A stretch of DNA of 64,000 nucleotides, taken from assembly GCA_000814665.1 (NCBI GenBank), contig JWIH01000004.1, positions 1 to 64,000 on the forward strand, given 5' to 3'. Below the pieces are notes generated by a model that saw nothing but the letters and a program-made list of their open reading frames with translations, was not told the origin of the DNA and made no database searches. This DNA comes from Pseudoalteromonas flavipulchra NCIMB 2033 = ATCC BAA-314 (GTDB lineage: Bacteria; Pseudomonadota; Gammaproteobacteria; Enterobacterales; Alteromonadaceae). A program made the position numbers and the translations under genes. Positions 1-64,000 of the stretch are shown in pieces; positions within the stretch are counted from its first letter, which is position 1; each line of letters begins with the position of its first letter.

Positions 1-783
<783 letters not shown>

Positions 784-896
784 ACAACGCCAAAGTGGTT
801 TAAGCGACAGAAGTTAATAGACTAAAGTAGACAAAAGAATTTAATAGCTTTTTCCGGATTTACATTGATGAGGTAGACTTCATTGATGAACAGAAT

Positions 897-1013
897 TTCC
901 TGGTGACTATAGCGTTTTGGACCCACCTGACCCCATGCCGAACTCAGAAGTGAAACAAAACAGCGTCGATGATAGTGTGGATTACCCATGTGAAAGTAGA
1001 ACATCGCCAGGGC
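897..1013 (+). rRNA. rrf: 5S ribosomal RNA
   Basis: Lies 113 nt after the 23S end. The 5' TTCCTGG and 3' CCAGGG pair as the terminal helix, and the conserved internal stretch CCCATGCCGAACTCAGAAGTG is present (split here as CCCATGCCGAA then CTCAGAAGTG). Length of about 117 nt fits 5S rRNA. It is followed at once by a rho-independent terminator, so it closes the rrn operon. Confidence 0.95.
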
Positions 1014-1023
1014 CAAATAAGAG

Positions 1024-1054
1024 AAACCCGTTGCAGTAATGCAGCGGGTTTTTT
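1024..1054 (+). terminator. rRNA operon terminator
   Basis: Hairpin with 12-nt arms (AAACCCGTTGCA / TGCAGCGGGTTT, one G-T pair), a 4-nt loop and a run of T residues, starting 10 nt after the 5S gene. Confidence 0.9.
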
Positions 1055-1155
1055 GCTATTTGGGGTAAAGCACTTCCATGTAGCATCTCCCCTTCGCGGG
1101 TCCTTGCGCTCACTTCCTCGAACTGCGAAGCGGTGCTTCGGTTTCTCGTCACCCA

Positions 1156-1258
1156 AACTCAGAAGTGAAACAAAGCAGCCGAAGGGTCGGCCCCGGTCAA
1201 TGATAGTGTGGATTACCCATGTGAAAGTAGAACATCCTACTTCGTAGCGAGCCAGGGC
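1156..1258 (+). pseudogene. degenerate second 5S rRNA copy with inserted hairpins
   Basis: From 1156 the sequence repeats the second half of the upstream 5S gene (copy at 941-1013). It matches closely through AACTCAGAAGTGAAACAAA, the GATAGTGTGGATTACCCATG stretch and GTGAAAGTAGAACATC. It is interrupted twice: about 20 nt at 1180-1199 replaces 4 nt, forming a GCCGA/TCGGC stem with its edge, and 14 nt is inserted at 1237-1250, containing a CTAC/GTAG stem. The 5' half of 5S is not recognisable; 1060-1150 carries unrelated sequence with its own CGAAGC/GCTTCG hairpin. A 5S remnant from tandem duplication, not expected to fold as 5S rRNA. Confidence 0.75.
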
Positions 1259-1268
1259 AAAATAAGAG

Positions 1269-1299
1269 AAACCCGTTGCAGCAATGCGACGGGTTTTTT
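1269..1299 (+). terminator. duplicated rRNA terminator
   Basis: Second copy of the hairpin at 1024-1054, with the same flanks (AATAAGAGAAACCCGTTGCA before, TTTTTTGCTNTTTGGGGTA after). Stem AAACCCGT/ACGGGTTT extended by TGC/GCG, then six T residues. It ends the tandemly duplicated segment. Confidence 0.8.
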
Positions 1300-1353
1300 G
1301 CTGTTTGGGGTATAGAGATTTGAGAGATATAAAACCTCGCAAGCCAATCAACA

Positions 1354-1427
1354 CATCGCGAGGTAAACTCGCTCCTACCACAGTATCAGCACAGTGCAAC
1401 ATGGTAGGAGATGGTTTACCCGCCGAT
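1354..1427. repeat. REP-like inverted pair (REPIN/BIME-type)
   Basis: Left arm 1354-1380 and right arm 1402-1426 are inverted copies: TGGTAGGAG followed after three mismatched positions by GTTTACC. The left arm read in reverse begins GTAGGAGCGAGTTTACC and continues TCGCGATG, which resembles the GTAGGAGCGAG...TCGCG repetitive extragenic palindromes known from Pseudomonas. The spacer is about 21 nt. No other copy was found in this window, so genome-wide repetition is inferred. Confidence 0.5.
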
Positions 1428-1524
1428 AGGTTGCAAGCGAGAAGCTGCTATGTGGTTTTATGCAATAAGGGCTATAAGGAAGGGTCAATTAACGATATGA
1501 TGGGCTAAAAACCGGGGATTTAGC

Positions 1525-1710
1525 GTGTCATTTCATTTAATTGCACTGTTGGTAATATTTGCATTGTTTGGTACTTCAGCCACTTACTTAATTCGCTTTA
1601 TGTATAGCTATTGGATTAAGAAGCAGCTTGAAGTGAAGTACATTATTAATGCGAGTATTTGTGCGCTGTTAGTGATGGTGATCTCAGTGATCAATGAGCT
1701 TATCCGATAA
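1525..1710 (+). CDS. small putative membrane protein, 61 aa
   Basis: GTG start preceded by a GGGGA purine stretch about 8 nt upstream. The protein is almost all membrane: hydrophobic segments at about residues 3-23 and 41-57, joined by a short basic loop (YWIKKQLEVKY). No family recognised. It stands alone after the rRNA operon and converges on the lipoprotein pair; its stop is 17 nt from the end of the 1728 gene. Could be a chance ORF, but the start signal and hydrophobic pattern favour a real gene. Confidence 0.5.
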   Translation: MSFHLIALLVIFALFGTSATYLIRFMYSYWIKKQLEVKYIINASICALLVMVISVINELIR

Positions 1711-1727
1711 CCTGAGTGCTCATCAGT

Positions 1728-2108
1728 CTATAGAGGCACAGCCTGACAGGTATGGGCAATACATAGTGTTTGTATTGGCATCACAGGTTCACAGCTAACC
1801 GCTGGCGCTTTTCCTTTGTTATTCAGCTTTTCTTGCTCTGTAATGGCGCTAACGACAGCTTCTACATCTTGCTCATCAGTATGCTTCGTTGAATAGATCA
1901 GGTATTCTCTTGGTCCACCACAGGTTAATCGCTCACCTACTCCAATTACTTTACACTGATAGCTTGCATCACATCCTATATTTGCTCTTATATCGCTGAG
2001 TGTATGCGCAGTATTAGAGCGACTTGCTGCATCGCCTGATGTCATTTCACAGCCAGATAACGCCGCAATTAGTGTGCCGATGCAAGCGAGAGAAATAGCT
2101 AACTTCAT
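1728..2108 (-). CDS. lipoprotein with conserved CKVIGVG/CGGP domain, copy 2
   Basis: 126 aa. Signal peptide with lipobox at about residues 15-20 (ALSGC), so a predicted lipoprotein. The mature part holds the pattern C-D-x3-Q-C-K-V-I-G-V-G, then T-C-G-G-P, Y-L-I-Y-S-T, and two further cysteine pairs near the C-terminus (CEPV, CIAHTC), suggesting several disulphides. The gene lies 8 nt downstream of a clear paralogue with the same pattern, so the two form one transcription unit. The function is unknown; I recall the cysteine-rich QCKVI...CGGP pattern in many small exported proteins of marine gammaproteobacteria. Confidence 0.8.
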   Translation of the reverse strand: MKLAISLACIGTLIAALSGCEMTSGDAASRSNTAHTLSDIRANIGCDASYQCKVIGVGERLTCGGPREYLIYSTKHTDEQDVEAVVSAITEQEKLNNKGKAPAVSCEPVMPIQTLCIAHTCQAVPL

Positions 2109-2116
2109 TATTGCCT

Positions 2117-2617
2117 CTAGTATGTAGGACGACTATTTTCTAGTTTAACACACTTATTTTCAACGCATTGTGTTGCGGGTTCAATTAAATGCTGACAGAT
2201 ACTCATCATCTGATTTTGCATATTATAGGCGCGCTCTAATGTAGTAATTTGCTCCGCTAACTGCTTAACTTGGGCCTCATCTGCTGATCTTGTTGAATAC
2301 ACTAGATAAGAAGAGGGGCCACCACAGGCACGATCGCCAACAGCAATGACTTTACACTGGGTATCGTTATCACAGCTTTTGTCGGCCACCACGCTTTCCA
2401 ATGACTGTTTATGGGTTTTGATGTCAGAGGTATCGAGCTTTTTACCATCTTGTTGAATAGGTAAGCTTGCTTCTTTTGATTCTTTAACTTCGGTGTGCTT
2501 TTCGCTTACAGTTTTGGTTTCCTGTGCTTTTTGTTCTGTGGTTTCTTTTTTAGTTACTTCTTCTTGGCAACCAAACAGCAAAAAGGTTGCAAGTAAAGTG
2601 GGGATCATCTTGTTCAT
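2117..2617 (-). CDS. lipoprotein with conserved CKVIAVG/CGGP domain, copy 1
   Basis: 166 aa. Start has an AGGAGA ribosome site. Signal peptide with lipobox LLFGC (Cys17), then a strongly charged Lys/Glu/Thr linker (about residues 20-70) that probably spans the periplasm. The C-terminal domain matches the downstream neighbour: C-D-N-D-T-Q-C-K-V-I-A-V-G, A-C-G-G-P, Y-L-V-Y-S-T, then paired cysteines CQH and CVENKC. The linker is absent from the paralogue, so the two differ mainly in reach from the membrane. Function unknown; the tandem arrangement suggests duplication followed by linker gain or loss. Confidence 0.82.
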   Translation of the reverse strand: MNKMIPTLLATFLLFGCQEEVTKKETTEQKAQETKTVSEKHTEVKESKEASLPIQQDGKKLDTSDIKTHKQSLESVVADKSCDNDTQCKVIAVGDRACGGPSSYLVYSTRSADEAQVKQLAEQITTLERAYNMQNQMMSICQHLIEPATQCVENKCVKLENSRPTY

Positions 2618-2724
2618 TATATGCTCTCCTAATGTTTGCTAATTAAACTACGCAAGTCCTTAAGGAATAGCAAGCTCTGCAGCCTGCATACACTATATGT
2701 GATCGCAGGCTGTGAAGGACAGCG

Positions 2725-4101
2725 TTATAGACCGCCTTTGGTGAGTTTGTGTGGATCGAGTAATGATTGGAGCTCCTCTTCACTCAGATCGGTTTGCTCG
2801 GCAGCGACCTCTATGATTGGGCGCCCTTCTTTGTAGGCAAGCTTGGCAATTTGTGCTGCTTTTTCATACCCGATCACAGGATTTAATGCGGTAACTAAAA
2901 TCGGGTTTTTAGCCAGTGCCTTTTGAATATTCTGCTCATTCACCTTAAAGCTTGAAATAGCTTTGTCCGCAAGTAGCCTCGCGGTATTTGAGAGGATCTC
3001 AATGCTTTGCAAAATATTTAATGCAATCACCGGCAGCATAACATTCAGCTCAAAATTGCCAGACTGGCCTGCAACACTAATCGTTGCGTCATTACCTATC
3101 ACTTGAGCACTGGCCATTGCAGCCGCTTCTGGAATAACTGGGTTTACTTTACCTGGCATGATTGAAGAGCCTGGCTGTAGCGCCTCAAGCTCGATTTCAC
3201 CTAGGCCAGCAAGCGGTCCTGAATTCATCCAGCGCAAGTCATTGGCTATCTTCATTTGTGCTACTGCAAAGGTTTTAAGTTGGCCTGACAGTCCCACTAT
3301 CGCGTCTTGTGAGCCGATATGATAGAAAAAGTTATTGCCTTTACTGAAACGGATCCCGATGTTAGTGCTCAGGTTTTGGCTAAATAATTTAGCGAACTGA
3401 GGATCGGCATTAATACCTGTGCCTACCGCTGTTCCACCTTGACCTAACTCGTAAACTTTTTCTAAGGAATGAACAATGCCCTGACAGGCGTTATCTACTT
3501 GCGCTTGCCAGCCACTTAATGTTTGTGCAAAGGTCACCGGCATTGCATCCATCAAGTGCGTCCGACCAGTTTTAACGTGATGACCAACTTGCTCTGCTTT
3601 TTGTTCAATACTACTAGATAAGTGTTTTAGTGCTGGCAGAAGGTCATACACTGCTGTGATTGCACTACTCACGTGAATCGCTGTTGGGATCACATCGTTT
3701 GAGCTTTGGCCCATGTTAACGTCATCATTAGGATGAATTGCGACACCGCTTAATTCAGTCGCCAGCGTGGCGATCACTTCGTTGGCATTCATGTTTGAAC
3801 TGGTACCAGAGCCAGTCTGAAAGACATCTACCGGAAATTGATCTAAGTGTTTGCCATCAATGAGCTGCTGACAGGCACTCACAATTGCTTTTGCTTTATC
3901 ACTTGATAGATGGCCAAGGGATTGATTGGTTTCAGCTGCGGCTTGTTTGATATAGGCCAATGCTTTGATAAAGCTACTTGGCATTGTGATCCCGCTAATA
4001 GGAAAGTTATTTACAGCGCGTTGTGTTTGCGCCTTGTAGAGCGCATGCTCAGGAACATCTAATGTTCCCATACTATCGGATTCTTGACGAAATGTAGTCA
4101 T
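2725..4101 (-). CDS. fumC: class II fumarate hydratase
   Basis: 458 aa, normal for FumC. Interconverts fumarate and malate in the TCA cycle without an iron-sulphur cluster. Seen: N-terminal DSMG.LDVP and AQTQRAV..FPISG, the TGSGTSSNMNANEV substrate-binding segment (about residues 95-108) and the superfamily signature GSSIMPGKVNP near residue 315. The upstream ORF ends 8 nt before its start, and both lie behind a Fur-type operator, matching the iron-responsive fagA-fumC arrangement known in Pseudomonas, where FumC replaces FeS fumarases in iron shortage. Unlike Pseudomonas, no sodA follows. Downstream in the same direction are unrelated lipoproteins. Confidence 0.96.
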   Translation of the reverse strand: MTTFRQESDSMGTLDVPEHALYKAQTQRAVNNFPISGITMPSSFIKALAYIKQAAAETNQSLGHLSSDKAKAIVSACQQLIDGKHLDQFPVDVFQTGSGTSSNMNANEVIATLATELSGVAIHPNDDVNMGQSSNDVIPTAIHVSSAITAVYDLLPALKHLSSSIEQKAEQVGHHVKTGRTHLMDAMPVTFAQTLSGWQAQVDNACQGIVHSLEKVYELGQGGTAVGTGINADPQFAKLFSQNLSTNIGIRFSKGNNFFYHIGSQDAIVGLSGQLKTFAVAQMKIANDLRWMNSGPLAGLGEIELEALQPGSSIMPGKVNPVIPEAAAMASAQVIGNDATISVAGQSGNFELNVMLPVIALNILQSIEILSNTARLLADKAISSFKVNEQNIQKALAKNPILVTALNPVIGYEKAAQIAKLAYKEGRPIIEVAAEQTDLSEEELQSLLDPHKLTKGGL

Positions 4102-4109
4102 CGTTGCTC

Positions 4110-4481
4110 CTAATAAAAAGGGTTAAACTGCTGGCAGGTTTGGCACGCATCTCGCTGTAGCTTCAAAAATTGCCGTGACGAAGTATGATGATGTTTATAA
4201 AACCGTTTTAGTGCCAACAAAGGTTTAAATAATTGATCCATGCATTGTTTACGTATGGCTGTATCAACGAGTGGATCGGCAATCTGTTCTAACAGTTCGG
4301 ACAATGTATTTTTAAGATAAAGCTCTTGCAGCAGCGGGTTATTATGGCGCTCGTACCATTTCGCCATGCCTATGCCTGCCGAAATATATTCCGCAACCAA
4401 GAGCGGCGCCTCGAGTTGTGGTCGCTGGCAGTGGCGATTAAGCTTCGCACGATAAGTTTGTAATAAAGTAGCTAGCTGCAT
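4110..4481 (-). CDS. FagA-like protein upstream of fumC
   Basis: About 123 aa from the ATG at 4481. The reading frame stays open upstream to a TTG at 4544, but that extension would translate straight through the Fur-box palindrome (giving an MITIII-like segment), so the later start is chosen although its ribosome site is weak. The protein is soluble and helix-rich, with AKWYERH, a central LLEQIADPLVD..IRKQCMDQLFKPL segment and a C-terminal CQTC pair. Position before fumC and behind a Fur operator is that of Pseudomonas fagA (Fur-associated gene A), whose function is unknown. Homology is inferred from context and general pattern, not from an alignment. Confidence 0.6.
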   Translation of the reverse strand: MQLATLLQTYRAKLNRHCQRPQLEAPLLVAEYISAGIGMAKWYERHNNPLLQELYLKNTLSELLEQIADPLVDTAIRKQCMDQLFKPLLALKRFYKHHHTSSRQFLKLQRDACQTCQQFNPFY

Positions 4482-4489
4482 AAATACAA

Positions 4490-4534
4490 AACCAAACGAT
4501 GTAATGATAATGGTTATCATTACATCGTTTGGTT
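4490..4534. promoter_or_regulatory. Fur box inside a 45-bp perfect palindrome
   Basis: The centre AATGATAATGGTTATCATT fits the Fur consensus (GATAATGATAATCATTATC-like) as an inverted repeat. Base pairing continues outwards without mismatch: arms 4490-4510 and 4514-4534 are exact reverse complements (21 bp each, TGG spacer). On the minus strand a TTGAAT at 4544-4539 and AATGAT 17 nt later form a plausible -35/-10 pair, so Fur would cover the -10 and start site of the fagA-like/fumC unit. Confidence 0.82.
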
Positions 4535-4637
4535 GGCAATTCAAGCTTTAGTATTCGCACTGCCAAACAATTTGTTTAGCATTCACCATAGCAGCTCACT
4601 ATGAGTCTGAAATGAATTTAAGAAAGTGTGATTGAGC

Positions 4638-4820
4638 TTAATTATAGCCGAGGAGATATTGCTGCTCTGAATGCTCTTTCTCTTGTTCTTCGAGTTGCAT
4701 CAGGTTAGCGACTTCTTGTCGGTAAGCGCGACTTTTCGTGAAGGTATTTTTACGCTTCTTCAGGACAAGTCCTTCGCTTTTAAGTTGGCTTGGCATTTGG
4801 GTGATCTCTGAAATTTTCAT
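4638..4820 (-). CDS. small charged hypothetical protein, 60 aa
   Basis: ATG at 4820 preceded by AAGAGGAGAAGCGAGC, a strong ribosome site with good spacing. The product is soluble and rich in Lys, Glu and Gln, with a basic middle (LKKRKNTFTKSRAYRQ) and an acidic, probably helical C-terminal half (LMQLEEQEKEHSEQQ). No family recognised and no neighbour gives a clue: it lies between the fagA-like promoter and a divergent methyltransferase gene. A longer overlapping frame at 4780-5007 on the same strand lacks a comparable start signal. Confidence 0.5.
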   Translation of the reverse strand: MKISEITQMPSQLKSEGLVLKKRKNTFTKSRAYRQEVANLMQLEEQEKEHSEQQYLLGYN

Positions 4821-4986
4821 GCTCGCTTCTCCTCTTAGTACTCTTTAAACTTAGCAGAAGTTGTACCAAAATAAATTTCTTTTCTAATTTTAATTGCTTA
4901 GTGGAAGTTTTAGCTATTTGCCTTGCAATTGAGATAAATTCTTGCCTCAATGAGGCGCATAAATCGATCAAAATAGTGCAAACGAG

Positions 4987-5577
4987 ATGACAAAACCTTA
5001 CTCTCAAGCGTGTGAAAACAATAAACAGCCAATATTAGAAAAGCTCACTCCCTATCTAAATAAACCTTTGGAAGTGTTAGAGGTAGGCTCTGGTACGGGT
5101 CAACATGCGGTGCACTTTGCTGCGGCGTTACCGCATTTAACGTGGCAGACGGCGGACAGGGAGGTTAATCACGCAGGCATTCAAGCGTGGCTTGATGACG
5201 CCGAGTTAGAAAATGCTTTACCGCCATTGGCGCTAGACTTGTACCATGGGTGGCCTGTTAATCAGCGGTATGATGTGATCTATACCGCTAATACCTTGCA
5301 CATTGTGTCATCAACACTCGTTGAGCGCTTAATCGCAGGAGCTGGACGACACCTTAAAGAAAGCGGCTATCTGATAGTTTATGGGCCGTTTAATTATCAG
5401 GGTGAATTTACCAGCGAGAGTAACCGAGAGTTTGATGCATATTTAAAATCGCAAGACAAAGAAAGTGGTATTCGCGATCAAGAATGGGTATTGGCGCTTG
5501 CGGCAGAGCAAGGACTTACACTACAGCAAGACTATGCGATGCCGGCTAATAATCGCTTATTGGTGTTTAAACGGTAG
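4987..5577 (+). CDS. DUF938 (UPF0585) SAM-dependent methyltransferase
   Basis: 196 aa, the usual length for DUF938 proteins. Class I methyltransferase fold: motif I LEVGSGTGQH around residues 31-41, acidic loop TADRE at about 55-59, and the YDVIYTANTLHIVS motif at about 95-108, which is typical of the family. Substrate unknown. No obvious operon partner: the start is 166 nt from the divergent 60-aa gene, and the stop overlaps the convergent FemAB-like gene by 21 nt. Family assignment is firm, biochemical role is not. Confidence 0.9.
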   Translation: MTKPYSQACENNKQPILEKLTPYLNKPLEVLEVGSGTGQHAVHFAAALPHLTWQTADREVNHAGIQAWLDDAELENALPPLALDLYHGWPVNQRYDVIYTANTLHIVSSTLVERLIAGAGRHLKESGYLIVYGPFNYQGEFTSESNREFDAYLKSQDKESGIRDQEWVLALAAEQGLTLQQDYAMPANNRLLVFKR

Positions 5578-6687
5578 TTTTGCTTGGCACTCGGTAAAGT
5601 AATGCCCGAGTGCGTCTGCTTCGCGCTTGGTAAAATCCTCAAGCGCGTGTTGAAAGTCAGGCTGAAATAAGCGGTGATACGATTGCCTCCACACCGGCTC
5701 AAAACCCCTCACTAACTTGTGCTCGCCTTGAGCTCCCGCGTCAAAGACAGCAAGCTGATTAGCAATGGCGTACTCTATGCCTTGATAGTAACACAGCTCA
5801 AAATGCAAAAAGTCGTAACTATCCTCAATTGCGCCCCAATAGCGACCATACAAGGTATCACCATCCACAAGATATAAACTGGTGGCAATAATTTCGTGGT
5901 TTAAGTAAGCGCAGCAAAGAAGAAGCTTATCTGGCATTGAGGTGATAACTTGCTGAAAAAAGTCGCGAGAGAGATAGCCGTGGTGCCGCGAGCGTTTAAG
6001 ATAGGTGAGCTGGTAACTGAGAAAAAAGGCATCAAGTTGTGCTGTGCTTATTTCTCTGCCAACAGTCCAGCTTATGTTAATACCCTGGGCAGTCACAGCT
6101 TGGCGTTCTTTCATGACCATTTTACGCTTTCTTGATGTGAGTCGTGCGAGAAAATCATCGAACTCGGCGTAACCTTGATTATGCCAATGAAATTGCACAT
6201 TGCGGCGCATCGTTAAATGACTCTGAGTGAGAAAATCGCTTTCACGACAAAAGTTTATATGGACTCCACTAATGCCTAGTTGGGCGAGGCTCGTGAGCGT
6301 AGCGTCAATATATTCAAGCAAGCAAGAAGATAGACGTTTCGTTAATATTCTTGGTCCTTGAGTTGGCGTAAAGGGGACGCCACACAGCCATTTCGGATAG
6401 TAATCTAATCCATGGCGCTCGTAGGCTTCAGCAAAAGCCCAATCAAAAATGTACTCGCCATAAGAGTGCGATTTTATATAGCCTGGTAAAATGGCAATCA
6501 ACTCGCCTTGGCGTTCAATCATTAGGTGATGCGGTATCCAGCCAGTCTCTTTGCTGGTGCAGCCGCTCAACTCTAATGCAAGCAGCCACGCGTAGCTCGT
6601 AAATACATGTGATGGTGAAACACAGTCCCACTGTGCTTCTGTCACTTCAGTTAGAGAATGAATAAACCTGTGTTGGTACTCAGTCAT
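5557..6687 (-). CDS. FemAB-like (PF04339) GNAT-fold protein
   Basis: 376 aa from the ATG at 6687; the frame stays open further upstream, but this start gives MTEYQHRFIHSL, as expected for the family, and overlaps the preceding stop by 8 nt. Recognised as the peptidogalycan biosynthesis/recognition family (DUF482) from PHHLMI..GELIAILPGYIKSHSYGEYIFDWAFA in the first 110 residues (split here for length), G.HINFCRE near 175, LTSRKRKMVMKER near 210 and the C-terminal FDAGAQGEHKLVRGFEP. The family has a duplicated N-acetyltransferase fold and an unproven aminoacyl- or acyl-transfer role. Translational coupling to the secreted hydrolase upstream suggests co-expression. Confidence 0.88.
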   Translation of the reverse strand: MTEYQHRFIHSLTEVTEAQWDCVSPSHVFTSYAWLLALELSGCTSKETGWIPHHLMIERQGELIAILPGYIKSHSYGEYIFDWAFAEAYERHGLDYYPKWLCGVPFTPTQGPRILTKRLSSCLLEYIDATLTSLAQLGISGVHINFCRESDFLTQSHLTMRRNVQFHWHNQGYAEFDDFLARLTSRKRKMVMKERQAVTAQGINISWTVGREISTAQLDAFFLSYQLTYLKRSRHHGYLSRDFFQQVITSMPDKLLLCCAYLNHEIIATSLYLVDGDTLYGRYWGAIEDSYDFLHFELCYYQGIEYAIANQLAVFDAGAQGEHKLVRGFEPVWRQSYHRLFQPDFQHALEDFTKREADALGHYFTECQAKLPFKHQ

Positions 6688-7954
6688 TGTGGCCGTCAAA
6701 AAATGCGAGCAGTGCTTGCTCAAAGTTGCTGTAATCAGGGTTAAACGTGATCCGCGCAAGAGCGGTGTATTGCGTCATGCTTTTCTCGTGACGCTCGCCA
6801 AAATGGACGGTTTTACCTGTGCGGCAGTTAATGAAGGCTTGGTCTTCTAAGTGGTAACTGGTGCAATTACGATAAGGCCCTTTGCTGCCGTAAAAAATAT
6901 GTTCAGGTGGCTGCAAAATACCAATATGAGACATATCGACAATGTTGTCGGCTTTCACGCTCCGATAATTCACACCTTGCTTAGTCGATGGCGTTTCCGA
7001 GTAGATAAATTGGGTCAATGTTGATTTAGGTTGCCATTTTTCTAGCAGCTTTGCCGTTGCATGATTGTCTATGGTGGTATCGACATCGCTATAGCTGATA
7101 AACATCGGTACATCTGGCAAAGTGGTGAGTGATTTGAGTGGCGCCATAGCCTGATGGGCTAACGTTGCGCCATGCCATGGGAAAGATTCATATTTGGCGA
7201 AATCCAAATCGGCGTCTTCATCTATCCAATTGACAAATGGCACGTAATCAATCCATTTGGCTAGCCAACCGTTCTTATTATGTGGTTCTGTGGCGGGTGA
7301 GATAAGTGCAACAGAGCCTAAATTATTGGGCTTGTGCTTCGCTATGCTACTCAGCACCATGGCGGCACCAGTGGAGTAACCAAGTACGGAAAAATGCTTA
7401 AAATCTTGGCTCGTCTGTGCGATGGCATAATCCGTATGGGTTTGCCAATCGTCAATATCAACTTCGGTTAAATCGCTTGGTGCAGTCGCGTGGCCTGGCA
7501 GTAACATGGTTCTGACATTGTATCCCGCTTCATAGAGCGCTGCCGCAAGGTAGTGAAAAGTAAAAGGAGAATCGGTCAGACCATGGATAAGTAAAATGGC
7601 GTGATCTTTGTTGTCATGCTCAAGTGAAAATGGCGCGATTAAGTCACTTACCTTGGGGGTTGTCAGATTGAGTAATGTTGCAGTGGGTGTCATTAACGGG
7701 CATGGCAGTGTAGCGCGGGGATTGCGGCTTTCAATAATTTGCTTGGTAGAACGAATATAATCGTTATAGTTTTTTATATTCCCTACATCGACGGTGACGG
7801 GGCCTTTATCGATTGCTTCGCGGAATAATCCCGACGCTTTGCTCTTGGTGAATAGCGACATATCACTCACTTGGGTAACACAGTCTTGTGCGATGACCAA
7901 AGGTGAGGCAAGCAGGCTAAAAGCAAATACTGTGGAGGTAAGGTAGTGGCGCAT
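6680..7954 (-). CDS. exported alpha/beta hydrolase
   Basis: 424 aa with a signal peptide (about residues 1-22, cleavage near VIAQ-DC). Alpha/beta hydrolase fold: oxyanion segment LLIHGLTDSPF near residue 123, nucleophile elbow GYSTG with Ser near 194, and candidate acid and histidine SDVDTTID and DMSHIGI towards the C-terminus. Four cysteines (C-x-T-Q start, PCPLM, RNCTSY, NCRTG) could make periplasmic disulphides. Looks like an esterase or lipase of the serine aminopeptidase S33/monoacylglycerol lipase type; substrate unknown. Upstream of and overlapping the FemAB-like gene. Confidence 0.85.
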   Translation of the reverse strand: MRHYLTSTVFAFSLLASPLVIAQDCVTQVSDMSLFTKSKASGLFREAIDKGPVTVDVGNIKNYNDYIRSTKQIIESRNPRATLPCPLMTPTATLLNLTTPKVSDLIAPFSLEHDNKDHAILLIHGLTDSPFTFHYLAAALYEAGYNVRTMLLPGHATAPSDLTEVDIDDWQTHTDYAIAQTSQDFKHFSVLGYSTGAAMVLSSIAKHKPNNLGSVALISPATEPHNKNGWLAKWIDYVPFVNWIDEDADLDFAKYESFPWHGATLAHQAMAPLKSLTTLPDVPMFISYSDVDTTIDNHATAKLLEKWQPKSTLTQFIYSETPSTKQGVNYRSVKADNIVDMSHIGILQPPEHIFYGSKGPYRNCTSYHLEDQAFINCRTGKTVHFGERHEKSMTQYTALARITFNPDYSNFEQALLAFFDGHND

Positions 7955-8017
7955 AGTCGGTCCTTATGAGCATAAAATCACATGCAGTATAGCGAGAACA
8001 GATGACGATAAAAATGG

Positions 8018-8485
8018 TTAGCGGATCGGTAATGTGCGTTTTGCAAAAGTTTGCTTTAGGACAATCGTTGATTCAATCCCGCTAATTACCTTACAGGCGC
8101 CCAGTTGATGTTTGGCAAATTGTTCATAGCTGGGCAAATCCTTTGCTACGATTTCCAATAGGTAATCATGACTTCCGGAGATCACCGAACAACTAATCAC
8201 CTGATCTTCAGATTCCACGTGTTGTTCAAATAAATACGCTGCGGTTGCGGTATTTTCACTGAGCTTTATAAATGCATAAACCAAAATGCTTAGGTCAACT
8301 TGTGCTCTATCCAGTGCCGCATGATAACCTGAAATTACTCCTGTATCTTGTAAGCGTTTTACGCGTCGAAGACAGGGAGTATCAGAAAGGTTTGCCTTTT
8401 CGGCGAGTGAGGCATTACTCAAACGTGCATTATGTTGCAAGGCGTTAAGGAGCAATTTGTCCTTGGCATCTAGATTTACCGACAT
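8018..8485 (-). CDS. Lrp/AsnC family transcriptional regulator
   Basis: 155 aa from the ATG at 8485 (MSVNLDAKDK), the normal length. A longer in-frame extension to 8590 would run across the divergent promoter and is rejected. N-terminal winged helix-turn-helix (LDAKDKLLLNALQHNARLS, then LAEKANLSDTPCLRRVKRLQ, G.I.GY.A) and C-terminal RAM ligand-binding domain ending G..STIVLKQTF. Divergent from the DUF1864/kynureninase-like pair with a 116-bp gap containing an Lrp-type site. Lrp-family regulators commonly control adjacent amino-acid catabolic genes, including kynurenine genes (KynR), so it probably senses an amino acid related to that pathway. Confidence 0.93.
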   Translation of the reverse strand: MSVNLDAKDKLLLNALQHNARLSNASLAEKANLSDTPCLRRVKRLQDTGVISGYHAALDRAQVDLSILVYAFIKLSENTATAAYLFEQHVESEDQVISCSVISGSHDYLLEIVAKDLPSYEQFAKHQLGACKVISGIESTIVLKQTFAKRTLPIR

Positions 8486-8539
8486 AAACGAAATAAAAGA
8501 GTGATTCTTGCTAATCAGTATTAAACTTTTAGAGAAAAT

Positions 8540-8554
8540 TGGCAAATTATGCTC
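8540..8554. promoter_or_regulatory. candidate Lrp-family binding site
   Basis: TGGCAAATTATGCTC agrees with the E. coli Lrp consensus YAGHAWATTWTDCTR at 13 of 15 positions by hand count. It lies midway between the two divergent starts (8485 and 8602). A CTCGTG at 8552-8557 and CACGAG at 8588-8593 also form an inverted pair around the 8602 gene's promoter region. Confidence 0.5.
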
Positions 8555-8601
8555 GTGGTGATTTGCTAGCCTTAACTGTGGAATAATCACGAGAAGTAAT
8601 C

Positions 8602-9789
8602 ATGAGTCCATTAGCCGTACAATTTGACGCTTGGATTAGAGGTCCGTTTGTCGACCTTAACGACAAGCTTGAACATCTTTATTGGCAGCAGCAGGATAAA
8701 GCAAACGTTGAAGGCGTTGGTGAAACGCTAAAAGCACAGTTATTAGAAGAAGGTAATCAACTGATCCAAGCCTTGCTAGAAGAAGGCAATACCGACGAAG
8801 GCTTTGAGCAAGCATTCGACTTACTCGGTAACGTTGGTCTATTTATGGCTGCATGCAGACGCCACGAAATTACCGAGCCAAGCCGTGAAAGGGTGTCTCC
8901 GCTGACACAAGCATCGGCACTGGCCATGCACATTGGTGCCTCTTTGGGGGTTACGCCGCGCTTCGCAACGGCTCATCTCACCACACATAACCGCGCAATC
9001 AACGGCGTGTATAAGCGCTTTACCTCTCATCCGGCAGAGCGCTTATTCATCGACTACAATACTCAGGCCATTCTTGCCTATAAACGTGCGTCCGAATCGT
9101 TAATGAAAGTGCATCATTTGGGAATTTCTCACCCCATGTCATTGGTGCTACTCAAACAAGTTAAGCAAGCGCTGCTTGAGGTGATAGAGTCTAATCGAGA
9201 GTTATTTAAGGAGCTAGATACCGAGGCATTCTTTTACGTTGTACGACCCTATTACAAACCTTACCGAGTTGGTAAAGAGGTCTATCGTGGTGCAAACGCT
9301 GGAGATTTTGCGGGTATCAATGTTATCGATATGATGTTGGGGTTATGCCCGGCTAATGACATTAGTTACGGTCAAATGCTGGTGGAAAAATTCCTCTATA
9401 TGATGCCAGAAGACCAAGCAACCCTGCGTGAATGCATGCGTACGCCTAATTTAATGGATGCGTTTCTGAGTGCATTGAAAGGACCGAAAAGTGATTGGTT
9501 TGGCCCTGCCTGTAGCTTGTTTATACAAGTGTGTAAGCTGCATGGAGATACGGCCATACAACATCACAATCAACTCGTCGAAAAGTATATCGCCAAACCT
9601 TCGCAGGCGATGCAGCAACAGCACTTAAGCAAAGTGACCGCCAGTGGTCCACCGATTGAAGTCTTACTCAAAGAACTCGCAGACTTAAGAGATAGGCGAG
9701 CCGCTGCTGAGCGCGCTGATATCTTTACTCGACATCATGATTTAAAACGATTACGTCAAGCAATAGGGGTTAAGCATGAAGCAATATAG
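8602..9789 (+). CDS. PrnB/DUF1864-family haem-dependent oxygenase-like protein
   Basis: 395 aa. ATG preceded by GAGAAG at 5 nt. I recognise the DUF1864/PrnB family (PF08933), which belongs to the superfamily of histidine-ligated haem aromatic oxygenases with tryptophan and indoleamine 2,3-dioxygenases; PrnB makes pyrrolnitrin from chlorinated tryptophan. Features seen: FDLLGNVGLFMAACRRHE near residue 75, ASLGVTPRF..AHLTTHN near 115-130, FFYVVRPYYKPYRVGKEVYRGANAGDF near 210-237 (split motif; GANAGDF typical) and the C-terminal SGPPIEVLLKELADLRDRR. The stop overlaps the next gene by 14 nt. In Shewanella a homologue is, as I recall, likewise beside a kynureninase-like gene. Role in Trp-like catabolism is inference. 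Confidence 0.8.
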   Translation: MSPLAVQFDAWIRGPFVDLNDKLEHLYWQQQDKANVEGVGETLKAQLLEEGNQLIQALLEEGNTDEGFEQAFDLLGNVGLFMAACRRHEITEPSRERVSPLTQASALAMHIGASLGVTPRFATAHLTTHNRAINGVYKRFTSHPAERLFIDYNTQAILAYKRASESLMKVHHLGISHPMSLVLLKQVKQALLEVIESNRELFKELDTEAFFYVVRPYYKPYRVGKEVYRGANAGDFAGINVIDMMLGLCPANDISYGQMLVEKFLYMMPEDQATLRECMRTPNLMDAFLSALKGPKSDWFGPACSLFIQVCKLHGDTAIQHHNQLVEKYIAKPSQAMQQQHLSKVTASGPPIEVLLKELADLRDRRAAAERADIFTRHHDLKRLRQAIGVKHEAI

Positions 9790-10888
9790 GGATGATTTTC
9801 ACTTGCCTACGGGTCGCTATTTATTGAGTCATTCCGTTGGTCGTATGTTGAAATCTGCAGAGGAAGATTTCCATCAGCAATTTATGGTGCCGTGGCAACA
9901 ACAAAATCAAGAGCCTTGGCAGCAGTGGCTAAGCGGTATTGATCGCTTTACCTCAGCCTTAGCCTCTCTATTACACACCGATGCGCGCCTGTTTTGTCCG
10001 CAAGCAAACCTTTCCAGTGGTTTAACGAAATGGGCAATGAGTTTGCCCGAAAGTGGCATTCGCAAAGTACGCGTATTGATGAGTGAGCAAGACTTCCCTA
10101 GCATGGGATTTGCGTTACAAAACGCGCTGGACAATATTGAGATTGTTTATATTCCCGAAGCGATGAATATGCACGACCTGAGCGTGTGGCAACAATATAT
10201 TGACGAGCAAATTGACTGGGTATTTGTCAGTCATGTTTATTCGAACAGCGGTCAGCAGGCACCTGTCGCTGACATCATTGGCCTTGCTAATCAATATGGT
10301 TGTCGAAGTATTATCGATATTGCTCAGTCACTTAGTGTATTACCAATAAATTTAAGCGAGTGGGGTGCGGATTGCGTTATCGGCTCTTGTGTGAAATGGA
10401 GCTGCGGTGGCCCTGGTGCCGGTTTTATCTGGGTGAATGGGGATGTCTTACCTTATTGTGAACCAAAAGATGTTGGCTGGTTTTCGCATCAAAATCCATT
10501 CGAGTTTGATATTCATCATTTTGCGCTGAGTGAAAGTGCGCTGCGTTTTTGGGGCGGTACACCAAGTGTGGCACCTTATATCTATGCGGGGCACAGCCTT
10601 GGCTATTTTGCCGAGCTTGGGATTGAGCAAGTAAGAGCGTACAACTTTGCTTTGTTATCTGAGTTACAAGCGGCATTGCCTGAATTTTATCGTTCTCCTA
10701 CAGCGCAGAGTGCTTGCTCTGGGACCGCTATTCTGCATTTTGGCTCGCGGCATGAGGCAGTGATTGAGCAGCTTAAGCGAGCAGGCATTGCTGTGGATAA
10801 TCGTCGCTACGGTATTCGCGTCTCACCACATATTTATAATAGTCAGGAGGACATCGCGCAGTTGGTGCAGGTTATCAACGAAAGTTAG
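9776..10888 (+). CDS. kynureninase-like class V PLP enzyme
   Basis: 370 aa. Fold-type I PLP protein: SSGLTKW near residue 80, a cofactor-binding DIAQS near 182, and the PLP lysine Lys207 in GSCVKWSCGGPGAGF, which resembles the kynureninase SYKYLNGGPG motif. Later GWFSHQNPFEFD and RFWGGTPSVAPYI also follow the kynureninase pattern (GW.....F......RF..GTP). Shorter than typical kynureninase (about 410-420 aa). It starts inside the end of the DUF1864 gene (14-nt overlap), so translation is probably coupled and the products likely act in sequence on a tryptophan/kynurenine-type compound. True substrate unknown; a cysteine desulphurase-like role cannot be excluded. Confidence 0.82.
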   Translation: MKQYRDDFHLPTGRYLLSHSVGRMLKSAEEDFHQQFMVPWQQQNQEPWQQWLSGIDRFTSALASLLHTDARLFCPQANLSSGLTKWAMSLPESGIRKVRVLMSEQDFPSMGFALQNALDNIEIVYIPEAMNMHDLSVWQQYIDEQIDWVFVSHVYSNSGQQAPVADIIGLANQYGCRSIIDIAQSLSVLPINLSEWGADCVIGSCVKWSCGGPGAGFIWVNGDVLPYCEPKDVGWFSHQNPFEFDIHHFALSESALRFWGGTPSVAPYIYAGHSLGYFAELGIEQVRAYNFALLSELQAALPEFYRSPTAQSACSGTAILHFGSRHEAVIEQLKRAGIAVDNRRYGIRVSPHIYNSQEDIAQLVQVINES

Positions 10889-11634
10889 CTTCCTAGCCCT
10901 AGTGCTTTTTTGGTCTTCTTCTTCACCGAGCGCCAATGTGTCATTGGTTGCTTGGGCGCGCGCGCTATCAATGCGTTGAAATCAATTTCTTCAGCAAGTA
11001 CCTCTCCTTGATGCGCCAAGATCACGGAGTGGGGTTGTAGAGCTTTTACTTTGGCAAGAGATTGGCGATACAAGCGTGGATAGAATACCGGAAAAGGCGC
11101 AACAAATTGCCCTTTCACTTTTACCGTCAAGTCCGCCACATAGATGCGCTTACTGGGTAGATGATACAAGCTCAAATCTCTATCCGTATGACCGGGTGTG
11201 TGTATCGCTTGCCATTCGTTAAAGTAGGGCAAGCTATCGCCATCAGCTAGGAAAAAATCTGGTGATAATTGTCTTGGATACCAAAGGTTACGTTTGGCCT
11301 TGCGCTTTCTCCCTGCAACCCAAAGTGCTAGCGCCATATCGGAGAGGTGCATCATGACTCCATCAATACCACGATACCACTGACTGGGGGCATTTGCGGC
11401 CGCAATCTTTGCGCCCGTGAGTTTTTTGAGTTTATGCGCGCCACCGGCATGATCTGGGTGCATATGCGTGACCACAATCAGCTTGAGTGCGCTTAGTGGC
11501 TTTTGCAGTTGTAGGATGTAGTTGCAGACCAACTCAACATCGGCGCGACAGCAACCGTCGAGTAACAGCAGGCCCGTTTCGTGCTCAACCAGATAAATAT
11601 GTTGAATATAGCCTTCTAAGACATGGATTTTCAT
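10885..11634 (-). CDS. MBL-fold metallohydrolase
   Basis: 249 aa. Metallo-beta-lactamase fold with the complete metal motif THMHPDHAGG (His57, His59, Asp61, His62), HTPGHTD near residue 146, VADLT with the bridging Asp near 170, and a late LAHQGE histidine. No signal peptide. The C-terminus is basic (RSVKKKTKKALGLGS). Closest in style to glyoxalase II-like or general MBL hydrolases; substrate unknown. It converges on the kynureninase-like gene with a 4-nt overlap, so the two are not co-transcribed. Confidence 0.9.
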   Translation of the reverse strand: MKIHVLEGYIQHIYLVEHETGLLLLDGCCRADVELVCNYILQLQKPLSALKLIVVTHMHPDHAGGAHKLKKLTGAKIAAANAPSQWYRGIDGVMMHLSDMALALWVAGRKRKAKRNLWYPRQLSPDFFLADGDSLPYFNEWQAIHTPGHTDRDLSLYHLPSKRIYVADLTVKVKGQFVAPFPVFYPRLYRQSLAKVKALQPHSVILAHQGEVLAEEIDFNALIARAPKQPMTHWRSVKKKTKKALGLGS

Positions 11635-11726
11635 TCGTCACACTCATTTCCCCAATCAGATCTCAACATAGCATAGGTTGAAGACATCTGACCAGTTGTG
11701 TGTGGAAGTGATAAATCGCAGACATA

Positions 11727-11750
11727 AAAAAACCGCAATTAAGCGGTTTT
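11727..11750 (-). terminator. terminator of the tRNA-Ser unit
   Basis: Read on the minus strand: AAAACCGC stem, AATT-type loop, GCGGTTTT followed by further T residues, 12 nt after the tRNA-Ser(GCU) 3' end. Confidence 0.85.
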
Positions 11751-11761
11751 CTTATAAGTGA

Positions 11762-11854
11762 TGGCGGAGAAGGAGGGATTCGAACCCTCGATAGGGCTAC
11801 AAACCCTATACTCCCTTAGCAGGGGAGCGCCTTCAGCCACTCGGCCACCTCTCC
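11762..11854 (-). tRNA. tRNA-Ser (anticodon GCU)
   Basis: 93 nt, class II tRNA with long variable arm. Acceptor GGAGAGG pairs with CTTCTCC; discriminator G and encoded CCA are present. Anticodon loop CTGCTAA gives GCU, reading AGC/AGU. T-loop GTTCGAATC is intact. Second gene of a two-tRNA unit, 18 nt after tRNA-Ser(UGA). Confidence 0.96.
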
Positions 11855-11872
11855 GGCGCAATACTTTAAAAA

Positions 11873-11963
11873 TGGCGGAGAGATAGGGATTTGAACCCTA
11901 GATACGCTATTAACGTATGCCGGTTTTCAAGACCGGTGCTTTCAACCACTCAGCCATCTCTCC
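11873..11963 (-). tRNA. tRNA-Ser (anticodon UGA)
   Basis: 91 nt, class II tRNA with long variable arm. Acceptor GGAGAGA pairs with TCTCTCC; CCA encoded. Anticodon loop CTTGAAA gives UGA, reading UCN codons. T-loop GTTCAAATC intact. First gene after the promoter at 11974-12002. Confidence 0.96.
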
Positions 11964-11973
11964 ATGGGCAAAG

Positions 11974-12002
11974 ATAATACTTAGCGATTTAGGCGCTGTA
12001 AA
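11974..12002 (-). promoter_or_regulatory. sigma-70 promoter of the tRNA-Ser pair
   Basis: On the minus strand: TTTACA (12002-11997), 17-nt spacer, TATTAT (11979-11974), with the tRNA 5' end 11 nt further. Spacing and both hexamers are near consensus. Confidence 0.8.
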
Positions 12003-12149
12003 CCGTTTTTAAACTGTTTGCTTAAAAAATGTGCTAAAAGTAAGGTTTTTTTAAAATTGTGCTAGAAATTAGCGGTTTGACGAAGAGGTTTTGTACAAAA
12101 ATGCTGGTTGAAGTGGTGCTTTTATGGTCTATTGAAACAAATGCTGACG

Positions 12150-12179
12150 AGAGCATGGCGGGTTGGGACGCCATGCTCT
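12150..12179. terminator. strong hairpin after the 48-codon ORF
   Basis: Perfect 11-bp stem (AGAGCATGGCG / CGCCATGCTCT), 8-nt loop. It starts 9 nt after the stop of the minus-strand ORF at 12188. There is no good T run, so it may be an mRNA-stabilising or Rho-assisted end. Confidence 0.5.
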
Positions 12180-12187
12180 GTGCAGAC

Positions 12188-12334
12188 TTACTTATACATA
12201 ATCACGTCTTTTAACGCTAAGTGTTGACCACATACTGCCAACCACTTCGTCCAATTGATACGACGTTGTTTAGTTGGTTGTGTTTGGTTAAACGTGTTTT
12301 GTGATGGGCTGCAAGGTGCAGCTGAATTAAGCAT
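12188..12334 (-). CDS. possible small protein, 48 aa
   Basis: Short open frame with ATG at 12334 preceded by TTAGGAGCCAGAC, a strong ribosome site at good spacing, and followed by an 11-bp hairpin. The N-terminal half is polar (Asn, Gln, Thr, Ser), the C-terminal half reads RRINWTKWLAVCGQHLALKD, an amphipathic helix with two Trp. Not in any family I recognise. The 640-bp gap between the tRNA genes and the lipid kinase holds nothing else convincing; 12335-12619 is A/T-rich, with long T runs before the kinase gene. Start signal and trailing hairpin argue for a real gene. Confidence 0.5.
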   Translation of the reverse strand: MLNSAAPCSPSQNTFNQTQPTKQRRINWTKWLAVCGQHLALKDVIMYK

Positions 12335-12619
12335 GTCTGGCTCCTAATAAGCTATGATTGAAAACAAGGCTATTTTGCACGCAATTTGTTTAAATTTAAA
12401 ACGATAAAAATTGATGTTTTCGGATAAAAATAACTAATGAATTAATGGTTTGTTCATTTTTATTTTAATGGCTTTTTTGCATGGTTATGCATAAGTGTGA
12501 TTGTCTTTATTAGGCTGCATCCCAATTAATATGGGTATTTGTGGTTTTTGTTTTTTATTTTTGGTTTTAGTTTTGGTTTTTTATTCATATAAGTTGAGTT
12601 TTTGTATTTAAGGGTTTTT

Positions 12620-13462
12620 ATGCTGGTGGTAGTCAACCCTTTAGCGGGTGCTGAGGGGAAAGCGCAAATTGCATGGTTAAAGCAACAATTAAAACAACAA
12701 CAGTTGACGGCAACTTGGTTTAATACCACTGGAAACTTTGTCGCAGATAGGGACGCAATTGCTCAAGCAGCTACGGCGGAAGTGAGCGTGGTGGTGATTG
12801 GGGGGGATGGCACTTTGCACCTAGTCGCCAATGCCATTGCTGAACGGGATAACACGCTTGCGCTGCTGCCAGCGGGGACGGGCAACGATTTTGCTCTGCA
12901 GTTTCATTATTCCAAAGCACAGTGGCGAGCAGCTGTATTTTCAGACAAAATCTCGAGTATTGATTTGGGTAAAGTGGACGGGCGCTGGTTTGTCAATGTT
13001 GCTGGGATTGGCTTTAACGCACATGTCATGAATAACTTAGGACAAACCAAACGGTTAGGAAAGCTGAGCTATACCTATGCGGGATTAATGTCGCTGTTTA
13101 CTGCCAAGCTCATTCGCTATCACAGCAATGCGTGGCCTGAGCAGGGTATGATGTTGTTACTTGCGAATGGCAAACACTTTGGGGCAGGGTTAACTCCTGC
13201 TCCTATGGCTTGTCTTGATGACGGTCAGTTGGAGCTGCTGTGGTTCACGCCGCAAACGCATTGGCAGCGGGTGATATTGTTTGTCAATATGCTACTTAAG
13301 CGTCATATGGGCACAAGAAATGTGCACCACGGTCGCATTACAGAGCTTTATATCGCACAAGAGGGGTATGACATCGAGGCTGATGGTGAGATTGTTGGGC
13401 GCACACCTGCGACGATAACTTGCTGCCGCCGAGCTCTGAACATAAAAAAAGCGCCATTATAA
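12620..13462 (+). CDS. YegS/diacylglycerol-kinase-family lipid kinase
   Basis: 280 aa from the ATG at 12620, which has AAGGG 6 nt upstream; the TTG at 12602 is less likely. Diacylglycerol kinase catalytic domain: VVNPLAG at the N-terminus, VVIGGDGTLHLVANAI near residues 63-78 (the GGDGT nucleotide site), LLPAGTGNDFA near 90, and late EGYDIEADGEIVG. Phosphorylates a lipid such as diacylglycerol, phosphatidylglycerol or a sphingoid-like base using ATP; the real substrate cannot be told. Its 3' end overlaps the terminator of the convergent EamA gene. Confidence 0.9.
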   Translation: MLVVVNPLAGAEGKAQIAWLKQQLKQQQLTATWFNTTGNFVADRDAIAQAATAEVSVVVIGGDGTLHLVANAIAERDNTLALLPAGTGNDFALQFHYSKAQWRAAVFSDKISSIDLGKVDGRWFVNVAGIGFNAHVMNNLGQTKRLGKLSYTYAGLMSLFTAKLIRYHSNAWPEQGMMLLLANGKHFGAGLTPAPMACLDDGQLELLWFTPQTHWQRVILFVNMLLKRHMGTRNVHHGRITELYIAQEGYDIEADGEIVGRTPATITCCRRALNIKKAPL

Positions 13463-13471
13463 AATGGCGCT
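13444..13471 (-). terminator. terminator of the EamA gene, overlapping the kinase 3' end
   Basis: Minus-strand hairpin AGCGCCATT / AATGGCGCT with 4-nt loop, followed by seven T residues (seen as A13444-A13450 on the plus strand). It lies 33 nt beyond the EamA stop and overlaps the last codons of the lipid kinase gene. Confidence 0.8.
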
Positions 13472-13503
13472 GAAAAGTAAGAAGCTAAAGCATTGGTAAG
13501 ACT

Positions 13504-14418
13504 TCAACTTCTAACTGGGGACCGAATGGACAACCAAGCGTAGATGCGATCTAAAGGCGTGAGTACAATCGCATTACCTAGGATGACCAAAATAAATCCA
13601 ATAAAGGTGTTTTGCTGCCACTCAAAGCCTTCAAATAAGGTACTCAAGGCCACGGCAACAAAAGGAAATAACACTATCAAATAACTCGCTTTCTCAGGCC
13701 CAATATTTTTGAGTAGTGAGAAATAACAACCAAAGGCAATGACGGTGCCAAACACGCTGAGGTAAATCAGAGACCACCAATATGATGCCGGCGCTTGGTT
13801 GATAAACTGATGTTCACTAAAGGCGACATAGGTTGCTAACATGACAGCGCTGTAAAGCATACCCCACGCATTTCCCGCCATAACATCAATTTGCTGATTG
13901 GAATTGCGTACGCTCACCATATTACCGAGTGACGCGACCACTGTTCCTAATAGAGCTAATGATAATCCCAAGAAGGCCTCGCTTTGCAAATCAAATGCGA
14001 CCAAATCGTGCCAAAACAAGCTGACTATCCCAAGCGTGCCCAGTGATGCGCCAAAGTAAATTCGCTTTGCAATAGGTTTGGCAAAAAATAACTTAGTATT
14101 GACGATGTTAACGACCAATAATAATGAAAACGCAATTGATGCCATCGCTGACGTTAAATGTGCCTGAGCCCAATACAAGAAGAGATAGTTAGCACCAAAA
14201 TTACACAGCGCTAAGAGGATGAAAAAGCCGTGATCTCGGCGAGAAAATCGCATTGGCACACGCTTATAGATGACAAACGCCCACATACAAACCGCGGCGA
14301 GGCCAAAGCGGTAAAACAGCGACACAAACTCGTTGATGCTGCCAAGTTGGTATTCAATGGCAAGCCATGTTGATCCCCAAATCAACACAGTGATGGCGTA
14401 AAGAAATAGATTTTTCAT
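13504..14418 (-). CDS. EamA/DMT-family transporter
   Basis: 304 aa from the ATG at 14418; a TTG 18 nt upstream (14436) is in frame but less likely. Ten hydrophobic segments in two EamA repeats: the first opens with FLYAITVLIWGSTWLAIEYQLG, split by the typical GS.W, the second starts near LGLSLALLGTVVASLGNM (about residue 150). Inner-membrane drug/metabolite exporter family; substrate unknown. It is divergent from a MocR regulator with 106 bp between, a frequent pairing in which the regulator controls the exporter, suggesting an amino-acid- or amine-like substrate. Confidence 0.9.
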   Translation of the reverse strand: MKNLFLYAITVLIWGSTWLAIEYQLGSINEFVSLFYRFGLAAVCMWAFVIYKRVPMRFSRRDHGFFILLALCNFGANYLFLYWAQAHLTSAMASIAFSLLLVVNIVNTKLFFAKPIAKRIYFGASLGTLGIVSLFWHDLVAFDLQSEAFLGLSLALLGTVVASLGNMVSVRNSNQQIDVMAGNAWGMLYSAVMLATYVAFSEHQFINQAPASYWWSLIYLSVFGTVIAFGCYFSLLKNIGPEKASYLIVLFPFVAVALSTLFEGFEWQQNTFIGFILVILGNAIVLTPLDRIYAWLSIRSPVRS

Positions 14419-14470
14419 GATCGGCTCTAGATTCAAACAGCAGTGGAAGTCTGTAGTTTACGCTGTTATT

Positions 14471-14514
14471 CTGTATAAGCTATATACAGAATTTGCTAAT
14501 TTATACCTATACAG
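14471..14514. promoter_or_regulatory. candidate MocR operator between EamA and MocR genes
   Basis: CTGTATA at 14471-14477 is the inverse of TATACAG at 14483-14489, and a direct copy CTATACAG follows at 14507-14514. The TATACAG half-sites are spaced about 24 nt apart. Paired direct and inverted half-sites in the divergent region are typical of MocR/PdxR-type regulators. Confidence 0.55.
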
Positions 14515-14524
14515 ATTATTGCTT

Positions 14525-15976
14525 ATGAGTACCGTTATTCAACGCCAACATTCCGCCTTTCTCTATCAGCAGGTGATCCAAATGATCTTGTCGATGGCAG
14601 AACAAGAGTCTATTTTACCGGGCGAAAAGCTTCCCTCATTGCGTGTTATGGCGCAAAACTTAAATGTCAGTATCCCAACGGTAAAGCAGGCCTATCAAGC
14701 GCTTGAAGATCAAGGAAAAGTGGTTGCCAAAGAGAAGTCCGGCTACTTTTTATGCCACAGAGCTTCGCACAACGACTCTCCGAAGCGTGCACGATTGCCC
14801 GCCAAACCTGTAGTGGTTAACAAGCAGGCGTTGATTGAACAAGTGTATAAGGGGATCCATCAGCCACATGCAATCCCCTTAGGTATCGCTAACCCCATTG
14901 CCATTGCTGGTACCGAGCAGGTTCTTGCCAAAATTATGCGCCGCGCAATGAAAGAAGCAGGGAATGAACTCATTAATTATGGTCCTATGGATGGTTTAGA
15001 TAGTTTAAAAAAGCAAATCGTGCGGCGTTATTTGGATATGGGCTTAGCAATAGATATGGATGAAGTGGTGATCACCAATGGCGCGCAAGAAGCATTGGCG
15101 ATTGCGTTACAAGCGGTGACCAAGCCCGGAGACGTGATAGCGATTGAATCCCCCTGTTATTTTGGCATTGTTGAACTGGCTGAAAACTTAGGGTTAAAGG
15201 CCATTGAAATACCTGTTTGCCCGGATGATGGCATTTGGTTGAGCGACCTTGAACGGGCACTTGAAAAGCATGATATTCGAGCGTGTGTGTTTTCTACCAG
15301 TATTAGTAACCCGCTTGGTAGCTTTATGCCAGATACGAGACGTGCGCAGCTGGTGGCACTATTAGAGCAACGTGACGTGGTGTTGATAGAAGACGATGTG
15401 TATGGCGATTTATATTTTACCGAGCAGCGCGGCATACCGGCACAAGCATTTAGCCAAAAGGGTTTAGTGATCACATGTGCGTCATTTTCAAAAACCGCAG
15501 CGCCCAGCTATCGAGTGGGTTGGATGGTCGCCAGTCAATTTAGTGCAAAAGCAAAGCGCATAAAACGTGCGTTGAGTTGCTCGTCATCTTTAATGAACCA
15601 ATGGGCATTGGCGGACTTTCTCAGCTCCGGAGGCTACGAGCGCCATTTAAAGTTGGTCCGTAAACGGTTAATTGAGAATCGAGACCGTATGATCCAAGCG
15701 GTGAATGTTGCATTTGGTAGTGAGGTAAGAGTCAGTCGCCCGCAAGGCGGTTGTGTGCTGTGGTTAGACTTAGGTAAGCACGTCGATGGTGCCTTGTTGT
15801 TCCAAAAAGCCTTGGAGTGTGGGATCAGTATTACGCCTGGTACGCTATTTAGTGCCAGCAAAAAGTATCAAAATTGTATACGGATCAGTTATGGCTTGCC
15901 GTGGGATGCGTCGGTAGAGCAAGCGATTAAAACGCTGGGGGAATTGGCTGATGCACAAAGGAAAGGGTTGGCATAA
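14525..15976 (+). CDS. MocR/PdxR-family transcriptional regulator
   Basis: 483 aa from the ATG at 14525 (MSTVIQRQ); the frame is open further upstream but would cross the operator. N-terminal GntR winged helix (LYQQVIQMILSM..., GEKLPSLRVMAQNLNVS, then TVKQAYQALEDQGKV..KEKSGYF) and C-terminal aminotransferase-like domain (VITNGAQEALAIAL, DVIAIESPCYFG, EDDVYGDLYF, and the PLP-lysine motif SFSKTAAPSYRVGW). The PLP lysine is present, so it probably binds pyridoxal phosphate as effector cofactor. Divergent from the EamA transporter, its likely target. Confidence 0.92.
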   Translation: MSTVIQRQHSAFLYQQVIQMILSMAEQESILPGEKLPSLRVMAQNLNVSIPTVKQAYQALEDQGKVVAKEKSGYFLCHRASHNDSPKRARLPAKPVVVNKQALIEQVYKGIHQPHAIPLGIANPIAIAGTEQVLAKIMRRAMKEAGNELINYGPMDGLDSLKKQIVRRYLDMGLAIDMDEVVITNGAQEALAIALQAVTKPGDVIAIESPCYFGIVELAENLGLKAIEIPVCPDDGIWLSDLERALEKHDIRACVFSTSISNPLGSFMPDTRRAQLVALLEQRDVVLIEDDVYGDLYFTEQRGIPAQAFSQKGLVITCASFSKTAAPSYRVGWMVASQFSAKAKRIKRALSCSSSLMNQWALADFLSSGGYERHLKLVRKRLIENRDRMIQAVNVAFGSEVRVSRPQGGCVLWLDLGKHVDGALLFQKALECGISITPGTLFSASKKYQNCIRISYGLPWDASVEQAIKTLGELADAQRKGLA

Positions 15977-16014
15977 CGTACCCTTAATTAAATGTAAGTT
16001 ATGCCAAGGTCAGA

Positions 16015-16800
16015 TTATTTAAATTTAAACAGTTGGTACTCTGACATGGCGGGGATAGACTTTGCGACAATGGCTTCGTTTTTCGCGATTTGTTCAAAGT
16101 CGCCACACAGTGCGTCGGCTTTTTTCTCAATAGATTCTGCCTGTTGTTCAACTTTGGTTTCGATTTGCGTTGCGAAGTTTTCCATACGTTGTTCAAAGCT
16201 GCTCATATCACCGTTTGCATCTGACATTTCGTTGCCAATCGCAACCAGTAAGCTACCTATCGATTGCATCATGGCACCTTGTACTGCGGTCTCGATTTTT
16301 TCTTCAAACTGATTATCAAAATTTTGGCCAAACTCATCAAAGGTTTGCTTGCCCATCACAAACGCACCTTGCTGATAAAACGTATTTTGCACTTCTGTTT
16401 CGAGGTCATCGATCACAGCATGGATTCTATCTAAACTAGTTAAATTAAAGGTTTGTGCCACTTCATTAAGGGCAACGCCCGCTAGTTTTATGCCTTCAAA
16501 AGCAATATCAGCCACTTGTGGTAGGCGGCCTCTTAGCTCATCACCGTATTGCGTGAGCATCGTTTTTTGCTGTGTATTAAGTGCGATGCGCTCGCCATTG
16601 AGTGTCAGTTCGCCAAGATTGTTGATCTCAGCTGTTTTGTTTTTGGCCGTTGTGATCACCAAGTTATCAGGCGTGATCCTAACGTCATTTTGAAATTCTA
16701 CTTCACAATTGTCACCGCTAAACGTGATGTTATTTTTTTCGTGTGCAGCGACGGTGGTTGTCATCATTGTTGCTGCTGTTAGTAGTAAAATTTTATTCAT
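16015..16800 (-). CDS. yggN: YggN-family exported protein (DUF2884)
   Basis: 261 aa with an N-terminal signal peptide (MNKILLLTAATMMTTTVAAH). Similar in plan to E. coli YggN: an early NC.V....VRITPDNLVIT segment, GELTLNGERIALN near residue 66, QYGDELRGRLP near 88, and a long helical C-terminal half rich in Glu and Gln with one cysteine (ALCGDFEQI) near 235. Predicted periplasmic, function unknown. The gene stands alone, about 40 nt from the convergent MocR gene and with an A/T-rich 288-bp region upstream. Confidence 0.85.
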   Translation of the reverse strand: MNKILLLTAATMMTTTVAAHEKNNITFSGDNCEVEFQNDVRITPDNLVITTAKNKTAEINNLGELTLNGERIALNTQQKTMLTQYGDELRGRLPQVADIAFEGIKLAGVALNEVAQTFNLTSLDRIHAVIDDLETEVQNTFYQQGAFVMGKQTFDEFGQNFDNQFEEKIETAVQGAMMQSIGSLLVAIGNEMSDANGDMSSFEQRMENFATQIETKVEQQAESIEKKADALCGDFEQIAKNEAIVAKSIPAMSEYQLFKFK

Positions 16801-17088
16801 GGTCGATCCTTATTGGCTCAGTTGCATGATTGTTGTTACAAGAACAATGCCAAATATAAAATCAAATAAAATCAATATATTATGTTTTATTGTTAAAAGT
16901 TAATGTGCTCTAAAAGTGATGAAATTGACTAAAATATAGTTGTTTTTGTCAAAATGAATTGGGTAATAAAAAATTTTTATTGTAAGGATAAGAAACTCTC
17001 ACTTTTCAGAATGACAATTTAGCGCTAAATAGTGATCTTGAGAGACGGCTCTCATTTTATTAATGACTATTTTATTTTGGAGTTAGTT

Positions 17089-17274
17089 GTGGGTAAGACA
17101 TTCTCTTACGATGCGCTTGATGATGATTTTGCAGACGATGAATTTGAAAAGTTGGGTCGTAACCAACATGACAAGCAAAAGCGTAAAGTCAAAAGAAAGC
17201 TAGACGACTACTTAGAGCAAAAACGCCTACGTAGAAATCTAGGCGATGATGATTTCGACTATATTGATGATTGA
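17089..17274 (+). CDS. small charged hypothetical protein, 61 aa
   Basis: GTG start with TTGGAG 6 nt upstream; a longer frame from 17032 lacks a ribosome site. The protein alternates acidic and basic blocks: DALDDDFADDEFEK, then KQKRKVKRKLDDYLEQKRL, then RRNLGDDDFDYIDD at the end. No membrane segment and no known family. A terminator hairpin follows at 17422, giving a monocistronic unit. The dipolar pattern suggests a nucleic-acid- or protein-binding adaptor, but this is a guess. Confidence 0.7.
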   Translation: MGKTFSYDALDDDFADDEFEKLGRNQHDKQKRKVKRKLDDYLEQKRLRRNLGDDDFDYIDD

Positions 17275-17421
17275 TCACTAGACGTCATCTACGAGTCTAG
17301 CACTGACAGTAATTCAATTTGGCTGTGTGATTAAGCAGGGCTGTGGGTTACTCAGTGCGATGTCTGAGTTACTGTGTCGTTGGTGATAGCCAAGCAAGTG
17401 ACGAGATATTCAGATAGTAAG

Positions 17422-17452
17422 CAGCCGCAAATATGCGGCTGTTTTGTTTTTA
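17422..17452 (+). terminator. rho-independent terminator
   Basis: CAGCCGCA / TGCGGCTG, 8-bp perfect stem with AATA loop, followed by TTTTGTTTTT. Serves the 61-aa gene upstream and lies just before the stop of the convergent cytochrome c' gene. Confidence 0.85.
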
Positions 17453-17463
17453 TACGATTGGTA

Positions 17464-17910
17464 TTAATCTTTAAAAGATTTATGGCAGTCTTTACAGCCT
17501 TTTGCCCAATCTTTAAATGCAGAAGCAATCAGCTTTTTGTCGCCAGAGTCAGCTGCAACAGCCAGTGCTTGAGCATACTCGGCAAATTGCTTGGCTTTAC
17601 CATCGAACTCAGCTCTGTTTGACCAAACGGCTGGTAGGGCATCAGTATTGCCTTTGTCAGAACCGTCGATAAATGCTTCCCAAGGCATTTGCGATAATTG
17701 CGCAGCATTGTGAGCACGTTGCTTAAATACTTCAGCATCAAATGGTACTTTGCCTTTTAGCATATCGCCCATATTGCCAATCTGGAAACGGATCAATTGG
17801 AAAGACGCTTGGCGGTATTCAATTGCATCTTCAGTCGATTCAAACATAGTGTTAGCTTGTGCTGTTGCTGCAAGACAGCTAAATAGTGTGACGGTAAGTA
17901 GTTTCTTCAT
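17464..17910 (-). CDS. cytochrome c'
   Basis: 148 aa with signal peptide (residues 1-19, TAQA-N). Four-helix cytochrome c' pattern: IEYRQASFQLIRFQIGNM near the start of the mature protein, MPWEAFIDGSDKG near 90, and the haem c attachment motif CKDCH at the extreme C-terminus (GCKDCHKSF). Periplasmic. The family binds NO or CO and may protect against nitrosative stress; a specific role is not shown by neighbours. Ribosome site AGGGGT before the start. Confidence 0.93.
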   Translation of the reverse strand: MKKLLTVTLFSCLAATAQANTMFESTEDAIEYRQASFQLIRFQIGNMGDMLKGKVPFDAEVFKQRAHNAAQLSQMPWEAFIDGSDKGNTDALPAVWSNRAEFDGKAKQFAEYAQALAVAADSGDKKLIASAFKDWAKGCKDCHKSFKD

Positions 17911-18011
17911 AGTAAACCCCTAATATTTTTCCCTATTTTCAATGTAAATTACAAATATAATCAAACAATTGCGATAAGTGCCCTGTGACGGAAGCAACTA
18001 GTTTTAAATAA

Positions 18012-18476
18012 TCAACTCTCGATGTCTTTGAATATCATGCCCCTGCGCATACTGCGGGTGGCCAGAAAGATTTCTCCAAGCAAAGAGACAAACGCGCCAA
18101 TAAGCAGCACCATAGCCGCGATAAAACAAGACGATAAAGTAATACCCAATGGCATACTGTACAAGTGCGACATGAACAGCAGCATAACCACTGCACACAC
18201 AAGCAACGCACTGAGTACACTCATGCTAAATGCAACGTGAATAAAACGAGACCGTTTTAACAGTGCGCGCATTTCACGGCTAAAGTGCATTTTGAGTTCT
18301 TCATCTTGCGTGGTATTAATCTTGCGATCGAGTAAACGCGCCCTATCCGTGATCCGTGCTAAGCGGTTTGATAGTACCCCTAAGGTCGCAGCAATACCCG
18401 TAATTAAAAATACAGGGGCAACGGCGGTTTGGATAACTTTGGCCATCGTGAGAATGCTAACGACTTCTGGATTCAT
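18012..18476 (-). CDS. DUF2721 membrane protein
   Basis: 154 aa. Begins with a hydrophobic segment (about 8-35) containing VAPVFLITGIAATLGVLSNRLARI, split family motif with NRLARI.DRARLLD near 38-50, then two more membrane segments (about 78-100 and 108-133). The NRLARI..R.R pattern after the first helix is characteristic of DUF2721. Function unknown. Its start is 12 nt from the stop of the thioredoxin-like lipoprotein gene, so the two are likely co-transcribed. Confidence 0.88.
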   Translation of the reverse strand: MNPEVVSILTMAKVIQTAVAPVFLITGIAATLGVLSNRLARITDRARLLDRKINTTQDEELKMHFSREMRALLKRSRFIHVAFSMSVLSALLVCAVVMLLFMSHLYSMPLGITLSSCFIAAMVLLIGAFVSLLGEIFLATRSMRRGMIFKDIES

Positions 18477-18488
18477 ATAGTTACCTCG

Positions 18489-19001
18489 TTAATTCCAGTT
18501 TAGTTTTGATAAGGTGTTGGGTTGCTCACCGATGAGGGTTTGCATCACTTGGTTGCGTTCATCAAGCAAGATGACTCTAGGAATGCCTTTATTGGCATAC
18601 GTGTTGTACATATCTCGATTGGGATCGGCAACAAAATGGATGGGCAATTGCATGGTTTCGTTGAATTGCTCAAGTGTAGTGTTAGTTTCTTCTCGACCAA
18701 TGGCAACGATGGTTAACTCGGCTTGGGTGAGTAATTCAGATTGTTTTAGTTCACTCAATAAGCGTTGCGAATCGGAGCACCATGTCGCGAATAAAATTAC
18801 CAACTTTTTGTGATTAGCATCGAACCTAACGGCTTGGTTTTTGATATCCGTAAATTGCAAATGTTTAAAGGTGTCGCCAGTGTGGATATAGGTCTGATAG
18901 CCATCGTCTGCTTGTGGTAGCGCTTCGTTAGAGGCCTTGCAGCCACTTAATCCGGTAGCGAGTACGGTGCTAAGTAGTAACATTTTTATTGTTGTTTTCA
19001 T
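18489..19001 (-). CDS. thioredoxin-like (TlpA-type) lipoprotein with a single active-site Cys
   Basis: 170 aa from the ATG at 19001 (GGGATA ribosome site); an ATG 45 nt upstream is in frame but would bury the signal peptide. Lipobox LSGC at Cys21. Thioredoxin fold: KKLVILFATWC near residues 65-75, GIPRVILLD with the cis-Pro near 137. The expected CxxC is C-S-D-S (Cys75, Ser78), and Cys75 is the only cysteine in the mature domain besides the lipidated one. It therefore cannot act as a normal dithiol reductase; a monothiol or peroxiredoxin-like role, or loss of function, is possible. Confidence 0.83.
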   Translation of the reverse strand: MKTTIKMLLLSTVLATGLSGCKASNEALPQADDGYQTYIHTGDTFKHLQFTDIKNQAVRFDANHKKLVILFATWCSDSQRLLSELKQSELLTQAELTIVAIGREETNTTLEQFNETMQLPIHFVADPNRDMYNTYANKGIPRVILLDERNQVMQTLIGEQPNTLSKLNWN

Positions 19002-19107
19002 GCCTATCCCTTGATTCCATGTCGGTGTTTTTGAAGTCTTGCGCACATTTCAGTATATTGCCCGACTTAGATGATTTCTTAAAGTCCAATTTCTTATAGC
19101 CGTTGAT

Positions 19108-19536
19108 ATGATTTATCTTTCTTTATTTGGGCTTGCTTTTGTTGCCGCAACCTTATTACCTGCGTCGTCGGAGCTGGCGCTAAGTGGGTTCGTTGTGAAA
19201 CAGCAAGGCGAACTGGTTTGGTTATGGCTGGCTGCGACAACAGGTAATTTACTAGGTAGCTGTGTCAACTATTATCTTGGCTGGTTTATCGCTAAGTGGC
19301 GGAATAAGCGCTGGTTTCCGGTTTCTCAACAGCAATATGATAAGGCTTGTGGACTATTTAATCGTTACGGTAAGTTTTCATTGCTATTTGCTTGGCTACC
19401 CATAGTCGGAGATCCTTTGACTGTGGTAGCGGGGTCTCTACGGGCCTCTTTTGGGTGGTTTTTTGTGTTAGTCGCGCTCGGTAAAGGCGCCCGTTACGCA
19501 CTGGTGATTTACCTTGCCTTACAGGTGATTTCTTAA
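19108..19536 (+). CDS. yqaA: YqaA-family (DedA superfamily) membrane protein
   Basis: 142 aa, the same length as E. coli YqaA. Membrane protein with LLPASSELAL near residue 16, GNLLGSCVNYYLGWFI near 47-62, the cytoplasmic F.RYGKFSLLFAWLPIVGDPLTVVAG stretch (split) near 88-113 and GKGARYALV near 128. These match the SNARE-associated/DedA pattern, in which the R..P.(V/I).G.P motif lies in a re-entrant loop. DedA-superfamily proteins move lipids across the membrane. Monocistronic, convergent with folX. Confidence 0.9.
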   Translation: MIYLSLFGLAFVAATLLPASSELALSGFVVKQQGELVWLWLAATTGNLLGSCVNYYLGWFIAKWRNKRWFPVSQQQYDKACGLFNRYGKFSLLFAWLPIVGDPLTVVAGSLRASFGWFFVLVALGKGARYALVIYLALQVIS

Positions 19537-19580
19537 TACCAGAAGGCAAGGAAGTGCATATCAGGGTCTTATCGCTTAAT

Positions 19581-19943
19581 TTAGCTTCTGTACCAATCAA
19601 GCGTGAGTGACACTGAGTCAGCAAACCGTAAAGCGTGCGGTTTATCTACGGTGACTTTTGCATACGTCACGTCTTGATGTTGGTGACATTCAGCAAGTAT
19701 GTCAGCCACTAATTTCTCAAGTAACAAAAAATGCCCTTCTTCTACCAGTGTGATGACAGCTTTGGTCACCGTTTTGTAGTTAAGCGCGTGAGCCACGTTA
19801 TCATGATCTAAACATGCCGTATCCGCTGGGTAGTGAATTTCAATATTGATCACGACATCTTGCTTTTTTTCCCGCTCCTCGGGATTAAAACCAATAAAGG
19901 TACGTAGCCTTAAATTCGTCACCTTAATAATGGCATTCGACAT
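19581..19943 (-). CDS. folX: dihydroneopterin triphosphate 2'-epimerase
   Basis: 120 aa, the length of FolX/FolB. T-fold pterin enzyme: VTNLRLRTFIGFNPEERE.KQDVVI near the start, NYKTVTKAVITLVE near 60, LLEKLVADIL near 80 and VTVDKPHALRFADSVSL near 97-113. FolX rather than FolB is chosen because it follows folM and folE (7-nt gap to folE), the set that makes tetrahydromonapterin. It converts dihydroneopterin triphosphate to the monapterin epimer. Confidence 0.9.
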   Translation of the reverse strand: MSNAIIKVTNLRLRTFIGFNPEEREKKQDVVINIEIHYPADTACLDHDNVAHALNYKTVTKAVITLVEEGHFLLLEKLVADILAECHQHQDVTYAKVTVDKPHALRFADSVSLTLDWYRS

Positions 19944-19950
19944 AGCGTGC

Positions 19951-20505
19951 TTATCCTTTCACTAACTGTAAAAATTCGTTGCGGGTTTTGGGGTCGCTTC
20001 TGAAATTACCAAGCATGACAGACGTTCGCATACTAGAGTTTTGTTTTTCAACCCCACGCATCATCATACACATGTGTTTGGCTTCGACGATCACGCCAAC
20101 GCCTTTTGCGCCGGTGACTTCCTCAACGGCCTTGGCGATTTGATGAGTTAGCTGCTCTTGGATTTGAAAACGTCGGGCAAACATATCAACAATGCGGGCA
20201 AATTTAGACAAGCCAAGCACTTTACCGTCAGGTATATAAGCGATGTGACAACGGCCAACGAAAGGTAGAAGGTGATGCTCACACATAGAGTACAACTCTA
20301 TATCTTGGACCAGCACCATATCATCGGCATCCGAGCTGAATACCGCGTTATTGGTGATTTCATCCAGTGTTTGACGGTAGCCCTGAGTAAGATACTCCAT
20401 CGCTTTCGCTGCGCGCTTTGGCGTATCTAATAATCCTTCGCGGTCTGCATCTTCACCCACGGCGTCAATAATTGTTTTATAACTCTGTTGTAATTTGTCT
20501 TGCAT
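19951..20505 (-). CDS. folE: GTP cyclohydrolase I
   Basis: 184 aa. Complete type IA enzyme: [15 protein letters not shown] near residue 22, [12 protein letters not shown] near 74 with the zinc-binding Cys-His pair, [16 protein letters not shown] near 92, EQLTHQIA near 118, and [10 protein letters not shown] near 143 with the second zinc Cys. Converts GTP to dihydroneopterin triphosphate. Middle gene of folM-folE-folX with gaps of 6 and 7 nt, so it probably feeds monapterin rather than being the only folate-pathway copy. Confidence 0.96.
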
Positions 20506-20511
20506 AATGCG

Positions 20512-21228
20512 TTACCTCAAATGGCGGCCACCGTCGATTTGTACCGTGCGTCCTGTCATATAGTTGCTAGAGAGTATCATGTCGACACTATTGATAACTT
20601 CTTTGCTACCAGGCTCAATTCCCATAATAGACTTTTTCAAGGTTTTTGCCTTGTACTCATCACTATCGTCTTGATTAAAGATGATAAGTGAAGGTGCAAC
20701 GCTATTCACTTTGATGTTAGGTGCAAACTTAGCGGCAAATGACCGAGTTAAGTTATCTAATGCAGCTTTACTTGCGGCATAGGCAATGTGTTTTGGACTG
20801 CCTTTTTCTACTACATAGTCAGTAATATGGATCACATCGCTGACGTTATTGTTGGCTGTCAATAAGTCGCTCAAGGCATGATTGATCAAATAGGGGACTT
20901 TAGCGTGAATCCGCATCATATTGTCGAATAATGCTGAAAAATCAGGGTTGTTGGCTTCACAATCCCAGCTCGATGCATTGTGGATGATAGCACTGAGTGC
21001 GTCGGTATGGGCACGAATTTGGTTGTTGAGTTGCGTGATTGCTTCTGGCTCGTCAAAATCAGCCTTGATACAAATGGCACCTAGCGATGCTAGTTCATCG
21101 ATAACTTGATGTTTGGTGCGATACGTCAATATGACGGCTTGCTGTTTAGCGAGAAAGTGTTTCACCAAAGCAAGTCCAATGCGCTGTGCGCCACCAGTAA
21201 TTAAAATAGGTGCAGCTGCGGGGCTCAT
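20512..21228 (-). CDS. folM: dihydromonapterin reductase
   Basis: 238 aa short-chain dehydrogenase/reductase. NADPH motif near residue 8-17 (LITGGAQRIGLAL), IHNASSW near 85, catalytic pair YAASK near 153, and C-terminal TGRTVQIDGGRHLR, which is typical of FolM. Reduces dihydromonapterin to the tetrahydro cofactor. First gene of the folM-folE-folX operon. In Pseudomonas this set supports phenylalanine hydroxylase (PhhA); no phhA gene is in this window. Confidence 0.9.
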   Translation of the reverse strand: MSPAAAPILITGGAQRIGLALVKHFLAKQQAVILTYRTKHQVIDELASLGAICIKADFDEPEAITQLNNQIRAHTDALSAIIHNASSWDCEANNPDFSALFDNMMRIHAKVPYLINHALSDLLTANNNVSDVIHITDYVVEKGSPKHIAYAASKAALDNLTRSFAAKFAPNIKVNSVAPSLIIFNQDDSDEYKAKTLKKSIMGIEPGSKEVINSVDMILSSNYMTGRTVQIDGGRHLR

Positions 21229-21300
21229 ACGTTAATCACCTTGTGAATTGAGAAATTAAGGTTGGCAGGATGAATAACTGGTTATCTCCTGCCAACAATA

Positions 21301-22137
21301 CTATTGTTCGTCGTATACCGTAGGAATTGGTTGACGCTTGTGTTGGGTGCGCTGATAAATGGCAATAAGTTTGTCGTTTACTTCACTGCTAACAGGCTTA
21401 CCTTCAAGGAAGTCATCAATATTGTCATAGCTTAGTCCCAGCGCTTCTTCATCGGAAAGGCCTGGGCGGTCGCATTCGAGATCGGCTGTCGGTACTTTAT
21501 GTACTAGTCCCGCAGGTGCCCCGAGAAAAGCCGCTAGTGCGCGAACTTGGCGTTTTGACAGGCCAAACAAGGGCGCTAAGTCGCAGGCGCCGTCACCAAA
21601 CTTGGTGTAAAAGCCCGTGATGTTTTCAGCGCTGTGATCGGTGCCGACGACTAAACCGCGAGTCAGGCCTGCTATTTCGTACTGCGCGACCATGCGCTGG
21701 CGTGCTTTTACGTTTCCTTTAATAAAATCCACGCTGGCTTGTGAAGGCAGTGGCACGCTTCCACCCGCCATGGCAGCAAGTGCTTGCTCGTGCATGGCAT
21801 CGGCCGCAGGCTTGATGTTGACTGTTAAGCGCTGACTCGGTTGGATAAACTCAAGTGCAAGTTGCGCTTCATCTTCATCAGCTTGAACACCATACGGCAA
21901 GCGCATGGCAATAAATTTATAAGCCCCAGTACCATGTTCAGCATTGAGTTCATCGATAGCTAGCTGGCATAGACGTCCACAAGTTGACGAATCAACTCCT
22001 CCGCTTATGCCAAGCACAAGGGTGAAGCAGCCAGAGGCTTGTAATCGTGCTTTTAAAAATGAGACACGTCGTTTGACTTCAAATTCCGGGTCAATAATTG
22101 GCTGAACTTTCATTTCGGCCATGATTGCTTCACGCAT
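21301..22137 (-). CDS. nadE: NH3-dependent NAD synthetase
   Basis: 278 aa, matching E. coli NadE (275 aa). ATG at 22137 has GAGGA at 7 nt. PP-loop [17 protein letters not shown] near residues 40-56, MRLPYGVQ near 79, [12 protein letters not shown] near 165, [24 protein letters not shown] (split) near 178-201, and PTADLE near 219. Makes NAD from deamido-NAD, ATP and ammonia; no glutaminase domain, so it uses free ammonia. 72 nt upstream of folM in the same direction. Confidence 0.97.
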
Positions 22138-22197
22138 ACTGGTTCCTCAATACTATCGGGGCGATAAACTTCTATTATGTTGGTGCTGACGCGCTTT

Positions 22198-22824
22198 TTA
22201 AAGCCCTAAATGTGCTTTGATGGTGGCGAGCTCTTGCTTTAATTGCTCAATTTCGGCAATTAAGCTTTCGATTTCGCTGTCATTTTGGGTGCCGGTTATG
22301 GGTTCTGCAGGCGCTGTTGATTCAACGACTTGGTCACCAAACAAGTGTTGATAACGACTTTCTCGTTTTCCTGGTTCTCTGGCAAGCTTAACTACATAAT
22401 CCTGTTCTTGCATCGCACTTAATGTCGCTTCAACGTCCTGTACGGAGCTGAACTCTGCGAGGCGGCCGCTGCGGGTACGCAGTTCACCTGGAGTTTGTGG
22501 TCCACGCAGTAACAACAAACAGATAATCGCTTTTTGTTTCGCGTTGACTTTCAGGTGGCCAAAATCACTGTTACAAAAGCGCTGGCTGTATTTGTCGACG
22601 CGACCAGAGAGTGCTTCGTCGCAGGTAATTAAGCGTTTTTCTTGTAGGCGAGTCAGTGTGTCTAGCACATCATTTTGAGAGAGTTCCATCACCGGCTCGC
22701 GATTCGACTTTTGATTACACGCATTGGTGAGGCCGTTGAGTGACATGGGGTATTGTTCTGGGGTGGTGACTTGCTTTTCGATTAAGCTACCCAGTACGCG
22801 TTGCTCTTGAGTATCTAATTGCAT
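22198..22824 (-). CDS. yceH: YceH-family protein (DUF480/UPF0502)
   Basis: 208 aa from the ATG at 22824 (MQLDTQEQRVLGSLIEK), the family's usual start; the frame stays open 45 nt further upstream. Two winged-helix domains: YPMSLNGLTNACNQKSNR near residue 25 and LLLRGPQTPGELRTRS near 110, followed by REPGKRESRYQHLF near 160 and a C-terminal coiled coil (ESLIAEIEQLKQELATIKAHL). Function unknown, likely a DNA- or protein-binding factor. Lies between nadE and a hybrid kinase gene, all on the minus strand. Confidence 0.93.
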   Translation of the reverse strand: MQLDTQEQRVLGSLIEKQVTTPEQYPMSLNGLTNACNQKSNREPVMELSQNDVLDTLTRLQEKRLITCDEALSGRVDKYSQRFCNSDFGHLKVNAKQKAIICLLLLRGPQTPGELRTRSGRLAEFSSVQDVEATLSAMQEQDYVVKLAREPGKRESRYQHLFGDQVVESTAPAEPITGTQNDSEIESLIAEIEQLKQELATIKAHLGL

Positions 22825-22919
22825 CACTTTCCTTATTTTTGTTGTTGCTGATGAGATGTATAACATCATCTTGATAGTAGCAATATAATACCAATATTTA
22901 CTGTAGCAAAGTGTGTGAG

Positions 22920-25900
22920 CTAACTTTGTTGGGCCGTAGACGAAGGTGCTTGCATTGTTTGCTGCGGTTTTATTTGCAGCAGCTTGGCTTTTAGCTCATC
23001 AAAGTCAATGGGTTTGGTGAGGTAATCATCCATTCCAGCATCAAGGCATTTTTCTCTATCACCTTGCATCGCGTTGGCGGTGAGTGCAACGATCACGCTA
23101 TGCTGATGGATTTTTCCGGCAACACCTTGGCGGATCTGCTGTGCTGCCTGATAACCGTCCATCACCGGCATTTGACAATCCATTAGAATTACATCGTAAG
23201 GTTTGTTAGTTGATTGTAAGTGTGCAAGTGCTAACTCTCCATTTTCTTGGCAGACGACTTTTGCACCTAAACGCTCTAACATCGTCATCGCAACGGTTTG
23301 GTTTATCCGATTATCTTCCACCAATAAGATTGAGCGTGCTAACAGGGGTTCAGCATTGACCTGTGAGTCGGTTTTGACGGATGTCGGCTTGTCTGGGTCT
23401 TGATAATCAGAGTTGAACACCTGAAGTGCTGCATATGGCGTAATGGGATAGTACACCCGCTCACAGGAGGAAAATAGCGAGAGCGTTTCGCTACTTTGCT
23501 CTTCAACGGCAACCATATGTACGATCTGCTGCTGTGTTAGCTGCGCTTTGAGTGCTTGTTGTTTTTTCCGCGGCGTGGCATTGAGTAACTTGGCATCCAA
23601 AATAACAGCAAGATGTGAGGATGGTTGTTGCAGTTGTGTCATGAGCATATCTAGTTGCTGCACGTGTAAGCACGTGATATGCCAGGGCTTCAGTAGTTTA
23701 CCGTAGTCTTCATTGATTTCGCTTAATATATATAACGTTGAGTTATCTGATTTCTCATGTACGGTAATGGGTTTAGCTGCTGTCAAAAGCACATTGCAGG
23801 AAAACGTGCTGCCAACGTGTTCTTTACTAAATGCTTGTAGATCGCCACCGAGCAATTGAGACAATTGCTTTGCAATGGTGAGACCAAGCCCAGTACCACC
23901 ATATTGTCGAGTGGTTGATAAATCTGCTTGGGTAAATGAATCAAAAACTTTATTGAGCTTTTCCTTTGAAATACCGATACCGGTATCTTCGACACTGCAC
24001 CATAACCGAGTTTGATCGCCCGTTTGTTCGGTATGGCAGCTTAATGTCACTGAACCATCATGGGTGAACTTAATCGCATTGCTTAACAAATTATTAAGGA
24101 TTTGTTTGAGGCGATTAGGATCTGTTTGTGCGGTATGGACTTTCATACCTGATAAATCGATATGTAGCCGATTATTGTTGGCATCAGCGGCGCGCACAAA
24201 ACCAGATAGCATATTACTTAACATCTCGATAAGGTCGAACTCAACAAATTCGATCGTTAGCTTACCAGCCTCTATTTTGGAAAAGTCGAGAATGTCATTA
24301 ATGATGGTAAGCAAGGACTTCGCTGAACTATGTGCCAAAGAGAGCTGGTGGTGTTGAGTCGAAGTGAGTTGTGAGTGCATGACGAGCTCAATCATACCCA
24401 TTACGCCATTGAGTGGCGTGCGTATTTCATGACTCATACTGGCTAAAAACTCTGCTTTCATTTTAGCGGATTGTTCTGCTAAGTCTTTATCAATGATGGC
24501 TTGATTTTTTGCTTTTTGATGGGCTTTATTGATAAAGAGGCTTCCTAGCATGGCGGCGATAGATTTCATTAAACGGAGGTCGCTTTGACCCCAACCTGGA
24601 CTTACAACATCGTACTCTGCACAAAGAACGCCTAAGGTTTGGTTTTTATGACTGATGGGGCAGCAAAGCATCGCCTTAATTTCAAAAGGTTCAAGGTACG
24701 TTGTAGTGAGGGCCATGGTTGCAGGGTGGTTTTCAGCTTGTTCTGCCGCAATTATTTGACCACTCTCAATTTCACTAAAGAATGCAGGCGCTATTGCTTT
24801 TCGCCAAGGAGGAAAGTGCTCTAAGTTATCCATCGCTGCATTTGAAAAACACACTGGGATCAGCTGGTTTTTATCCTCATTAAATTGCCAAATGCTCACT
24901 TTATTAACCTCCACTCCTTTTCTACAGGTATCTGCACAGAGTGTGAGTGCTTTGTTGAGATGGTTATTTAAGATGGCTTCGTGAGAGCTCAAATGGGCAA
25001 GGAGCTCATTATTCTTGGCGAATTTATCGTGTTCCATTTCCATGATTTTGCGTTTATGGATGTTTTGAATGGAACCAAAAATGTGGCTAGTGCATTTGCC
25101 ATTGCGAATAGAACGCGCTTTCACTAGCACCCATAAGTCGTCTAGATTTTGGGTTTGGATAATAAATTCTTCTTCGAACTCATGGCCTGTTTTTATAAGT
25201 TCATCCACACAGTCTTGCAAACGCTTTCTGTGCAAACCCGCTTTGAAAAACTCTGTTGTATTCATCCAAGTGGGCTGAAATTGTCTCGGCACGCAGAAAA
25301 TACTACGAGTGACGTCCGACCAAATAATATCGCGTGTTTTGACGTTAATTTCCCATGCACCAACTTCTGCGAGTATGCCCATATTGGTCAGTGACAAAGC
25401 ATTTCGTTGCAGTTGCGATAGCAGTCGAGTGATGAAGATAAATGCGGCAATAAAGATGATAATCAACGCGATGATAGCTAAGCGAAAAGGCCACACTGCA
25501 GTTGCCGCTGGTTGCCAACCAATGCGAGGCACGGCGTAGAGTTCCCATTCACCGGAGGGCACGTTGACACTAAATGCGATGGGGGCAAGCGAATGAATAT
25601 TACTATTGCCATAAAAGTAATCTCCGTCTTGGCCTTTACCATCAACGCCTTGAATCGCGATCAGATATTGACTTTCTAATGCGGTAAAGTTTGCTTGTTG
25701 ATACAGACTATCCATATCGAGCACAACAGAGAGTAATCCCCAGAAATGAGTTTTGTCAGTGTAAACGGGAACTCTTGCGATTAAACCTGTGCCTCCTTGC
25801 AGCAACTCTAGTGGACCTGCCATCACGATTTCGCGACTTTCTTTGGCGAGTAATGCGCCGTATTTTTGCGTCGGATGGGTTTGATAGTCTAAGCCTAAGG

Positions 25901-26276
25901 CTTTTTCATTGCCCTTCAATGGGTAAATATAGTCGAGCCGCATATTTGGAGCCGCTCCGATATTACGAAGAATTTGGCTACTATCGAATAGGGGTTTTGC
26001 GAGCTGTTCGAAGCGAGCTTGAGAGAGTTCGGATTGACCAGAAAGGGCAATGCCTAGCCCTCTGACCAGTTGAACATTTTTTGCCAGAATACCTTCTATT
26101 TTGGTGCGATAGACATTCACCTCTTCGGTCGAACGACTCTTTTCTATCGCGATTAAGCGGCGATAGTTTACTTGATCAACATACCATGCCACTGCGATGA
26201 TAACGACTAGCAAAAGCCAGAAGCTATATTTCACAAAGCGAAATTTAAGTGGTGATGTCGATAGTTCAGAGATCAT
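22920..26276 (-). CDS. CHASE-PAS-GAF hybrid sensor histidine kinase
   Basis: 1118 aa inner-membrane sensor. Order: TM1 (about 14-31), periplasmic CHASE-type domain (about 70-240, LRNIGAAPNMRLDYIYPLKGN), TM2 (about 262-286), PAS (about 295-410), GAF (about 430-590), HisKA with His616 in [12 protein letters not shown], HATPase with DTGIGIS and GGTGLGLTI, a poorly conserved receiver-like stretch, and a C-terminal receiver with phospho-acceptor Asp1033 (LMDCQMPVMDG). No HPt domain and no separate response regulator nearby, so it needs a partner elsewhere. Divergent from the penicillin-acylase-family gene with a 195-bp gap. Confidence 0.93.
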   Translation of the reverse strand: MISELSTSPLKFRFVKYSFWLLLVVIIAVAWYVDQVNYRRLIAIEKSRSTEEVNVYRTKIEGILAKNVQLVRGLGIALSGQSELSQARFEQLAKPLFDSSQILRNIGAAPNMRLDYIYPLKGNEKALGLDYQTHPTQKYGALLAKESREIVMAGPLELLQGGTGLIARVPVYTDKTHFWGLLSVVLDMDSLYQQANFTALESQYLIAIQGVDGKGQDGDYFYGNSNIHSLAPIAFSVNVPSGEWELYAVPRIGWQPAATAVWPFRLAIIALIIIFIAAFIFITRLLSQLQRNALSLTNMGILAEVGAWEINVKTRDIIWSDVTRSIFCVPRQFQPTWMNTTEFFKAGLHRKRLQDCVDELIKTGHEFEEEFIIQTQNLDDLWVLVKARSIRNGKCTSHIFGSIQNIHKRKIMEMEHDKFAKNNELLAHLSSHEAILNNHLNKALTLCADTCRKGVEVNKVSIWQFNEDKNQLIPVCFSNAAMDNLEHFPPWRKAIAPAFFSEIESGQIIAAEQAENHPATMALTTTYLEPFEIKAMLCCPISHKNQTLGVLCAEYDVVSPGWGQSDLRLMKSIAAMLGSLFINKAHQKAKNQAIIDKDLAEQSAKMKAEFLASMSHEIRTPLNGVMGMIELVMHSQLTSTQHHQLSLAHSSAKSLLTIINDILDFSKIEAGKLTIEFVEFDLIEMLSNMLSGFVRAADANNNRLHIDLSGMKVHTAQTDPNRLKQILNNLLSNAIKFTHDGSVTLSCHTEQTGDQTRLWCSVEDTGIGISKEKLNKVFDSFTQADLSTTRQYGGTGLGLTIAKQLSQLLGGDLQAFSKEHVGSTFSCNVLLTAAKPITVHEKSDNSTLYILSEINEDYGKLLKPWHITCLHVQQLDMLMTQLQQPSSHLAVILDAKLLNATPRKKQQALKAQLTQQQIVHMVAVEEQSSETLSLFSSCERVYYPITPYAALQVFNSDYQDPDKPTSVKTDSQVNAEPLLARSILLVEDNRINQTVAMTMLERLGAKVVCQENGELALAHLQSTNKPYDVILMDCQMPVMDGYQAAQQIRQGVAGKIHQHSVIVALTANAMQGDREKCLDAGMDDYLTKPIDFDELKAKLLQIKPQQTMQAPSSTAQQS

Positions 26277-26471
26277 GGTGCTTCTGTGTTGAAGACGATG
26301 ATTTAACTATAGTTCAGTCCTCGCAAAGCGAAATCTAATTAACCAAAATAAAATGCTTTAACTTGATTGTCTTATAACTGTGACAAAGTCGAGAATATTG
26401 GTTTATTAGCCAATGACATGCTATATCTTCTAGGCATAAATTAGCACTGGATACATTGTTAAGGGATGGTC

Positions 26472-28757
26472 ATGCTTACTTGGATTAAACGAATTGTTGT
26501 CGCTCTGCTGTTACTGGTATTGCTTGGTACTGCAAGTATATATGGCTTACTTGCGCTAAGTTTGCCCGCACTGGATGGTAAAGGTAGTACATCGGAGATT
26601 GATAATACAGTAACGGTAGCGCGCGATGCCATGGGGCAAGCTGTGGTGTCGGCTGACACCCGAGCAGATGCGTCGTATGGATTGGGCTTTGCACATGGTC
26701 AGGACCGCTTTTTTCAAATGGATCTACTGCGTCGCAATGCCGCAGGTGAATTGAGTGAGTTATTTGGCTCGGCGGCCATTGGCCTTGATGAAAGCATGCG
26801 ATTCCATCAATTCAGAAAACGGGCAAAGCTTATCGTGATGTCCTTACCTGAGGCGCATAGGCAAATCCTTGAGCGTTATACACAAGGGGTGAACGATGGG
26901 CGAGTACAAGCTGGCTTCACCAGTTTTGAATACCTGCTTCTAGGTGCAACTCCTGCACCATGGCAGCCAGAAGACAGCTTACTCACTATTTTTAGCATGT
27001 ATCTAGACTTGCAAGCAGGTACTTATGAGCGCGATGAAACCTTAATTGCGCTTAAGCAGCAATATGGTCAAGATATGCTCGATTTTATCTTGCAGCCTAG
27101 TCAATATCAGGCTGCTTTGGATAACAGTATACTTACGGCATCCCCAGTTACTATTCCTGCATTACAGCAACAAATCGTGCAAGCTCAGCCATCACATATT
27201 GCTGATGTGCCGCTTTACGGCAGTAATAATTGGGCCGTAACAGGTGCGCTTACAAAGACAGGTTCGGCAATGTTATCCGACGATATGCACCTTGGCTTAA
27301 ATGTGCCGTCGATTTGGTATCGTGCCCAGCTTAATTATCAGGATCAGGGCCATGCAATTCAGGTAACTGGGGTGTCGTTACCGGGCGCTCCAGCCATTGT
27401 GGTTGGAAGCAATAATCGCATAGCGTGGGGATTCACCAATGGTTATTTAGATACAGCTGATTGGATTGAGCTTGACGCAGACGCCAAGACGCAGTTCATT
27501 GCTGAAGAAATTAAATTGCCTGATGGCAAAAGCCATACCTATCAATTGGAAATGAGTACATTTGGTCCCGTTAAACAACTTGGAGATAAGAAGCTAGCGC
27601 TGAGTTGGGTTGCTCATCAACCCTATGCCGTAAACCTAGAGCTTGTGCAACTTGAGCGATTAACTGAAGTTCAGCAAGCAACAGAACATGCCAAAAAGGT
27701 AGGGATCCCTGTACAAAACTTGATGGTGGTAGACAGTAAAGGCGCAGCTGCTTGGACGCCGATGGGGGCTATTCCTGCACGCAAAATGGTTCATGACACG
27801 GCGTTGAATACAGAGCAATATGAGCAAGCGTGGCAGCACAACGAACAAGTTCGCCCGGTTGTGCAAAACCCTGAAAACGGTAAATTGTGGACGGCTAACT
27901 CTCGCGTGGTTTCAGTTGCAGATAATCAAAGGTTTGGTGATGGCGGCTATGCGTTAGGTGCACGTGCCGTGCAGATCCGCGATGGACTGTTAGGTCAGCA
28001 ACAATTTACGGAAGCGGATTTCTATCAGCTGCAATTGGACAATCGCGCCAAGTTTTTAGCGCCGTGGCACGAGCACTTAGTATCCCTATTGCAAAACCAA
28101 CATTCCGCATCTTTTGAAAATGATATTTCGCTCCTTAATGACTGGCAGGCTTGTGCTTGTGCAGATTCAGTCGGTTACACCTTAGTAAAAGCCTACCGCA
28201 ACGCACTGATCGACACTCTTTTCGCACCCTTGGAGCAGCACTTAAACACACAAAAATTGTCGATGAAGCCGGTTAAGCGTTATCTTGAGCCCTCACTCTG
28301 GCAGCTCTTAACCGAGCAGCCAAATAGTTGGTTGGGCGAGCATGGTTCTTGGCTTGAGTTAGAGTTGGCTGCTTACAAGCTTGCCAAGCAGCAACTTAGC
28401 GAAAAATATGGCAGTAATATGGCCGCTTGGCGCTGGGGGGATGTTAATGCACTCAAGGTGCAGCATCCTTTCTCAAAACAAATGCCAATGCTGAGTGGTT
28501 TGCTAGATATGCCAACCGCACAAGCTTTTGGTGATACCTTTATGCCTGCGGTGCAGGGTAAATCATTCGGCGCATCGCAACGCTTTATCGCACAACCAGG
28601 TCATTTACAAAATGCAATTTTAACGGTTGCTGGTGGCCAAAGTGGACATCCGTTATCGCCGTTTTATCGATCTGGATTTGCAGATTATGCCGAAGGAGAG
28701 AATACCCCCTTGCTACCTGGTGAATTAACTCACCAGATAGTCATTTCACCTAAGTAA
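26472..28757 (+). CDS. penicillin acylase family hydrolase (Ntn fold)
   Basis: About 761 aa; the ATG at 26472 is preferred over 26466 because the AAGGGA ribosome site overlaps the latter. N-terminal membrane anchor or signal (about 5-30). Self-processing precursor plan: alpha-chain motif SYGLGFAHGQDRFFQMDLLRR near 67-88, linker, then the autocatalytic nucleophile Ser251 in YGS-NNWAV that starts the beta chain, WYRAQL, GVSLPGAPAIVVGSN..IAWG.TNG near 310-335. The family contains penicillin G acylases, cephalosporin acylases and acyl-homoserine lactone acylases (PvdQ/QuiP type); sequence alone does not decide. Divergent from a hybrid kinase. Confidence 0.92.
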   Translation: MLTWIKRIVVALLLLVLLGTASIYGLLALSLPALDGKGSTSEIDNTVTVARDAMGQAVVSADTRADASYGLGFAHGQDRFFQMDLLRRNAAGELSELFGSAAIGLDESMRFHQFRKRAKLIVMSLPEAHRQILERYTQGVNDGRVQAGFTSFEYLLLGATPAPWQPEDSLLTIFSMYLDLQAGTYERDETLIALKQQYGQDMLDFILQPSQYQAALDNSILTASPVTIPALQQQIVQAQPSHIADVPLYGSNNWAVTGALTKTGSAMLSDDMHLGLNVPSIWYRAQLNYQDQGHAIQVTGVSLPGAPAIVVGSNNRIAWGFTNGYLDTADWIELDADAKTQFIAEEIKLPDGKSHTYQLEMSTFGPVKQLGDKKLALSWVAHQPYAVNLELVQLERLTEVQQATEHAKKVGIPVQNLMVVDSKGAAAWTPMGAIPARKMVHDTALNTEQYEQAWQHNEQVRPVVQNPENGKLWTANSRVVSVADNQRFGDGGYALGARAVQIRDGLLGQQQFTEADFYQLQLDNRAKFLAPWHEHLVSLLQNQHSASFENDISLLNDWQACACADSVGYTLVKAYRNALIDTLFAPLEQHLNTQKLSMKPVKRYLEPSLWQLLTEQPNSWLGEHGSWLELELAAYKLAKQQLSEKYGSNMAAWRWGDVNALKVQHPFSKQMPMLSGLLDMPTAQAFGDTFMPAVQGKSFGASQRFIAQPGHLQNAILTVAGGQSGHPLSPFYRSGFADYAEGENTPLLPGELTHQIVISPK

Positions 28758-28772
28758 TGCTTTGCACTGAAC

Positions 28773-28806
28773 GTATCGGAGGGGGTTAACTTACGCCCTC
28801 CGATAC
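28773..28806. terminator. 11-bp hairpin between convergent genes
   Basis: GTATCGGAGGG / CCCTCCGATAC, perfect stem with a 12-nt loop, placed between the acylase stop and the last codons of the diguanylate cyclase. No T run on either side, so intrinsic termination is uncertain. Confidence 0.5.
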
Positions 28807-29856
28807 ACGCAAAATCGGTGCTGCGGTAACACGGTTACGACCTGAATGTTTGCTGTCGTAAAGTGCGGCATCCGCGTGTTGAATGACGACCTCAAAAGTT
28901 TGGCTAGGATCCCAATTTGCAACGCCAAAACTCATGGTGACTTTAAGAATGTCGTTTTCAAAACTGGTGGTCTCGACGGCTCGTCGTAGTTTTTCCATGC
29001 GCTGCATTGCTTCTCCACTAGAGCAAGGCGCGAGCACGATTAAAAACTCTTCACCACCCCAACGAACTGCAATGTCTGCAGGGTGAATATGTGCTTTGAT
29101 TGTTTCGGCCACACTTTTTAAAATTTGATCTCCTTTGTCATGGCCAAAGGTGTCATTGATTTTTTTAAAGTGGTCGATATCCGCCATCACCAAACATAAA
29201 GGAGAGTGAGTAGAGATACAGTTTTCTTTAGCATGGGTGATTAACTCGCGCGCATAGCGACGGTTGAACATTTGTGTGAGCGGGTCGTGTGCAGCGAGTT
29301 CTTCTAATTTGTCTCTTTGTTGCACTGTCATTTTACGTATGTGGCTGATTGTGTAGATCATTGGAATACCACATATGAGCACATTGGCAAAATGGACATA
29401 GGGAATTAACTGTTGATAGCGATATTGATAGGCAACATCACCAAACAATAATTCTAAGACTGCGAATAGCGTGATCAACACAACGGAATAAATCACGGCA
29501 TTACGTAACCTGAGTTGGTAATCTAGCAGCATGAGGCAAGACACTGTCCAGAGATAGTACTGAAACCCGAGTGACATGCCGAGATAGGCACACACCAGCG
29601 TCGCATGGATGGCGACTTCAAGGCAGAAAACCCGCAGTGCAATCGAGGGTTTACTCGCATCAATGAGTTTAATGCCAGCGTACCACATCAGCACACTACC
29701 CACGTTTACCAAAGCAAGTATGTTCACCTCTAAATGCCAAAAGACGCCAATGAGGCCTGCGTGTAGCCACATGCAATACGCGGCCACACGTCGTAATAAT
29801 GCAAATTTTAATGCTTCTACTTGGTCTGGTTTGCTATAAGGGTGGTATTTAGTCAA
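28786..29856 (-). CDS. membrane diguanylate cyclase (GGDEF)
   Basis: 356 aa. Six or so hydrophobic segments in residues 25-170 form a membrane sensor of no recognised family, followed by a short linker and a GGDEF domain: DPLTQMFNRRYA near 191, MADIDHFKKINDTFGHDKGDQIL near 221-243 (split), and the catalytic RWGGEEFLIVL near 266. GGEEF is an active variant, so it should make cyclic di-GMP. No clear RxxD inhibitory site was noticed. Convergent with the acylase gene. Confidence 0.93.
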   Translation of the reverse strand: MTKYHPYSKPDQVEALKFALLRRVAAYCMWLHAGLIGVFWHLEVNILALVNVGSVLMWYAGIKLIDASKPSIALRVFCLEVAIHATLVCAYLGMSLGFQYYLWTVSCLMLLDYQLRLRNAVIYSVVLITLFAVLELLFGDVAYQYRYQQLIPYVHFANVLICGIPMIYTISHIRKMTVQQRDKLEELAAHDPLTQMFNRRYARELITHAKENCISTHSPLCLVMADIDHFKKINDTFGHDKGDQILKSVAETIKAHIHPADIAVRWGGEEFLIVLAPCSSGEAMQRMEKLRRAVETTSFENDILKVTMSFGVANWDPSQTFEVVIQHADAALYDSKHSGRNRVTAAPILRVSEGVS

Positions 29857-30013
29857 ACGTAAGCTCTTGTGGTATTCACAATAAAATAAGTATAGAAGCT
29901 CTATTGTGATTTGCCGTCTATTTGACCTAAGCTCAGGTTATTCGCTCAGCATCCAGCAAGGTTGGCTGTAGTAGAGTGAGAGATAGGTAGATAATAAAAG
30001 CTTTGGAGTTGAT

Positions 30014-31540
30014 ATGTCTGTAGAAAAAGCGCGGATCACGCTATGTAACCTAGAAAAGTCTGACTACGATCAGGTTAAATCATTAATGGATGAAGCCTAC
30101 CCAGATCTCGGTGGTGCGTGGCCTAGTCATACGATATTTAGGTTGATTGACCAGTTTCCTGAGGGACAGATCGGTGTCAAAGACGGTGAGCGTCTCGTCG
30201 GTATCGCGCTGAGTGTTCAAGTTGACTATCAAACCTTTTCTAACCCGCATACCTATGAAGACATTGTTGACGCGCATAGCCGAATTTTTAGTGATAGTAA
30301 TGCTGATGCGCTTTACGGGCTGGACGTAGTGATAGCCAAAAGCCATCGTGGTCTACGTCTTGGTCGACGACTGTATGATGCCCGTAAAGAGCTTTGTCGT
30401 CAGTACAACTTGCGTGCGATTTTAGCAGGTGGCCGTATTCCGCTTTATAAGCAATTCCGTGGCAGTATGTCGCCAATGGAGTATATCAACAAAGTCGACC
30501 ATAAAGAATTACACGACCCCATTCTAAGCTTCCAACTTGCCAACGACTTCCAAGTAAAGCGATTGCTTAAGCAATATCTGCCGGAAGATCAGGACTCCGA
30601 AGGCTATGCGACCCTACTTGAGTGGAATAACATTCTCTTTGAGCCCACCGATACCGTGATCGAAAGCAAGAAAACCATCGTCAGAGTGGGGGCTGTTCAG
30701 TGGCAAATGCGCCGGGTGGAATCGGTAGAGGAGCTAATGAAACAAGTTGAGTATTTTGTGGACACGGTCTCGGATTACCAAAGTGACTTTATCCTTTTCC
30801 CTGAGTTTTTTAACGCGCCACTAATGGGTCTCGGAAGCTATAGAAATCAGACCGAAGCAATTCGTGCGTTGGCGACGTATACCGAGCAGTTTAGAGCCGC
30901 TATGTCGCAAATGGCGATTGAGTACAATGCCAATATTATCACCGGCTCTATGCCGCTACTAGAGGGCGACAAGCTCTATAACGTCAGTTACTTATGTCAT
31001 CGCTCTGGCAAAGTGGATGAACAACGTAAAATTCATATCACCCCTCACGAAGACTACGATTGGGTTATCAAAGGCGGTGATAAAATAGAGGTGTTCGATA
31101 CAGATGCGGGCCGAGTAGGGATCCAAGTATGCTACGACGTGGAATTTCCAGAGCTATCGCGGATCATGGCTGAAAAAGGGCTGGATATTTTGTTTGTACC
31201 ATTTTGGACTGACACGAAAAACAGCTATTTAAGGGTAAGGCATTGCGCGCAGGCCCGTGCGGTTGAAAACGAATGCTACGTGGTTATCGCTGGAAGCGTT
31301 GGTAACCTACCACAGGTAGAAAGCCTAGATGTGCAGTACGCGCAGTCAGCGGTGTTGACGCCATCGGACTTTGCTTTTCCTCATGATGCCGCGCTCAACG
31401 AAGCAACACCAAATACGGAAATGCTGTTATTTAGTGACTTAGATTTAGATAAACTCAAAATATTGCATAGTGAAGGAACGGTGCGTAATTTACGAGACCG
31501 AAGAAAAGACCTGTATTCTGTGGAGTTGAAACAAAAATAG
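30014..31540 (+). CDS. GNAT acetyltransferase - carbon-nitrogen hydrolase (nitrilase superfamily) fusion
   Basis: 508 aa, two enzymes in one chain. Residues about 8-170: GNAT-like domain, with LDVVIAKSHRGLRLGRRLYDARK near 105-127 (acetyl-CoA loop RGLRLG). Residues about 220-500: nitrilase-superfamily domain with Glu in LFPEFFNAP near 258, Lys in RKIHITP near 339 and nucleophile Cys373 in VCYDVEFPELSR, so the Glu-Lys-Cys triad is present. Such fusions are known across bacteria but their reaction is not established, probably an omega-amidase-like or amide-forming step. Start has GGAG at 5 nt. One nucleotide separates it from the sugE-like gene, so they are one operon. Confidence 0.9.
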   Translation: MSVEKARITLCNLEKSDYDQVKSLMDEAYPDLGGAWPSHTIFRLIDQFPEGQIGVKDGERLVGIALSVQVDYQTFSNPHTYEDIVDAHSRIFSDSNADALYGLDVVIAKSHRGLRLGRRLYDARKELCRQYNLRAILAGGRIPLYKQFRGSMSPMEYINKVDHKELHDPILSFQLANDFQVKRLLKQYLPEDQDSEGYATLLEWNNILFEPTDTVIESKKTIVRVGAVQWQMRRVESVEELMKQVEYFVDTVSDYQSDFILFPEFFNAPLMGLGSYRNQTEAIRALATYTEQFRAAMSQMAIEYNANIITGSMPLLEGDKLYNVSYLCHRSGKVDEQRKIHITPHEDYDWVIKGGDKIEVFDTDAGRVGIQVCYDVEFPELSRIMAEKGLDILFVPFWTDTKNSYLRVRHCAQARAVENECYVVIAGSVGNLPQVESLDVQYAQSAVLTPSDFAFPHDAALNEATPNTEMLLFSDLDLDKLKILHSEGTVRNLRDRRKDLYSVELKQK

Positions 31541-31541
31541 T

Positions 31542-31856
31542 ATGGCGTGGGTTTATTTAATTATGGCTGGCCTGTTTGAAATAGGTTGGCCCGTTGGTCT
31601 GAAAATGGCGCAACAAGCCGATACTCGTTGGTTAGGCATAGTGATAGCCGTTGGTTTTATGGCCTTGAGCGGCTGGATGTTATGGCTGGCGCAAAAGCAA
31701 ATTCCACTGGGTACCTCGTATGCAGTGTGGACAGGTATTGGCGCGGCAGGCACATTCTTAGTGGGTATCTTTTTCTACGGTGACCCAAGTAGTTTTATGC
31801 GCTACTTGGGCGTGTTACTTATCATCAGTGGGGTTGTGGTACTTAAGTTAGCATAA
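31542..31856 (+). CDS. sugE: SMR-family exporter, SugE/Gdx type
   Basis: 104 aa with four membrane helices. Small multidrug resistance fold: WVYLIMAGLFEIGWPVGLKMA near the start with the essential Glu in helix 1, then GTSYAVWTGIGAAGTFLVGI near 60-80 and YLGVLLIISGVVVLK at the end. The GWP..LK and GTSYAVWTGIG features fit the SugE/Gdx branch, whose members export guanidinium rather than broad drugs. It starts 1 nt after the GNAT-nitrilase stop, so translation is coupled. No guanidine riboswitch was seen upstream of the operon. Confidence 0.93.
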   Translation: MAWVYLIMAGLFEIGWPVGLKMAQQADTRWLGIVIAVGFMALSGWMLWLAQKQIPLGTSYAVWTGIGAAGTFLVGIFFYGDPSSFMRYLGVLLIISGVVVLKLA

Positions 31857-32712
31857 CCAAAATAGCCGCGACGGCGATGAGTAAGAGTCCCATTGAGTCG
31901 CGCTTCTTTACTGGTGCTTTGAGCCACAAGAATGAGATAAGCAAAGTGAAAAACACTTCGATTTGGCCGAGTGTTTTCACGTAGGCGACATGCTCAAGGC
32001 TCATTGCGCTAAACCAACCTATAGAACCGATGCAACTGCTAACACTAATGGCCAGCGTCAGTTTGCGGCGTTGCCACAGCACGCGCCAAGAGTGTGGTTC
32101 GCGCATTGTCAAATACATACTCAACATCACAGTTTGGCAAACCAGCACTAATAATAACACCCAGGCTGCACTGTGGGGGAAAGGTAGGCCCGATGCGATA
32201 CTGGCTTCACGCACCCAAAGAGAAGTAAGCGCGAAGCTTGTTCCACAGGCTAGTCCCACTAGTGCAGTTTTGCCATTGAAAGCACGCAGGCTAAAACCGC
32301 TCAATAACAACACCGCGATAGCACCGATAAAGACACCAAACCAACCGAGTAAAGTTAAGCTTGAGCCAAAAAAGAGTACGCCCAAAATTGCCGCCACGAG
32401 TGCCTCACTCTTCGCAAGTCCAGCGCCTATGGCGTAATTATTTTGCTTAAATAGCACCACCATTAACCCCGTCGCGATGATTTGCATGACACTGGCACCC
32501 AGCACAAAGGCTAAAAAGTCATCGTTAATGATGAGCGATTCTGCAGGAGCGATCTGATAAAGGCTCCAAAGATATAGCCCCGCAAGTGGGCTGGCTAAAA
32601 TAAATCTTGCTAAGGTGACGCTGGCTGTGGAGGCGCTTTCACTCAATTTGCTTTGAAAAGCATTTCGCCAAGCCTGAGAAAAAGCAGCTAGTAAGGTGAA
32701 CAAAATCCACAT
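31843..32712 (-). CDS. EamA/DMT-family transporter
   Basis: 289 aa, about ten membrane segments. Begins MWILFTLLAAFSQAWRNAFQ with the family's early charged step; second repeat starts near LVGLACGTSFALTSLWVREAS (about residue 150). AGLAKSEAL near 98 and SLEHVAYVKTLGQIEVFFTLLISF near 235-258 also fit DMT exporters. Substrate unknown. Its 3' end overlaps that of sugE by 14 nt (convergent), so it is an independent unit even though both genes encode small-molecule exporters. Confidence 0.88.
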   Translation of the reverse strand: MWILFTLLAAFSQAWRNAFQSKLSESASTASVTLARFILASPLAGLYLWSLYQIAPAESLIINDDFLAFVLGASVMQIIATGLMVVLFKQNNYAIGAGLAKSEALVAAILGVLFFGSSLTLLGWFGVFIGAIAVLLLSGFSLRAFNGKTALVGLACGTSFALTSLWVREASIASGLPFPHSAAWVLLLVLVCQTVMLSMYLTMREPHSWRVLWQRRKLTLAISVSSCIGSIGWFSAMSLEHVAYVKTLGQIEVFFTLLISFLWLKAPVKKRDSMGLLLIAVAAILVMLT

Positions 32713-32781
32713 GAGAGGTGACTCTACAATGCTCGAATGTGTATCAGCATACCGGATAGGAGCGAGTCTGAATAAATGAAT

Positions 32782-32891
32782 TATCGTGATAGTGAAAATA
32801 ATTCAATGTGTATTCAAGGTGCTACGGAAGCATTCTTGTGGTTGGCGTACTGCGGCAATTTGCCACATGTTCAATTTTCAGTATCACGATA
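32782..32891. repeat. 110-bp intergenic element with 18-bp inverted ends
   Basis: Arms TATCGTGATAGTGAAAAT (32782-32799) and ATTTTCAGTATCACGATA (32874-32891) are inverted copies with one mismatch. The middle holds a small GGCAA/TTGCC hairpin. It fills the 304-bp gap between the EamA and MAPEG promoters, with no ORF inside. No target-site duplication is obvious. Candidate miniature element, or a divergent-promoter operator. Confidence 0.45.
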
Positions 32892-33016
32892 TGATTAACG
32901 TCGATGCTACAAGATTGGGCCATAGGTTAGGGTATTACGTATTCACTTATGGCTTTTCTTTTTAACGCTATTCTGCTCTACTGAGTTGAATAATCAAAAG
33001 GTTGAAGGAGTATCTT

Positions 33017-33403
33017 GTGGGTATACTAATCATCTGTGCAATTCTTGCCATCTTACTACCTTATTTTGCCAAAATCCCTGTGGCAGTGGCGATGAATAAA
33101 GAAGGGGGCTACGACAACAAGCACCCGCGTGAACAGCAAAAGAAACTAACTGGGCTGGGGGCAAGAGCGCTGGCCGCACATCAAAACTGTTTTGAGTCAT
33201 TAGCCGTGTTTGCTGTCGCCTTGGCCGTTGCGTTTGGCACCCAAACCTACACTCCTCTGGTCGAATGGCTAGCTATAGGCCATATTGTCGCTCGAGCATT
33301 ATATTGTGTGCTGTATTGGGCGAATATTGACGTGCTGCGCTCCATTGTCTGGGCGCTAGGACTCGGCTGTGCTATCGCCATTATTGTGGTGTGTGGTTTA
33401 TAG
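33017..33403 (+). CDS. MAPEG-family membrane protein
   Basis: About 128 aa from the GTG at 33017, which has AAGGAG at 6 nt; a TTG at 33002 overlaps that site and is rejected. Four hydrophobic segments. MAPEG signature: NKEGGYDNKHPREQ..KLTGLGARALAAHQNCFESLAVF (split) at about residues 27-66, including the conserved RA..AHQN and FE. The family (membrane-associated eicosanoid/glutathione proteins) includes glutathione transferases; bacterial members are mostly uncharacterised. Monocistronic. Confidence 0.9.
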   Translation: MGILIICAILAILLPYFAKIPVAVAMNKEGGYDNKHPREQQKKLTGLGARALAAHQNCFESLAVFAVALAVAFGTQTYTPLVEWLAIGHIVARALYCVLYWANIDVLRSIVWALGLGCAIAIIVVCGL

Positions 33404-33426
33404 TCGTCCTTTGCGTGACTCTACAC

Positions 33427-34125
33427 TTAGGTCAACTGAATTAACTCTGCTGAAATCTCTTTCACTTCAGCGGAGTTAACCTCTAGCTGTGTCAATGCTA
33501 AGTTTGCGATACGCACTCGGTATAAGTCGATAACCCGATAACCACAGTAATGTGCCATTCTTCTGATCTGGCGATTGAGTCCTTGGCGTAACACTATTCT
33601 AAAGCGGTCATGTGCGATTTGCTCAACGGTACAGGGGAGGGTTATTTGGCCCTTCACTGGCACGCCGGCTGCCATTTTAAGGCAAAAATCTGGGTCTAGA
33701 GGCTTGTCAACTTGCACCTCATATTCTTTCTCTTGATGATGGTCAGGGTGGATTAACTGCTGACACAGTGCCCCATCATTGGTGAGTAGTAGTAGCCCCC
33801 TGCTGTCTTTGTCTAACCGACCTATTGGATACACACGACACGATTTTGGTAGTACATGGTAGATACTGGCAGGGTCATCTGGATTCACTTTGCAGTCTAT
33901 ACCCACGGGTTTATGGTAAACAAAGAGTCTTCTCGTTTGTGGCGGCGCGACCGGTTCACCATCGACCATAATGCAATCGGTCAAATTGATGTGATCTATA
34001 TGGTTTGCCAAGCGGCCATTTACGGTCACTCTTGCGCTATCAATTAAGCGAGACGCTTGTCGCCTAGAGCAAACACCGCAGTGGCTGAGATATTTGGCCA
34101 AACGCATCGGATAGGACATAGACAT
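33427..34125 (-). CDS. RluF-like rRNA pseudouridine synthase
   Basis: 232 aa. N-terminal S4 RNA-binding domain (LAKYLSHCGVCSRRQASRLI, VTVNG) and RsuA/RluB-type catalytic domain with PIGRLDKDSRGLLLLTNDG near residue 100 (catalytic Asp in GRLDKDS), HEKEYEV.VDKP near 128, and LRQGLNRQIRRM near 183. These follow E. coli RluF more than RluB/E or RsuA, although the protein lacks RluF's long basic C-terminal tail. Isomerises a uridine in rRNA, probably 23S U2604 if the RluF assignment holds. Its 5' end is 75 nt from the divergent DUF6482 gene. Confidence 0.9.
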   Translation of the reverse strand: MSMSYPMRLAKYLSHCGVCSRRQASRLIDSARVTVNGRLANHIDHINLTDCIMVDGEPVAPPQTRRLFVYHKPVGIDCKVNPDDPASIYHVLPKSCRVYPIGRLDKDSRGLLLLTNDGALCQQLIHPDHHQEKEYEVQVDKPLDPDFCLKMAAGVPVKGQITLPCTVEQIAHDRFRIVLRQGLNRQIRRMAHYCGYRVIDLYRVRIANLALTQLEVNSAEVKEISAELIQLT

Positions 34126-34200
34126 TCACATGATCAAAAAGAGATAACAGCGCGTATTGTAGGGCAACAGACTGTTTGGATCTATGCATGGGGAATATCA

Positions 34201-34506
34201 ATGGCCATTGCGTTTTCAAAGTTAAAACAACATCAACCGCTGCAAAAGGTAATAGTGCATTCCATCGATTTAGCGCTTTATCAAGTCAGTGTGCTTATTA
34301 ATAATGTGGAATATTATGTCACGGAAGAAAATGGCGAGTTTTTAAAAGCACATAACCCGCTGCAAATTCAAAAACGCCTGCTTGATATTAGCTACATGGA
34401 AATGGTGATTAGGCATCAAAGCGCTTATGGCGAGATGGTAGGGCACCCAGTATCAGCCAATGACAATACATTAGAAGTGCCCTTTGGTCGTAATAACCTG
34501 TTTTAA
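34201..34506 (+). CDS. DUF6482-family protein
   Basis: 101 aa from the ATG at 34201 (GGGGAA 7 nt upstream); the frame is open to 34057, but that would overlap the divergent synthase gene. Features: VHSIDLALYQVSVLINNVEYYV near residues 22-43 (split), a KTHNPLQIQ-like AHNPLQIQKRL near 58, HQSAYGEMVG near 76 and a C-terminal DN.LEVPF. Small soluble protein, widespread in marine gammaproteobacteria, function unknown. Convergent with the RmlD-like gene, 3 nt apart. Confidence 0.8.
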   Translation: MAIAFSKLKQHQPLQKVIVHSIDLALYQVSVLINNVEYYVTEENGEFLKAHNPLQIQKRLLDISYMEMVIRHQSAYGEMVGHPVSANDNTLEVPFGRNNLF

Positions 34507-34509
34507 AAG

Positions 34510-35379
34510 TTATCTGTGTTTTGTGAGCACTTCACTCACAGCGGTTGCAAAATCGCGGTGGTGAGAAATCCCCAAAATAATCAACCTCGTGTCTTTTAGA
34601 GCGCAATTTTGTGGCCTTGTGGCATCGTCACTCGGTTGGCTCAGCGGCATGAGATCTTGGGTCGGTAGCCGCAAAGCCTGCGCCATGACCTGCGCCATTT
34701 CATACTTAGTGAATGCTTGATTGCCACTGATATGAATAATCCCACCAAGGCTAGGCTGTGCGATAACATCTTTGAGCGTTAGGGCAATATCATTAACATG
34801 GGTGGGGTAGCGAATGGCCCAATTATCGTGACTTGAAGCGGGGTTGGCTAACAGCTGTTTTGCAATAATGGTTACCGCGGATTCTTCCAGCGTTTTTACC
34901 TCCCCGTATAATACAGGCACTCGTACTATGGTATGTGATGCGCTGTCTGCGAGGATTGCGCGCTCCGCAGCTTGCTTGGTTTGGCCGTAGAAGTTCACAG
35001 GATTAGTGATATCTGTTTCAACATAAGGTGCTGAGGTGCCGTCAAACACATAGTCAGTACTAATAAAGAAAAATCGAATATCTCTTTCGCGGCAGGCTTG
35101 GGCTAAGAACTCGGTTGCCGCAACATTGAGCGTAAGCGTTGCCGCTTGGTCTCGCTCACATTGTTCTGGCCTGCGCTCTGCTGCTGCGTGAATAAGTATC
35201 TCTGGCCCGTGGTTATCTAAGAAATCTAAAACCGAACTGTGGTCAGCCAAGTCAAGTTTGTGAAGTGGCGCGGCTGCTCGGCTAAAGCCACATCCTAAAA
35301 TCTCGTGGGTACTACTTAGCTCTTGGCAAAGTGCGCGGCCAAGCAAGCCCGTTGCACCAGTGATCATGACTTTAGACAT
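34510..35379 (-). CDS. RmlD/MAT2B-like extended SDR family protein
   Basis: 289 aa from the ATG at 35379 (MSKVMITGATGLLGRAL). NAD(P)-binding motif near residues 7-13 (TGATGLLG), ILIHAAAERRPE near 62-73, catalytic FISTDYVFDG near 107 and YGQTKQAAE near 137 with the Tyr-x3-Lys pair. Organisation follows dTDP-4-dehydrorhamnose reductase; the AAERRPE segment also recalls the MAT2B-type relatives. No other sugar-nucleotide gene is near, so a role in dTDP-rhamnose synthesis is not supported by context. A nucleotide-sugar or unrelated carbonyl substrate remains possible. Confidence 0.85.
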   Translation of the reverse strand: MSKVMITGATGLLGRALCQELSSTHEILGCGFSRAAAPLHKLDLADHSSVLDFLDNHGPEILIHAAAERRPEQCERDQAATLTLNVAATEFLAQACRERDIRFFFISTDYVFDGTSAPYVETDITNPVNFYGQTKQAAERAILADSASHTIVRVPVLYGEVKTLEESAVTIIAKQLLANPASSHDNWAIRYPTHVNDIALTLKDVIAQPSLGGIIHISGNQAFTKYEMAQVMAQALRLPTQDLMPLSQPSDDATRPQNCALKDTRLIILGISHHRDFATAVSEVLTKHR

Positions 35380-35494
35380 AGAAAACAGCATCCTTTTTTA
35401 AAAGAGTCAGTACAGTAGCAAAGTCGGAAGAAAAACTACAGATTTGTATCGGATTACGCTAAGGTTGAGATAAGGCTAAAAAAGGGACAATAAA

Positions 35495-36835
35495 ATGAAA
35501 AAAAATATTTTGCTAGCTGGTTTGTTTGCGGTGAGTGTGCAAGTGAGTGCGACCCAAATATTTGCGAAAAATAGTGATTGTGTCATTGATGAAAGTAAAG
35601 CGCCCATTGAAATATACAAGCAAAGCTCAAAGTCAATGCGTTTGTTGGGGGGACAAGAGGCGAGTAATGGTGAGTTATCGGATGTTGTCACAGCGCTGTT
35701 TGACGATGTTAGATTGTCACTATTTGACGCGTTATCTGAAGAAGCTAAAGCGTTTGAGAAAGGTATAATTATTAAAAATGCTTCATTCAAAAGAACGGCT
35801 GATGGGTGGTCGAAAAGAGCTGTTGTATCCGGGAAAGTTGTAGCTCAGCCCGTTTTATCTTGTCATTATACTGAAGTACTTACAGCAAAAAACACTGAGC
35901 TGATATCTGGTGCTGTTTTTTCATCCAAACCAACGACCCATTCAATTACTTATAACACAACGATTGATCCGAACAAAAGTCGACTCAAGCCAAAGCTAAC
36001 AGAGGTACTTGATACTTCTGTTACTACTGACCAAGTATTTGGTATTAAGCTCGGAGACTCTTTTTCACAAGCGGAAGAAAAAATAGGCCGTTTTACGATG
36101 CAATGGCCTATTAATGCTTATCAAAAGTTTGCATTTATTGGTCGCAATAACGCGTTTTTATTTGAACATGATAAGCTCGTCGGGTACCAATATGCATTCA
36201 ATCTTCTTCCTATCAGTCTTGCAAATCTAATTGATATTTATGATGTTGATCTTGCGACACCACTAAGTCACCAGCAAACTCAAATTGCAAACCGTGACTT
36301 GGATGAGATGACAGTTTCTGCACTTAAGGAAAAGTTTCCTGACATTAAGTTTTTTGTCGAGGGAAGATATACTACCGATCCGAAGACCAAATTATCTGCC
36401 CTAACCATAGGCAAAACAGAGATTGCGAAACCAATTGCTCCTGCATGCTGGAGTGGTCAAGAAGACATCAAAGCTTTTATTACAAAGCATCAGGGCGGCT
36501 TAATGCAATGGCGTGGCATAGATAAACAAACGCTATTTTACACCGGGTGTAATCAGTTAATTGAACAAAGCCAATTTGGCCGAGTGATAGGAGTTAAGCT
36601 GCTAGAGAGTTGGTCGTTAAGCAATGCTAATTTATCTGGATTGAGCGTGATATCGAATGTACTTACTCCTTGGCAATTCTATGGGGTAAATTATCTTGAC
36701 CCTGAAAGTCGCGCATCTCAAATAGGCTCGATTGAAAATCTATATGGCATGATAGAAGTAGTAAACTCTGATTGGGTTGGCCACTTCAAATCTTATGACG
36801 GCCAGCTTGTTTCTGCTGAGTTTGAGAAGATGTAG
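35495..36835 (+). CDS. exported hypothetical protein, 446 aa
   Basis: Signal peptide (MKKNILLAGLFAVSVQVSA, cleavage near residue 19-20). No domain recognised. The mature protein has four cysteines (DCVID, SCHYTE, ACWSG, GCNQL) that could form two disulphides. A segment FGIKLGDSFSQAEEKIGRF near 184-202 looks like a repeat seen in some periplasmic proteins, but I cannot name it. Richer in A/T than its neighbours and flanked by ordinary core genes, so lineage-specific acquisition is possible. Monocistronic, convergent with the POT transporter. Ribosome site weak (GGGACAA). Confidence 0.75.
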   Translation: MKKNILLAGLFAVSVQVSATQIFAKNSDCVIDESKAPIEIYKQSSKSMRLLGGQEASNGELSDVVTALFDDVRLSLFDALSEEAKAFEKGIIIKNASFKRTADGWSKRAVVSGKVVAQPVLSCHYTEVLTAKNTELISGAVFSSKPTTHSITYNTTIDPNKSRLKPKLTEVLDTSVTTDQVFGIKLGDSFSQAEEKIGRFTMQWPINAYQKFAFIGRNNAFLFEHDKLVGYQYAFNLLPISLANLIDIYDVDLATPLSHQQTQIANRDLDEMTVSALKEKFPDIKFFVEGRYTTDPKTKLSALTIGKTEIAKPIAPACWSGQEDIKAFITKHQGGLMQWRGIDKQTLFYTGCNQLIEQSQFGRVIGVKLLESWSLSNANLSGLSVISNVLTPWQFYGVNYLDPESRASQIGSIENLYGMIEVVNSDWVGHFKSYDGQLVSAEFEKM

Positions 36836-36864
36836 AAGCCATCACTCCTACATCTTCAATTCAT

Positions 36865-38376
36865 TTAAGCCGTTTGCTCTGTGAGCGGCTTTTCAGATTG
36901 CTTTTCCCAATGCTTGGTTTTTAGACCAAGTACACCGACAAATACACCAATACCGATAGTAAATAGCGCAATTTGTAGGTATAGATTTGGTAAGTCTTCG
37001 ATATTATTAGGATCAAAGCTACCAGCGAGCAGACCCGAGAAGATATTACCAATGGAGTAGGTGAGTACGAAAACCCCCATCATTTGCCCAGCAAAACGTT
37101 TGGGAGATAACTTACTTACTGCGCTCAACGCCACTGGGCTTAAACAAAGTTCACCCACGGTGTGCAGAAAGTAAGTGGTGATCAACCACATTGGTGCTAC
37201 TTGTAGGCCTTGAGCTGCATATTGGGAAGCGAAAAACATCACAATAAATCCGCTCGCCATGATGATAAGGCCTATCGCACATTTCACGCTATAGGTTGGC
37301 GTGATCATGCGCTTAGCCAAGTTAATCCAAAGCGCAGCAAAGAAAGGGGATAACACGATAATGAAAAAAGCGTTGGCCGATTGGAACCAAGCGGTTGGAA
37401 TACTAAAACTGCCGATTAATCTGTCGGTGTAATCACGGGCAAATAGATTAAGCGATGAGCCTGCTTGTTCAAAACCAGACCAAAAACAAGTGGACGCAAC
37501 GCAAACCAAAAAGAGTGCCCACATCCGGCGCTTTTCATCGGCATCAAGATTACCGCCAAAGTAGATATAACCGTAATACAAAAAGAAAGTGACAGTAAAA
37601 GCTATCGCGACATATTTTGCGAGCTCTACGGGGTTTATCACAAAAACACCTGCAAACGCCGCTGCCGTTATTGCTGCAACAGCCGCAATGACTAAAACAA
37701 TCGCACCCCAAGCTTTAGCACTTTGACTCCCCGTCATTGGGTTAGTTGGCGCATTGCCAACGGTAGCGATGTGTTTGTCTGTTAGGCGATAATTGACTAA
37801 ACCGATTGCCATGCCCACCGCGGCTGCACCAAAGGCCCAATGCCAACCAACGTTTTCCATAAAGTAGCCACATACCGCATAGCCGATCACAGACCCTAGG
37901 TTGATCCCCATATAGTAAATCGCGTAACCACTATCGCGGCGGTTATCTTCATCGTTATAAAGCTGGCCAACCATAGCGCTAATATTGGGTTTTAATAAAC
38001 CAGTGCCACTGGCAACAAAGATAAGGCCAACAAAAAAGGAAAATTGACTTGGGATGGCAAGAATGATGTGGCCGCACATGATGATAATGCCGCCGTACCA
38101 AACCGCACGTTGGCCACCCAATAAACGGTCTGCTATCCAACCTCCCGGTAGACCTAAGAAATAAACCGAGCCAGTATAGAGGCCATATATTGCAGCAGCG
38201 GAGGCAACGGTGAAGCCAAGGCCTTCTTGCTGTAAGGTGGCCGTCATGAAAAGTACTAACATGGCGCGCATGCCATAATAACTCATTCGTTCCCACATCT
38301 CGGTGAGAAACAGAGTTTGCAGGCCTTTTGGATGACCAAAAAAGCCTGTATCACTTGTTGTGTCCTGTGATGACAT
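36865..38376 (-). CDS. POT/PTR2 family oligopeptide:H+ symporter
   Basis: 503 aa, with about 14 membrane helices. Family signatures: FLTEMWERMSYYGMRAML near residues 28-45 (the ExxER proton-coupling motif), GGWIADRLLGGQRAVWYGG near 77-95, and FASGTGLLKPNISAMVGQLY-type G.GL.KPN..A..GQ near 125-145. Later FFLHTVGELCLSPVALS near 405 is also typical. Imports di- and tripeptides in symport with protons across the inner membrane. Fits with the secreted M28 peptidase elsewhere in the window. Likely monocistronic. Confidence 0.95.
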   Translation of the reverse strand: MSSQDTTSDTGFFGHPKGLQTLFLTEMWERMSYYGMRAMLVLFMTATLQQEGLGFTVASAAAIYGLYTGSVYFLGLPGGWIADRLLGGQRAVWYGGIIIMCGHIILAIPSQFSFFVGLIFVASGTGLLKPNISAMVGQLYNDEDNRRDSGYAIYYMGINLGSVIGYAVCGYFMENVGWHWAFGAAAVGMAIGLVNYRLTDKHIATVGNAPTNPMTGSQSAKAWGAIVLVIAAVAAITAAAFAGVFVINPVELAKYVAIAFTVTFFLYYGYIYFGGNLDADEKRRMWALFLVCVASTCFWSGFEQAGSSLNLFARDYTDRLIGSFSIPTAWFQSANAFFIIVLSPFFAALWINLAKRMITPTYSVKCAIGLIIMASGFIVMFFASQYAAQGLQVAPMWLITTYFLHTVGELCLSPVALSAVSKLSPKRFAGQMMGVFVLTYSIGNIFSGLLAGSFDPNNIEDLPNLYLQIALFTIGIGVFVGVLGLKTKHWEKQSEKPLTEQTA

Positions 38377-38460
38377 ATTTCACTTCCATTATTATCGTTT
38401 TTTGGAAGTCAATATTAGTACGTTATTCAAGCACCGAATGCAACCGCATGAAAGGAAACA

Positions 38461-39162
38461 TTACATCATCTTTTTTAACATTTGTATGTCATCGATTTCC
38501 ACATTAGCCAATCCTTTGTACTGGTATGGCGCAAATTGATTGCGAAGCCAAACACTAGGGCAGCCGGCACGGTGTGCTCCTTGCACATCGGTATCTAAGC
38601 TATCGCCAACATGCAGAAGTTGATGTGGTGCAAGGTTAAAATGCTGGCAGGCAAGCTGGTAAAGCTCAGGGTGAGGTTTGGCGCGGCCATCAATTCCGGC
38701 GCGAAGCACTAAATCAAAACTATCGCGAAGATTAAATTTATCTATCTCGACATTACCATTAGTGATAGCAATGATGTGATATTGACTGCGTAACTGAGCA
38801 AGCAGGTTGATGACGGCGTCGCTGACCGTGATATTACTGCGGGCATCGGCAAAGGCTTGATAGGCCTGTAGCGCGTGCTGTTTACTTGTTGCGGTATCAA
38901 ACCCCAGTGCTGTGAAGCCCCACTCAAGTGCCACTTGACGCCACTTTGTCACATCTTCTGCAAGCGCACTGTTTTGTTTGAGTGTTTCGTTTCGACATTG
39001 AGACCAGAATGATCCCCCTTTCGCTTGCCACTCGGGAATAGCATTCAGGTGCGCTGTCATGGCGTTAACGGCCGCAATGATAACAGGCCTGTTATCGTAT
39101 AGCGTATCGTCTAAATCAAAACTGATGGCGGCAATGTCTGAAATGGGCTTATTGAATCGCAT
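38461..39162 (-). CDS. yigB: HAD-superfamily phosphatase, YigB type
   Basis: 233 aa. HAD motif I FDLDDTLYDN near residue 15, motif II ITNGN near 128, motif III K..P near 160 (RAKPHPELY) and motif IV HVGDSLDTDVQGA near 177. The position directly behind xerC (2-nt gap), as in E. coli xerC-yigB, supports YigB. E. coli YigB is a flavin-pathway phosphatase acting on 5-amino-6-(5-phosphoribitylamino)uracil and FMN. Last gene of the lptM-lysA-dapF-DUF484-xerC-yigB operon. Confidence 0.92.
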   Translation of the reverse strand: MRFNKPISDIAAISFDLDDTLYDNRPVIIAAVNAMTAHLNAIPEWQAKGGSFWSQCRNETLKQNSALAEDVTKWRQVALEWGFTALGFDTATSKQHALQAYQAFADARSNITVSDAVINLLAQLRSQYHIIAITNGNVEIDKFNLRDSFDLVLRAGIDGRAKPHPELYQLACQHFNLAPHQLLHVGDSLDTDVQGAHRAGCPSVWLRNQFAPYQYKGLANVEIDDIQMLKKMM

Positions 39163-39164
39163 TG

Positions 39165-40088
39165 TTACTCGTCTTTTTGCTTTTTCGCTCTTGGGTGAGC
39201 GCTATCATACACTTTTGCTAAATGTTGAAAATCTAAATGGGTGTAGACCTGTGTGGCTGATAAGCTGGCATGTCCAAGCATCTCTTGTACCGCGCGCAAG
39301 TCACCGCTGGATTCTAGCATGTGGCTGGCGAACGAGTGCCTCAGTTTATGGGGGTGAATAGGTGTACTAACCCCTTGTTTCAACCCCCATTCTTTCATTC
39401 TTGCGCGGACATGGCGAGGGCTGATCCGGCGCTTTAATTTGCTCACAAAAAGCGCAGGTTCTTCCAATGTTGCAAATTGCGGCCTTATTTTGAGCCAATC
39501 AGCTAGTGCGTTTAGCGCTTTGCCGCCGACAGGCACAACACGCTCCTTGCCGCCTTTACCAAGCACGCGTATTTCACCGTCTTTGACATCCAATAGGTTT
39601 GCGCCAACCAACTCGCTTAATCGCAAACCACTAGAGTACATTAATTCCATCATGGCTTTATCACGAATGGCAAGCGCGTCATCTGCCTGAATTTCCAGAA
39701 GTTGCCCCATTTGGTCAACATCAAGGTTCTTTGGGAGTGGCTTTTGAAACTTAGGGCCTCGGATCCCTTGTGCGGGATTGACGACAGCCTGTTGTGATTG
39801 TGACTTGAGTTTGAGAAATTTATATAAGCTCCGAATACAACTGAGCTTAAGGTTGATAGTTCTTGGGCTGTAATTTTGACCGCGAAGCTTCATGCTGTAG
39901 CGGCGAATTTGCTCGCCACTGACTTCTAGCCAAGAAGAGGCGTGGTCACAAAAATACTGCGCTGCTTGAATAAGCTGAGTGTTGTATTGGGTTAGTGTAT
40001 GTTCTGAATAGTGCTTTTCGTGGCGCAAGTGTGCCATAAAGGCGGTTACTGGTTGCGTCCAATCTTCCGATAGTGGAGTTAGGCTCAT
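39165..40088 (-). CDS. xerC: site-specific tyrosine recombinase XerC
   Basis: 307 aa. N-terminal SAM-like core-binding domain (FMAHLRHEKHYSEHTL), C-terminal catalytic domain with Arg in MYSSGLRLSELVG near 150, Lys in LGKGGKERVVPV near 178, HKLRHSFASHML near 245, GHASLSATQVYTHLDF near 267 including the nucleophile Tyr. Acts with XerD at dif to resolve chromosome dimers. Overlaps the DUF484 stop by 4 nt and is followed by yigB, the order seen in E. coli. Confidence 0.97.
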   Translation of the reverse strand: MSLTPLSEDWTQPVTAFMAHLRHEKHYSEHTLTQYNTQLIQAAQYFCDHASSWLEVSGEQIRRYSMKLRGQNYSPRTINLKLSCIRSLYKFLKLKSQSQQAVVNPAQGIRGPKFQKPLPKNLDVDQMGQLLEIQADDALAIRDKAMMELMYSSGLRLSELVGANLLDVKDGEIRVLGKGGKERVVPVGGKALNALADWLKIRPQFATLEEPALFVSKLKRRISPRHVRARMKEWGLKQGVSTPIHPHKLRHSFASHMLESSGDLRAVQEMLGHASLSATQVYTHLDFQHLAKVYDSAHPRAKKQKDE

Positions 40089-40711
40089 GCCAGCGCTTCG
40101 AGCTTAAGCGATAATGTTTGAATAAAAGCGGTGATCAACATATTGTCGTGTTGTGGCGAAAAGTGTTCTGGTGAGCGGCTGGCAAAGGCCAGAATAAAGC
40201 GACCTTTGTCTGACGCATCAACGCGGTAAAGTGCTACCGATCCTACTTCAATATCGGCAAACAAGAGTTCAGCTTGTGACTGACTGAGTCGTCCTAAGTA
40301 GCAGTTGTTACTGCTCAGTTTAGCTGACACTAGTTCCAAAAGCGTATCATCGATGTTGATGAGTTTACATGCTTGGATGTCCGGGTGGTCCTCAAAGCGC
40401 TGTGCTAACGTATGATTGATTGCACTCAACTCAGTACAACGCATGATAGCCAATTGGCATTCACTCAATTGCTTGAAAACCAGCTCGTTGGCTTTTGCAT
40501 AATGGACCATGTCTTTGATCTGCTGCTGTAGTGAGTTGACTTCATCGCGGAGCATCCGCTGTTGGTGCAAAGCAAGGTTTGGAAGCCCTTGCTGCTGGTG
40601 GTGTAGCTGCAAATCCAATAGCACATAAGGGTGCCTGAGCAAAAAATCAGGATGCTTGCGCAGGTACTCAATGACTAATTGTTCAGTTGAATTTGCTTCT
40701 TTTATGGTCAT
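40085..40711 (-). CDS. DUF484 family protein (YigA type)
   Basis: 208 aa. N-terminal [28 protein letters not shown] (split; HP.FL..HP.LL.....H is the family signature) at about residues 14-41, a coiled coil ([20 protein letters not shown]) and a C-terminal GAF-like domain. Function unknown; the gene is conserved between dapF and xerC in gammaproteobacteria, where E. coli calls it yigA. Overlaps both neighbours by 4 nt (ATGA-type coupling). Confidence 0.93.
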
Positions 40712-41538
40712 ATTGCGATTTGCCCATCAAAAACATGCTCCGCCGGTCCGGTCATTTTCACTACTTGACCTTGACCGCCCCAACGCACTTGAAGACTGCC
40801 ACCTGGTAGGTCGACCCTAACGGTTTCTTCTAACTTGCCTTGCATTATGCCTGCAACTACGGCAGCACATGCTCCTGTGCCACAGGCAAGCGTTTCGCCA
40901 GCGCCGCGCTCCCAAACACGTAGCTTAACGTATTCACGAGAAACTACTTCCATAAAGCCAATATTGGCCTTTTGTGGGAAACGTTCATGGTGTTCAAGGA
41001 GTGGCCCAAGTGTAGCTACCTCAGCGGTTTCTACACTATCGACAATAATCACGCCATGAGGATTGCCCATAGAAACCGCGCTACAAAACACCGTATGTTC
41101 GTCGGCTCTTAAAATATAGGTGTTTTCTTGTTTGTTTGCACGAAACGGAATGGCTTGTGGGTTAAAGTTCGGTTTGCCCATATTCACGGTAACTTGGCCG
41201 TCTTTTTCGGTATACAGGGTGATATTGCCGCCCTTTGTTGAGACACAAACCTTGTGTTTGTTCGTTAAGCCCTTCATGCGGACAAAGCGAGCAAAACAGC
41301 GAGCACCGTTACCACATTGCTCTACTTCGTTACCATCGGCATTGAAAATACGATAATGAAAATCTAAGTCCGGGGAATAAGGCGCTTCAACCATCAACAG
41401 CTGATCAAAGCCAATTCCAAAGTGGCGATCTGCTAACTTCTTAATTTGGTCTCGAGACAAAAACACATTTTGGGTGACATTATCTATCACCACAAAGTCG
41501 TTGCCTAAACCATGCATTTTTGAAAAGTTTATAAACAT
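40708..41538 (-). CDS. dapF: diaminopimelate epimerase
   Basis: 276 aa. Converts LL- to meso-diaminopimelate for lysine and peptidoglycan. Two active-site cysteines are present: [19 protein letters not shown] near residue 68-86 and [17 protein letters not shown] near 213-229. N-terminal [14 protein letters not shown] is typical. Follows lysA in the same operon, with a 126-bp gap that contains a long folded element, and overlaps the DUF484 gene by 4 nt. Confidence 0.97.
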
Positions 41539-41554
41539 AGAGTGGTTATCTTTT

Positions 41555-41664
41555 GGTATAAAACCATGGCCTCACTTTGCTAATACTTTGCCATGGATAC
41601 CTCGACTAGGGAAGCGGCTTGGCATTAAGCCTTGCTTTGCATCCCTAGGACGTATCCAAGTCGA
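41555..41664. repeat. folded intergenic element between lysA and dapF
   Basis: Two adjacent imperfect palindromes. First: GGTAT-CCATGGC (41555-41570) against GCCATGG-ATACC (41590-41601), with a 4-nt bulge. Second: nested stem TCGACT/AGTCGA (41602-41607, 41659-41664), CTAGGGA/TCCCTAG (41606-41612, 41642-41648) and GGCTT/AAGCC (41616-41631). It fills almost the whole 126-bp gap inside an operon. Could be a repeated palindromic element or an mRNA processing site. Confidence 0.45.
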
Positions 41665-42918
41665 TTATTGTGGCAGTAGTTGCTCAAATTGCCACAGAGA
41701 TTCTAACGGCTCTCTTTGGCGGATTAGATGGTGTTGATTGTTATCAACCATGACCTCTGCACAGCGGGGGCGTGAGTTGTAATTTGAACTCATGGTAAAG
41801 CCATACGCGCCTGCACTGCGCTGTACTAATAAGTCACCAGCCTTAATTTTAAGTACTCGGTCTTTACCTAGAAAGTCACCCGTTTCACATACTGGACCAA
41901 CCACGTCGTAATTTATCGCGTCAACGTCGTCTCGCGGTGTGACTGGTACGATATTTTGCCAAGCCTGATAAAGCGATGGTCGTAACATGTCGTTCATGCC
42001 AGCATCAACAATGGCAAAATGCTTATGCTCGGTTGGCTTAATAAATTCGACTTTAGTCACCAGCACACCGGCATTGGCAGCAATCGCTCGACCAGGCTCA
42101 AAAATGAGTTCTAGATCATTGAACTGCGCCAATCGCGCTTTAATCTCTGCAGCGTAAGCACTCGGATGCGGCGGCTTTTCACCGTCATAAGGCACGCCAA
42201 GACCGCCACCGATATCGAGGTGATGCAAGTAAATTCCCGCCTTTTCGAGTTGAGAAATTAGAGCCAGCACTTTATCTAACGCCGCTAAAAATGGATTAAC
42301 CTCAACCAACTGAGAGCCGATGTGGAAGTCAATCCCAACCACTTTTAAACCCGGTAAGGCGTAAGCGAGCTGGTAAACATCAAATGCGGCTTTGATATCA
42401 ATACCAAATTTGTTTTCTTTTAACCCAGTTGAAATATAAGGGTGAGTTTTTGCATCAATATCAGGATTTACGCGCAATGAAATTGGCGCAATCTTATCCA
42501 GTCTGGTTGCCACTTCACTGATCCGATGAAGCTCTGCAATCGACTCAACATTAAAGCATTTAATCCCAGTCTCAAGCGCAAACGCGATTTCATCTTCCGT
42601 TTTCGCAACACCAGAAAAAACCACTTTTTGAGGATCTCCCCCTGCTTTTAGCACTCGCGCAAGTTCACCTTTCGACACGATATCAAAACCAGAACCAAGC
42701 TGAGCCAAGACGTTCAGCACGGCGATATTTGAATTCGCCTTTACTGCGTAGCACACTAAGTGGGGATGACCGGCTGCGGCATCCGTAAAAGCGTGATAAT
42801 GCCGTGCTAAAGTCTTCTTCGAGTAGACATAGCAAGGAGTGCCATATTGCTCGGCGATTGTGGTTATGGCGACATCTTCAGCGAATAGTTCGCCATCTTG
42901 ATAATTGAAATAATCCAT
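41665..42918 (-). CDS. lysA: diaminopimelate decarboxylase
   Basis: 417 aa. Final step of lysine synthesis, meso-diaminopimelate to L-lysine, PLP-dependent. PLP lysine in CYAVKANSN near residue 57-64, HIGSQ near 198, HHLDIGGGLGVPY near 225, and EPGRAIAANAG near 270 for phosphate binding; active-site Cys in GPVCETGDFLG near 345 and Y in SAGAYGFTMSSNYN near 372. Starts 1 nt after lptM's stop, so the two are coupled. Same direction as dapF. Confidence 0.97.
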   Translation of the reverse strand: MDYFNYQDGELFAEDVAITTIAEQYGTPCYVYSKKTLARHYHAFTDAAAGHPHLVCYAVKANSNIAVLNVLAQLGSGFDIVSKGELARVLKAGGDPQKVVFSGVAKTEDEIAFALETGIKCFNVESIAELHRISEVATRLDKIAPISLRVNPDIDAKTHPYISTGLKENKFGIDIKAAFDVYQLAYALPGLKVVGIDFHIGSQLVEVNPFLAALDKVLALISQLEKAGIYLHHLDIGGGLGVPYDGEKPPHPSAYAAEIKARLAQFNDLELIFEPGRAIAANAGVLVTKVEFIKPTEHKHFAIVDAGMNDMLRPSLYQAWQNIVPVTPRDDVDAINYDVVGPVCETGDFLGKDRVLKIKAGDLLVQRSAGAYGFTMSSNYNSRPRCAEVMVDNNQHHLIRQREPLESLWQFEQLLPQ

Positions 42919-42919
42919 T

Positions 42920-43096
42920 TTAACGCTCCTGTTGTTCTGCTTCAGGCTGGTTTGCTTGTGCTGCTTTCGGTTGGTTTGATTTCTTAGCCTGTTGTTCAGG
43001 CAAATAAAGCGGACCGCTTTGACCGCAACCCGATAATCCGATTAAAGTAGTAAAAACAAGTGCCGTTACGCTAAATTTATAAGGTGTCGCTTTCAT
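42920..43096 (-). CDS. lptM: LPS translocon maturation chaperone LptM (YifL), 58 aa
   Basis: A 58-aa lipoprotein too short for many gene finders. ATG at 43096; signal peptide TALVFTTLIGLSG-C with lipidated Cys24, directly followed by GQSGPLYLP. The pattern LxGCGxxGPLYxP is the conserved LptM/YifL signature, whose N-terminal part in E. coli mimics LPS binding and helps LptD disulphide maturation at the outer membrane. The C-terminal tail is Gln/Ala/Glu rich. It is immediately upstream of lysA and divergent from cyaY, the E. coli neighbourhood (cyaY / yifL-dapF). Confidence 0.93.
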   Translation of the reverse strand: MKATPYKFSVTALVFTTLIGLSGCGQSGPLYLPEQQAKKSNQPKAAQANQPEAEQQER

Positions 43097-43251
43097 TAGA
43101 TAATTCGTGTCAGTGCCTTTATAATCGCAGAGTAACAGAATTGATAAAAAAAGCAGCTTTTCGCTATTGAAATTTCGTCTTCATCAAATTGCTCAAATAG
43201 CGAGTTAAGCTTAGGCACCATGCCGCAGTGCGTCAGTAAGAGGAAATCACG

Positions 43252-43572
43252 ATGACAGAAAGTGAATATCATGAGTTAGCCGATGCGCTAATGTTGACTA
43301 TTGAAGAGCAGATCGATGATTGTGACGCTGATTTAGATTACGAATCAGCATCGGGAATTCTAGAAATTATTTTCCCTGACAAGAGCAAAATTGTTATCAA
43401 TAAACAAGCACCATTGCACCAAGTCTGGGTGGCGACTAAGTTTAATGGTCATCACTTTGAGTTGCGTGGCGATCAGTGGATTGATAATCGTTCAGGTGCT
43501 GAGTTTTGGCAATTTATGAGCGACGCGGCGACTAAACAGGCAAATATCGCAATAGAGTGGCAGCACGATTAA
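43252..43572 (+). CDS. cyaY: frataxin-like iron donor protein CyaY
   Basis: 106 aa, the family's usual size. Acidic N-terminal helix ([29 protein letters not shown], split) for iron binding, then [28 protein letters not shown] near residue 35-62 with the conserved INKQ..L.Q.W.A, and [14 protein letters not shown] near 76. Regulates and supplies iron for Fe-S cluster assembly on IscU. AGAGGA ribosome site. Stop and next start overlap by one base (TAATG). Confidence 0.96.
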
Positions 43573-44228
43573 TGTTGGAGTTTGTAGATTATCCTGCCAA
43601 AGGACAGCATAAAGCGAGTATTATTTGGCTCCATGGTTTAGGTGATTCAGGTAACGGCTTTTTACCCATTGCCTCTGAGTTAAACCTGCCTGACGAATTG
43701 GGTGCACACTTTATTTTTCCACATGCACCAGAGCAGCCGGTCACTATAAATGGTGGTATGGTGATGCGTGCATGGTATGACATTAAATCATTTGATCTGG
43801 ATAAAAGAGCGGATGAGCAAGGTGTGCGAGACTCATCAGCTCAGGTTGAAGCGTTAATTCAGGCACAGTTAGATAAAGGTATTCCAGCTAACCGTATTAT
43901 CCTAGCCGGATTTTCTCAAGGGGGCGTGATTGCGCTCCATCTTGCACCGCGTTTAACTGTTAAATTGGCTGGTGTCATGGCACTATCAACTTATATGTGT
44001 GTGCCTGAAAAGCTCAGTGCAGAAGCACAGCAAAGCGAGCTTACTATTTTTATGGCGCATGGCAGTGCTGATCCTGTCGTGCCTATGTTTGCAGGTGAGC
44101 ACGCATTTAACACGTTACAACAGCAAGGCTATGAAGTGAGCTGGCAAGACTACCCAATGGAGCATCAGGTATGTCTTGAAGAGTTAAAAGCCATTCGCGC
44201 TTGGTTAATTACGAGACTGAGTGATTAA
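43572..44228 (+). CDS. carboxylesterase/phospholipase-type alpha/beta hydrolase (Abhydrolase_2)
   Basis: 218 aa from the ATG at 43572, sharing a base with the cyaY stop. Cytosolic alpha/beta hydrolase: IIWLHGLGDSGNGFLPI near residue 16-32, FIFPHAPEQPVTINGG near 50, MRAWYDI near 69, nucleophile GFSQGGVIAL near 112, Asp in HGSADPVVP near 163 and His in YPMEHQVCLEEL near 194. Typical of PF02230 (carboxylesterase, lysophospholipase or acyl-protein thioesterase-like). Coupled to cyaY, though no functional link is evident. Confidence 0.93.
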   Translation: MLEFVDYPAKGQHKASIIWLHGLGDSGNGFLPIASELNLPDELGAHFIFPHAPEQPVTINGGMVMRAWYDIKSFDLDKRADEQGVRDSSAQVEALIQAQLDKGIPANRIILAGFSQGGVIALHLAPRLTVKLAGVMALSTYMCVPEKLSAEAQQSELTIFMAHGSADPVVPMFAGEHAFNTLQQQGYEVSWQDYPMEHQVCLEELKAIRAWLITRLSD

Positions 44229-44273
44229 TATTAAGTGGTATAAGGTACTGGTGACAGATACAGGAGCAAAGCA

Positions 44274-45191
44274 ATGTCACAAAAGATTGTCATAAAAACG
44301 TCGGTGAGTAAGCAACCCTCAGAGCCCTCAGCGGTGACCTATCAATGGCACTGGAAACGCATTTTTATGGCAACGGCAGCATTTGCTGGCATTGCAACCG
44401 CGGGTGTTTATGGTGTCGTGGATAACGTTAACGCAGACGAAGACGATGTCCAAGTGGCAGTACCTATACATGCCACCATTGCAAAAACCGATACATCACT
44501 GAATGACTCTCCTGCATCAGTAGACTCTAACGAAGAGCGTGAAGTCGGGCTGCTAAGTGCGGATACCTCACCCGATAGCGTTTTAACGACGCCCGAACTC
44601 ACCCCTACTGGTGCCGCGACGACCTCAATAGAGGTCGCTCAAGTCATTGCGTTAGACCAGGAACAGCAACAAGCTTCTGAAGAAACAGAAACAGAAACAG
44701 AAACAGAAACAGAAACAGAAACAGAAACAGAAACAGAAACAGAAACAGAAACAGAAACAGAAACAGAAACAGAAACAAGGGCTGAAGCTAAAAATCAATT
44801 TGATGCTGAAGCGCGCATAGCCAGTGTCGCGCTAGGGGCAAAAATCGACACGCAATTTATCAGCCGCGCTGTACTCACTACTCTGATTGATGACCGCGAA
44901 CCGACGAACGTGTTGAAAGACGTAATTGCGACCACTCAGTTTAGTGACAAGCTTTACTTTTTCACTGAAGTGCACGCGCTTAAAGATCAAGTGGTGTCGC
45001 ACCTGTGGTTTCATCAAGACGAGCTGATGGCAGAAGTGGAGCTTCCTATCCAAGCTGCGCGCTATCGTACTTATTCAAGTAAGAACGTCATGCCGAGTCA
45101 AACCGGAGATTGGCGTGTTGAGGTGGTGACGCAGTCTGGACAACTGCTTGCCCAAAAGACGTTCCGCATTGTGGATAACAGTCAGCAATAA
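44274..45191 (+). CDS. DUF2914 membrane-anchored protein with Glu-Thr repeat linker
   Basis: 305 aa. N-terminal cytosolic tail, single membrane segment near residues 30-52, acidic low-complexity linker with a perfect run of 16 Glu-Thr pairs (about 137-168), then a DUF2914 domain (about 195-300; ISRAVLTTLIDDREPTNVL, YFFTEVHALKDQVVSHLWFH, W.V.V....G..LA...F.I). The domain probably lies in the periplasm. DUF2914 function is unknown. Independent start with AGGAG; a hairpin region separates it from hemC. Confidence 0.85.
   Translation: MSQKIVIKTSVSKQPSEPSAVTYQWHWKRIFMATAAFAGIATAGVYGVVDNVNADEDDVQVAVPIHATIAKTDTSLNDSPASVDSNEEREVGLLSADTSPDSVLTTPELTPTGAATTSIEVAQVIALDQEQQQASEETETETETETETETETETETETETETETETETRAEAKNQFDAEARIASVALGAKIDTQFISRAVLTTLIDDREPTNVLKDVIATTQFSDKLYFFTEVHALKDQVVSHLWFHQDELMAEVELPIQAARYRTYSSKNVMPSQTGDWRVEVVTQSGQLLAQKTFRIVDNSQQ
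44682..44777 (+). repeat. hexanucleotide microsatellite (GAAACA)x16 inside a coding region
   Basis: Sixteen uninterrupted copies of the 6-nt unit GAAACA, coding for (Glu-Thr)16. Since the unit is a multiple of three, slippage changes linker length without a frameshift. Confidence 0.98.
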
Positions 45192-45211
45192 TCTTACTCG
45201 CAGTATTGTGT

Positions 45212-45277
45212 ATGGCAGCATGTGACCGACTGCCATCACCACATAGTTAACTATTTGCAGCGGCAATAACGCTGCAA
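45212..45277 (+). promoter_or_regulatory. two hairpins in the hemC leader
   Basis: ATGGCAG (45212-45218) pairs with CTGCCAT (45230-45236), and TTGCAGCG (45255-45262) pairs exactly with CGCTGCAA (45270-45277). The second hairpin ends 17 nt before the hemC start. No T run follows, so a leader structure or processing site is more likely than a terminator. Confidence 0.4.
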
Positions 45278-45294
45278 TAAATGAAAGGCAAATC

Positions 45295-46233
45295 ATGACA
45301 GAACAAGTTTCCATAATACGTATTGCAACGCGCAAAAGTGCTTTAGCGCTATGGCAAGCCGAATTTGTGAAGGCAGAGCTTGAAAAACACCATGCGAATC
45401 TAAAAGTAGAGCTCGTGCCGATGTCGACGAAAGGCGACAAGATCTTAGATACGCCACTGGCAAAAATTGGCGGGAAAGGGTTGTTCGTCAAAGAGCTTGA
45501 GCAGGCCATGTTAGAAGGGCGCGCAGATATTGCAGTGCATTCAATGAAAGATGTACCTGTTGATTTCCCTGAAGGGCTCGAGCTGCATACTATTTGCGAA
45601 CGCGAAGACCCAAGAGACGCGTTTGTGTCTAATACTTATACCTCACTTGCAGAGTTGCCTGAGGGCGCTGTGGTTGGCACATCAAGCCTGCGTCGCCAAT
45701 GTCAAATTCGAGCAGCGCGTCCGGACTTAGTCATTAAGGATTTACGTGGTAATGTGAATACTCGCCTAGCCAAGCTAGATGCGGGTGAGTTTGATGCCAT
45801 TATTTTGGCCGCCGCGGGACTTATCCGTTTAGAAATGGTGGATAGAATCGCAAGTTATATTGAACCGGAAGCTTCATTACCGGCCAATGGTCAAGGCGCT
45901 GTCGGCATTGAATGTCGTAGCGATGATGCTCAAACTAAAGCATTCCTTGCACCACTGGAACACACTGATACACGTATTCGTGTACTTGCCGAGCGCGCAA
46001 TGAACCGCCGTTTGGAAGGGGGATGTCAGGTTCCAATCGGCGCTTATGCAGAAGTCTCGGGCGATCAGGTGCACTTGCGCGGCTTAGTAGGTGCTGTCGA
46101 TGGCAGCGAAATCTTGCGCGGCGAATGCTCTGGTACGGTTGCAGAGGCTGAGCAACTTGGAATTCAATTGGCAGAATCCTTACTTGCGCAAGGTGCAGAT
46201 AAAATTCTTGCTGAGGTTTATAGGGACGCTTAA
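45295..46233 (+). CDS. hemC: hydroxymethylbilane synthase
   Basis: 312 aa. Joins four porphobilinogens into hydroxymethylbilane. [19 protein letters not shown] near residue 7-25, [26 protein letters not shown] (split) near 44-69, HSMKDVP near 84, [16 protein letters not shown] near 135, RGNVNTRL near 155, and the dipyrromethane cofactor Cys in [12 protein letters not shown] near 245. First gene of hemC-hemDX-hemY; its stop abuts the next ATG (TAAATG). In E. coli hemC starts beside cyaA, which is absent here. Confidence 0.97.
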
Positions 46234-48051
46234 ATGAAAGTTGTGCTAACTCGACCCGTTGGCAAATCAGAACCTTTATCTGAGTTACTGACACAGCAGC
46301 AAATTAGCTCAGTGATTTGCCCAGTATTGCAGCTTAATGAAGTGGCGGTGAGTGACACCGCCAAAGCAATGATAAGCGAAGCCGAGTTAGCTATTTTTGT
46401 CTCGCCAGATGCGGTGCGATACTTTCACCAACTAGAAGTGCCATTAGCCGGACATTGCGCAGCTTTTGCTGTTGGCGAAGGCACGGCCGATGCTATCCAG
46501 CAGACCCTAAATATCAAGGCTAAATATCCTAAACAACCTGATTCCGAAGGCTTGCTTGCACTCCCGCAGCTGTCCTCTGTTGAGGGCAAGCGTGTATTGT
46601 TGGTCAAAGGGAAAGGCGGGCGTCCCGTTATTGCGCAAACTTTAAAAGCGCAGGGAGCCATCCTTGACAGTCTGGTGGTTTATGAACGCGTTGCCGTAAA
46701 AGACAATGCAGATGGCTGGTTAGACCACTGGCGAAGCCAGCAGATTGAAGGTATAGTCATTACCAGTAATAGTGCAGCGGATGCGATTTTTAATACGCAG
46801 TCGTCAGCAAGTAAAGATTGGTTGGCTCAGCGCACTTTCTTTGTTGTGAGCCAACGTATTGCTGAGCATGTACAGCAATCCTATAACATCGAACAGTCTC
46901 AAATTGTGGTATGTCATGGCCCTGATAATCGTGCCATCGCAGGGAGTATCATCGACTATACCAAGCAGCAAGGGCGCAAAATGACTCAGTCTGAATCGCA
47001 AACAAAGAATACAAATACCCAGCAAGCTGCAAAAGCAGCAGAGCAAACCGTAACGCCACATCACGCTAAGGCTGGTGTGAGTAAGGTTGCGCTCCTTGCA
47101 TTATTAGTGGCACTGGGTAGTGGCGCTGGTGTTGGCTATGTTTATTTGCAACAGCAACAACAGTTGCAACAAGCGTTGCTAACTAACCAAGCGATTAACG
47201 CTGAAAATCAGCTACTAAACACACAGCTGAGTGGCGCTAAATCGCAACTTCAGCGAGTAGAAAATGTGCTTGATTCGTTGCAAGACAATGTCGCAAAGCG
47301 ATTGGCTGAGCAGCAGCAACATGTGGAAACCCAGTTAATGCAGACGCTTGCCAAGGCGCAGCAGCAAGTAAGCGGTGCAGTGGCCTCTGAGGCATTGTAT
47401 TTACAGCGCCTTGCTGCATTTAAAGTTGCGGCAGAGCAAGATTATCTTGGCGCAATTGCTATTCTGCAGCGCTTGCAAGAGAGCTTAGAGTCTGAGTCCA
47501 ACACGGCAGCTGTTAAGCAGGCGATTGCTAAAGACATTGCGGCTTTGAAGGCCTTGCCTAAGCCGCAAACGGAGTCACTTTACTTTGAGCTTCATGGTTT
47601 ATTGTCTCAAGTTGATACGCTAACGATCAAAACTAAGCAAATTCCGCAAAAAGCAGCGAGTGAAGATGCTGCGCTATCGCAACAGGTTGATGATTGGCAA
47701 GCGAACTTAAAGCGCTCTTGGCGGGGGTTGGTTGATGACTTTATTACCATACGTCATCATGATGAAGTGGTGATAGACCCACTGCTCGATAAAAACGAGC
47801 AGCTGCTTATACGCACGCAGCTGCGTGCTTATTTAACCCAAGCACAAACCGCATTAATGGATCAACAGGCGAGCATTTACTTCAGTGCGCTTGATAGTGC
47901 AGCCGACACGTTGGCGCGTTATTTTGATACGCAACACGCGCCTGTGAATACGATGCAGCAGGCTTTAAACAAGCTGAGCCGCAGTGAAGTTCAGCGCCAA
48001 GAGTCGATTGAACTTGCCACCCCAGCAGCAGTTAAAGGGTGGCTAAAATGA
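46234..48051 (+). CDS. HemD-HemX fusion: uroporphyrinogen-III synthase joined to HemX
   Basis: 605 aa in one open frame. Residues about 1-245: uroporphyrinogen-III synthase (VLTRPVGKSEPLSELL, FVSPDAVRYF, AVGEGTADAI, LLVKGKGGRPV, ITSNSAADAIF, VVSQRIAEH). Residues about 250-605: HemX, with a Gln/Ala-rich cytosolic tail, one membrane segment (ALLALLVALGSGAGVGYVYL near 287-306), a coiled coil, and the domain ending LSRSEVQRQESIELATPAAVKGWL-like. In E. coli hemD and hemX are separate genes. An ATG at 46981 with AAGGG upstream sits at the junction, so a separate HemX could also be made. Stop overlaps the hemY start. Confidence 0.93.
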   Translation: MKVVLTRPVGKSEPLSELLTQQQISSVICPVLQLNEVAVSDTAKAMISEAELAIFVSPDAVRYFHQLEVPLAGHCAAFAVGEGTADAIQQTLNIKAKYPKQPDSEGLLALPQLSSVEGKRVLLVKGKGGRPVIAQTLKAQGAILDSLVVYERVAVKDNADGWLDHWRSQQIEGIVITSNSAADAIFNTQSSASKDWLAQRTFFVVSQRIAEHVQQSYNIEQSQIVVCHGPDNRAIAGSIIDYTKQQGRKMTQSESQTKNTNTQQAAKAAEQTVTPHHAKAGVSKVALLALLVALGSGAGVGYVYLQQQQQLQQALLTNQAINAENQLLNTQLSGAKSQLQRVENVLDSLQDNVAKRLAEQQQHVETQLMQTLAKAQQQVSGAVASEALYLQRLAAFKVAAEQDYLGAIAILQRLQESLESESNTAAVKQAIAKDIAALKALPKPQTESLYFELHGLLSQVDTLTIKTKQIPQKAASEDAALSQQVDDWQANLKRSWRGLVDDFITIRHHDEVVIDPLLDKNEQLLIRTQLRAYLTQAQTALMDQQASIYFSALDSAADTLARYFDTQHAPVNTMQQALNKLSRSEVQRQESIELATPAAVKGWLK

Positions 48052-49151
48052 TGGCAAAAATCATCACCTTCGCGCTTATTTTTATCGCACTAGCCGCCAG
48101 TCATTTGCTCATTGATGAGAAAGGCTATGTGTTGATCTCGTTCAATCAAACCACGATTGAAGGCAGCATAGTGTCTTTCACTATCTTGTTATTACTTGTC
48201 ATCACCGCTTTAGTGTTGTTGGGTAAGGTAGTGCGTTGGTCGTGGCATCGCCTAGTCAATACGAAAGGTCATTTTTCCAGAAAGCGTAAACTAAAAGCGC
48301 AACAAGCATGGAACGAAAGTTTGTGGCTATTTATTAACGGCGAAGTGGAACAAGCAGCAACCTTGTTGACGAAAACGCCGCAGCCGGATGAACGCCAAGA
48401 CTATGTGCGTGCCATCGCAGCCAAAGCGGCGTTAAAGCAAGGAGATGTTGTCAAAGCAAATACTGAGCTAGAAGCTATATCGGATGACAACCAAGGGCAG
48501 CTCGCGGCACTATGGCTAGAGGCAAATAATAGTGAACAGGCGTTGGCTTTACTTGATGATAAAATGTCTGCGGCTAAACCAACTTCAGCGGTGCTTAGCG
48601 GTTACATTTTAGCTTGCCTGCAGGCTAAGCAACCCGAGCTGGCCGCTGCACAAATCGCGAAGTGGCACAAAAAGCTCAACTGGAGTGATACGCAGTGGCA
48701 GAGTGTGTTCGAGCGCATGTTTGTAATAGCCCCAGAGCAAGCAGACACTTTGTTTAATATGCTACCTAAGGCAGTAAAAGCGCATGCAATACCAGCCCTT
48801 AATAAAGTGAAGCTGCAACAGGGACGCATAGCGGAAGTGTTGGGCGAGCTCAAGAAGCTGCTTAAACAAGGCCAATATCACCAGTTAGCGGACTATCTGC
48901 AACACAGCACGCAAAGTAGTAATGAACTCAAATTAGCACTGCAGCAGCAATTGAAAAAACATCCAGATGACAAGGAGTTGCTGTTCTCATTGGCTTGCCT
49001 TTGCAATGCTGAGGGGGATTATGAGCTTGCTGCGAAGATCTTTGATTCCTTAAGCGCAAACCCTTGGGAAGCGCGCTGGAGTAAGCAAGCACAGCTTGCC
49101 TACGAAAAAATGCATACCTACGAGAAAGCGTATTTAATCGCAAAATCGTAA
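48048..49151 (+). CDS. hemY: HemY TPR membrane protein
   Basis: 367 aa from the ATG at 48048, which overlaps the hemDX stop (ATGA). Two N-terminal membrane helices (about 4-22 and 43-62), then the HemY region (SRKRKLKAQQAWNESLWLFINGEVEQAATLL, split) and TPR-like helices to the C-terminus (LLFSLACLCNAEGDYELAAKIFDS near 310-333). In E. coli HemY is the third or fourth gene of the hemCDXY operon; role in haem homeostasis is not settled, and it is not the protoporphyrinogen oxidase called HemY in Bacillus. Followed by a clear terminator. Confidence 0.93.
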   Translation: MMAKIITFALIFIALAASHLLIDEKGYVLISFNQTTIEGSIVSFTILLLLVITALVLLGKVVRWSWHRLVNTKGHFSRKRKLKAQQAWNESLWLFINGEVEQAATLLTKTPQPDERQDYVRAIAAKAALKQGDVVKANTELEAISDDNQGQLAALWLEANNSEQALALLDDKMSAAKPTSAVLSGYILACLQAKQPELAAAQIAKWHKKLNWSDTQWQSVFERMFVIAPEQADTLFNMLPKAVKAHAIPALNKVKLQQGRIAEVLGELKKLLKQGQYHQLADYLQHSTQSSNELKLALQQQLKKHPDDKELLFSLACLCNAEGDYELAAKIFDSLSANPWEARWSKQAQLAYEKMHTYEKAYLIAKS

Positions 49152-49153
49152 TG

Positions 49154-49185
49154 AAAAGCCTGCGCAGCAATGTGCAGGCTTTTTT
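49154..49185 (+). terminator. terminator of the hem operon
   Basis: AAAAGCCTGC / GCAGGCTTTT, 10-bp perfect stem with 10-nt loop and six T residues, 2 nt after the hemY stop. Confidence 0.92.
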
Positions 49186-49283
49186 GCATTAAAGTTAGCT
49201 ATACTCAATTCTGACATATGTCCTTGCTATCTCAGTTTAGGTGCGTATGATCCCAAAAATTTTAACTGCAAATCGAGTCTCTT

Positions 49284-50279
49284 ATGATCAATAACACACT
49301 CCCACTATTAGATTTACATCGCCACTTAGATGGTAACGTTCGTGCTACAACGATTTTAGAACTTGGCCAGCAGTTTAATATGGATTTACCGGCAACGGAT
49401 CTCGAAGGTCTACGCCCACATGTTCAAGTGTTGGACAATGCACCCAATCTAATGGCGTTTCTTGAAAAACTAGATTGGGGCGTAAAGGTACTAGGTGACT
49501 ACGATGCTTGTCGCCGTATTGCGATTGAAAATGTTGCCGACGCAGTTGCACAAGGTATTGATTACACAGAGCTAAGGTTTAGTCCTTACTACATGGCAAA
49601 AACCCATAATCTACACCCGCAGGGCGTTGTTGAAGCCGTAGTCGACGGTGTACAAAGTGCAGTTAAAGGCCAAGACATTAAGGTTAACCTGATCGGGATT
49701 ATGTCACGCACATTTGGTGTTGAGAAATGCCAATATGAGCTAGACGCGCTACTTGCCTTTAAAGAGCAGTTGGTTGCGATTGACCTCGCGGGTGACGAGC
49801 TGGGCTTCCCTGGCGAGCTGTTTATTGAACATTATAAGCAGGTTCGCGATGCTTACCTTGGGGTGACGGTACATGCTGGCGAAGCTGAGGGCGCGGTAAG
49901 TATCTGGCAAGCCATTAAAGAACTTGGTGCAACACGTATCGGTCACGGAGTTAAAGCAATCCATGACCCAGCTTTGATGGACTATTTACGTGATAATCGT
50001 ATCGGGATCGAGTCTTGCCTAACCAGTAACATCCAAACAAGCACTGTCGAAAGTTTAACCACGCATCCATTGAAAGCATTTTTAGATCATGGTGTATTGG
50101 CAACCATCAATACTGATGACCCAGCGGTTCAAGGTATCGAGTTGGATAACGAGTATAGCCATGCAGCTGCGGCGGCAGGTTTAGATTTGAGTGATATCCA
50201 TAAAGCGCAGCGCAATGCGGTTGAGATTGCCTTTTTAAGTGAAGCTGATAAAAAAGCGTTGCTTGCAAAGAAAGCGTAG
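49284..50279 (+). CDS. add: adenosine deaminase
   Basis: 331 aa. Amidohydrolase that converts adenosine to inosine. Metal ligands LHRHLDG near residue 12-18, [11 protein letters not shown] near 93, [13 protein letters not shown] near 167-180, HAGEAEG near 196, [10 protein letters not shown] near 217, and NTDDPAV near 274. Full length compared with E. coli Add (333 aa). Monocistronic between the hem operon terminator and a convergent CBS gene. Confidence 0.95.
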
Positions 50280-50288
50280 GCTGAAATT

Positions 50289-50313
50289 GCTGTGTGGGAT
50301 CACCCCGCACAGC
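50289..50313. terminator. 10-bp hairpin between convergent add and CBS genes
   Basis: GCTGTGTGGG / CCCGCACAGC (one G-T pair), loop ATCAC, overlapping the CBS gene stop. On the plus strand TCTCTTTT follows after 11 nt; on the minus strand there is no T run. May serve both genes. Confidence 0.5.
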
Positions 50314-50707
50314 TAAGATAACTCTCTTTTAGCGCCGCAACGACTTGGCTGCGTGTCACAATTCCAATCACTTTGCCTTCATTGAGTACGGGATAAACCT
50401 TAGGACTATTTTGCTGCATACGTTGTGCAAGGTCGACAACGGTTGTTGCAGCTTCGATACTGAGGGCAGGCGTAGCCAGTAAGTCTCTCAGCTGTACTTT
50501 ACCATCACAAAAGTAGCTGGAATTAAGCAAAGGCTTGAGTAGCTGCTGCTCTGAAATAAATCCAACAAGATGACGCTGCGCATCTATCACTGGTGCACCA
50601 ATTAAATGATGCTTTTGTAGCAAACTAATCGCGTCGGTTAGCTCGGTCTCGGCGGTTAACAGTGGGAAATCAGGTGACATGATGTCACGAACATAGAGTT
50701 TACTCAT
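50300..50707 (-). CDS. CBS-domain pair protein
   Basis: 135 aa from the ATG at 50707 (MSKLYVRDIMSPDFP); a longer frame to 50824 has no ribosome site. Two CBS motifs: residues about 5-60 (VRDIMSPDFPLLTAETELTDAI, HHLIGAPVIDAQRHLVGFIS) and 70-130 (LRDLLATPALSIEAATTVVDLA, VYPVLNEGKVIGIVTRSQVV). No other domain. Stand-alone CBS pairs bind adenine nucleotides and regulate partner proteins; the partner is unknown. Lies next to adenosine deaminase, but convergently. Confidence 0.92.
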   Translation of the reverse strand: MSKLYVRDIMSPDFPLLTAETELTDAISLLQKHHLIGAPVIDAQRHLVGFISEQQLLKPLLNSSYFCDGKVQLRDLLATPALSIEAATTVVDLAQRMQQNSPKVYPVLNEGKVIGIVTRSQVVAALKESYLSCAG

Positions 50708-50863
50708 CATACTTCTCGCGGTGTCTGTGTGTAATATGAGAGTAGCGGGTGAAAGTGTTTTGGTAAAATGGATTGTTTTGATTGGTTTGTTCTGTTTTTT
50801 CAATGTGTGACAAAGACCTGCCACACATTGAATAACGCTCTGGCTACTTAACTGAAGCCGAGG

Positions 50864-51577
50864 TTATTTAATAAACGCAAAAGCGTCGGCGTACATAAAG
50901 TCGCGCTCAGCACCATGATTGATAAAGTCATCACGCACAATGCCAATCATGTCAAAGCGGCCTGCCATATAAATGCTGTACGGCTCTAAAGAAACGATAT
51001 CTTTCATCACAGCCTGATGAACGAAACCACGATGGCCTTTCCATGCTTCACTGGCATTTTCTACCACAGGAATAAACTGAAAGTGTTTATTTGAGGCGGC
51101 CCAAGCTTCCATCTCCGCTTTTGCATATAGCGCAGCTTCTTCTTTTACACCCCAGTAAAATAATACTGGTTGGTCGTAACCTGTTTCAGCCAAGTGATCG
51201 GCCATAGATTTGACATAAGAAAATCCAGTACCGCCGGCAAGGAGTACTAGTGGACGCGCTTGATCAACACGGATCTGAGATACGCCAAGACCAACTTCTA
51301 ATGCAACGGTTTGCTTTGTATCAAAAGCGTTACGTAGGTGATCTAGTGACTGCATGGCATAAGAGTCAGCGCCAGAAGCACCGATATGTAGCTCTAACTG
51401 CTCTGTTTTTGAAGGGCTGCTGGCAATCGAGAAAGCACGTTTGTCTTTTTCACCAAGTACCAATTGCAGATACTGGCCGGCTTCGAATTGCACCGCTTCT
51501 TCAGGTTTTAATATAACTTTGTGAACAAATTCCGTAAGAGGTGTAATTGAGACAACCTCTGCTGCTAATACTTGCAT
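50864..51577 (-). CDS. fre: NAD(P)H-flavin reductase
   Basis: 237 aa, matching E. coli Fre (233 aa). N-terminal FAD-binding-like barrel with AGQYLQLVLGEKDKRAFSIASSP near residue 34-56, ELHIGAS near 62, then NAD-binding domain LLAGGTGFSYVKSM near 112-125, FYWGVKEEAALY near 140, and IYMAGRFDMIGIVRDDF near 205 ending ADAFAFIK. Reduces free flavins with NAD(P)H. Downstream of ubiD in the same direction, as in E. coli ubiD-fre, where free reduced FMN supports UbiX/UbiD prenylated flavin chemistry. Confidence 0.96.
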   Translation of the reverse strand: MQVLAAEVVSITPLTEFVHKVILKPEEAVQFEAGQYLQLVLGEKDKRAFSIASSPSKTEQLELHIGASGADSYAMQSLDHLRNAFDTKQTVALEVGLGVSQIRVDQARPLVLLAGGTGFSYVKSMADHLAETGYDQPVLFYWGVKEEAALYAKAEMEAWAASNKHFQFIPVVENASEAWKGHRGFVHQAVMKDIVSLEPYSIYMAGRFDMIGIVRDDFINHGAERDFMYADAFAFIK

Positions 51578-51609
51578 GTGTTACCTTTATTAAGCACGTG
51601 GCTAAAGTC

Positions 51610-51637
51610 TGTGCACTCTAGCATAGCTGAGTGCACA
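51610..51637. other. 9-bp hairpin between ubiD and fre
   Basis: TGTGCACTC / GAGTGCACA, perfect stem with 10-nt loop, within the 77-nt ubiD-fre gap. No T run follows on the minus strand, so it may be a processing or partial-attenuation element. Confidence 0.45.
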
Positions 51638-51654
51638 ATGTTAGATGATATATG

Positions 51655-53127
51655 TCATTTGATGGTGATCCCTAGGGTATCCCAAATTTCGTCAACGCGT
51701 TGTTTAACCTCGGGATCCATAACGATAGGCTCGCCCCATTCACGGTCGGTCTCACCCGGCCATTTGTTGGTTGCGTCCATACCCATTTTAGAGCCAAGGC
51801 CGGACACAGGGGAAGCAAAATCGAGATAATCGATAGGCGTGCTTTCAACTAAGGTGGTGTCTCTTGCGGGATCCATACGTGTGGTTATCGCCCAAATCAC
51901 ATCATTCCAGTCGCGAGCATTTACATCATCATCACAAACAATGACAAACTTGGTGTACATAAATTGTCTAAGGAAAGACCATACGCCCATCATCACGCGT
52001 TTAGCATGCCCCGGATACTGCTTTTTCATGGTGACGACCGCCATGCGGTATGAGCAGCCTTCTGGTGGAAGGTAAAAATCGACGATTTCCGGAAATTGCT
52101 TTTGTAAAATCGGCACGAATACTTCGTTGAGGGCAACACCAAGAATGGCTGGCTCATCAGGTGGGCGGCCAGTATAAGTGCTGTGATAAATTGGATCTTT
52201 GCGATGCGTTATATGCGTGACAGTCATTACAGGGAAGTCGTCAACTTCATTGTAATAGCCTGTGTGATCGCCATATGGACCTTCTGGCGCAAGCTCGCCC
52301 GGTTGAATATATCCTTCTAAGACGATTTCGGCACTCGCTGGTACTTGCAGTTCGTTAGAAATAGATTTAACGACCTGTGTCTTACTACCACGCAGTAGAC
52401 CTGCAAATGCATATTCGCTTAGCGTATCGGGAACTGGGGTTACCGCACCTAAAATCGTCGCCGGATCAGCGCCAAGTGCAACCGATACCGGATACGGTTC
52501 GCCCGGATACTCTTTGCACCACTCCTGAAAATCAAGCGCGCCGCCGCGATGTGATAGCCAGCGCATAATAATTTTGTTTTTACCCAATAGCTGCTGACGA
52601 TAAATCCCTAGGTTCTGACGCTTTTTATAAGGACCTTTGGTTACCGTTAACCCCCATGTAATTAAAGGTGCGGCATCACCAGGCCAGCAATGTTGAATAG
52701 GTAGTGTCGTGAGATCGACCTCATCACCGCTCAATACGACTTCTTGGCATGGCGCTTTTTTCACTTCCTTGGCTGGCATATTCAACACTTGTTTGAATAC
52801 CGGTAGCTGGCCAATGGCTTCTTTAATTCCCTTCGGTGGATCGGGTTCTTTTAAAAAAGCGAGTAACTTGCCGACTTCTCTTAGCTCACTGACATCGCTT
52901 TGTCCCATCCCCATTGCAACGCGCTTTGGTGTGCCAAATAGGTTAGCCAGTACCGGAATGTCATAACCTACAGGGTTTTCAAATAGGATAGCGGGTCCAC
53001 CTGCTCGCAGCGTTCGATCTGCAATTTCAGTCATTTCTAGTTTGGTGGAAATGGGCTGCTTGACGCGAACAAGTTCTCCTTGTTTTTCAAGCTGGGCTAT
53101 AAAATCTCGTAAGTCTTGGTATTTCAT
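51655..53127 (-). CDS. ubiD: 4-hydroxy-3-polyprenylbenzoate decarboxylase
   Basis: 490 aa. Ubiquinone-pathway decarboxylase using prenylated FMN. Signatures: [12 protein letters not shown] near residue 17, [27 protein letters not shown] (split) near 40-66, [14 protein letters not shown] near 187, and [39 protein letters not shown] (split) near 275-313. ATG at 53127 gives [10 protein letters not shown], the usual start. Length close to E. coli UbiD (497 aa). Followed by fre. Confidence 0.97.
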
Positions 53128-53434
53128 CGGCGCACTATGAGTTGAGTTTGGCCTAGTATATCAACTAGGCATATTTTTCCTAGCTGTACGGATGGGATGG
53201 TAAAAAGGTTTAGTGACTCACTTTTACGTCTACAGTATTTTGAAATAGACTACACTTTCAGAACTTATCGGCTTGTCAGTACGCCGGAGCAAGTGTATAA
53301 ATTGTTATAAAAAGATGTGTGTGTTGAGTTGTTTTGATATGAAACAAGCAAAAATCGACTTTCGATGTAGCTCACATACCCTTTGCGCTATAGTCGCCGC
53401 GGTTGCATAAAACGATATCCTGAGGGGTCTGAGT
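53128..53434. other. 307-bp divergent intergenic region
   Basis: Separates ubiD from the PAS-GGDEF-EAL gene. It contains one clear hairpin, GCCTAGT/ACTAGGC at 53151-53170, in the ubiD leader, with a T run on the plus strand. No convincing operator, small ORF or near-consensus promoter was found. Confidence 0.5.
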
Positions 53435-56056
53435 TTGAAGTTGATGTCAAAATTGCTCGGGGGGCTGCTGTTGCTGTTTTGTATTTCAGCACCAGCTAAC
53501 GAGTTACCATATTATACTTTTTCTAATCATAGCGCGGTGATGTTGATCATCGAGCCCACGTCTGGAAAAATTTTGGATGCCAATAAGGCTGCTGCCGCAT
53601 TCTATGGTTATAGCGAGGCGGTACTAGAATCAAAAGTCATTCAAGATATCAACTTATTTACCGCCGAGCAGGTTGCCAATGAGCGTCAAGCGGCTTTAAA
53701 TGAAGGCCGTAACTATTTTATCTTCCAACATCAAACTGCAGACGGTAGTGTGAAAACAGTAAGTGTTCACTCGACACCATTTGAAGATAGCGATGGCAAA
53801 CCTAGGTTACTTTCTATCATTCAAGATATGAGTGAGCAGCGTAAGCTACAGCAAGATCTTTGGCATTACCAAGCCAATCTTGAACAACAGGTCATGCTGC
53901 AGACTGAAAAAATCAAGCAAGCCAATATGGTACAGGTCATTTTGTTAACTGCGGTAATTGCTGTGCTTATTCTATCGATGGCGGTGTTGATGACCGTTTT
54001 GGTCAGGCTAAGGCGCTCCAATCAGCGAGCACAAGACCAAGGTGCGAAACTTAGTGCCATTTTTGATGGTATTAAAGCATATCTGGTGTTTACGGATGAA
54101 ACTCATCACATTGAAGCCGCTAATGGCTCGGTGTTAAAGGATTTTGATAGTTTAGAATCGTTAAAATCAAAATCTATTTATACCTTATTTGATGTGCTTG
54201 ATAGTGAAAAGCTGCTAACGGAAGGAACGCTTGAGTGCCAACTTGATGCGCGTTTTGGCTATCGCAATGTTCGGGTTTCTTGTGCCCCTGTCGTAAGCGA
54301 AACGCAAGCAAAGCTTGGTTTTATCTATGTTATTCAGGATATTACGGAAGAGCTTGAGAACGAAAGAGAACAGCGCTTGGCAAGTACGGTATTTGCGACA
54401 ACCACTGAAGGCGTGTTGGTTTCCGACAAACATAATCAAATCCAAATGGTAAATCGCGCATTTAGCGAAATTACAGGCTTTGGCATGGATGAAGTGATTG
54501 GGGAAACGCCGGCAATCCTGAATTCTGGACGTCACGATGAGCGCTTTTTCAACGCGTTATATGATGACTTAGTTAACAGAGGTCATTGGGAAGGAGAGAT
54601 TTGGAATAAGCGCAAAAATGGTGAAATTTATCCGAGTTGGCTGCAGGTATCCGCAGTATTTAATGAAGCTCGGGAAATTGATATGTATGTAGCTCTATTC
54701 AGCGATATTACCTCGAGAAAACGTAATGAACAGTTGATGTGGCAGCAAGCCAACTTTGATAGTTTGACGGGCCTTGCAAATCGCCATCATTATCACGTTA
54801 AATTTGATTTAGCGTTAAAACGAGCAGCTCAGCTAGAAGAGCGCTTTGCTATTTGTTTTATCGATCTTGACCGCTTTAAAGCAGTGAATGACACGCTTGG
54901 GCACCATATTGGTGATCTATTACTCAAAGAAGCAGCAAACCGTATTAATGAGTGCGTGCGCAGCTCTGATACCGTTGCAAGGTTAGGTGGGGATGAGTTT
55001 GCTTTATTGTTACAAGATATAAGTTCTATCAGTGATTTAGAGCTGGTTGCGACGAAGATTTTACGTGCGTTAGCCAACCCTTTTCATTTGGAAGGGCACG
55101 AAGCTTATGTATCCGGTAGTATGGGGATCACGCTTTACCCAGATGACGGCACCGATCGAAAAATTTTGCTCCGTAATGCCGACAGTGCAATGTATAAAGC
55201 CAAGGAACATGGTCGCGACTGTTTTCAATTCTATACTTCAGCGATGCATCAACATGCCAAAGCGCGTAGTGTGTTAGAAAGTGCTTTGCATAAAGCACTG
55301 TCTAATCGAGAATTATCACTGGTGTACCAGCCCATTTTTTCACAGCTTGGCAGCGGCGACCTTGTTGGCTGCGAGGTGTTGTTAAGATGGAAAAGTGAGT
55401 TGCTGGGCCATGTTTCACCCGATCAGTTTATTCCCGTTTGCGAAGAGCTAGGCCTTATCTTACCCATTGGGGAGTGGGTGCTGTATCACGCTTGTTCTCA
55501 AGTTAAAGCCTGGCAAGACAACTACGGTAGACCCTTATTTATTGCAGTTAACGTTTCTAGTATTCAGTTTAAACGCCAAGATATGGTCGAGCTAGTAAGG
55601 AAGGTACTTAGAGATACCAAACTGGAAGCAAAATATCTGACATTGGAAATCACAGAGTCGGTACTAGTTGAAAACTCAGACAAAATATTGTCACAACTAA
55701 AAGCATTAAGAGAAATGGGCGTAGAACTGGCGATTGACGACTTTGGTACTGGATATTCGTCGTTGAGTTACCTCAAGCGCTTCCCGCTTTCTAAATTGAA
55801 GATTGATAGAACCTTTATTCGTGATTTACCTGAAGATGAAGAAGATAAAGCGCTCGTCAGTGCGATTATCTTGATGGCGCATAAATTGAACTTAAGGGTC
55901 ATTGCGGAAGGGGTTGAAACCCCTGCACAATGCATGTTTTTAAAGAATTTACTGTGTGATATGACACAAGGCTATTTTCATTCTAAGCCTGTGGCACAAC
56001 AAGAGTTTGAAGCAAACGTTTTGACTATGCAGTATCACAAGCAAAGTCACAGTTAA
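53435..56056 (+). CDS. PAS-GGDEF-EAL cyclic-di-GMP signalling protein
   Basis: 873 aa. TTG start chosen because AGGGGT lies 6 nt upstream; an ATG 9 nt later is possible. Signal or first TM (about 5-22), periplasmic PAS (about 30-135), TM near 166-192, two cytoplasmic PAS domains (about 205-305 and 315-430), GGDEF near 435-600 with ARLGGDEFALLL, EAL near 620-865 with GCEVLLRW (EVL variant of EAL), ITESVLVEN, IDDFGTGYSSLSYLKRFPL and KIDRTFIRDL. Both active-site motifs look intact, so it may make and break cyclic di-GMP, or one domain may regulate the other. Ends 4 nt inside the Sel1 gene. Confidence 0.93.
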   Translation: MKLMSKLLGGLLLLFCISAPANELPYYTFSNHSAVMLIIEPTSGKILDANKAAAAFYGYSEAVLESKVIQDINLFTAEQVANERQAALNEGRNYFIFQHQTADGSVKTVSVHSTPFEDSDGKPRLLSIIQDMSEQRKLQQDLWHYQANLEQQVMLQTEKIKQANMVQVILLTAVIAVLILSMAVLMTVLVRLRRSNQRAQDQGAKLSAIFDGIKAYLVFTDETHHIEAANGSVLKDFDSLESLKSKSIYTLFDVLDSEKLLTEGTLECQLDARFGYRNVRVSCAPVVSETQAKLGFIYVIQDITEELENEREQRLASTVFATTTEGVLVSDKHNQIQMVNRAFSEITGFGMDEVIGETPAILNSGRHDERFFNALYDDLVNRGHWEGEIWNKRKNGEIYPSWLQVSAVFNEAREIDMYVALFSDITSRKRNEQLMWQQANFDSLTGLANRHHYHVKFDLALKRAAQLEERFAICFIDLDRFKAVNDTLGHHIGDLLLKEAANRINECVRSSDTVARLGGDEFALLLQDISSISDLELVATKILRALANPFHLEGHEAYVSGSMGITLYPDDGTDRKILLRNADSAMYKAKEHGRDCFQFYTSAMHQHAKARSVLESALHKALSNRELSLVYQPIFSQLGSGDLVGCEVLLRWKSELLGHVSPDQFIPVCEELGLILPIGEWVLYHACSQVKAWQDNYGRPLFIAVNVSSIQFKRQDMVELVRKVLRDTKLEAKYLTLEITESVLVENSDKILSQLKALREMGVELAIDDFGTGYSSLSYLKRFPLSKLKIDRTFIRDLPEDEEDKALVSAIILMAHKLNLRVIAEGVETPAQCMFLKNLLCDMTQGYFHSKPVAQQEFEANVLTMQYHKQSHS

Positions 56057-56823
56057 CAAGGGTGGTCTTGGCATAACTTAGCCAGAGCCGTTTGTGCTTT
56101 ATGATTACCTTGCTCGGCAGCAAGTTTAAGCCAGTGGATCGCTTTTTTAATGTCTTTTGCACCGCCTTCACCATCGCGAAGCATTGTCCCATAGTTATAT
56201 TGTGCCCAAGGGTTGCCAGTTTTAGCTGCTGCTGCAAATCCCGTTTTTGCTTCTTCAAAGTTTCCTTGGCTGTAAGCGTGAATTGCTTCTTGATTCTGTG
56301 CTGAAATTTTAGGTCCATTGTATAGCGGCTTCGGCTTTTTAAATCGTTGTCTAACAATGCCGCCAAGCACATGGATCCCGACGGGTCTGTAGACTGAGAC
56401 TATGGTGTCATCGTCAAGTAAGTCTAATAGGTTATCTTTTTCTAGCGTCAGCCTTTGTGGTTTAAAATAATGATCGGTCATTAGCATGCTAACACGGATA
56501 TCTCGGGTGATGTTACGCATTGTACGGTAAGTGTAGGCGCTTTCCTTTACTTCAATGTTGTCATCTGTCAGCTCAGTAATTTGTAAGACCTGAAAAGCCG
56601 GATCATAAGCTTGCCCTATGTTTTTACCAGCATCAAAAATAATCAAGTCATCGATTTGTGGGGATGCTAAGTATGTTTGATAACTAGCGATTTGTTGTTG
56701 ATGCTGGTTATAAAAGTAAAGTGCAATAGTGACCACAATCAGTGCCGACACGGTAAGTTTATATTTACTGATAAAGTTGAATATTGTGTCGTAAAAGGAA
56801 AAAAATACGCTTTTGATTTCCAT
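56053..56823 (-). CDS. membrane-anchored Sel1-repeat protein
   Basis: 256 aa. One membrane helix near residues 22-42 (KLTVSALIVVTIALYFY), then a periplasmic domain of unknown family and two Sel1-type repeats near the C-terminus (AKTGFAAAAKTGNPWAQYNYGTMLRDGEG and AIHWLKLAAEQGNHKAQTALAKL, each split from longer text). Sel1 repeats mediate protein contacts; partner unknown. The 3' end overlaps the GGDEF-EAL gene by 4 nt (convergent). A hairpin follows the M28 gene 50 nt upstream of its start. Confidence 0.85.
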   Translation of the reverse strand: MEIKSVFFSFYDTIFNFISKYKLTVSALIVVTIALYFYNQHQQQIASYQTYLASPQIDDLIIFDAGKNIGQAYDPAFQVLQITELTDDNIEVKESAYTYRTMRNITRDIRVSMLMTDHYFKPQRLTLEKDNLLDLLDDDTIVSVYRPVGIHVLGGIVRQRFKKPKPLYNGPKISAQNQEAIHAYSQGNFEEAKTGFAAAAKTGNPWAQYNYGTMLRDGEGGAKDIKKAIHWLKLAAEQGNHKAQTALAKLCQDHPC

Positions 56824-56876
56824 ATTCTATTAGTTAGTTAGGTGTGGGTATGTCTAAGGTAGGCAACTTGAGTGTA

Positions 56877-56898
56877 GGGGACAAGTGTACTTGTCCCC
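56877..56898. terminator. 9-bp hairpin after the M28 peptidase gene
   Basis: GGGGACAAG / CTTGTCCCC, perfect stem, TGTA loop, 14 nt beyond the M28 stop on the minus strand. No T run, so its terminator role is uncertain. Confidence 0.5.
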
Positions 56899-56912
56899 AT
56901 AAGTGTAAGATT

Positions 56913-58307
56913 TTATTTCCCTGCCATTTTCGTTTTGGCGTCGGCTGCCATTAGGGCAAATACAGCGTATGCCGCGGTATTTTGCTTTAATTTTGCCGGA
57001 TCGACTTTATCAAGCGTGTCATCAGCTGTGTGGTGATAATCAAAATAATCCGTGCCATCTTGGTGTAAAGCGAAGATTGGCGCCGATGTGGCATTTTTCA
57101 GCGGAATTAAGTCAGGACCACCATGTGCGCTATTCTTGCCAATATAAGTAACGCCGAGCGGCGCTAGCTGCTTTGCAATCTCGCGCACAACTGGTAAAGA
57201 GGCGGCATTTACGTTTGACTCAAACGCATACACTACATCTGCACCAAAATCGGACTCTGACGCGGCCACAATGCGGTCTAATTCTGCCTGATGCTTTTTA
57301 AAATAAGCTTTTGCTCCCCAGAGACCGAGTTCTTCTGCTGCAAATAGGACTACGCGGACACTACGTTTAGGGCGTTTTACATCGGCAATGTGCTTTGCTG
57401 CTGCCATCGTTAATGCAACACCAGCGCCATCATCGAGTGCACCAGTACCCAGATCCCAAGAGTCTAAGTGACCACCAATTAAGACATATTGCTCTGGAAA
57501 TTCGGTGCCCGTGAATTCACCGATGACGTTGTAACTGGTTCCTTCACCTAAGTCCTCGGTTTGAATATTTAGCGCGACTTTAACGGCATGACCTGAGTTG
57601 ATAAGGCGTGCTAGCTGATCCGCATCTGGGTTGGCAACTGCTGTGGACGGGATTTTTGTCACGCCCGCTTTATAGTGACTGCCGCCAGTGTGCGCGAAGC
57701 GGTGGTGGCTGGTGCTGACCGAGCGCATCATATAGGCGATAGCGCCTTTTTTAGCCGCTTCTACGGCGCCGCTATTACGAGCTCTTACCGCAGGTCCATA
57801 GCCATTACCATCAATGTCGCGGTTCATGCGGTAATTAATAAAAGCTATTTTACCTTTTAAGCTATTGTCTGGCGCGGCAATCAGCTCATCGAGAGTTTCA
57901 AATAAAACTACCTCACCACTTAGCCCATCTTTTGGTGTGCTAACGCTGTTACCGAGCGCAGTAAGGTGTAGCGGTTGTTCGCTAGGCATCAGTATTTTTG
58001 CAGACTCATGGTAGCGGCGCCATTCAGGAAAGGTTGCTTCCTCAAGCCAGACTTTGTCAAAGCCCAATTGCTCAAGTTGTTTCTTTGCCCAAGCTACCGC
58101 TTTTTTATCATTTTCGGTACCCGGTAAGCGTGGGCCTACTTCTGTGGTGAGGGATTCTAGTAGTTGCCAACTTAGGTTGCTGTGGCTTGCGGCTTCTCTA
58201 ACTTGTTTAACTTGTTCTAATTGTTGTGTAGTAAATTCTTCGGCTTGCAGTGCTGTACTCAAACCTGCGCTTAATAAACCAAATGCCAATAGTGATTTAA
58301 ACTTCAT
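56913..58307 (-). CDS. exported M28-family zinc aminopeptidase
   Basis: 464 aa from the ATG at 58307 (MKFKSLLAFGLLSAGLSTALQA signal peptide, split); a longer frame upstream is rejected because it would bury the signal. Zinc peptidase: TEVGPRLPGTENDKKAVAWAKKQL near 45-68, PA-domain insert near 130-250, metal ligands GGHLDSWDLGTGALDDGAGV near 300-320 (His, Asp), AAEELGLWGAKAY near 345 (Glu), ESDFGADVV near 375 and late DYFDYHHTADDTLDKVD near 430 (His). Cuts N-terminal residues from peptides in the periplasm or medium. Works well with the POT peptide importer at 36865. Confidence 0.93.
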   Translation of the reverse strand: MKFKSLLAFGLLSAGLSTALQAEEFTTQQLEQVKQVREAASHSNLSWQLLESLTTEVGPRLPGTENDKKAVAWAKKQLEQLGFDKVWLEEATFPEWRRYHESAKILMPSEQPLHLTALGNSVSTPKDGLSGEVVLFETLDELIAAPDNSLKGKIAFINYRMNRDIDGNGYGPAVRARNSGAVEAAKKGAIAYMMRSVSTSHHRFAHTGGSHYKAGVTKIPSTAVANPDADQLARLINSGHAVKVALNIQTEDLGEGTSYNVIGEFTGTEFPEQYVLIGGHLDSWDLGTGALDDGAGVALTMAAAKHIADVKRPKRSVRVVLFAAEELGLWGAKAYFKKHQAELDRIVAASESDFGADVVYAFESNVNAASLPVVREIAKQLAPLGVTYIGKNSAHGGPDLIPLKNATSAPIFALHQDGTDYFDYHHTADDTLDKVDPAKLKQNTAAYAVFALMAADAKTKMAGK

Positions 58308-58498
58308 GATAATCCTTGGTAAAAATGGAGTTACCAAGAGATTAAAGCATAAATTGTGATGTAAGTCCGTGTATTGCGATGAGGATAATTCATCCACAAT
58401 CTAGGGGCGCTTTATCTTGGAATAATAGAGTAAAGCGGTTAGCGAATTTACACATTTGGTATAAAATACGCGATTAAGATAGCGAATAGGAAAGCACT

Positions 58499-59881
58499 GT
58501 GTCGATCACTTCATTTTCTCAATTACCTCTAAACCAAGCGCTTGCTCAACGCCTTGTAGATCTTAACTACATGGTGCCAACAGCAGTACAGTCTGTGAGT
58601 TTAGCGCCGGCGCTGACTGGACTAGATTTAGTCGTGAAAGGGAAAACCGGATCTGGTAAAACATTGGTGTTTTCACTTGCGCTGCTGAATAAGTTGCAGC
58701 CCGAGTGCAATGAGGTTCAGGCTTTGGTGTTATGTCCAACGAGAGAGTTGGCTGATCAAGTCGCACAAGAGATCAGAAAAGTTGCGGCTTTAATTGGTAA
58801 CGTCAAAGTGCAAACGCTCTGCGGAGGAACGCCAATTGAACCTCAAACACGGGCGTTGCAACATGGCGCGCATATTGTTGTTGGTACACCAGGTCGGGTT
58901 GAAGAGCATGTTTTTAATGGTTCACTCATGCTAACTGAAACGCAGACTGTGGTATTCGACGAAGCTGATCAGATGCTGGATATGGGCTTTACTGAAACGC
59001 TAGAAAGCATTTTAGTGTATGTGCCTGAAGTTCGACAAACACTAATGTTTAGTGCGACTTACCCAGATAAGATCATGAAACTGGCGAAGCAATATATGCG
59101 TGAGCCAGAGTTTGTTGAAGCGAAAGAAGAACAAGCACACCACCGCATTAAGCAAACCTTTTATAAATTAGACAATAATAAAATGCGCTTTAACGCACTG
59201 AGAGTGCTGTTAATGCAGCACCAGCCGCAAAGCTGTATCGTTTTTTGTAATACCAAAGCTGAGACTAAGCGACTATTCGAAGAATTACGTCAAACCGGGC
59301 TTGCTTGTGTCGAGTTACATGGCGATTTAGATCAAGGTGAACGAGAGTGGTCATTGCTCACTTTTGCCAACAAGAGTGCCAATATTTTAGTTGCCACTGA
59401 CGTGGCCGCTCGAGGGCTCGACGTTGAGGAAGTTGAGCTTGTGGTTAACTATCATTTGGCGCTTGAGCCGCAGACGCATATTCACCGTGTTGGTCGTACG
59501 GGTCGGGGTGAGCACAAAGGTATCGCAGTATCTCTTTATGGAGAAAAAGAAGCCTTCAAAATAAAACAGTTGGCGGAAATATATGGTCAAGAGCTAAAAC
59601 ATGGCACGTTGCCGGGTCATTCACTGCTCGAAAAACCAGCCTATAAGTCGAATATGGTGACCCTCATGATTGAAGGTGGAAAGCAACAAAAACTCCGCAA
59701 AGGAGATATCGTCGGCAGTTTGACTGGTGAAGAAGGCATAAGCTTTAAACAAATTGGTAAAATCAATATTTATGATGTGCAAACATTCGTGGCTGTAAAA
59801 CGCGAGGCAGTGAAGCCTGCACTACGTAAGCTTAACAATAGTAAGATTAAAAATAAGCGCTATAAAGCCTTACGTGCTTAA
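58499..59881 (+). CDS. dbpA: ATP-dependent RNA helicase DbpA
   Basis: 460 aa, GTG start (AGGAAAG at 6 nt), the usual DbpA length. DEAD-box helicase: Q motif PTAVQSVSLAPAL near residue 22, Walker A GKTGSGKT near 49, PTRELADQVAQEI near 81, DEADQMLDMGF near 152, SATYPDKI near 182, helicase C domain with ATDVAARGLD near 296 and HRVGRTGRGEHKG near 321, and C-terminal RNA-binding domain (about 385-460) that binds 23S rRNA hairpin 92. Works in 50S subunit assembly. Stop overlaps the convergent J-domain gene by 12 nt. Confidence 0.95.
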   Translation: MSITSFSQLPLNQALAQRLVDLNYMVPTAVQSVSLAPALTGLDLVVKGKTGSGKTLVFSLALLNKLQPECNEVQALVLCPTRELADQVAQEIRKVAALIGNVKVQTLCGGTPIEPQTRALQHGAHIVVGTPGRVEEHVFNGSLMLTETQTVVFDEADQMLDMGFTETLESILVYVPEVRQTLMFSATYPDKIMKLAKQYMREPEFVEAKEEQAHHRIKQTFYKLDNNKMRFNALRVLLMQHQPQSCIVFCNTKAETKRLFEELRQTGLACVELHGDLDQGEREWSLLTFANKSANILVATDVAARGLDVEEVELVVNYHLALEPQTHIHRVGRTGRGEHKGIAVSLYGEKEAFKIKQLAEIYGQELKHGTLPGHSLLEKPAYKSNMVTLMIEGGKQQKLRKGDIVGSLTGEEGISFKQIGKINIYDVQTFVAVKREAVKPALRKLNNSKIKNKRYKALRA

Positions 59882-60454
59882 GGCCTGCTTGAGCATTTCA
59901 TACTCGTTCATTAAACGTTTGAATGTTTCCTCATCACCTGATTTATCTGGGTGATGAGTCAGGGCCAGTTTTCTCCAGCATTGACTTAACATCCTGCGAT
60001 CATAATCTTCAGGTAGCTGCCAGCGTGTTTTAATCGCGTTTAATTCGTCATGCTTGATGGCAAGTTGCTGGCGAGCGCCGCTAAATGTAAATTGTTGCCA
60101 AAAATTATCTAACAGAGCACTCACTTCTTCACTACTGGTTTCGTAATGCTGCCAGTCTAAATAGTAACTTCTGAGCGGATCATCTAACGCTAATGGATGT
60201 TCATCTAATTGTGGAACTAGATAAATATTGAGAGCTTCTACATGTAGATATTGGCCCTCAGCGAACACTTCTTGCTGGAGTTGATACAAGGCATTCATGA
60301 TCAGGAAGTTACGTTTAAATAGATTTTTATTTTCATCTTCATCAAGGCGAGGTAGTTGCTGTTGTTCCATCAGAGCGGCGGCAATAGTGTGCACTTTTAA
60401 AGATTGATTTTGACAAATTAGTCTAAAAATAACATCTGTTAGCGGATTGAACAT
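59870..60454 (-). CDS. DnaJ-related J-domain protein
   Basis: 194 aa. N-terminal DNAJ_related region (MFNPLTDVIFRLICQNQSLKVHTI, then LFKRNFLIMNALYQLQ near 46) and a short C-terminal J domain with the HPD tripeptide in LTHHPDKSGDEETFKRL near 168-184. The J domain sits at the C-terminus instead of the N-terminus and lacks G/F and zinc-finger regions, as in the DnaJ-related (PF12339) family. Presumably stimulates a DnaK-type partner; its client is unknown. Confidence 0.9.
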   Translation of the reverse strand: MFNPLTDVIFRLICQNQSLKVHTIAAALMEQQQLPRLDEDENKNLFKRNFLIMNALYQLQQEVFAEGQYLHVEALNIYLVPQLDEHPLALDDPLRSYYLDWQHYETSSEEVSALLDNFWQQFTFSGARQQLAIKHDELNAIKTRWQLPEDYDRRMLSQCWRKLALTHHPDKSGDEETFKRLMNEYEMLKQALST

Positions 60455-60525
60455 TGTCGCCTCTTTAGTCTTGGTGTATCTTCACACTACCACGCAGACT
60501 AAATGATAAGCAATGGAGAGCAATA

Positions 60526-63360
60526 ATGAATTTATCTAGGCTACTAAAGCCCTGGTCTGTGTTTGCCTGTAGCCTGTGTTTCTCCAGTTGTTTTCAAGTT
60601 AACGCCACGCTAAATGATAGTACCCTTGCTGAGCGGATCTCAGAGGTCGAGCAAACCACTAATTGGCAACAACAAAAAATGCTGGGCACTGAGTTGCTCA
60701 CGGAGCAAAACCTAGGAAAGACAAGAAAAATAGAGCTTTTGCTTAGTCTAGGTAAATCTGCTTACAAACAAAATCAATTCAAAGATGCACTCGTTTTTCT
60801 CAACCAGTTAGAGTTGATAACGCAATCAGATAGACTGAGTGACAACCATTTTTCAGCGGTAAAGGTTCAAGGGATCTGCTACTTTTACCTTGGTCATTAT
60901 CAACAGGCAATTGAGTTTTACTCACGGGCATTAGCGTTAGCTGAGCAACGTAATGTCCCCATCGAAATGGCTAATTTACATAGTAATTTGGGGTTAGCGT
61001 ATTTTAATAGCTTCACACTTGACTTGGCACTACATAATTATTTAAAAGCAGATGAGCTTTACCAAGAGTTTGGCGATGCTCAAGATCATGCCGATATTTT
61101 ACTGAATATATCGGGTGTTTATATTCGCCAAGGAGCCTATGACAAAGCGGAAGAAATGCTCCATGAAGCCCTAAACGCATTCGTCGAGCTAAACGATGAA
61201 TATGGTGTTGCACTAGCTCAAGCAGATCTTGGCGTGCTATACACTGAGACTAAACGTCCCGCGCTTGCCAAAGCGTCGTACCAAGCAGCAATTGCTTATT
61301 ATGAGGCGCAGAATGACGTCCGCCACTTGTCATTTGAATATGGCAACCTTGCTTTATTGAGCTATTCACAAAACCAATTAGAATTAGCCGAAAAAGAAGC
61401 AAACTTTGCGCTCTATTATGCCGAAAAGGCTCAGAATCCTGCCAACCTCATGGAAGCCCAGTTCACCTTAGCACAAATCTTCTTCGCTCAAGGGCGGCTA
61501 ACAGAAGCGCTGACTAATGCAGAACAAAGTTTAGCGGCTAGTCGAGTTATGCATGAACAGAAAAGAGAGCGTATGGCACTTCGTTTGTTAGCGCTGATTG
61601 AGGCTGCACAAGGAAATATTAAGCGCGCTAGAGATTATGACTCACAAAATTTGGAAGCGCAAAACCGCTTGATGAATGATGACATGCTGAAACGGATTAA
61701 TGACTATCGTGCTAAGTATGAGGCTAGTGAGCTTTCTCGAGAAGTTGAAGTGCTCAAGCAAGAACAAAAATTACAGCTACTGAAAGAGGAGCAGCGCAGC
61801 CAGTTACAATTGTTGGGTGTTATCATCGCGCTATTAACCTTACTGACCACCTTCGCACTCTATCGACGTAAGGTTGAGCAAAGAGCAAAACTGGAGTTAA
61901 GCCAAAAAGTAGCGTTGAGAACATCTGAGCTTCAGCAAAAAGCGGATGAATTAAAAGCGGCCAATCAAGTGAAAAGTCAATTTCTGGCAAACATGAGCCA
62001 TGAAATCAGAACGCCACTTACTACGGTGCTGGGACATGCTGAAGACTTGTTGGTCGAACAAGATTTAAATGCTCAGGCACAAGCATCGGTCAGAACTATT
62101 TATAATCAAGGATTACATTTACGCGATCTCGTCAATGATATTTTGGATTTAAGTCGAATCGAAGCCGAGCGGTTAGAGCTAGAAGCAACTGAATTTTCGG
62201 TAAGCAGCTTACTTGCTGATTTATGTGATATGTTTCAACAAAATATACAGAGTAAGCAATTAGAGTTTATCGTCTGTGATCAGGTAAGGACTAACGCTTA
62301 TGTACGGTTGGATTACATTCGAGTAAAACAAATACTAATAAACTTGCTAAGTAATGCCCTAAAGTTTACCGAAAAAGGCCGTATCGAATTGGAAGTATCT
62401 GAAACGCACCATGGTTTACAATTTGTGGTGAAGGACACCGGTATTGGTATGACTGAGCAGCAGATAGGTCGAATTTTTGATAATTTCCAACAAGCTGACA
62501 ACAGTATAACAAGGCGCTTTGGAGGTTCTGGGCTGGGGTTAAGTTTGTCGAGCCAGCTTGCTCACATGATGAATGGTGAAATCAAAGTACAAAGTGTCGT
62601 CGATCATGGCAGTGCGTTTTCCTTCAGTGTACCTTGTACTGTTTATCTCAATACGGCTATTGCCGAAATTCAGGAGCCGCAATCTAAGCAACCTTTGCTC
62701 TCGGGTACAGTGCTGGTTGTGGAAGATCACCCAGAGAATCGGCAATTATTCTCTCGCATGATAGAGAGAACTGGTGCGACGGTTATTGTAGCCGAAAATG
62801 GTGCTCGAGCGGTTGAACAGTGTCTTAGTGATTTTCCTGACTTGGTGCTTATGGACATTCAAATGCCAAGAATGGATGGGGTTGAGGCACTTCGGATCAT
62901 TCGCTCAGCGGGCTACTCTGGTCCAATATACGCATTAACCGCTAATGTGTTGATGGAAGAGGTAAAATCATATATTGACTCAGGGTTCAATGGTCACATT
63001 GGCAAGCCGATTAATAAAAATGAATTATTAGCGGTATTGAATACGCACTTAAACTTTGAGTCTGACGGCAAAGCGTATGAACTTAATATTGATTTATCGG
63101 ATTTGCGAGATAGTTTCGCAAGCACTTTTGAGCAAGAGCGCTACTTGCTGATTGATGCATGGCAAAACAAAGACCTGGTCACACTTCAGACTATTTGTCA
63201 TAAACTGGCTGGGGCAGCATCTATGTTTGAATTTCCGGAGCTTGCAAACATCGCAATCGAATTTGAGAAAGTATTAAAGCAAGGAAGTGAAGACCAATTT
63301 CAATCTCTGTTTTTAGCAATGTGTGATCAGCTAAAATCTCAAGAATCATTAGCCTCCTAA
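60526..63360 (+). CDS. TPR-sensor hybrid histidine kinase with receiver and HPt
   Basis: 944 aa. Signal peptide (about 1-27, cleavage near VNA-T), periplasmic TPR array (about 60-390; [25 protein letters not shown] is a typical repeat, split), coiled coil, TM near 425-447, HisKA with His492 in [13 protein letters not shown], HATPase with [19 protein letters not shown] and FGGSGLGLS, receiver with Asp777 in [11 protein letters not shown], and a C-terminal HPt domain with His892 in [13 protein letters not shown]. The complete phosphorelay apart from the final regulator. TPR sensors bind peptides or proteins. Ends 4 nt inside the chemoreceptor gene (convergent). Confidence 0.93.
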
Positions 63361-64000
63361 AATAGCTCTATATCGTCGGAATCATCCACCTTTAGATTGT
63401 TAGGTTGCTCATCATCACTGATAGATACTCGGGAGCTGTCTTTTCTGGTATCAAGTTCTGGCGTGTAATCTGAAATATTAAACATGGATAACTTTGAATG
63501 AATACTTTGCGAAAGGGCAATGAGGTCACGATTGGAGACGGCCTGTATTTTAGTACTTGAAAGGGCATCGGAATTCAGGTGTACCATTGACTCTATACTT
63601 TCTTGAGCTGCGTCAGAGGCTTGTTTCTGCTCTCCAACTTGTTGATGAATGTCATGGGACATTTGGTTGATAGAAAGCATCGCATTTTCTATTTCATCCA
63701 CTTCTTTTGTAGAGGCTTCGCTTAATTTTACGGTGTTATCTGTTTCCTTTAGTGCCGCTTGCATCAGCGCATAAACAGAATCTGTACCGGATTGTATTTT
63801 TCTTATGACTTGGCTTACTTCCTTGGTTGATTGACTCGTTCGTGCTGCCAGATTACGCACTTCGTCAGCAACGACGGCAAAGCCTCGTCCTAACTCGCCT
63901 GCTCGTGCGGCCTCAATTGCGGCATTCAGTGCAAGTAAGTTGGTTTGCTCTGCAATACCGTTAATGACTTCAAGCACAGAACTAATTTCATTGCTGTCAG
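63357..64000 (-). CDS. methyl-accepting chemotaxis protein, C-terminal part
   Basis: Runs off the right edge; only the last about 214 residues are seen. Signalling hairpin tip is canonical: [41 protein letters not shown] (split here for reading as [28 protein letters not shown]). Two long amphipathic helices follow with Glu/Gln-rich methylation-type positions. The C-terminus (DSDDIELF) lacks the NWETF pentapeptide, so it would rely on assistance by other receptors for methylation. The sensor domain is outside the window. Confidence 0.95.

Follow-up and report, generated by a model that had tools for sequence, protein, structure and literature searches.

A PrnB-family haem protein paired with a kynureninase-like enzyme: a possible stand-in for tryptophan 2,3-dioxygenase in Pseudoalteromonas and relatives

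A compact gene pair divergent from an Lrp/AsnC-family regulator

In the window, by which we mean the whole 64,000-nucleotide stretch of Pseudoalteromonas flavipulchra DNA that was analysed, a PrnB-family gene and a kynureninase-like gene lie in tandem on the plus strand, divergent from the gene of an Lrp/AsnC-family regulator. The list of open reading frames and the Pfam matches place all three where the earlier note had put them, and the two enzyme genes share 14 nt, as it had claimed. The features are given below; KynL is the label used here for the kynureninase-like PLP gene.

8018..8485, minus strand: Lrp/AsnC-family regulator, 155 aa if read from the ATG at 8485, its likely start; PF13412, PF13404 and PF01037 above cut-off
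8499..8513, no strand assigned: candidate operator GAGTGATTCTTGCTA, dyad TAGTGA-N3-TCACTA, 9/12 half-site positions
8540..8554, plus strand: Lrp-consensus match of the earlier note, 13/15, judged not significant
8602..9789, plus strand: PrnB-family (PF08933) haem-fold protein, 395 aa, orthologue of Shewanella SO4414, proposed to oxidise tryptophan
9776..10888, plus strand: KynL, kynureninase-like PLP enzyme, 370 aa, PLP lysine K207, proposed C-C hydrolase

Among named relatives, the closest to the 8602 product comes from Pseudoalteromonas sp. S2755 (99%). A gene for a protein of the metallo-beta-lactamase fold runs towards KynL, and the two share 4 nt at the end of KynL.

Two other parts of the window deserve mention. 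Positions 1-1315 are the end of an rRNA operon (3' part of the 23S gene at 1-783, 5S at 899-1012), in which the end of the 5S gene and the terminator are partly repeated about 240 nt beyond; the open reading frames listed in this region are probably spurious. At 1728-2617 two adjoining minus-strand lipoprotein-like genes have a CGGP-containing stretch in common and, judged by eye, resemble a tandem duplication; the first of them has no Pfam match.

The pair is conserved across several genera

Loci were drawn from a genus sample, a class sample and the best 80 of 279 relatives. In all 127 of these loci, the window's own included, KynL lies downstream of the haem gene on the same strand and within 200 nt, and the same is true of all 105 loci that are distinct by protein pair; a divergent regulator was detected in 111 of the 127 (90 of the 105). 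The neighbourhood survey for which the earlier note had called thus finds the pair conserved in other genomes, and pair and regulator together are a real, widely conserved module. The best 80 of the 279 relatives comprise 48 records from Pseudoalteromonas, 22 from Shewanella, three from Thalassotalea, two each from Paraglaciecola and Veronia, one from Colwellia, one labelled Candidatus Thioglobus and one unplaced. Within these 80, the regulator went undetected in nine of the 22 Shewanella loci, and seven other neighbours from the window, sought in flanks of at most 4 kb per side, were present in Pseudoalteromonas only.

It could be argued that the haem protein binds tryptophan or haem without catalysis, or as a sensor, and that KynL acts on exogenous kynurenines. 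Genome G382 would fit such a division, as its PrnB-like frame (locus L060) is broken in two pieces, one with a TGA, and the adjoining KynL is full-length at 370 aa. Against the proposal, which we regard as highly improbable, are that the two genes adjoin in every distinct locus and that the haem protein is strongly conserved, at a mean column identity of 78% over 20 sequences. Locus L086 also carries a broken PrnB-like frame; its contig equals that of L060 in length, and the two probably come from one genome.

The 8602 product is a member of the PrnB family with a haem-bound orthologue

The 8602 product matches PF08933 (PrnB) across residues 6-387 with 626.5 bits against a cut-off of 27. This score, and the fold common to IDO, TDO and PrnB, uphold the earlier assignment to the haem-dioxygenase superfamily. 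The orthologue SO4414 of Shewanella oneidensis, of the same family and 65-68% identical in structural alignment, has been solved twice (PDB 1zee and 2nwb, released in 2005 and 2006), with ferric haem according to the title of entry 2nwb, in which it is called a "putative 2,3-dioxygenase". The earlier note had made its reading depend on a haem pocket; the orthologue forms a haem complex, and from 2nwb we infer that the 8602 product itself binds haem. The invariant H322 aligns with the axial histidine of IDO1, but in a profile match of E 0.26. SO4414 is a structural-genomics entry for which no function was found in the literature searched.

The fold is equally near to PrnB and to IDO, and thus cannot decide the chemistry. 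In sequence the 8602 product has no match to TDO and matches IDO weakly, and its identity to PrnB in structural alignment is just 14-16%. PrnB, for which the family is named, acts in pyrrolnitrin synthesis, where, as described in the excerpted article text, it binds tryptophan and yields monodechloroaminopyrrolnitrin, a non-oxygenated aminopyrrolnitrin precursor, instead of N-formylkynurenine or another kynurenine, by a mechanism that its authors term unsettled (PMC11791213). It is conceivable, then, that the 8602 product converts tryptophan into a rearranged non-kynurenine compound for processing by an altered relative of kynureninase, and that the exclusion of TDO described below amounts to competition for tryptophan. 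The low identity to PrnB speaks against this. So does the gene content: PrnB proper is accompanied by linked prnA/C/D-type halogenase and Rieske genes, and no halogenase or Rieske domain was found among the 14 window neighbours, spread over 1.7-19.5 kb, that were scanned with Pfam. The second enzyme of the pair bears on the same alternative.

KynL is a kynureninase relative without two kynureninase residues

KynL scores 84.4 bits against Aminotran_5 (cut-off 21.5) and 17.1 bits against KYNU_C, below the cut-off of 27; against the kynureninase equivalog TIGR01814 it reaches 76.7 bits, far under the cut-off of 246.4. That the second gene is a relative of kynureninase, as had been claimed, is borne out by a profile of 16 relatives, which ranks kynureninases first among solved structures (1qz9 at E 1e-27, human entries from E 4e-22, for a variant, to 1e-20) and SufS behind them (E 3e-19). 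The fold does not discriminate among class V enzymes, and the predicted model is poor at 231-262.

An alignment was made of 128 KynL copies (a number that includes near-copies, doubly fetched genomes and the window counted twice), eight TDO-linked relatives, described below, and six true kynureninases. The PLP lysine, an Asp, a Gly-Trp pair and a Thr are invariant in all three groups, and the His of the GWF-x-H motif is present in KynL and the kynureninases and is Glu in the TDO-linked group. The C-terminal Arg of KynL, R348, aligns with an Arg of human kynureninase in the profile search; its column in the 128-copy alignment is displaced by a gap. With these residues KynL resembles kynureninase (KynU), from which it differs at two positions: the Tyr that precedes the PLP lysine is replaced in all 128 copies (Val in 124, Ile in four), every one of which keeps the lysine, and the His three residues past the conserved Asp is Gln in 128/128. 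We take the lost residues to correspond to Tyr226, of the Tyr226-Lys227 pair, and His204 in the numbering of the Pseudomonas fluorescens kynureninase, in which both have active-site roles.

The loss of Tyr and His suggests that KynL has an altered substrate or mechanism, and the kinship of its partner to PrnB makes a non-kynurenine product conceivable. PrnB-like chemistry draws support from these losses, but KynL retains the GWF-x-H motif, the Thr and the C-terminal Arg of kynureninases, and a kynureninase relative follows TDO in sister genomes too. On balance, we consider such chemistry unlikely, though far from negligible.

PrnB-like genes and TDO were not found together in the genomes sampled

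Among 60 Pseudoalteromonas genomes, PF08933 was found in 47 (one of them the broken copy of G382), TDO (TIGR03036 over cut-off) in 10, both in none and neither in three; the hypergeometric p of 4e-9 treats the genomes as independent, which they are not. The order sample of 394 genomes yielded PF08933 in 25 and, at E <= 0.001, a TDO-family match in 75 (10 of the 75 over cut-off); again none has both, against 4.8 expected (p 0.004, without correction). The samples overlap in G000 and G418, and in the combined 452 genomes there are 71 with a PrnB-like gene, 84 with a TDO-family gene and none with the two together. The window's own genome shows no TDO match at E <= 0.001 in a search that was positive in two of 14 control genomes, and the earlier statement that a classical TDO is lacking thus extends from the window to the genome.

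It should be emphasized, however, that few independent events underlie the mutual exclusion. A gyrB tree that covers 59 of the 60 Pseudoalteromonas genomes requires three changes for TDO and six for the PrnB-like state; it affords three independent pairs, in which the traits are opposite in 2.9 of three on average (sign test, median p 0.25). The exclusion could also reflect competition for one substrate. In the order sample, both kinds of genome occur within the genus g292 (12 PrnB-like, four TDO) and within the genus g275 (one PrnB-like, three TDO).

In eight of the 10 Pseudoalteromonas TDO loci, the gene next after TDO encodes another type of kynureninase-like enzyme, whose identity to KynL is only 21% over 290 residues; at E <= 1e-20 this gene was found in those eight of the 60 genomes alone. 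Twenty TDO loci were fetched from the order sample. This kynureninase-like gene adjoins TDO in six of these (three of g292, two of g290, and G418, already counted in Pseudoalteromonas), two (g310) have a gene that is 51-54% identical to true kynureninase and is cut by the locus end, and in the remaining 12 none of the queried kynureninases lies within about 1.5 kb. The pairing of TDO with a kynureninase-like enzyme is common near Pseudoalteromonas, and is not general for TDO.

The earlier note had described a compact two-gene unit, under an Lrp-type regulator, that oxidises and then cleaves an aromatic amino acid or indole compound. The compact unit stands, but the substrate was left too open, as the exclusion of TDO and the TDO/kynureninase-like modules seen in sister genomes favour tryptophan over another aromatic compound. 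Regulators of the Lrp/AsnC family sense several amino acids, which would suit a different aromatic amino acid, or an indole compound from the environment, were the likeness to TDO modules generic. Given that a PrnB-like gene and TDO never meet in the 452 genomes and that sister genomes have a similar arrangement, we view such a substrate as improbable.

The other two Pseudoalteromonas TDO loci (L049 5982-10801; L050 2106-6857) have genes for a LuxG-type flavin reductase and a luciferase-like monooxygenase after TDO, which might form another, two-component flavin route that continues from the dioxygenase. A LysR gene and one for an asparaginase II-family hydrolase also follow TDO in both runs.

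A formamidase-like hydrolase and a true kynureninase are found in a minority of genomes

A true kynureninase, over the TIGR01814 cut-off, directly follows an HGG-motif alpha/beta hydrolase, which we take to resemble an AFMID-type formamidase, in six of the 60 Pseudoalteromonas genomes (L053-L058). All six carry the PrnB-like pair elsewhere and none has TDO. In the 41 remaining PrnB-like genomes, among them that of the window, no HGG hydrolase was found at E <= 1e-20 and no TIGR03035 formamidase over cut-off; two PrnB-like genomes have matches below the cut-off of 223 bits, of 79 bits in G377 and 21 bits in G376. The absence of formamidase reported earlier for the window therefore applies, at the sensitivity used, to the entire genome. 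A kynurenine pathway elsewhere that might explain both genes was not found either, as the genome yielded no TDO and no kynureninase over cut-off, in a kynureninase search that missed KynL itself.

The regulator and a candidate operator

The minus-strand reading frame at 8018-8590 carries AsnC helix-turn-helix and AsnC ligand domains, all above the Pfam cut-offs; against Lrp proper (NF008370) it scores 97 bits, the equivalog cut-off being 233. The listed GTG start at 8590 is probably too early, and the ATG at 8485 is preferred because many relatives start near that position. With this start the intergenic region spans 8486-8601.

The Lrp-type site to which the earlier note drew attention at 8540-8554 is a genuine 13/15 match, but the window contains 16 matches of that quality where chance alone would give 18.6, and so it provides no evidence for an Lrp site. 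Common to the upstream regions of relatives is instead the dyad TAGTGA-N3-TCACTA, which at 10/12 or better occurs in 26 of 50 dereplicated regions that bear the regulator (0.66 expected from shuffles) and in none of 13 that do not. As the consensus was derived from the same sequences, the excess over shuffles is inflated, and more weight belongs to the contrast between the regulator-bearing regions and the 13 others. The best copy in the window, at 8499-8513 and 13 bp off the regulator start, matches at only nine of 12 positions, and several loci have their best copy at another place or have only a poor one. Judged by this pattern, 8499-8513 is a better conserved candidate operator than 8540-8554.

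A possible transfer of the pair, and a distant homologue

On the gyrB tree G385 sits among TDO genomes, yet it has no TDO. Trees were built from 41 chosen rows, and in them the haem gene and the PLP gene of G385 each cluster with their Colwellia piezophila counterparts (SH-aLRT 80 and 97, respectively). The simplest reading is that the pair moved into G385 as a cassette and took over, with the caveats that an SH-aLRT of 80 is low and that gyrB base make-up was flagged for G385 and two neighbours.

A more distant PrnB-family homologue (51%) is found on a Novosphingobium plasmid, whose record carries one annotated feature in total. An AsnC-type gene precedes the homologue on the same strand, and so is not divergent; an indolepyruvate oxidoreductase gene lies upstream, and genes for a TonB receptor, an M20 peptidase, a class V PLP enzyme and an SNF-family transporter lie downstream. 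The PLP gene (L250 14772-15896) lies on the opposite strand at a distance of 5.6 kb, and its score to SufS (111.7 bits) exceeds that to kynureninase (77.0 bits). We take this single locus as a setting of tryptophan or aromatic amino-acid catabolism.

Discussion

We propose, at about even odds, that the pair takes the place of TDO as an alternative module for the oxidative catabolism of tryptophan. The PrnB-family protein, with haem bound, would use O2 to open the indole ring of L-tryptophan oxidatively, most likely giving N-formylkynurenine. KynL would then hydrolyse the side chain of this product to give L-alanine and (N-formyl)anthranilate, either directly or once some other or non-specific hydrolase has removed the formyl group. 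The divergent Lrp/AsnC protein would regulate the pair, and probably itself too, through the dyad beside its own start. The grounds for the proposal are the conserved pair with its regulator, a haem-enzyme fold with a haem-bound orthologue, the exclusion of TDO in the samples, kynureninase as the nearest solved relative of KynL by profile, and the failure to detect a formamidase at the thresholds given above; from these we infer the substrate, the product, the direct use of a formylated intermediate and the regulatory signal. Against it stand the non-kynurenine product of PrnB, the residue losses and low kynureninase score of KynL, the three independent contrasts behind the exclusion, the TDO loci that are unpaired, the three of 60 genomes with neither gene, the sub-cut-off formamidase matches of G377 and G376, and the non-matching arrangement in Novosphingobium.

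If the pair does replace TDO, the SO4414 family, with structures solved but no function in the literature searched, would gain a physiological role, and TDO would have a non-orthologous replacement across Pseudoalteromonas, Shewanella and relatives. There would possibly be a kynurenine route without formamidase, and PrnB, with its unsettled mechanism in the excerpted account (PMC11791213), would acquire a catabolic comparator.

The module is not described in the literature searched, but a dioxygenase with a kynureninase is itself a known type. In antimycin clusters such a pair, AntN and AntP, feeds anthranilate formation, and the excerpted article text does not contain the word formamidase; AntN, however, is described there as a tryptophan-2,3-dioxygenase, and the pair supplies an assembly line (PMC3869250). 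More tentatively, and with rather less than even confidence, we suggest that the marine gammaproteobacterial PrnB-family proteins may be further tryptophan ring-openers that have been swapped with TDO several times, each tied to a remodelled kynureninase that would cleave N-formylkynurenine directly. The result would be a formamidase-free, two-enzyme route to formylanthranilate and alanine with its own Lrp-type regulator. A kynureninase step from N-formylkynurenine to formylanthranilate has been predicted in Streptomyces roseosporus, according to the excerpted text of that study (PMC9058172).
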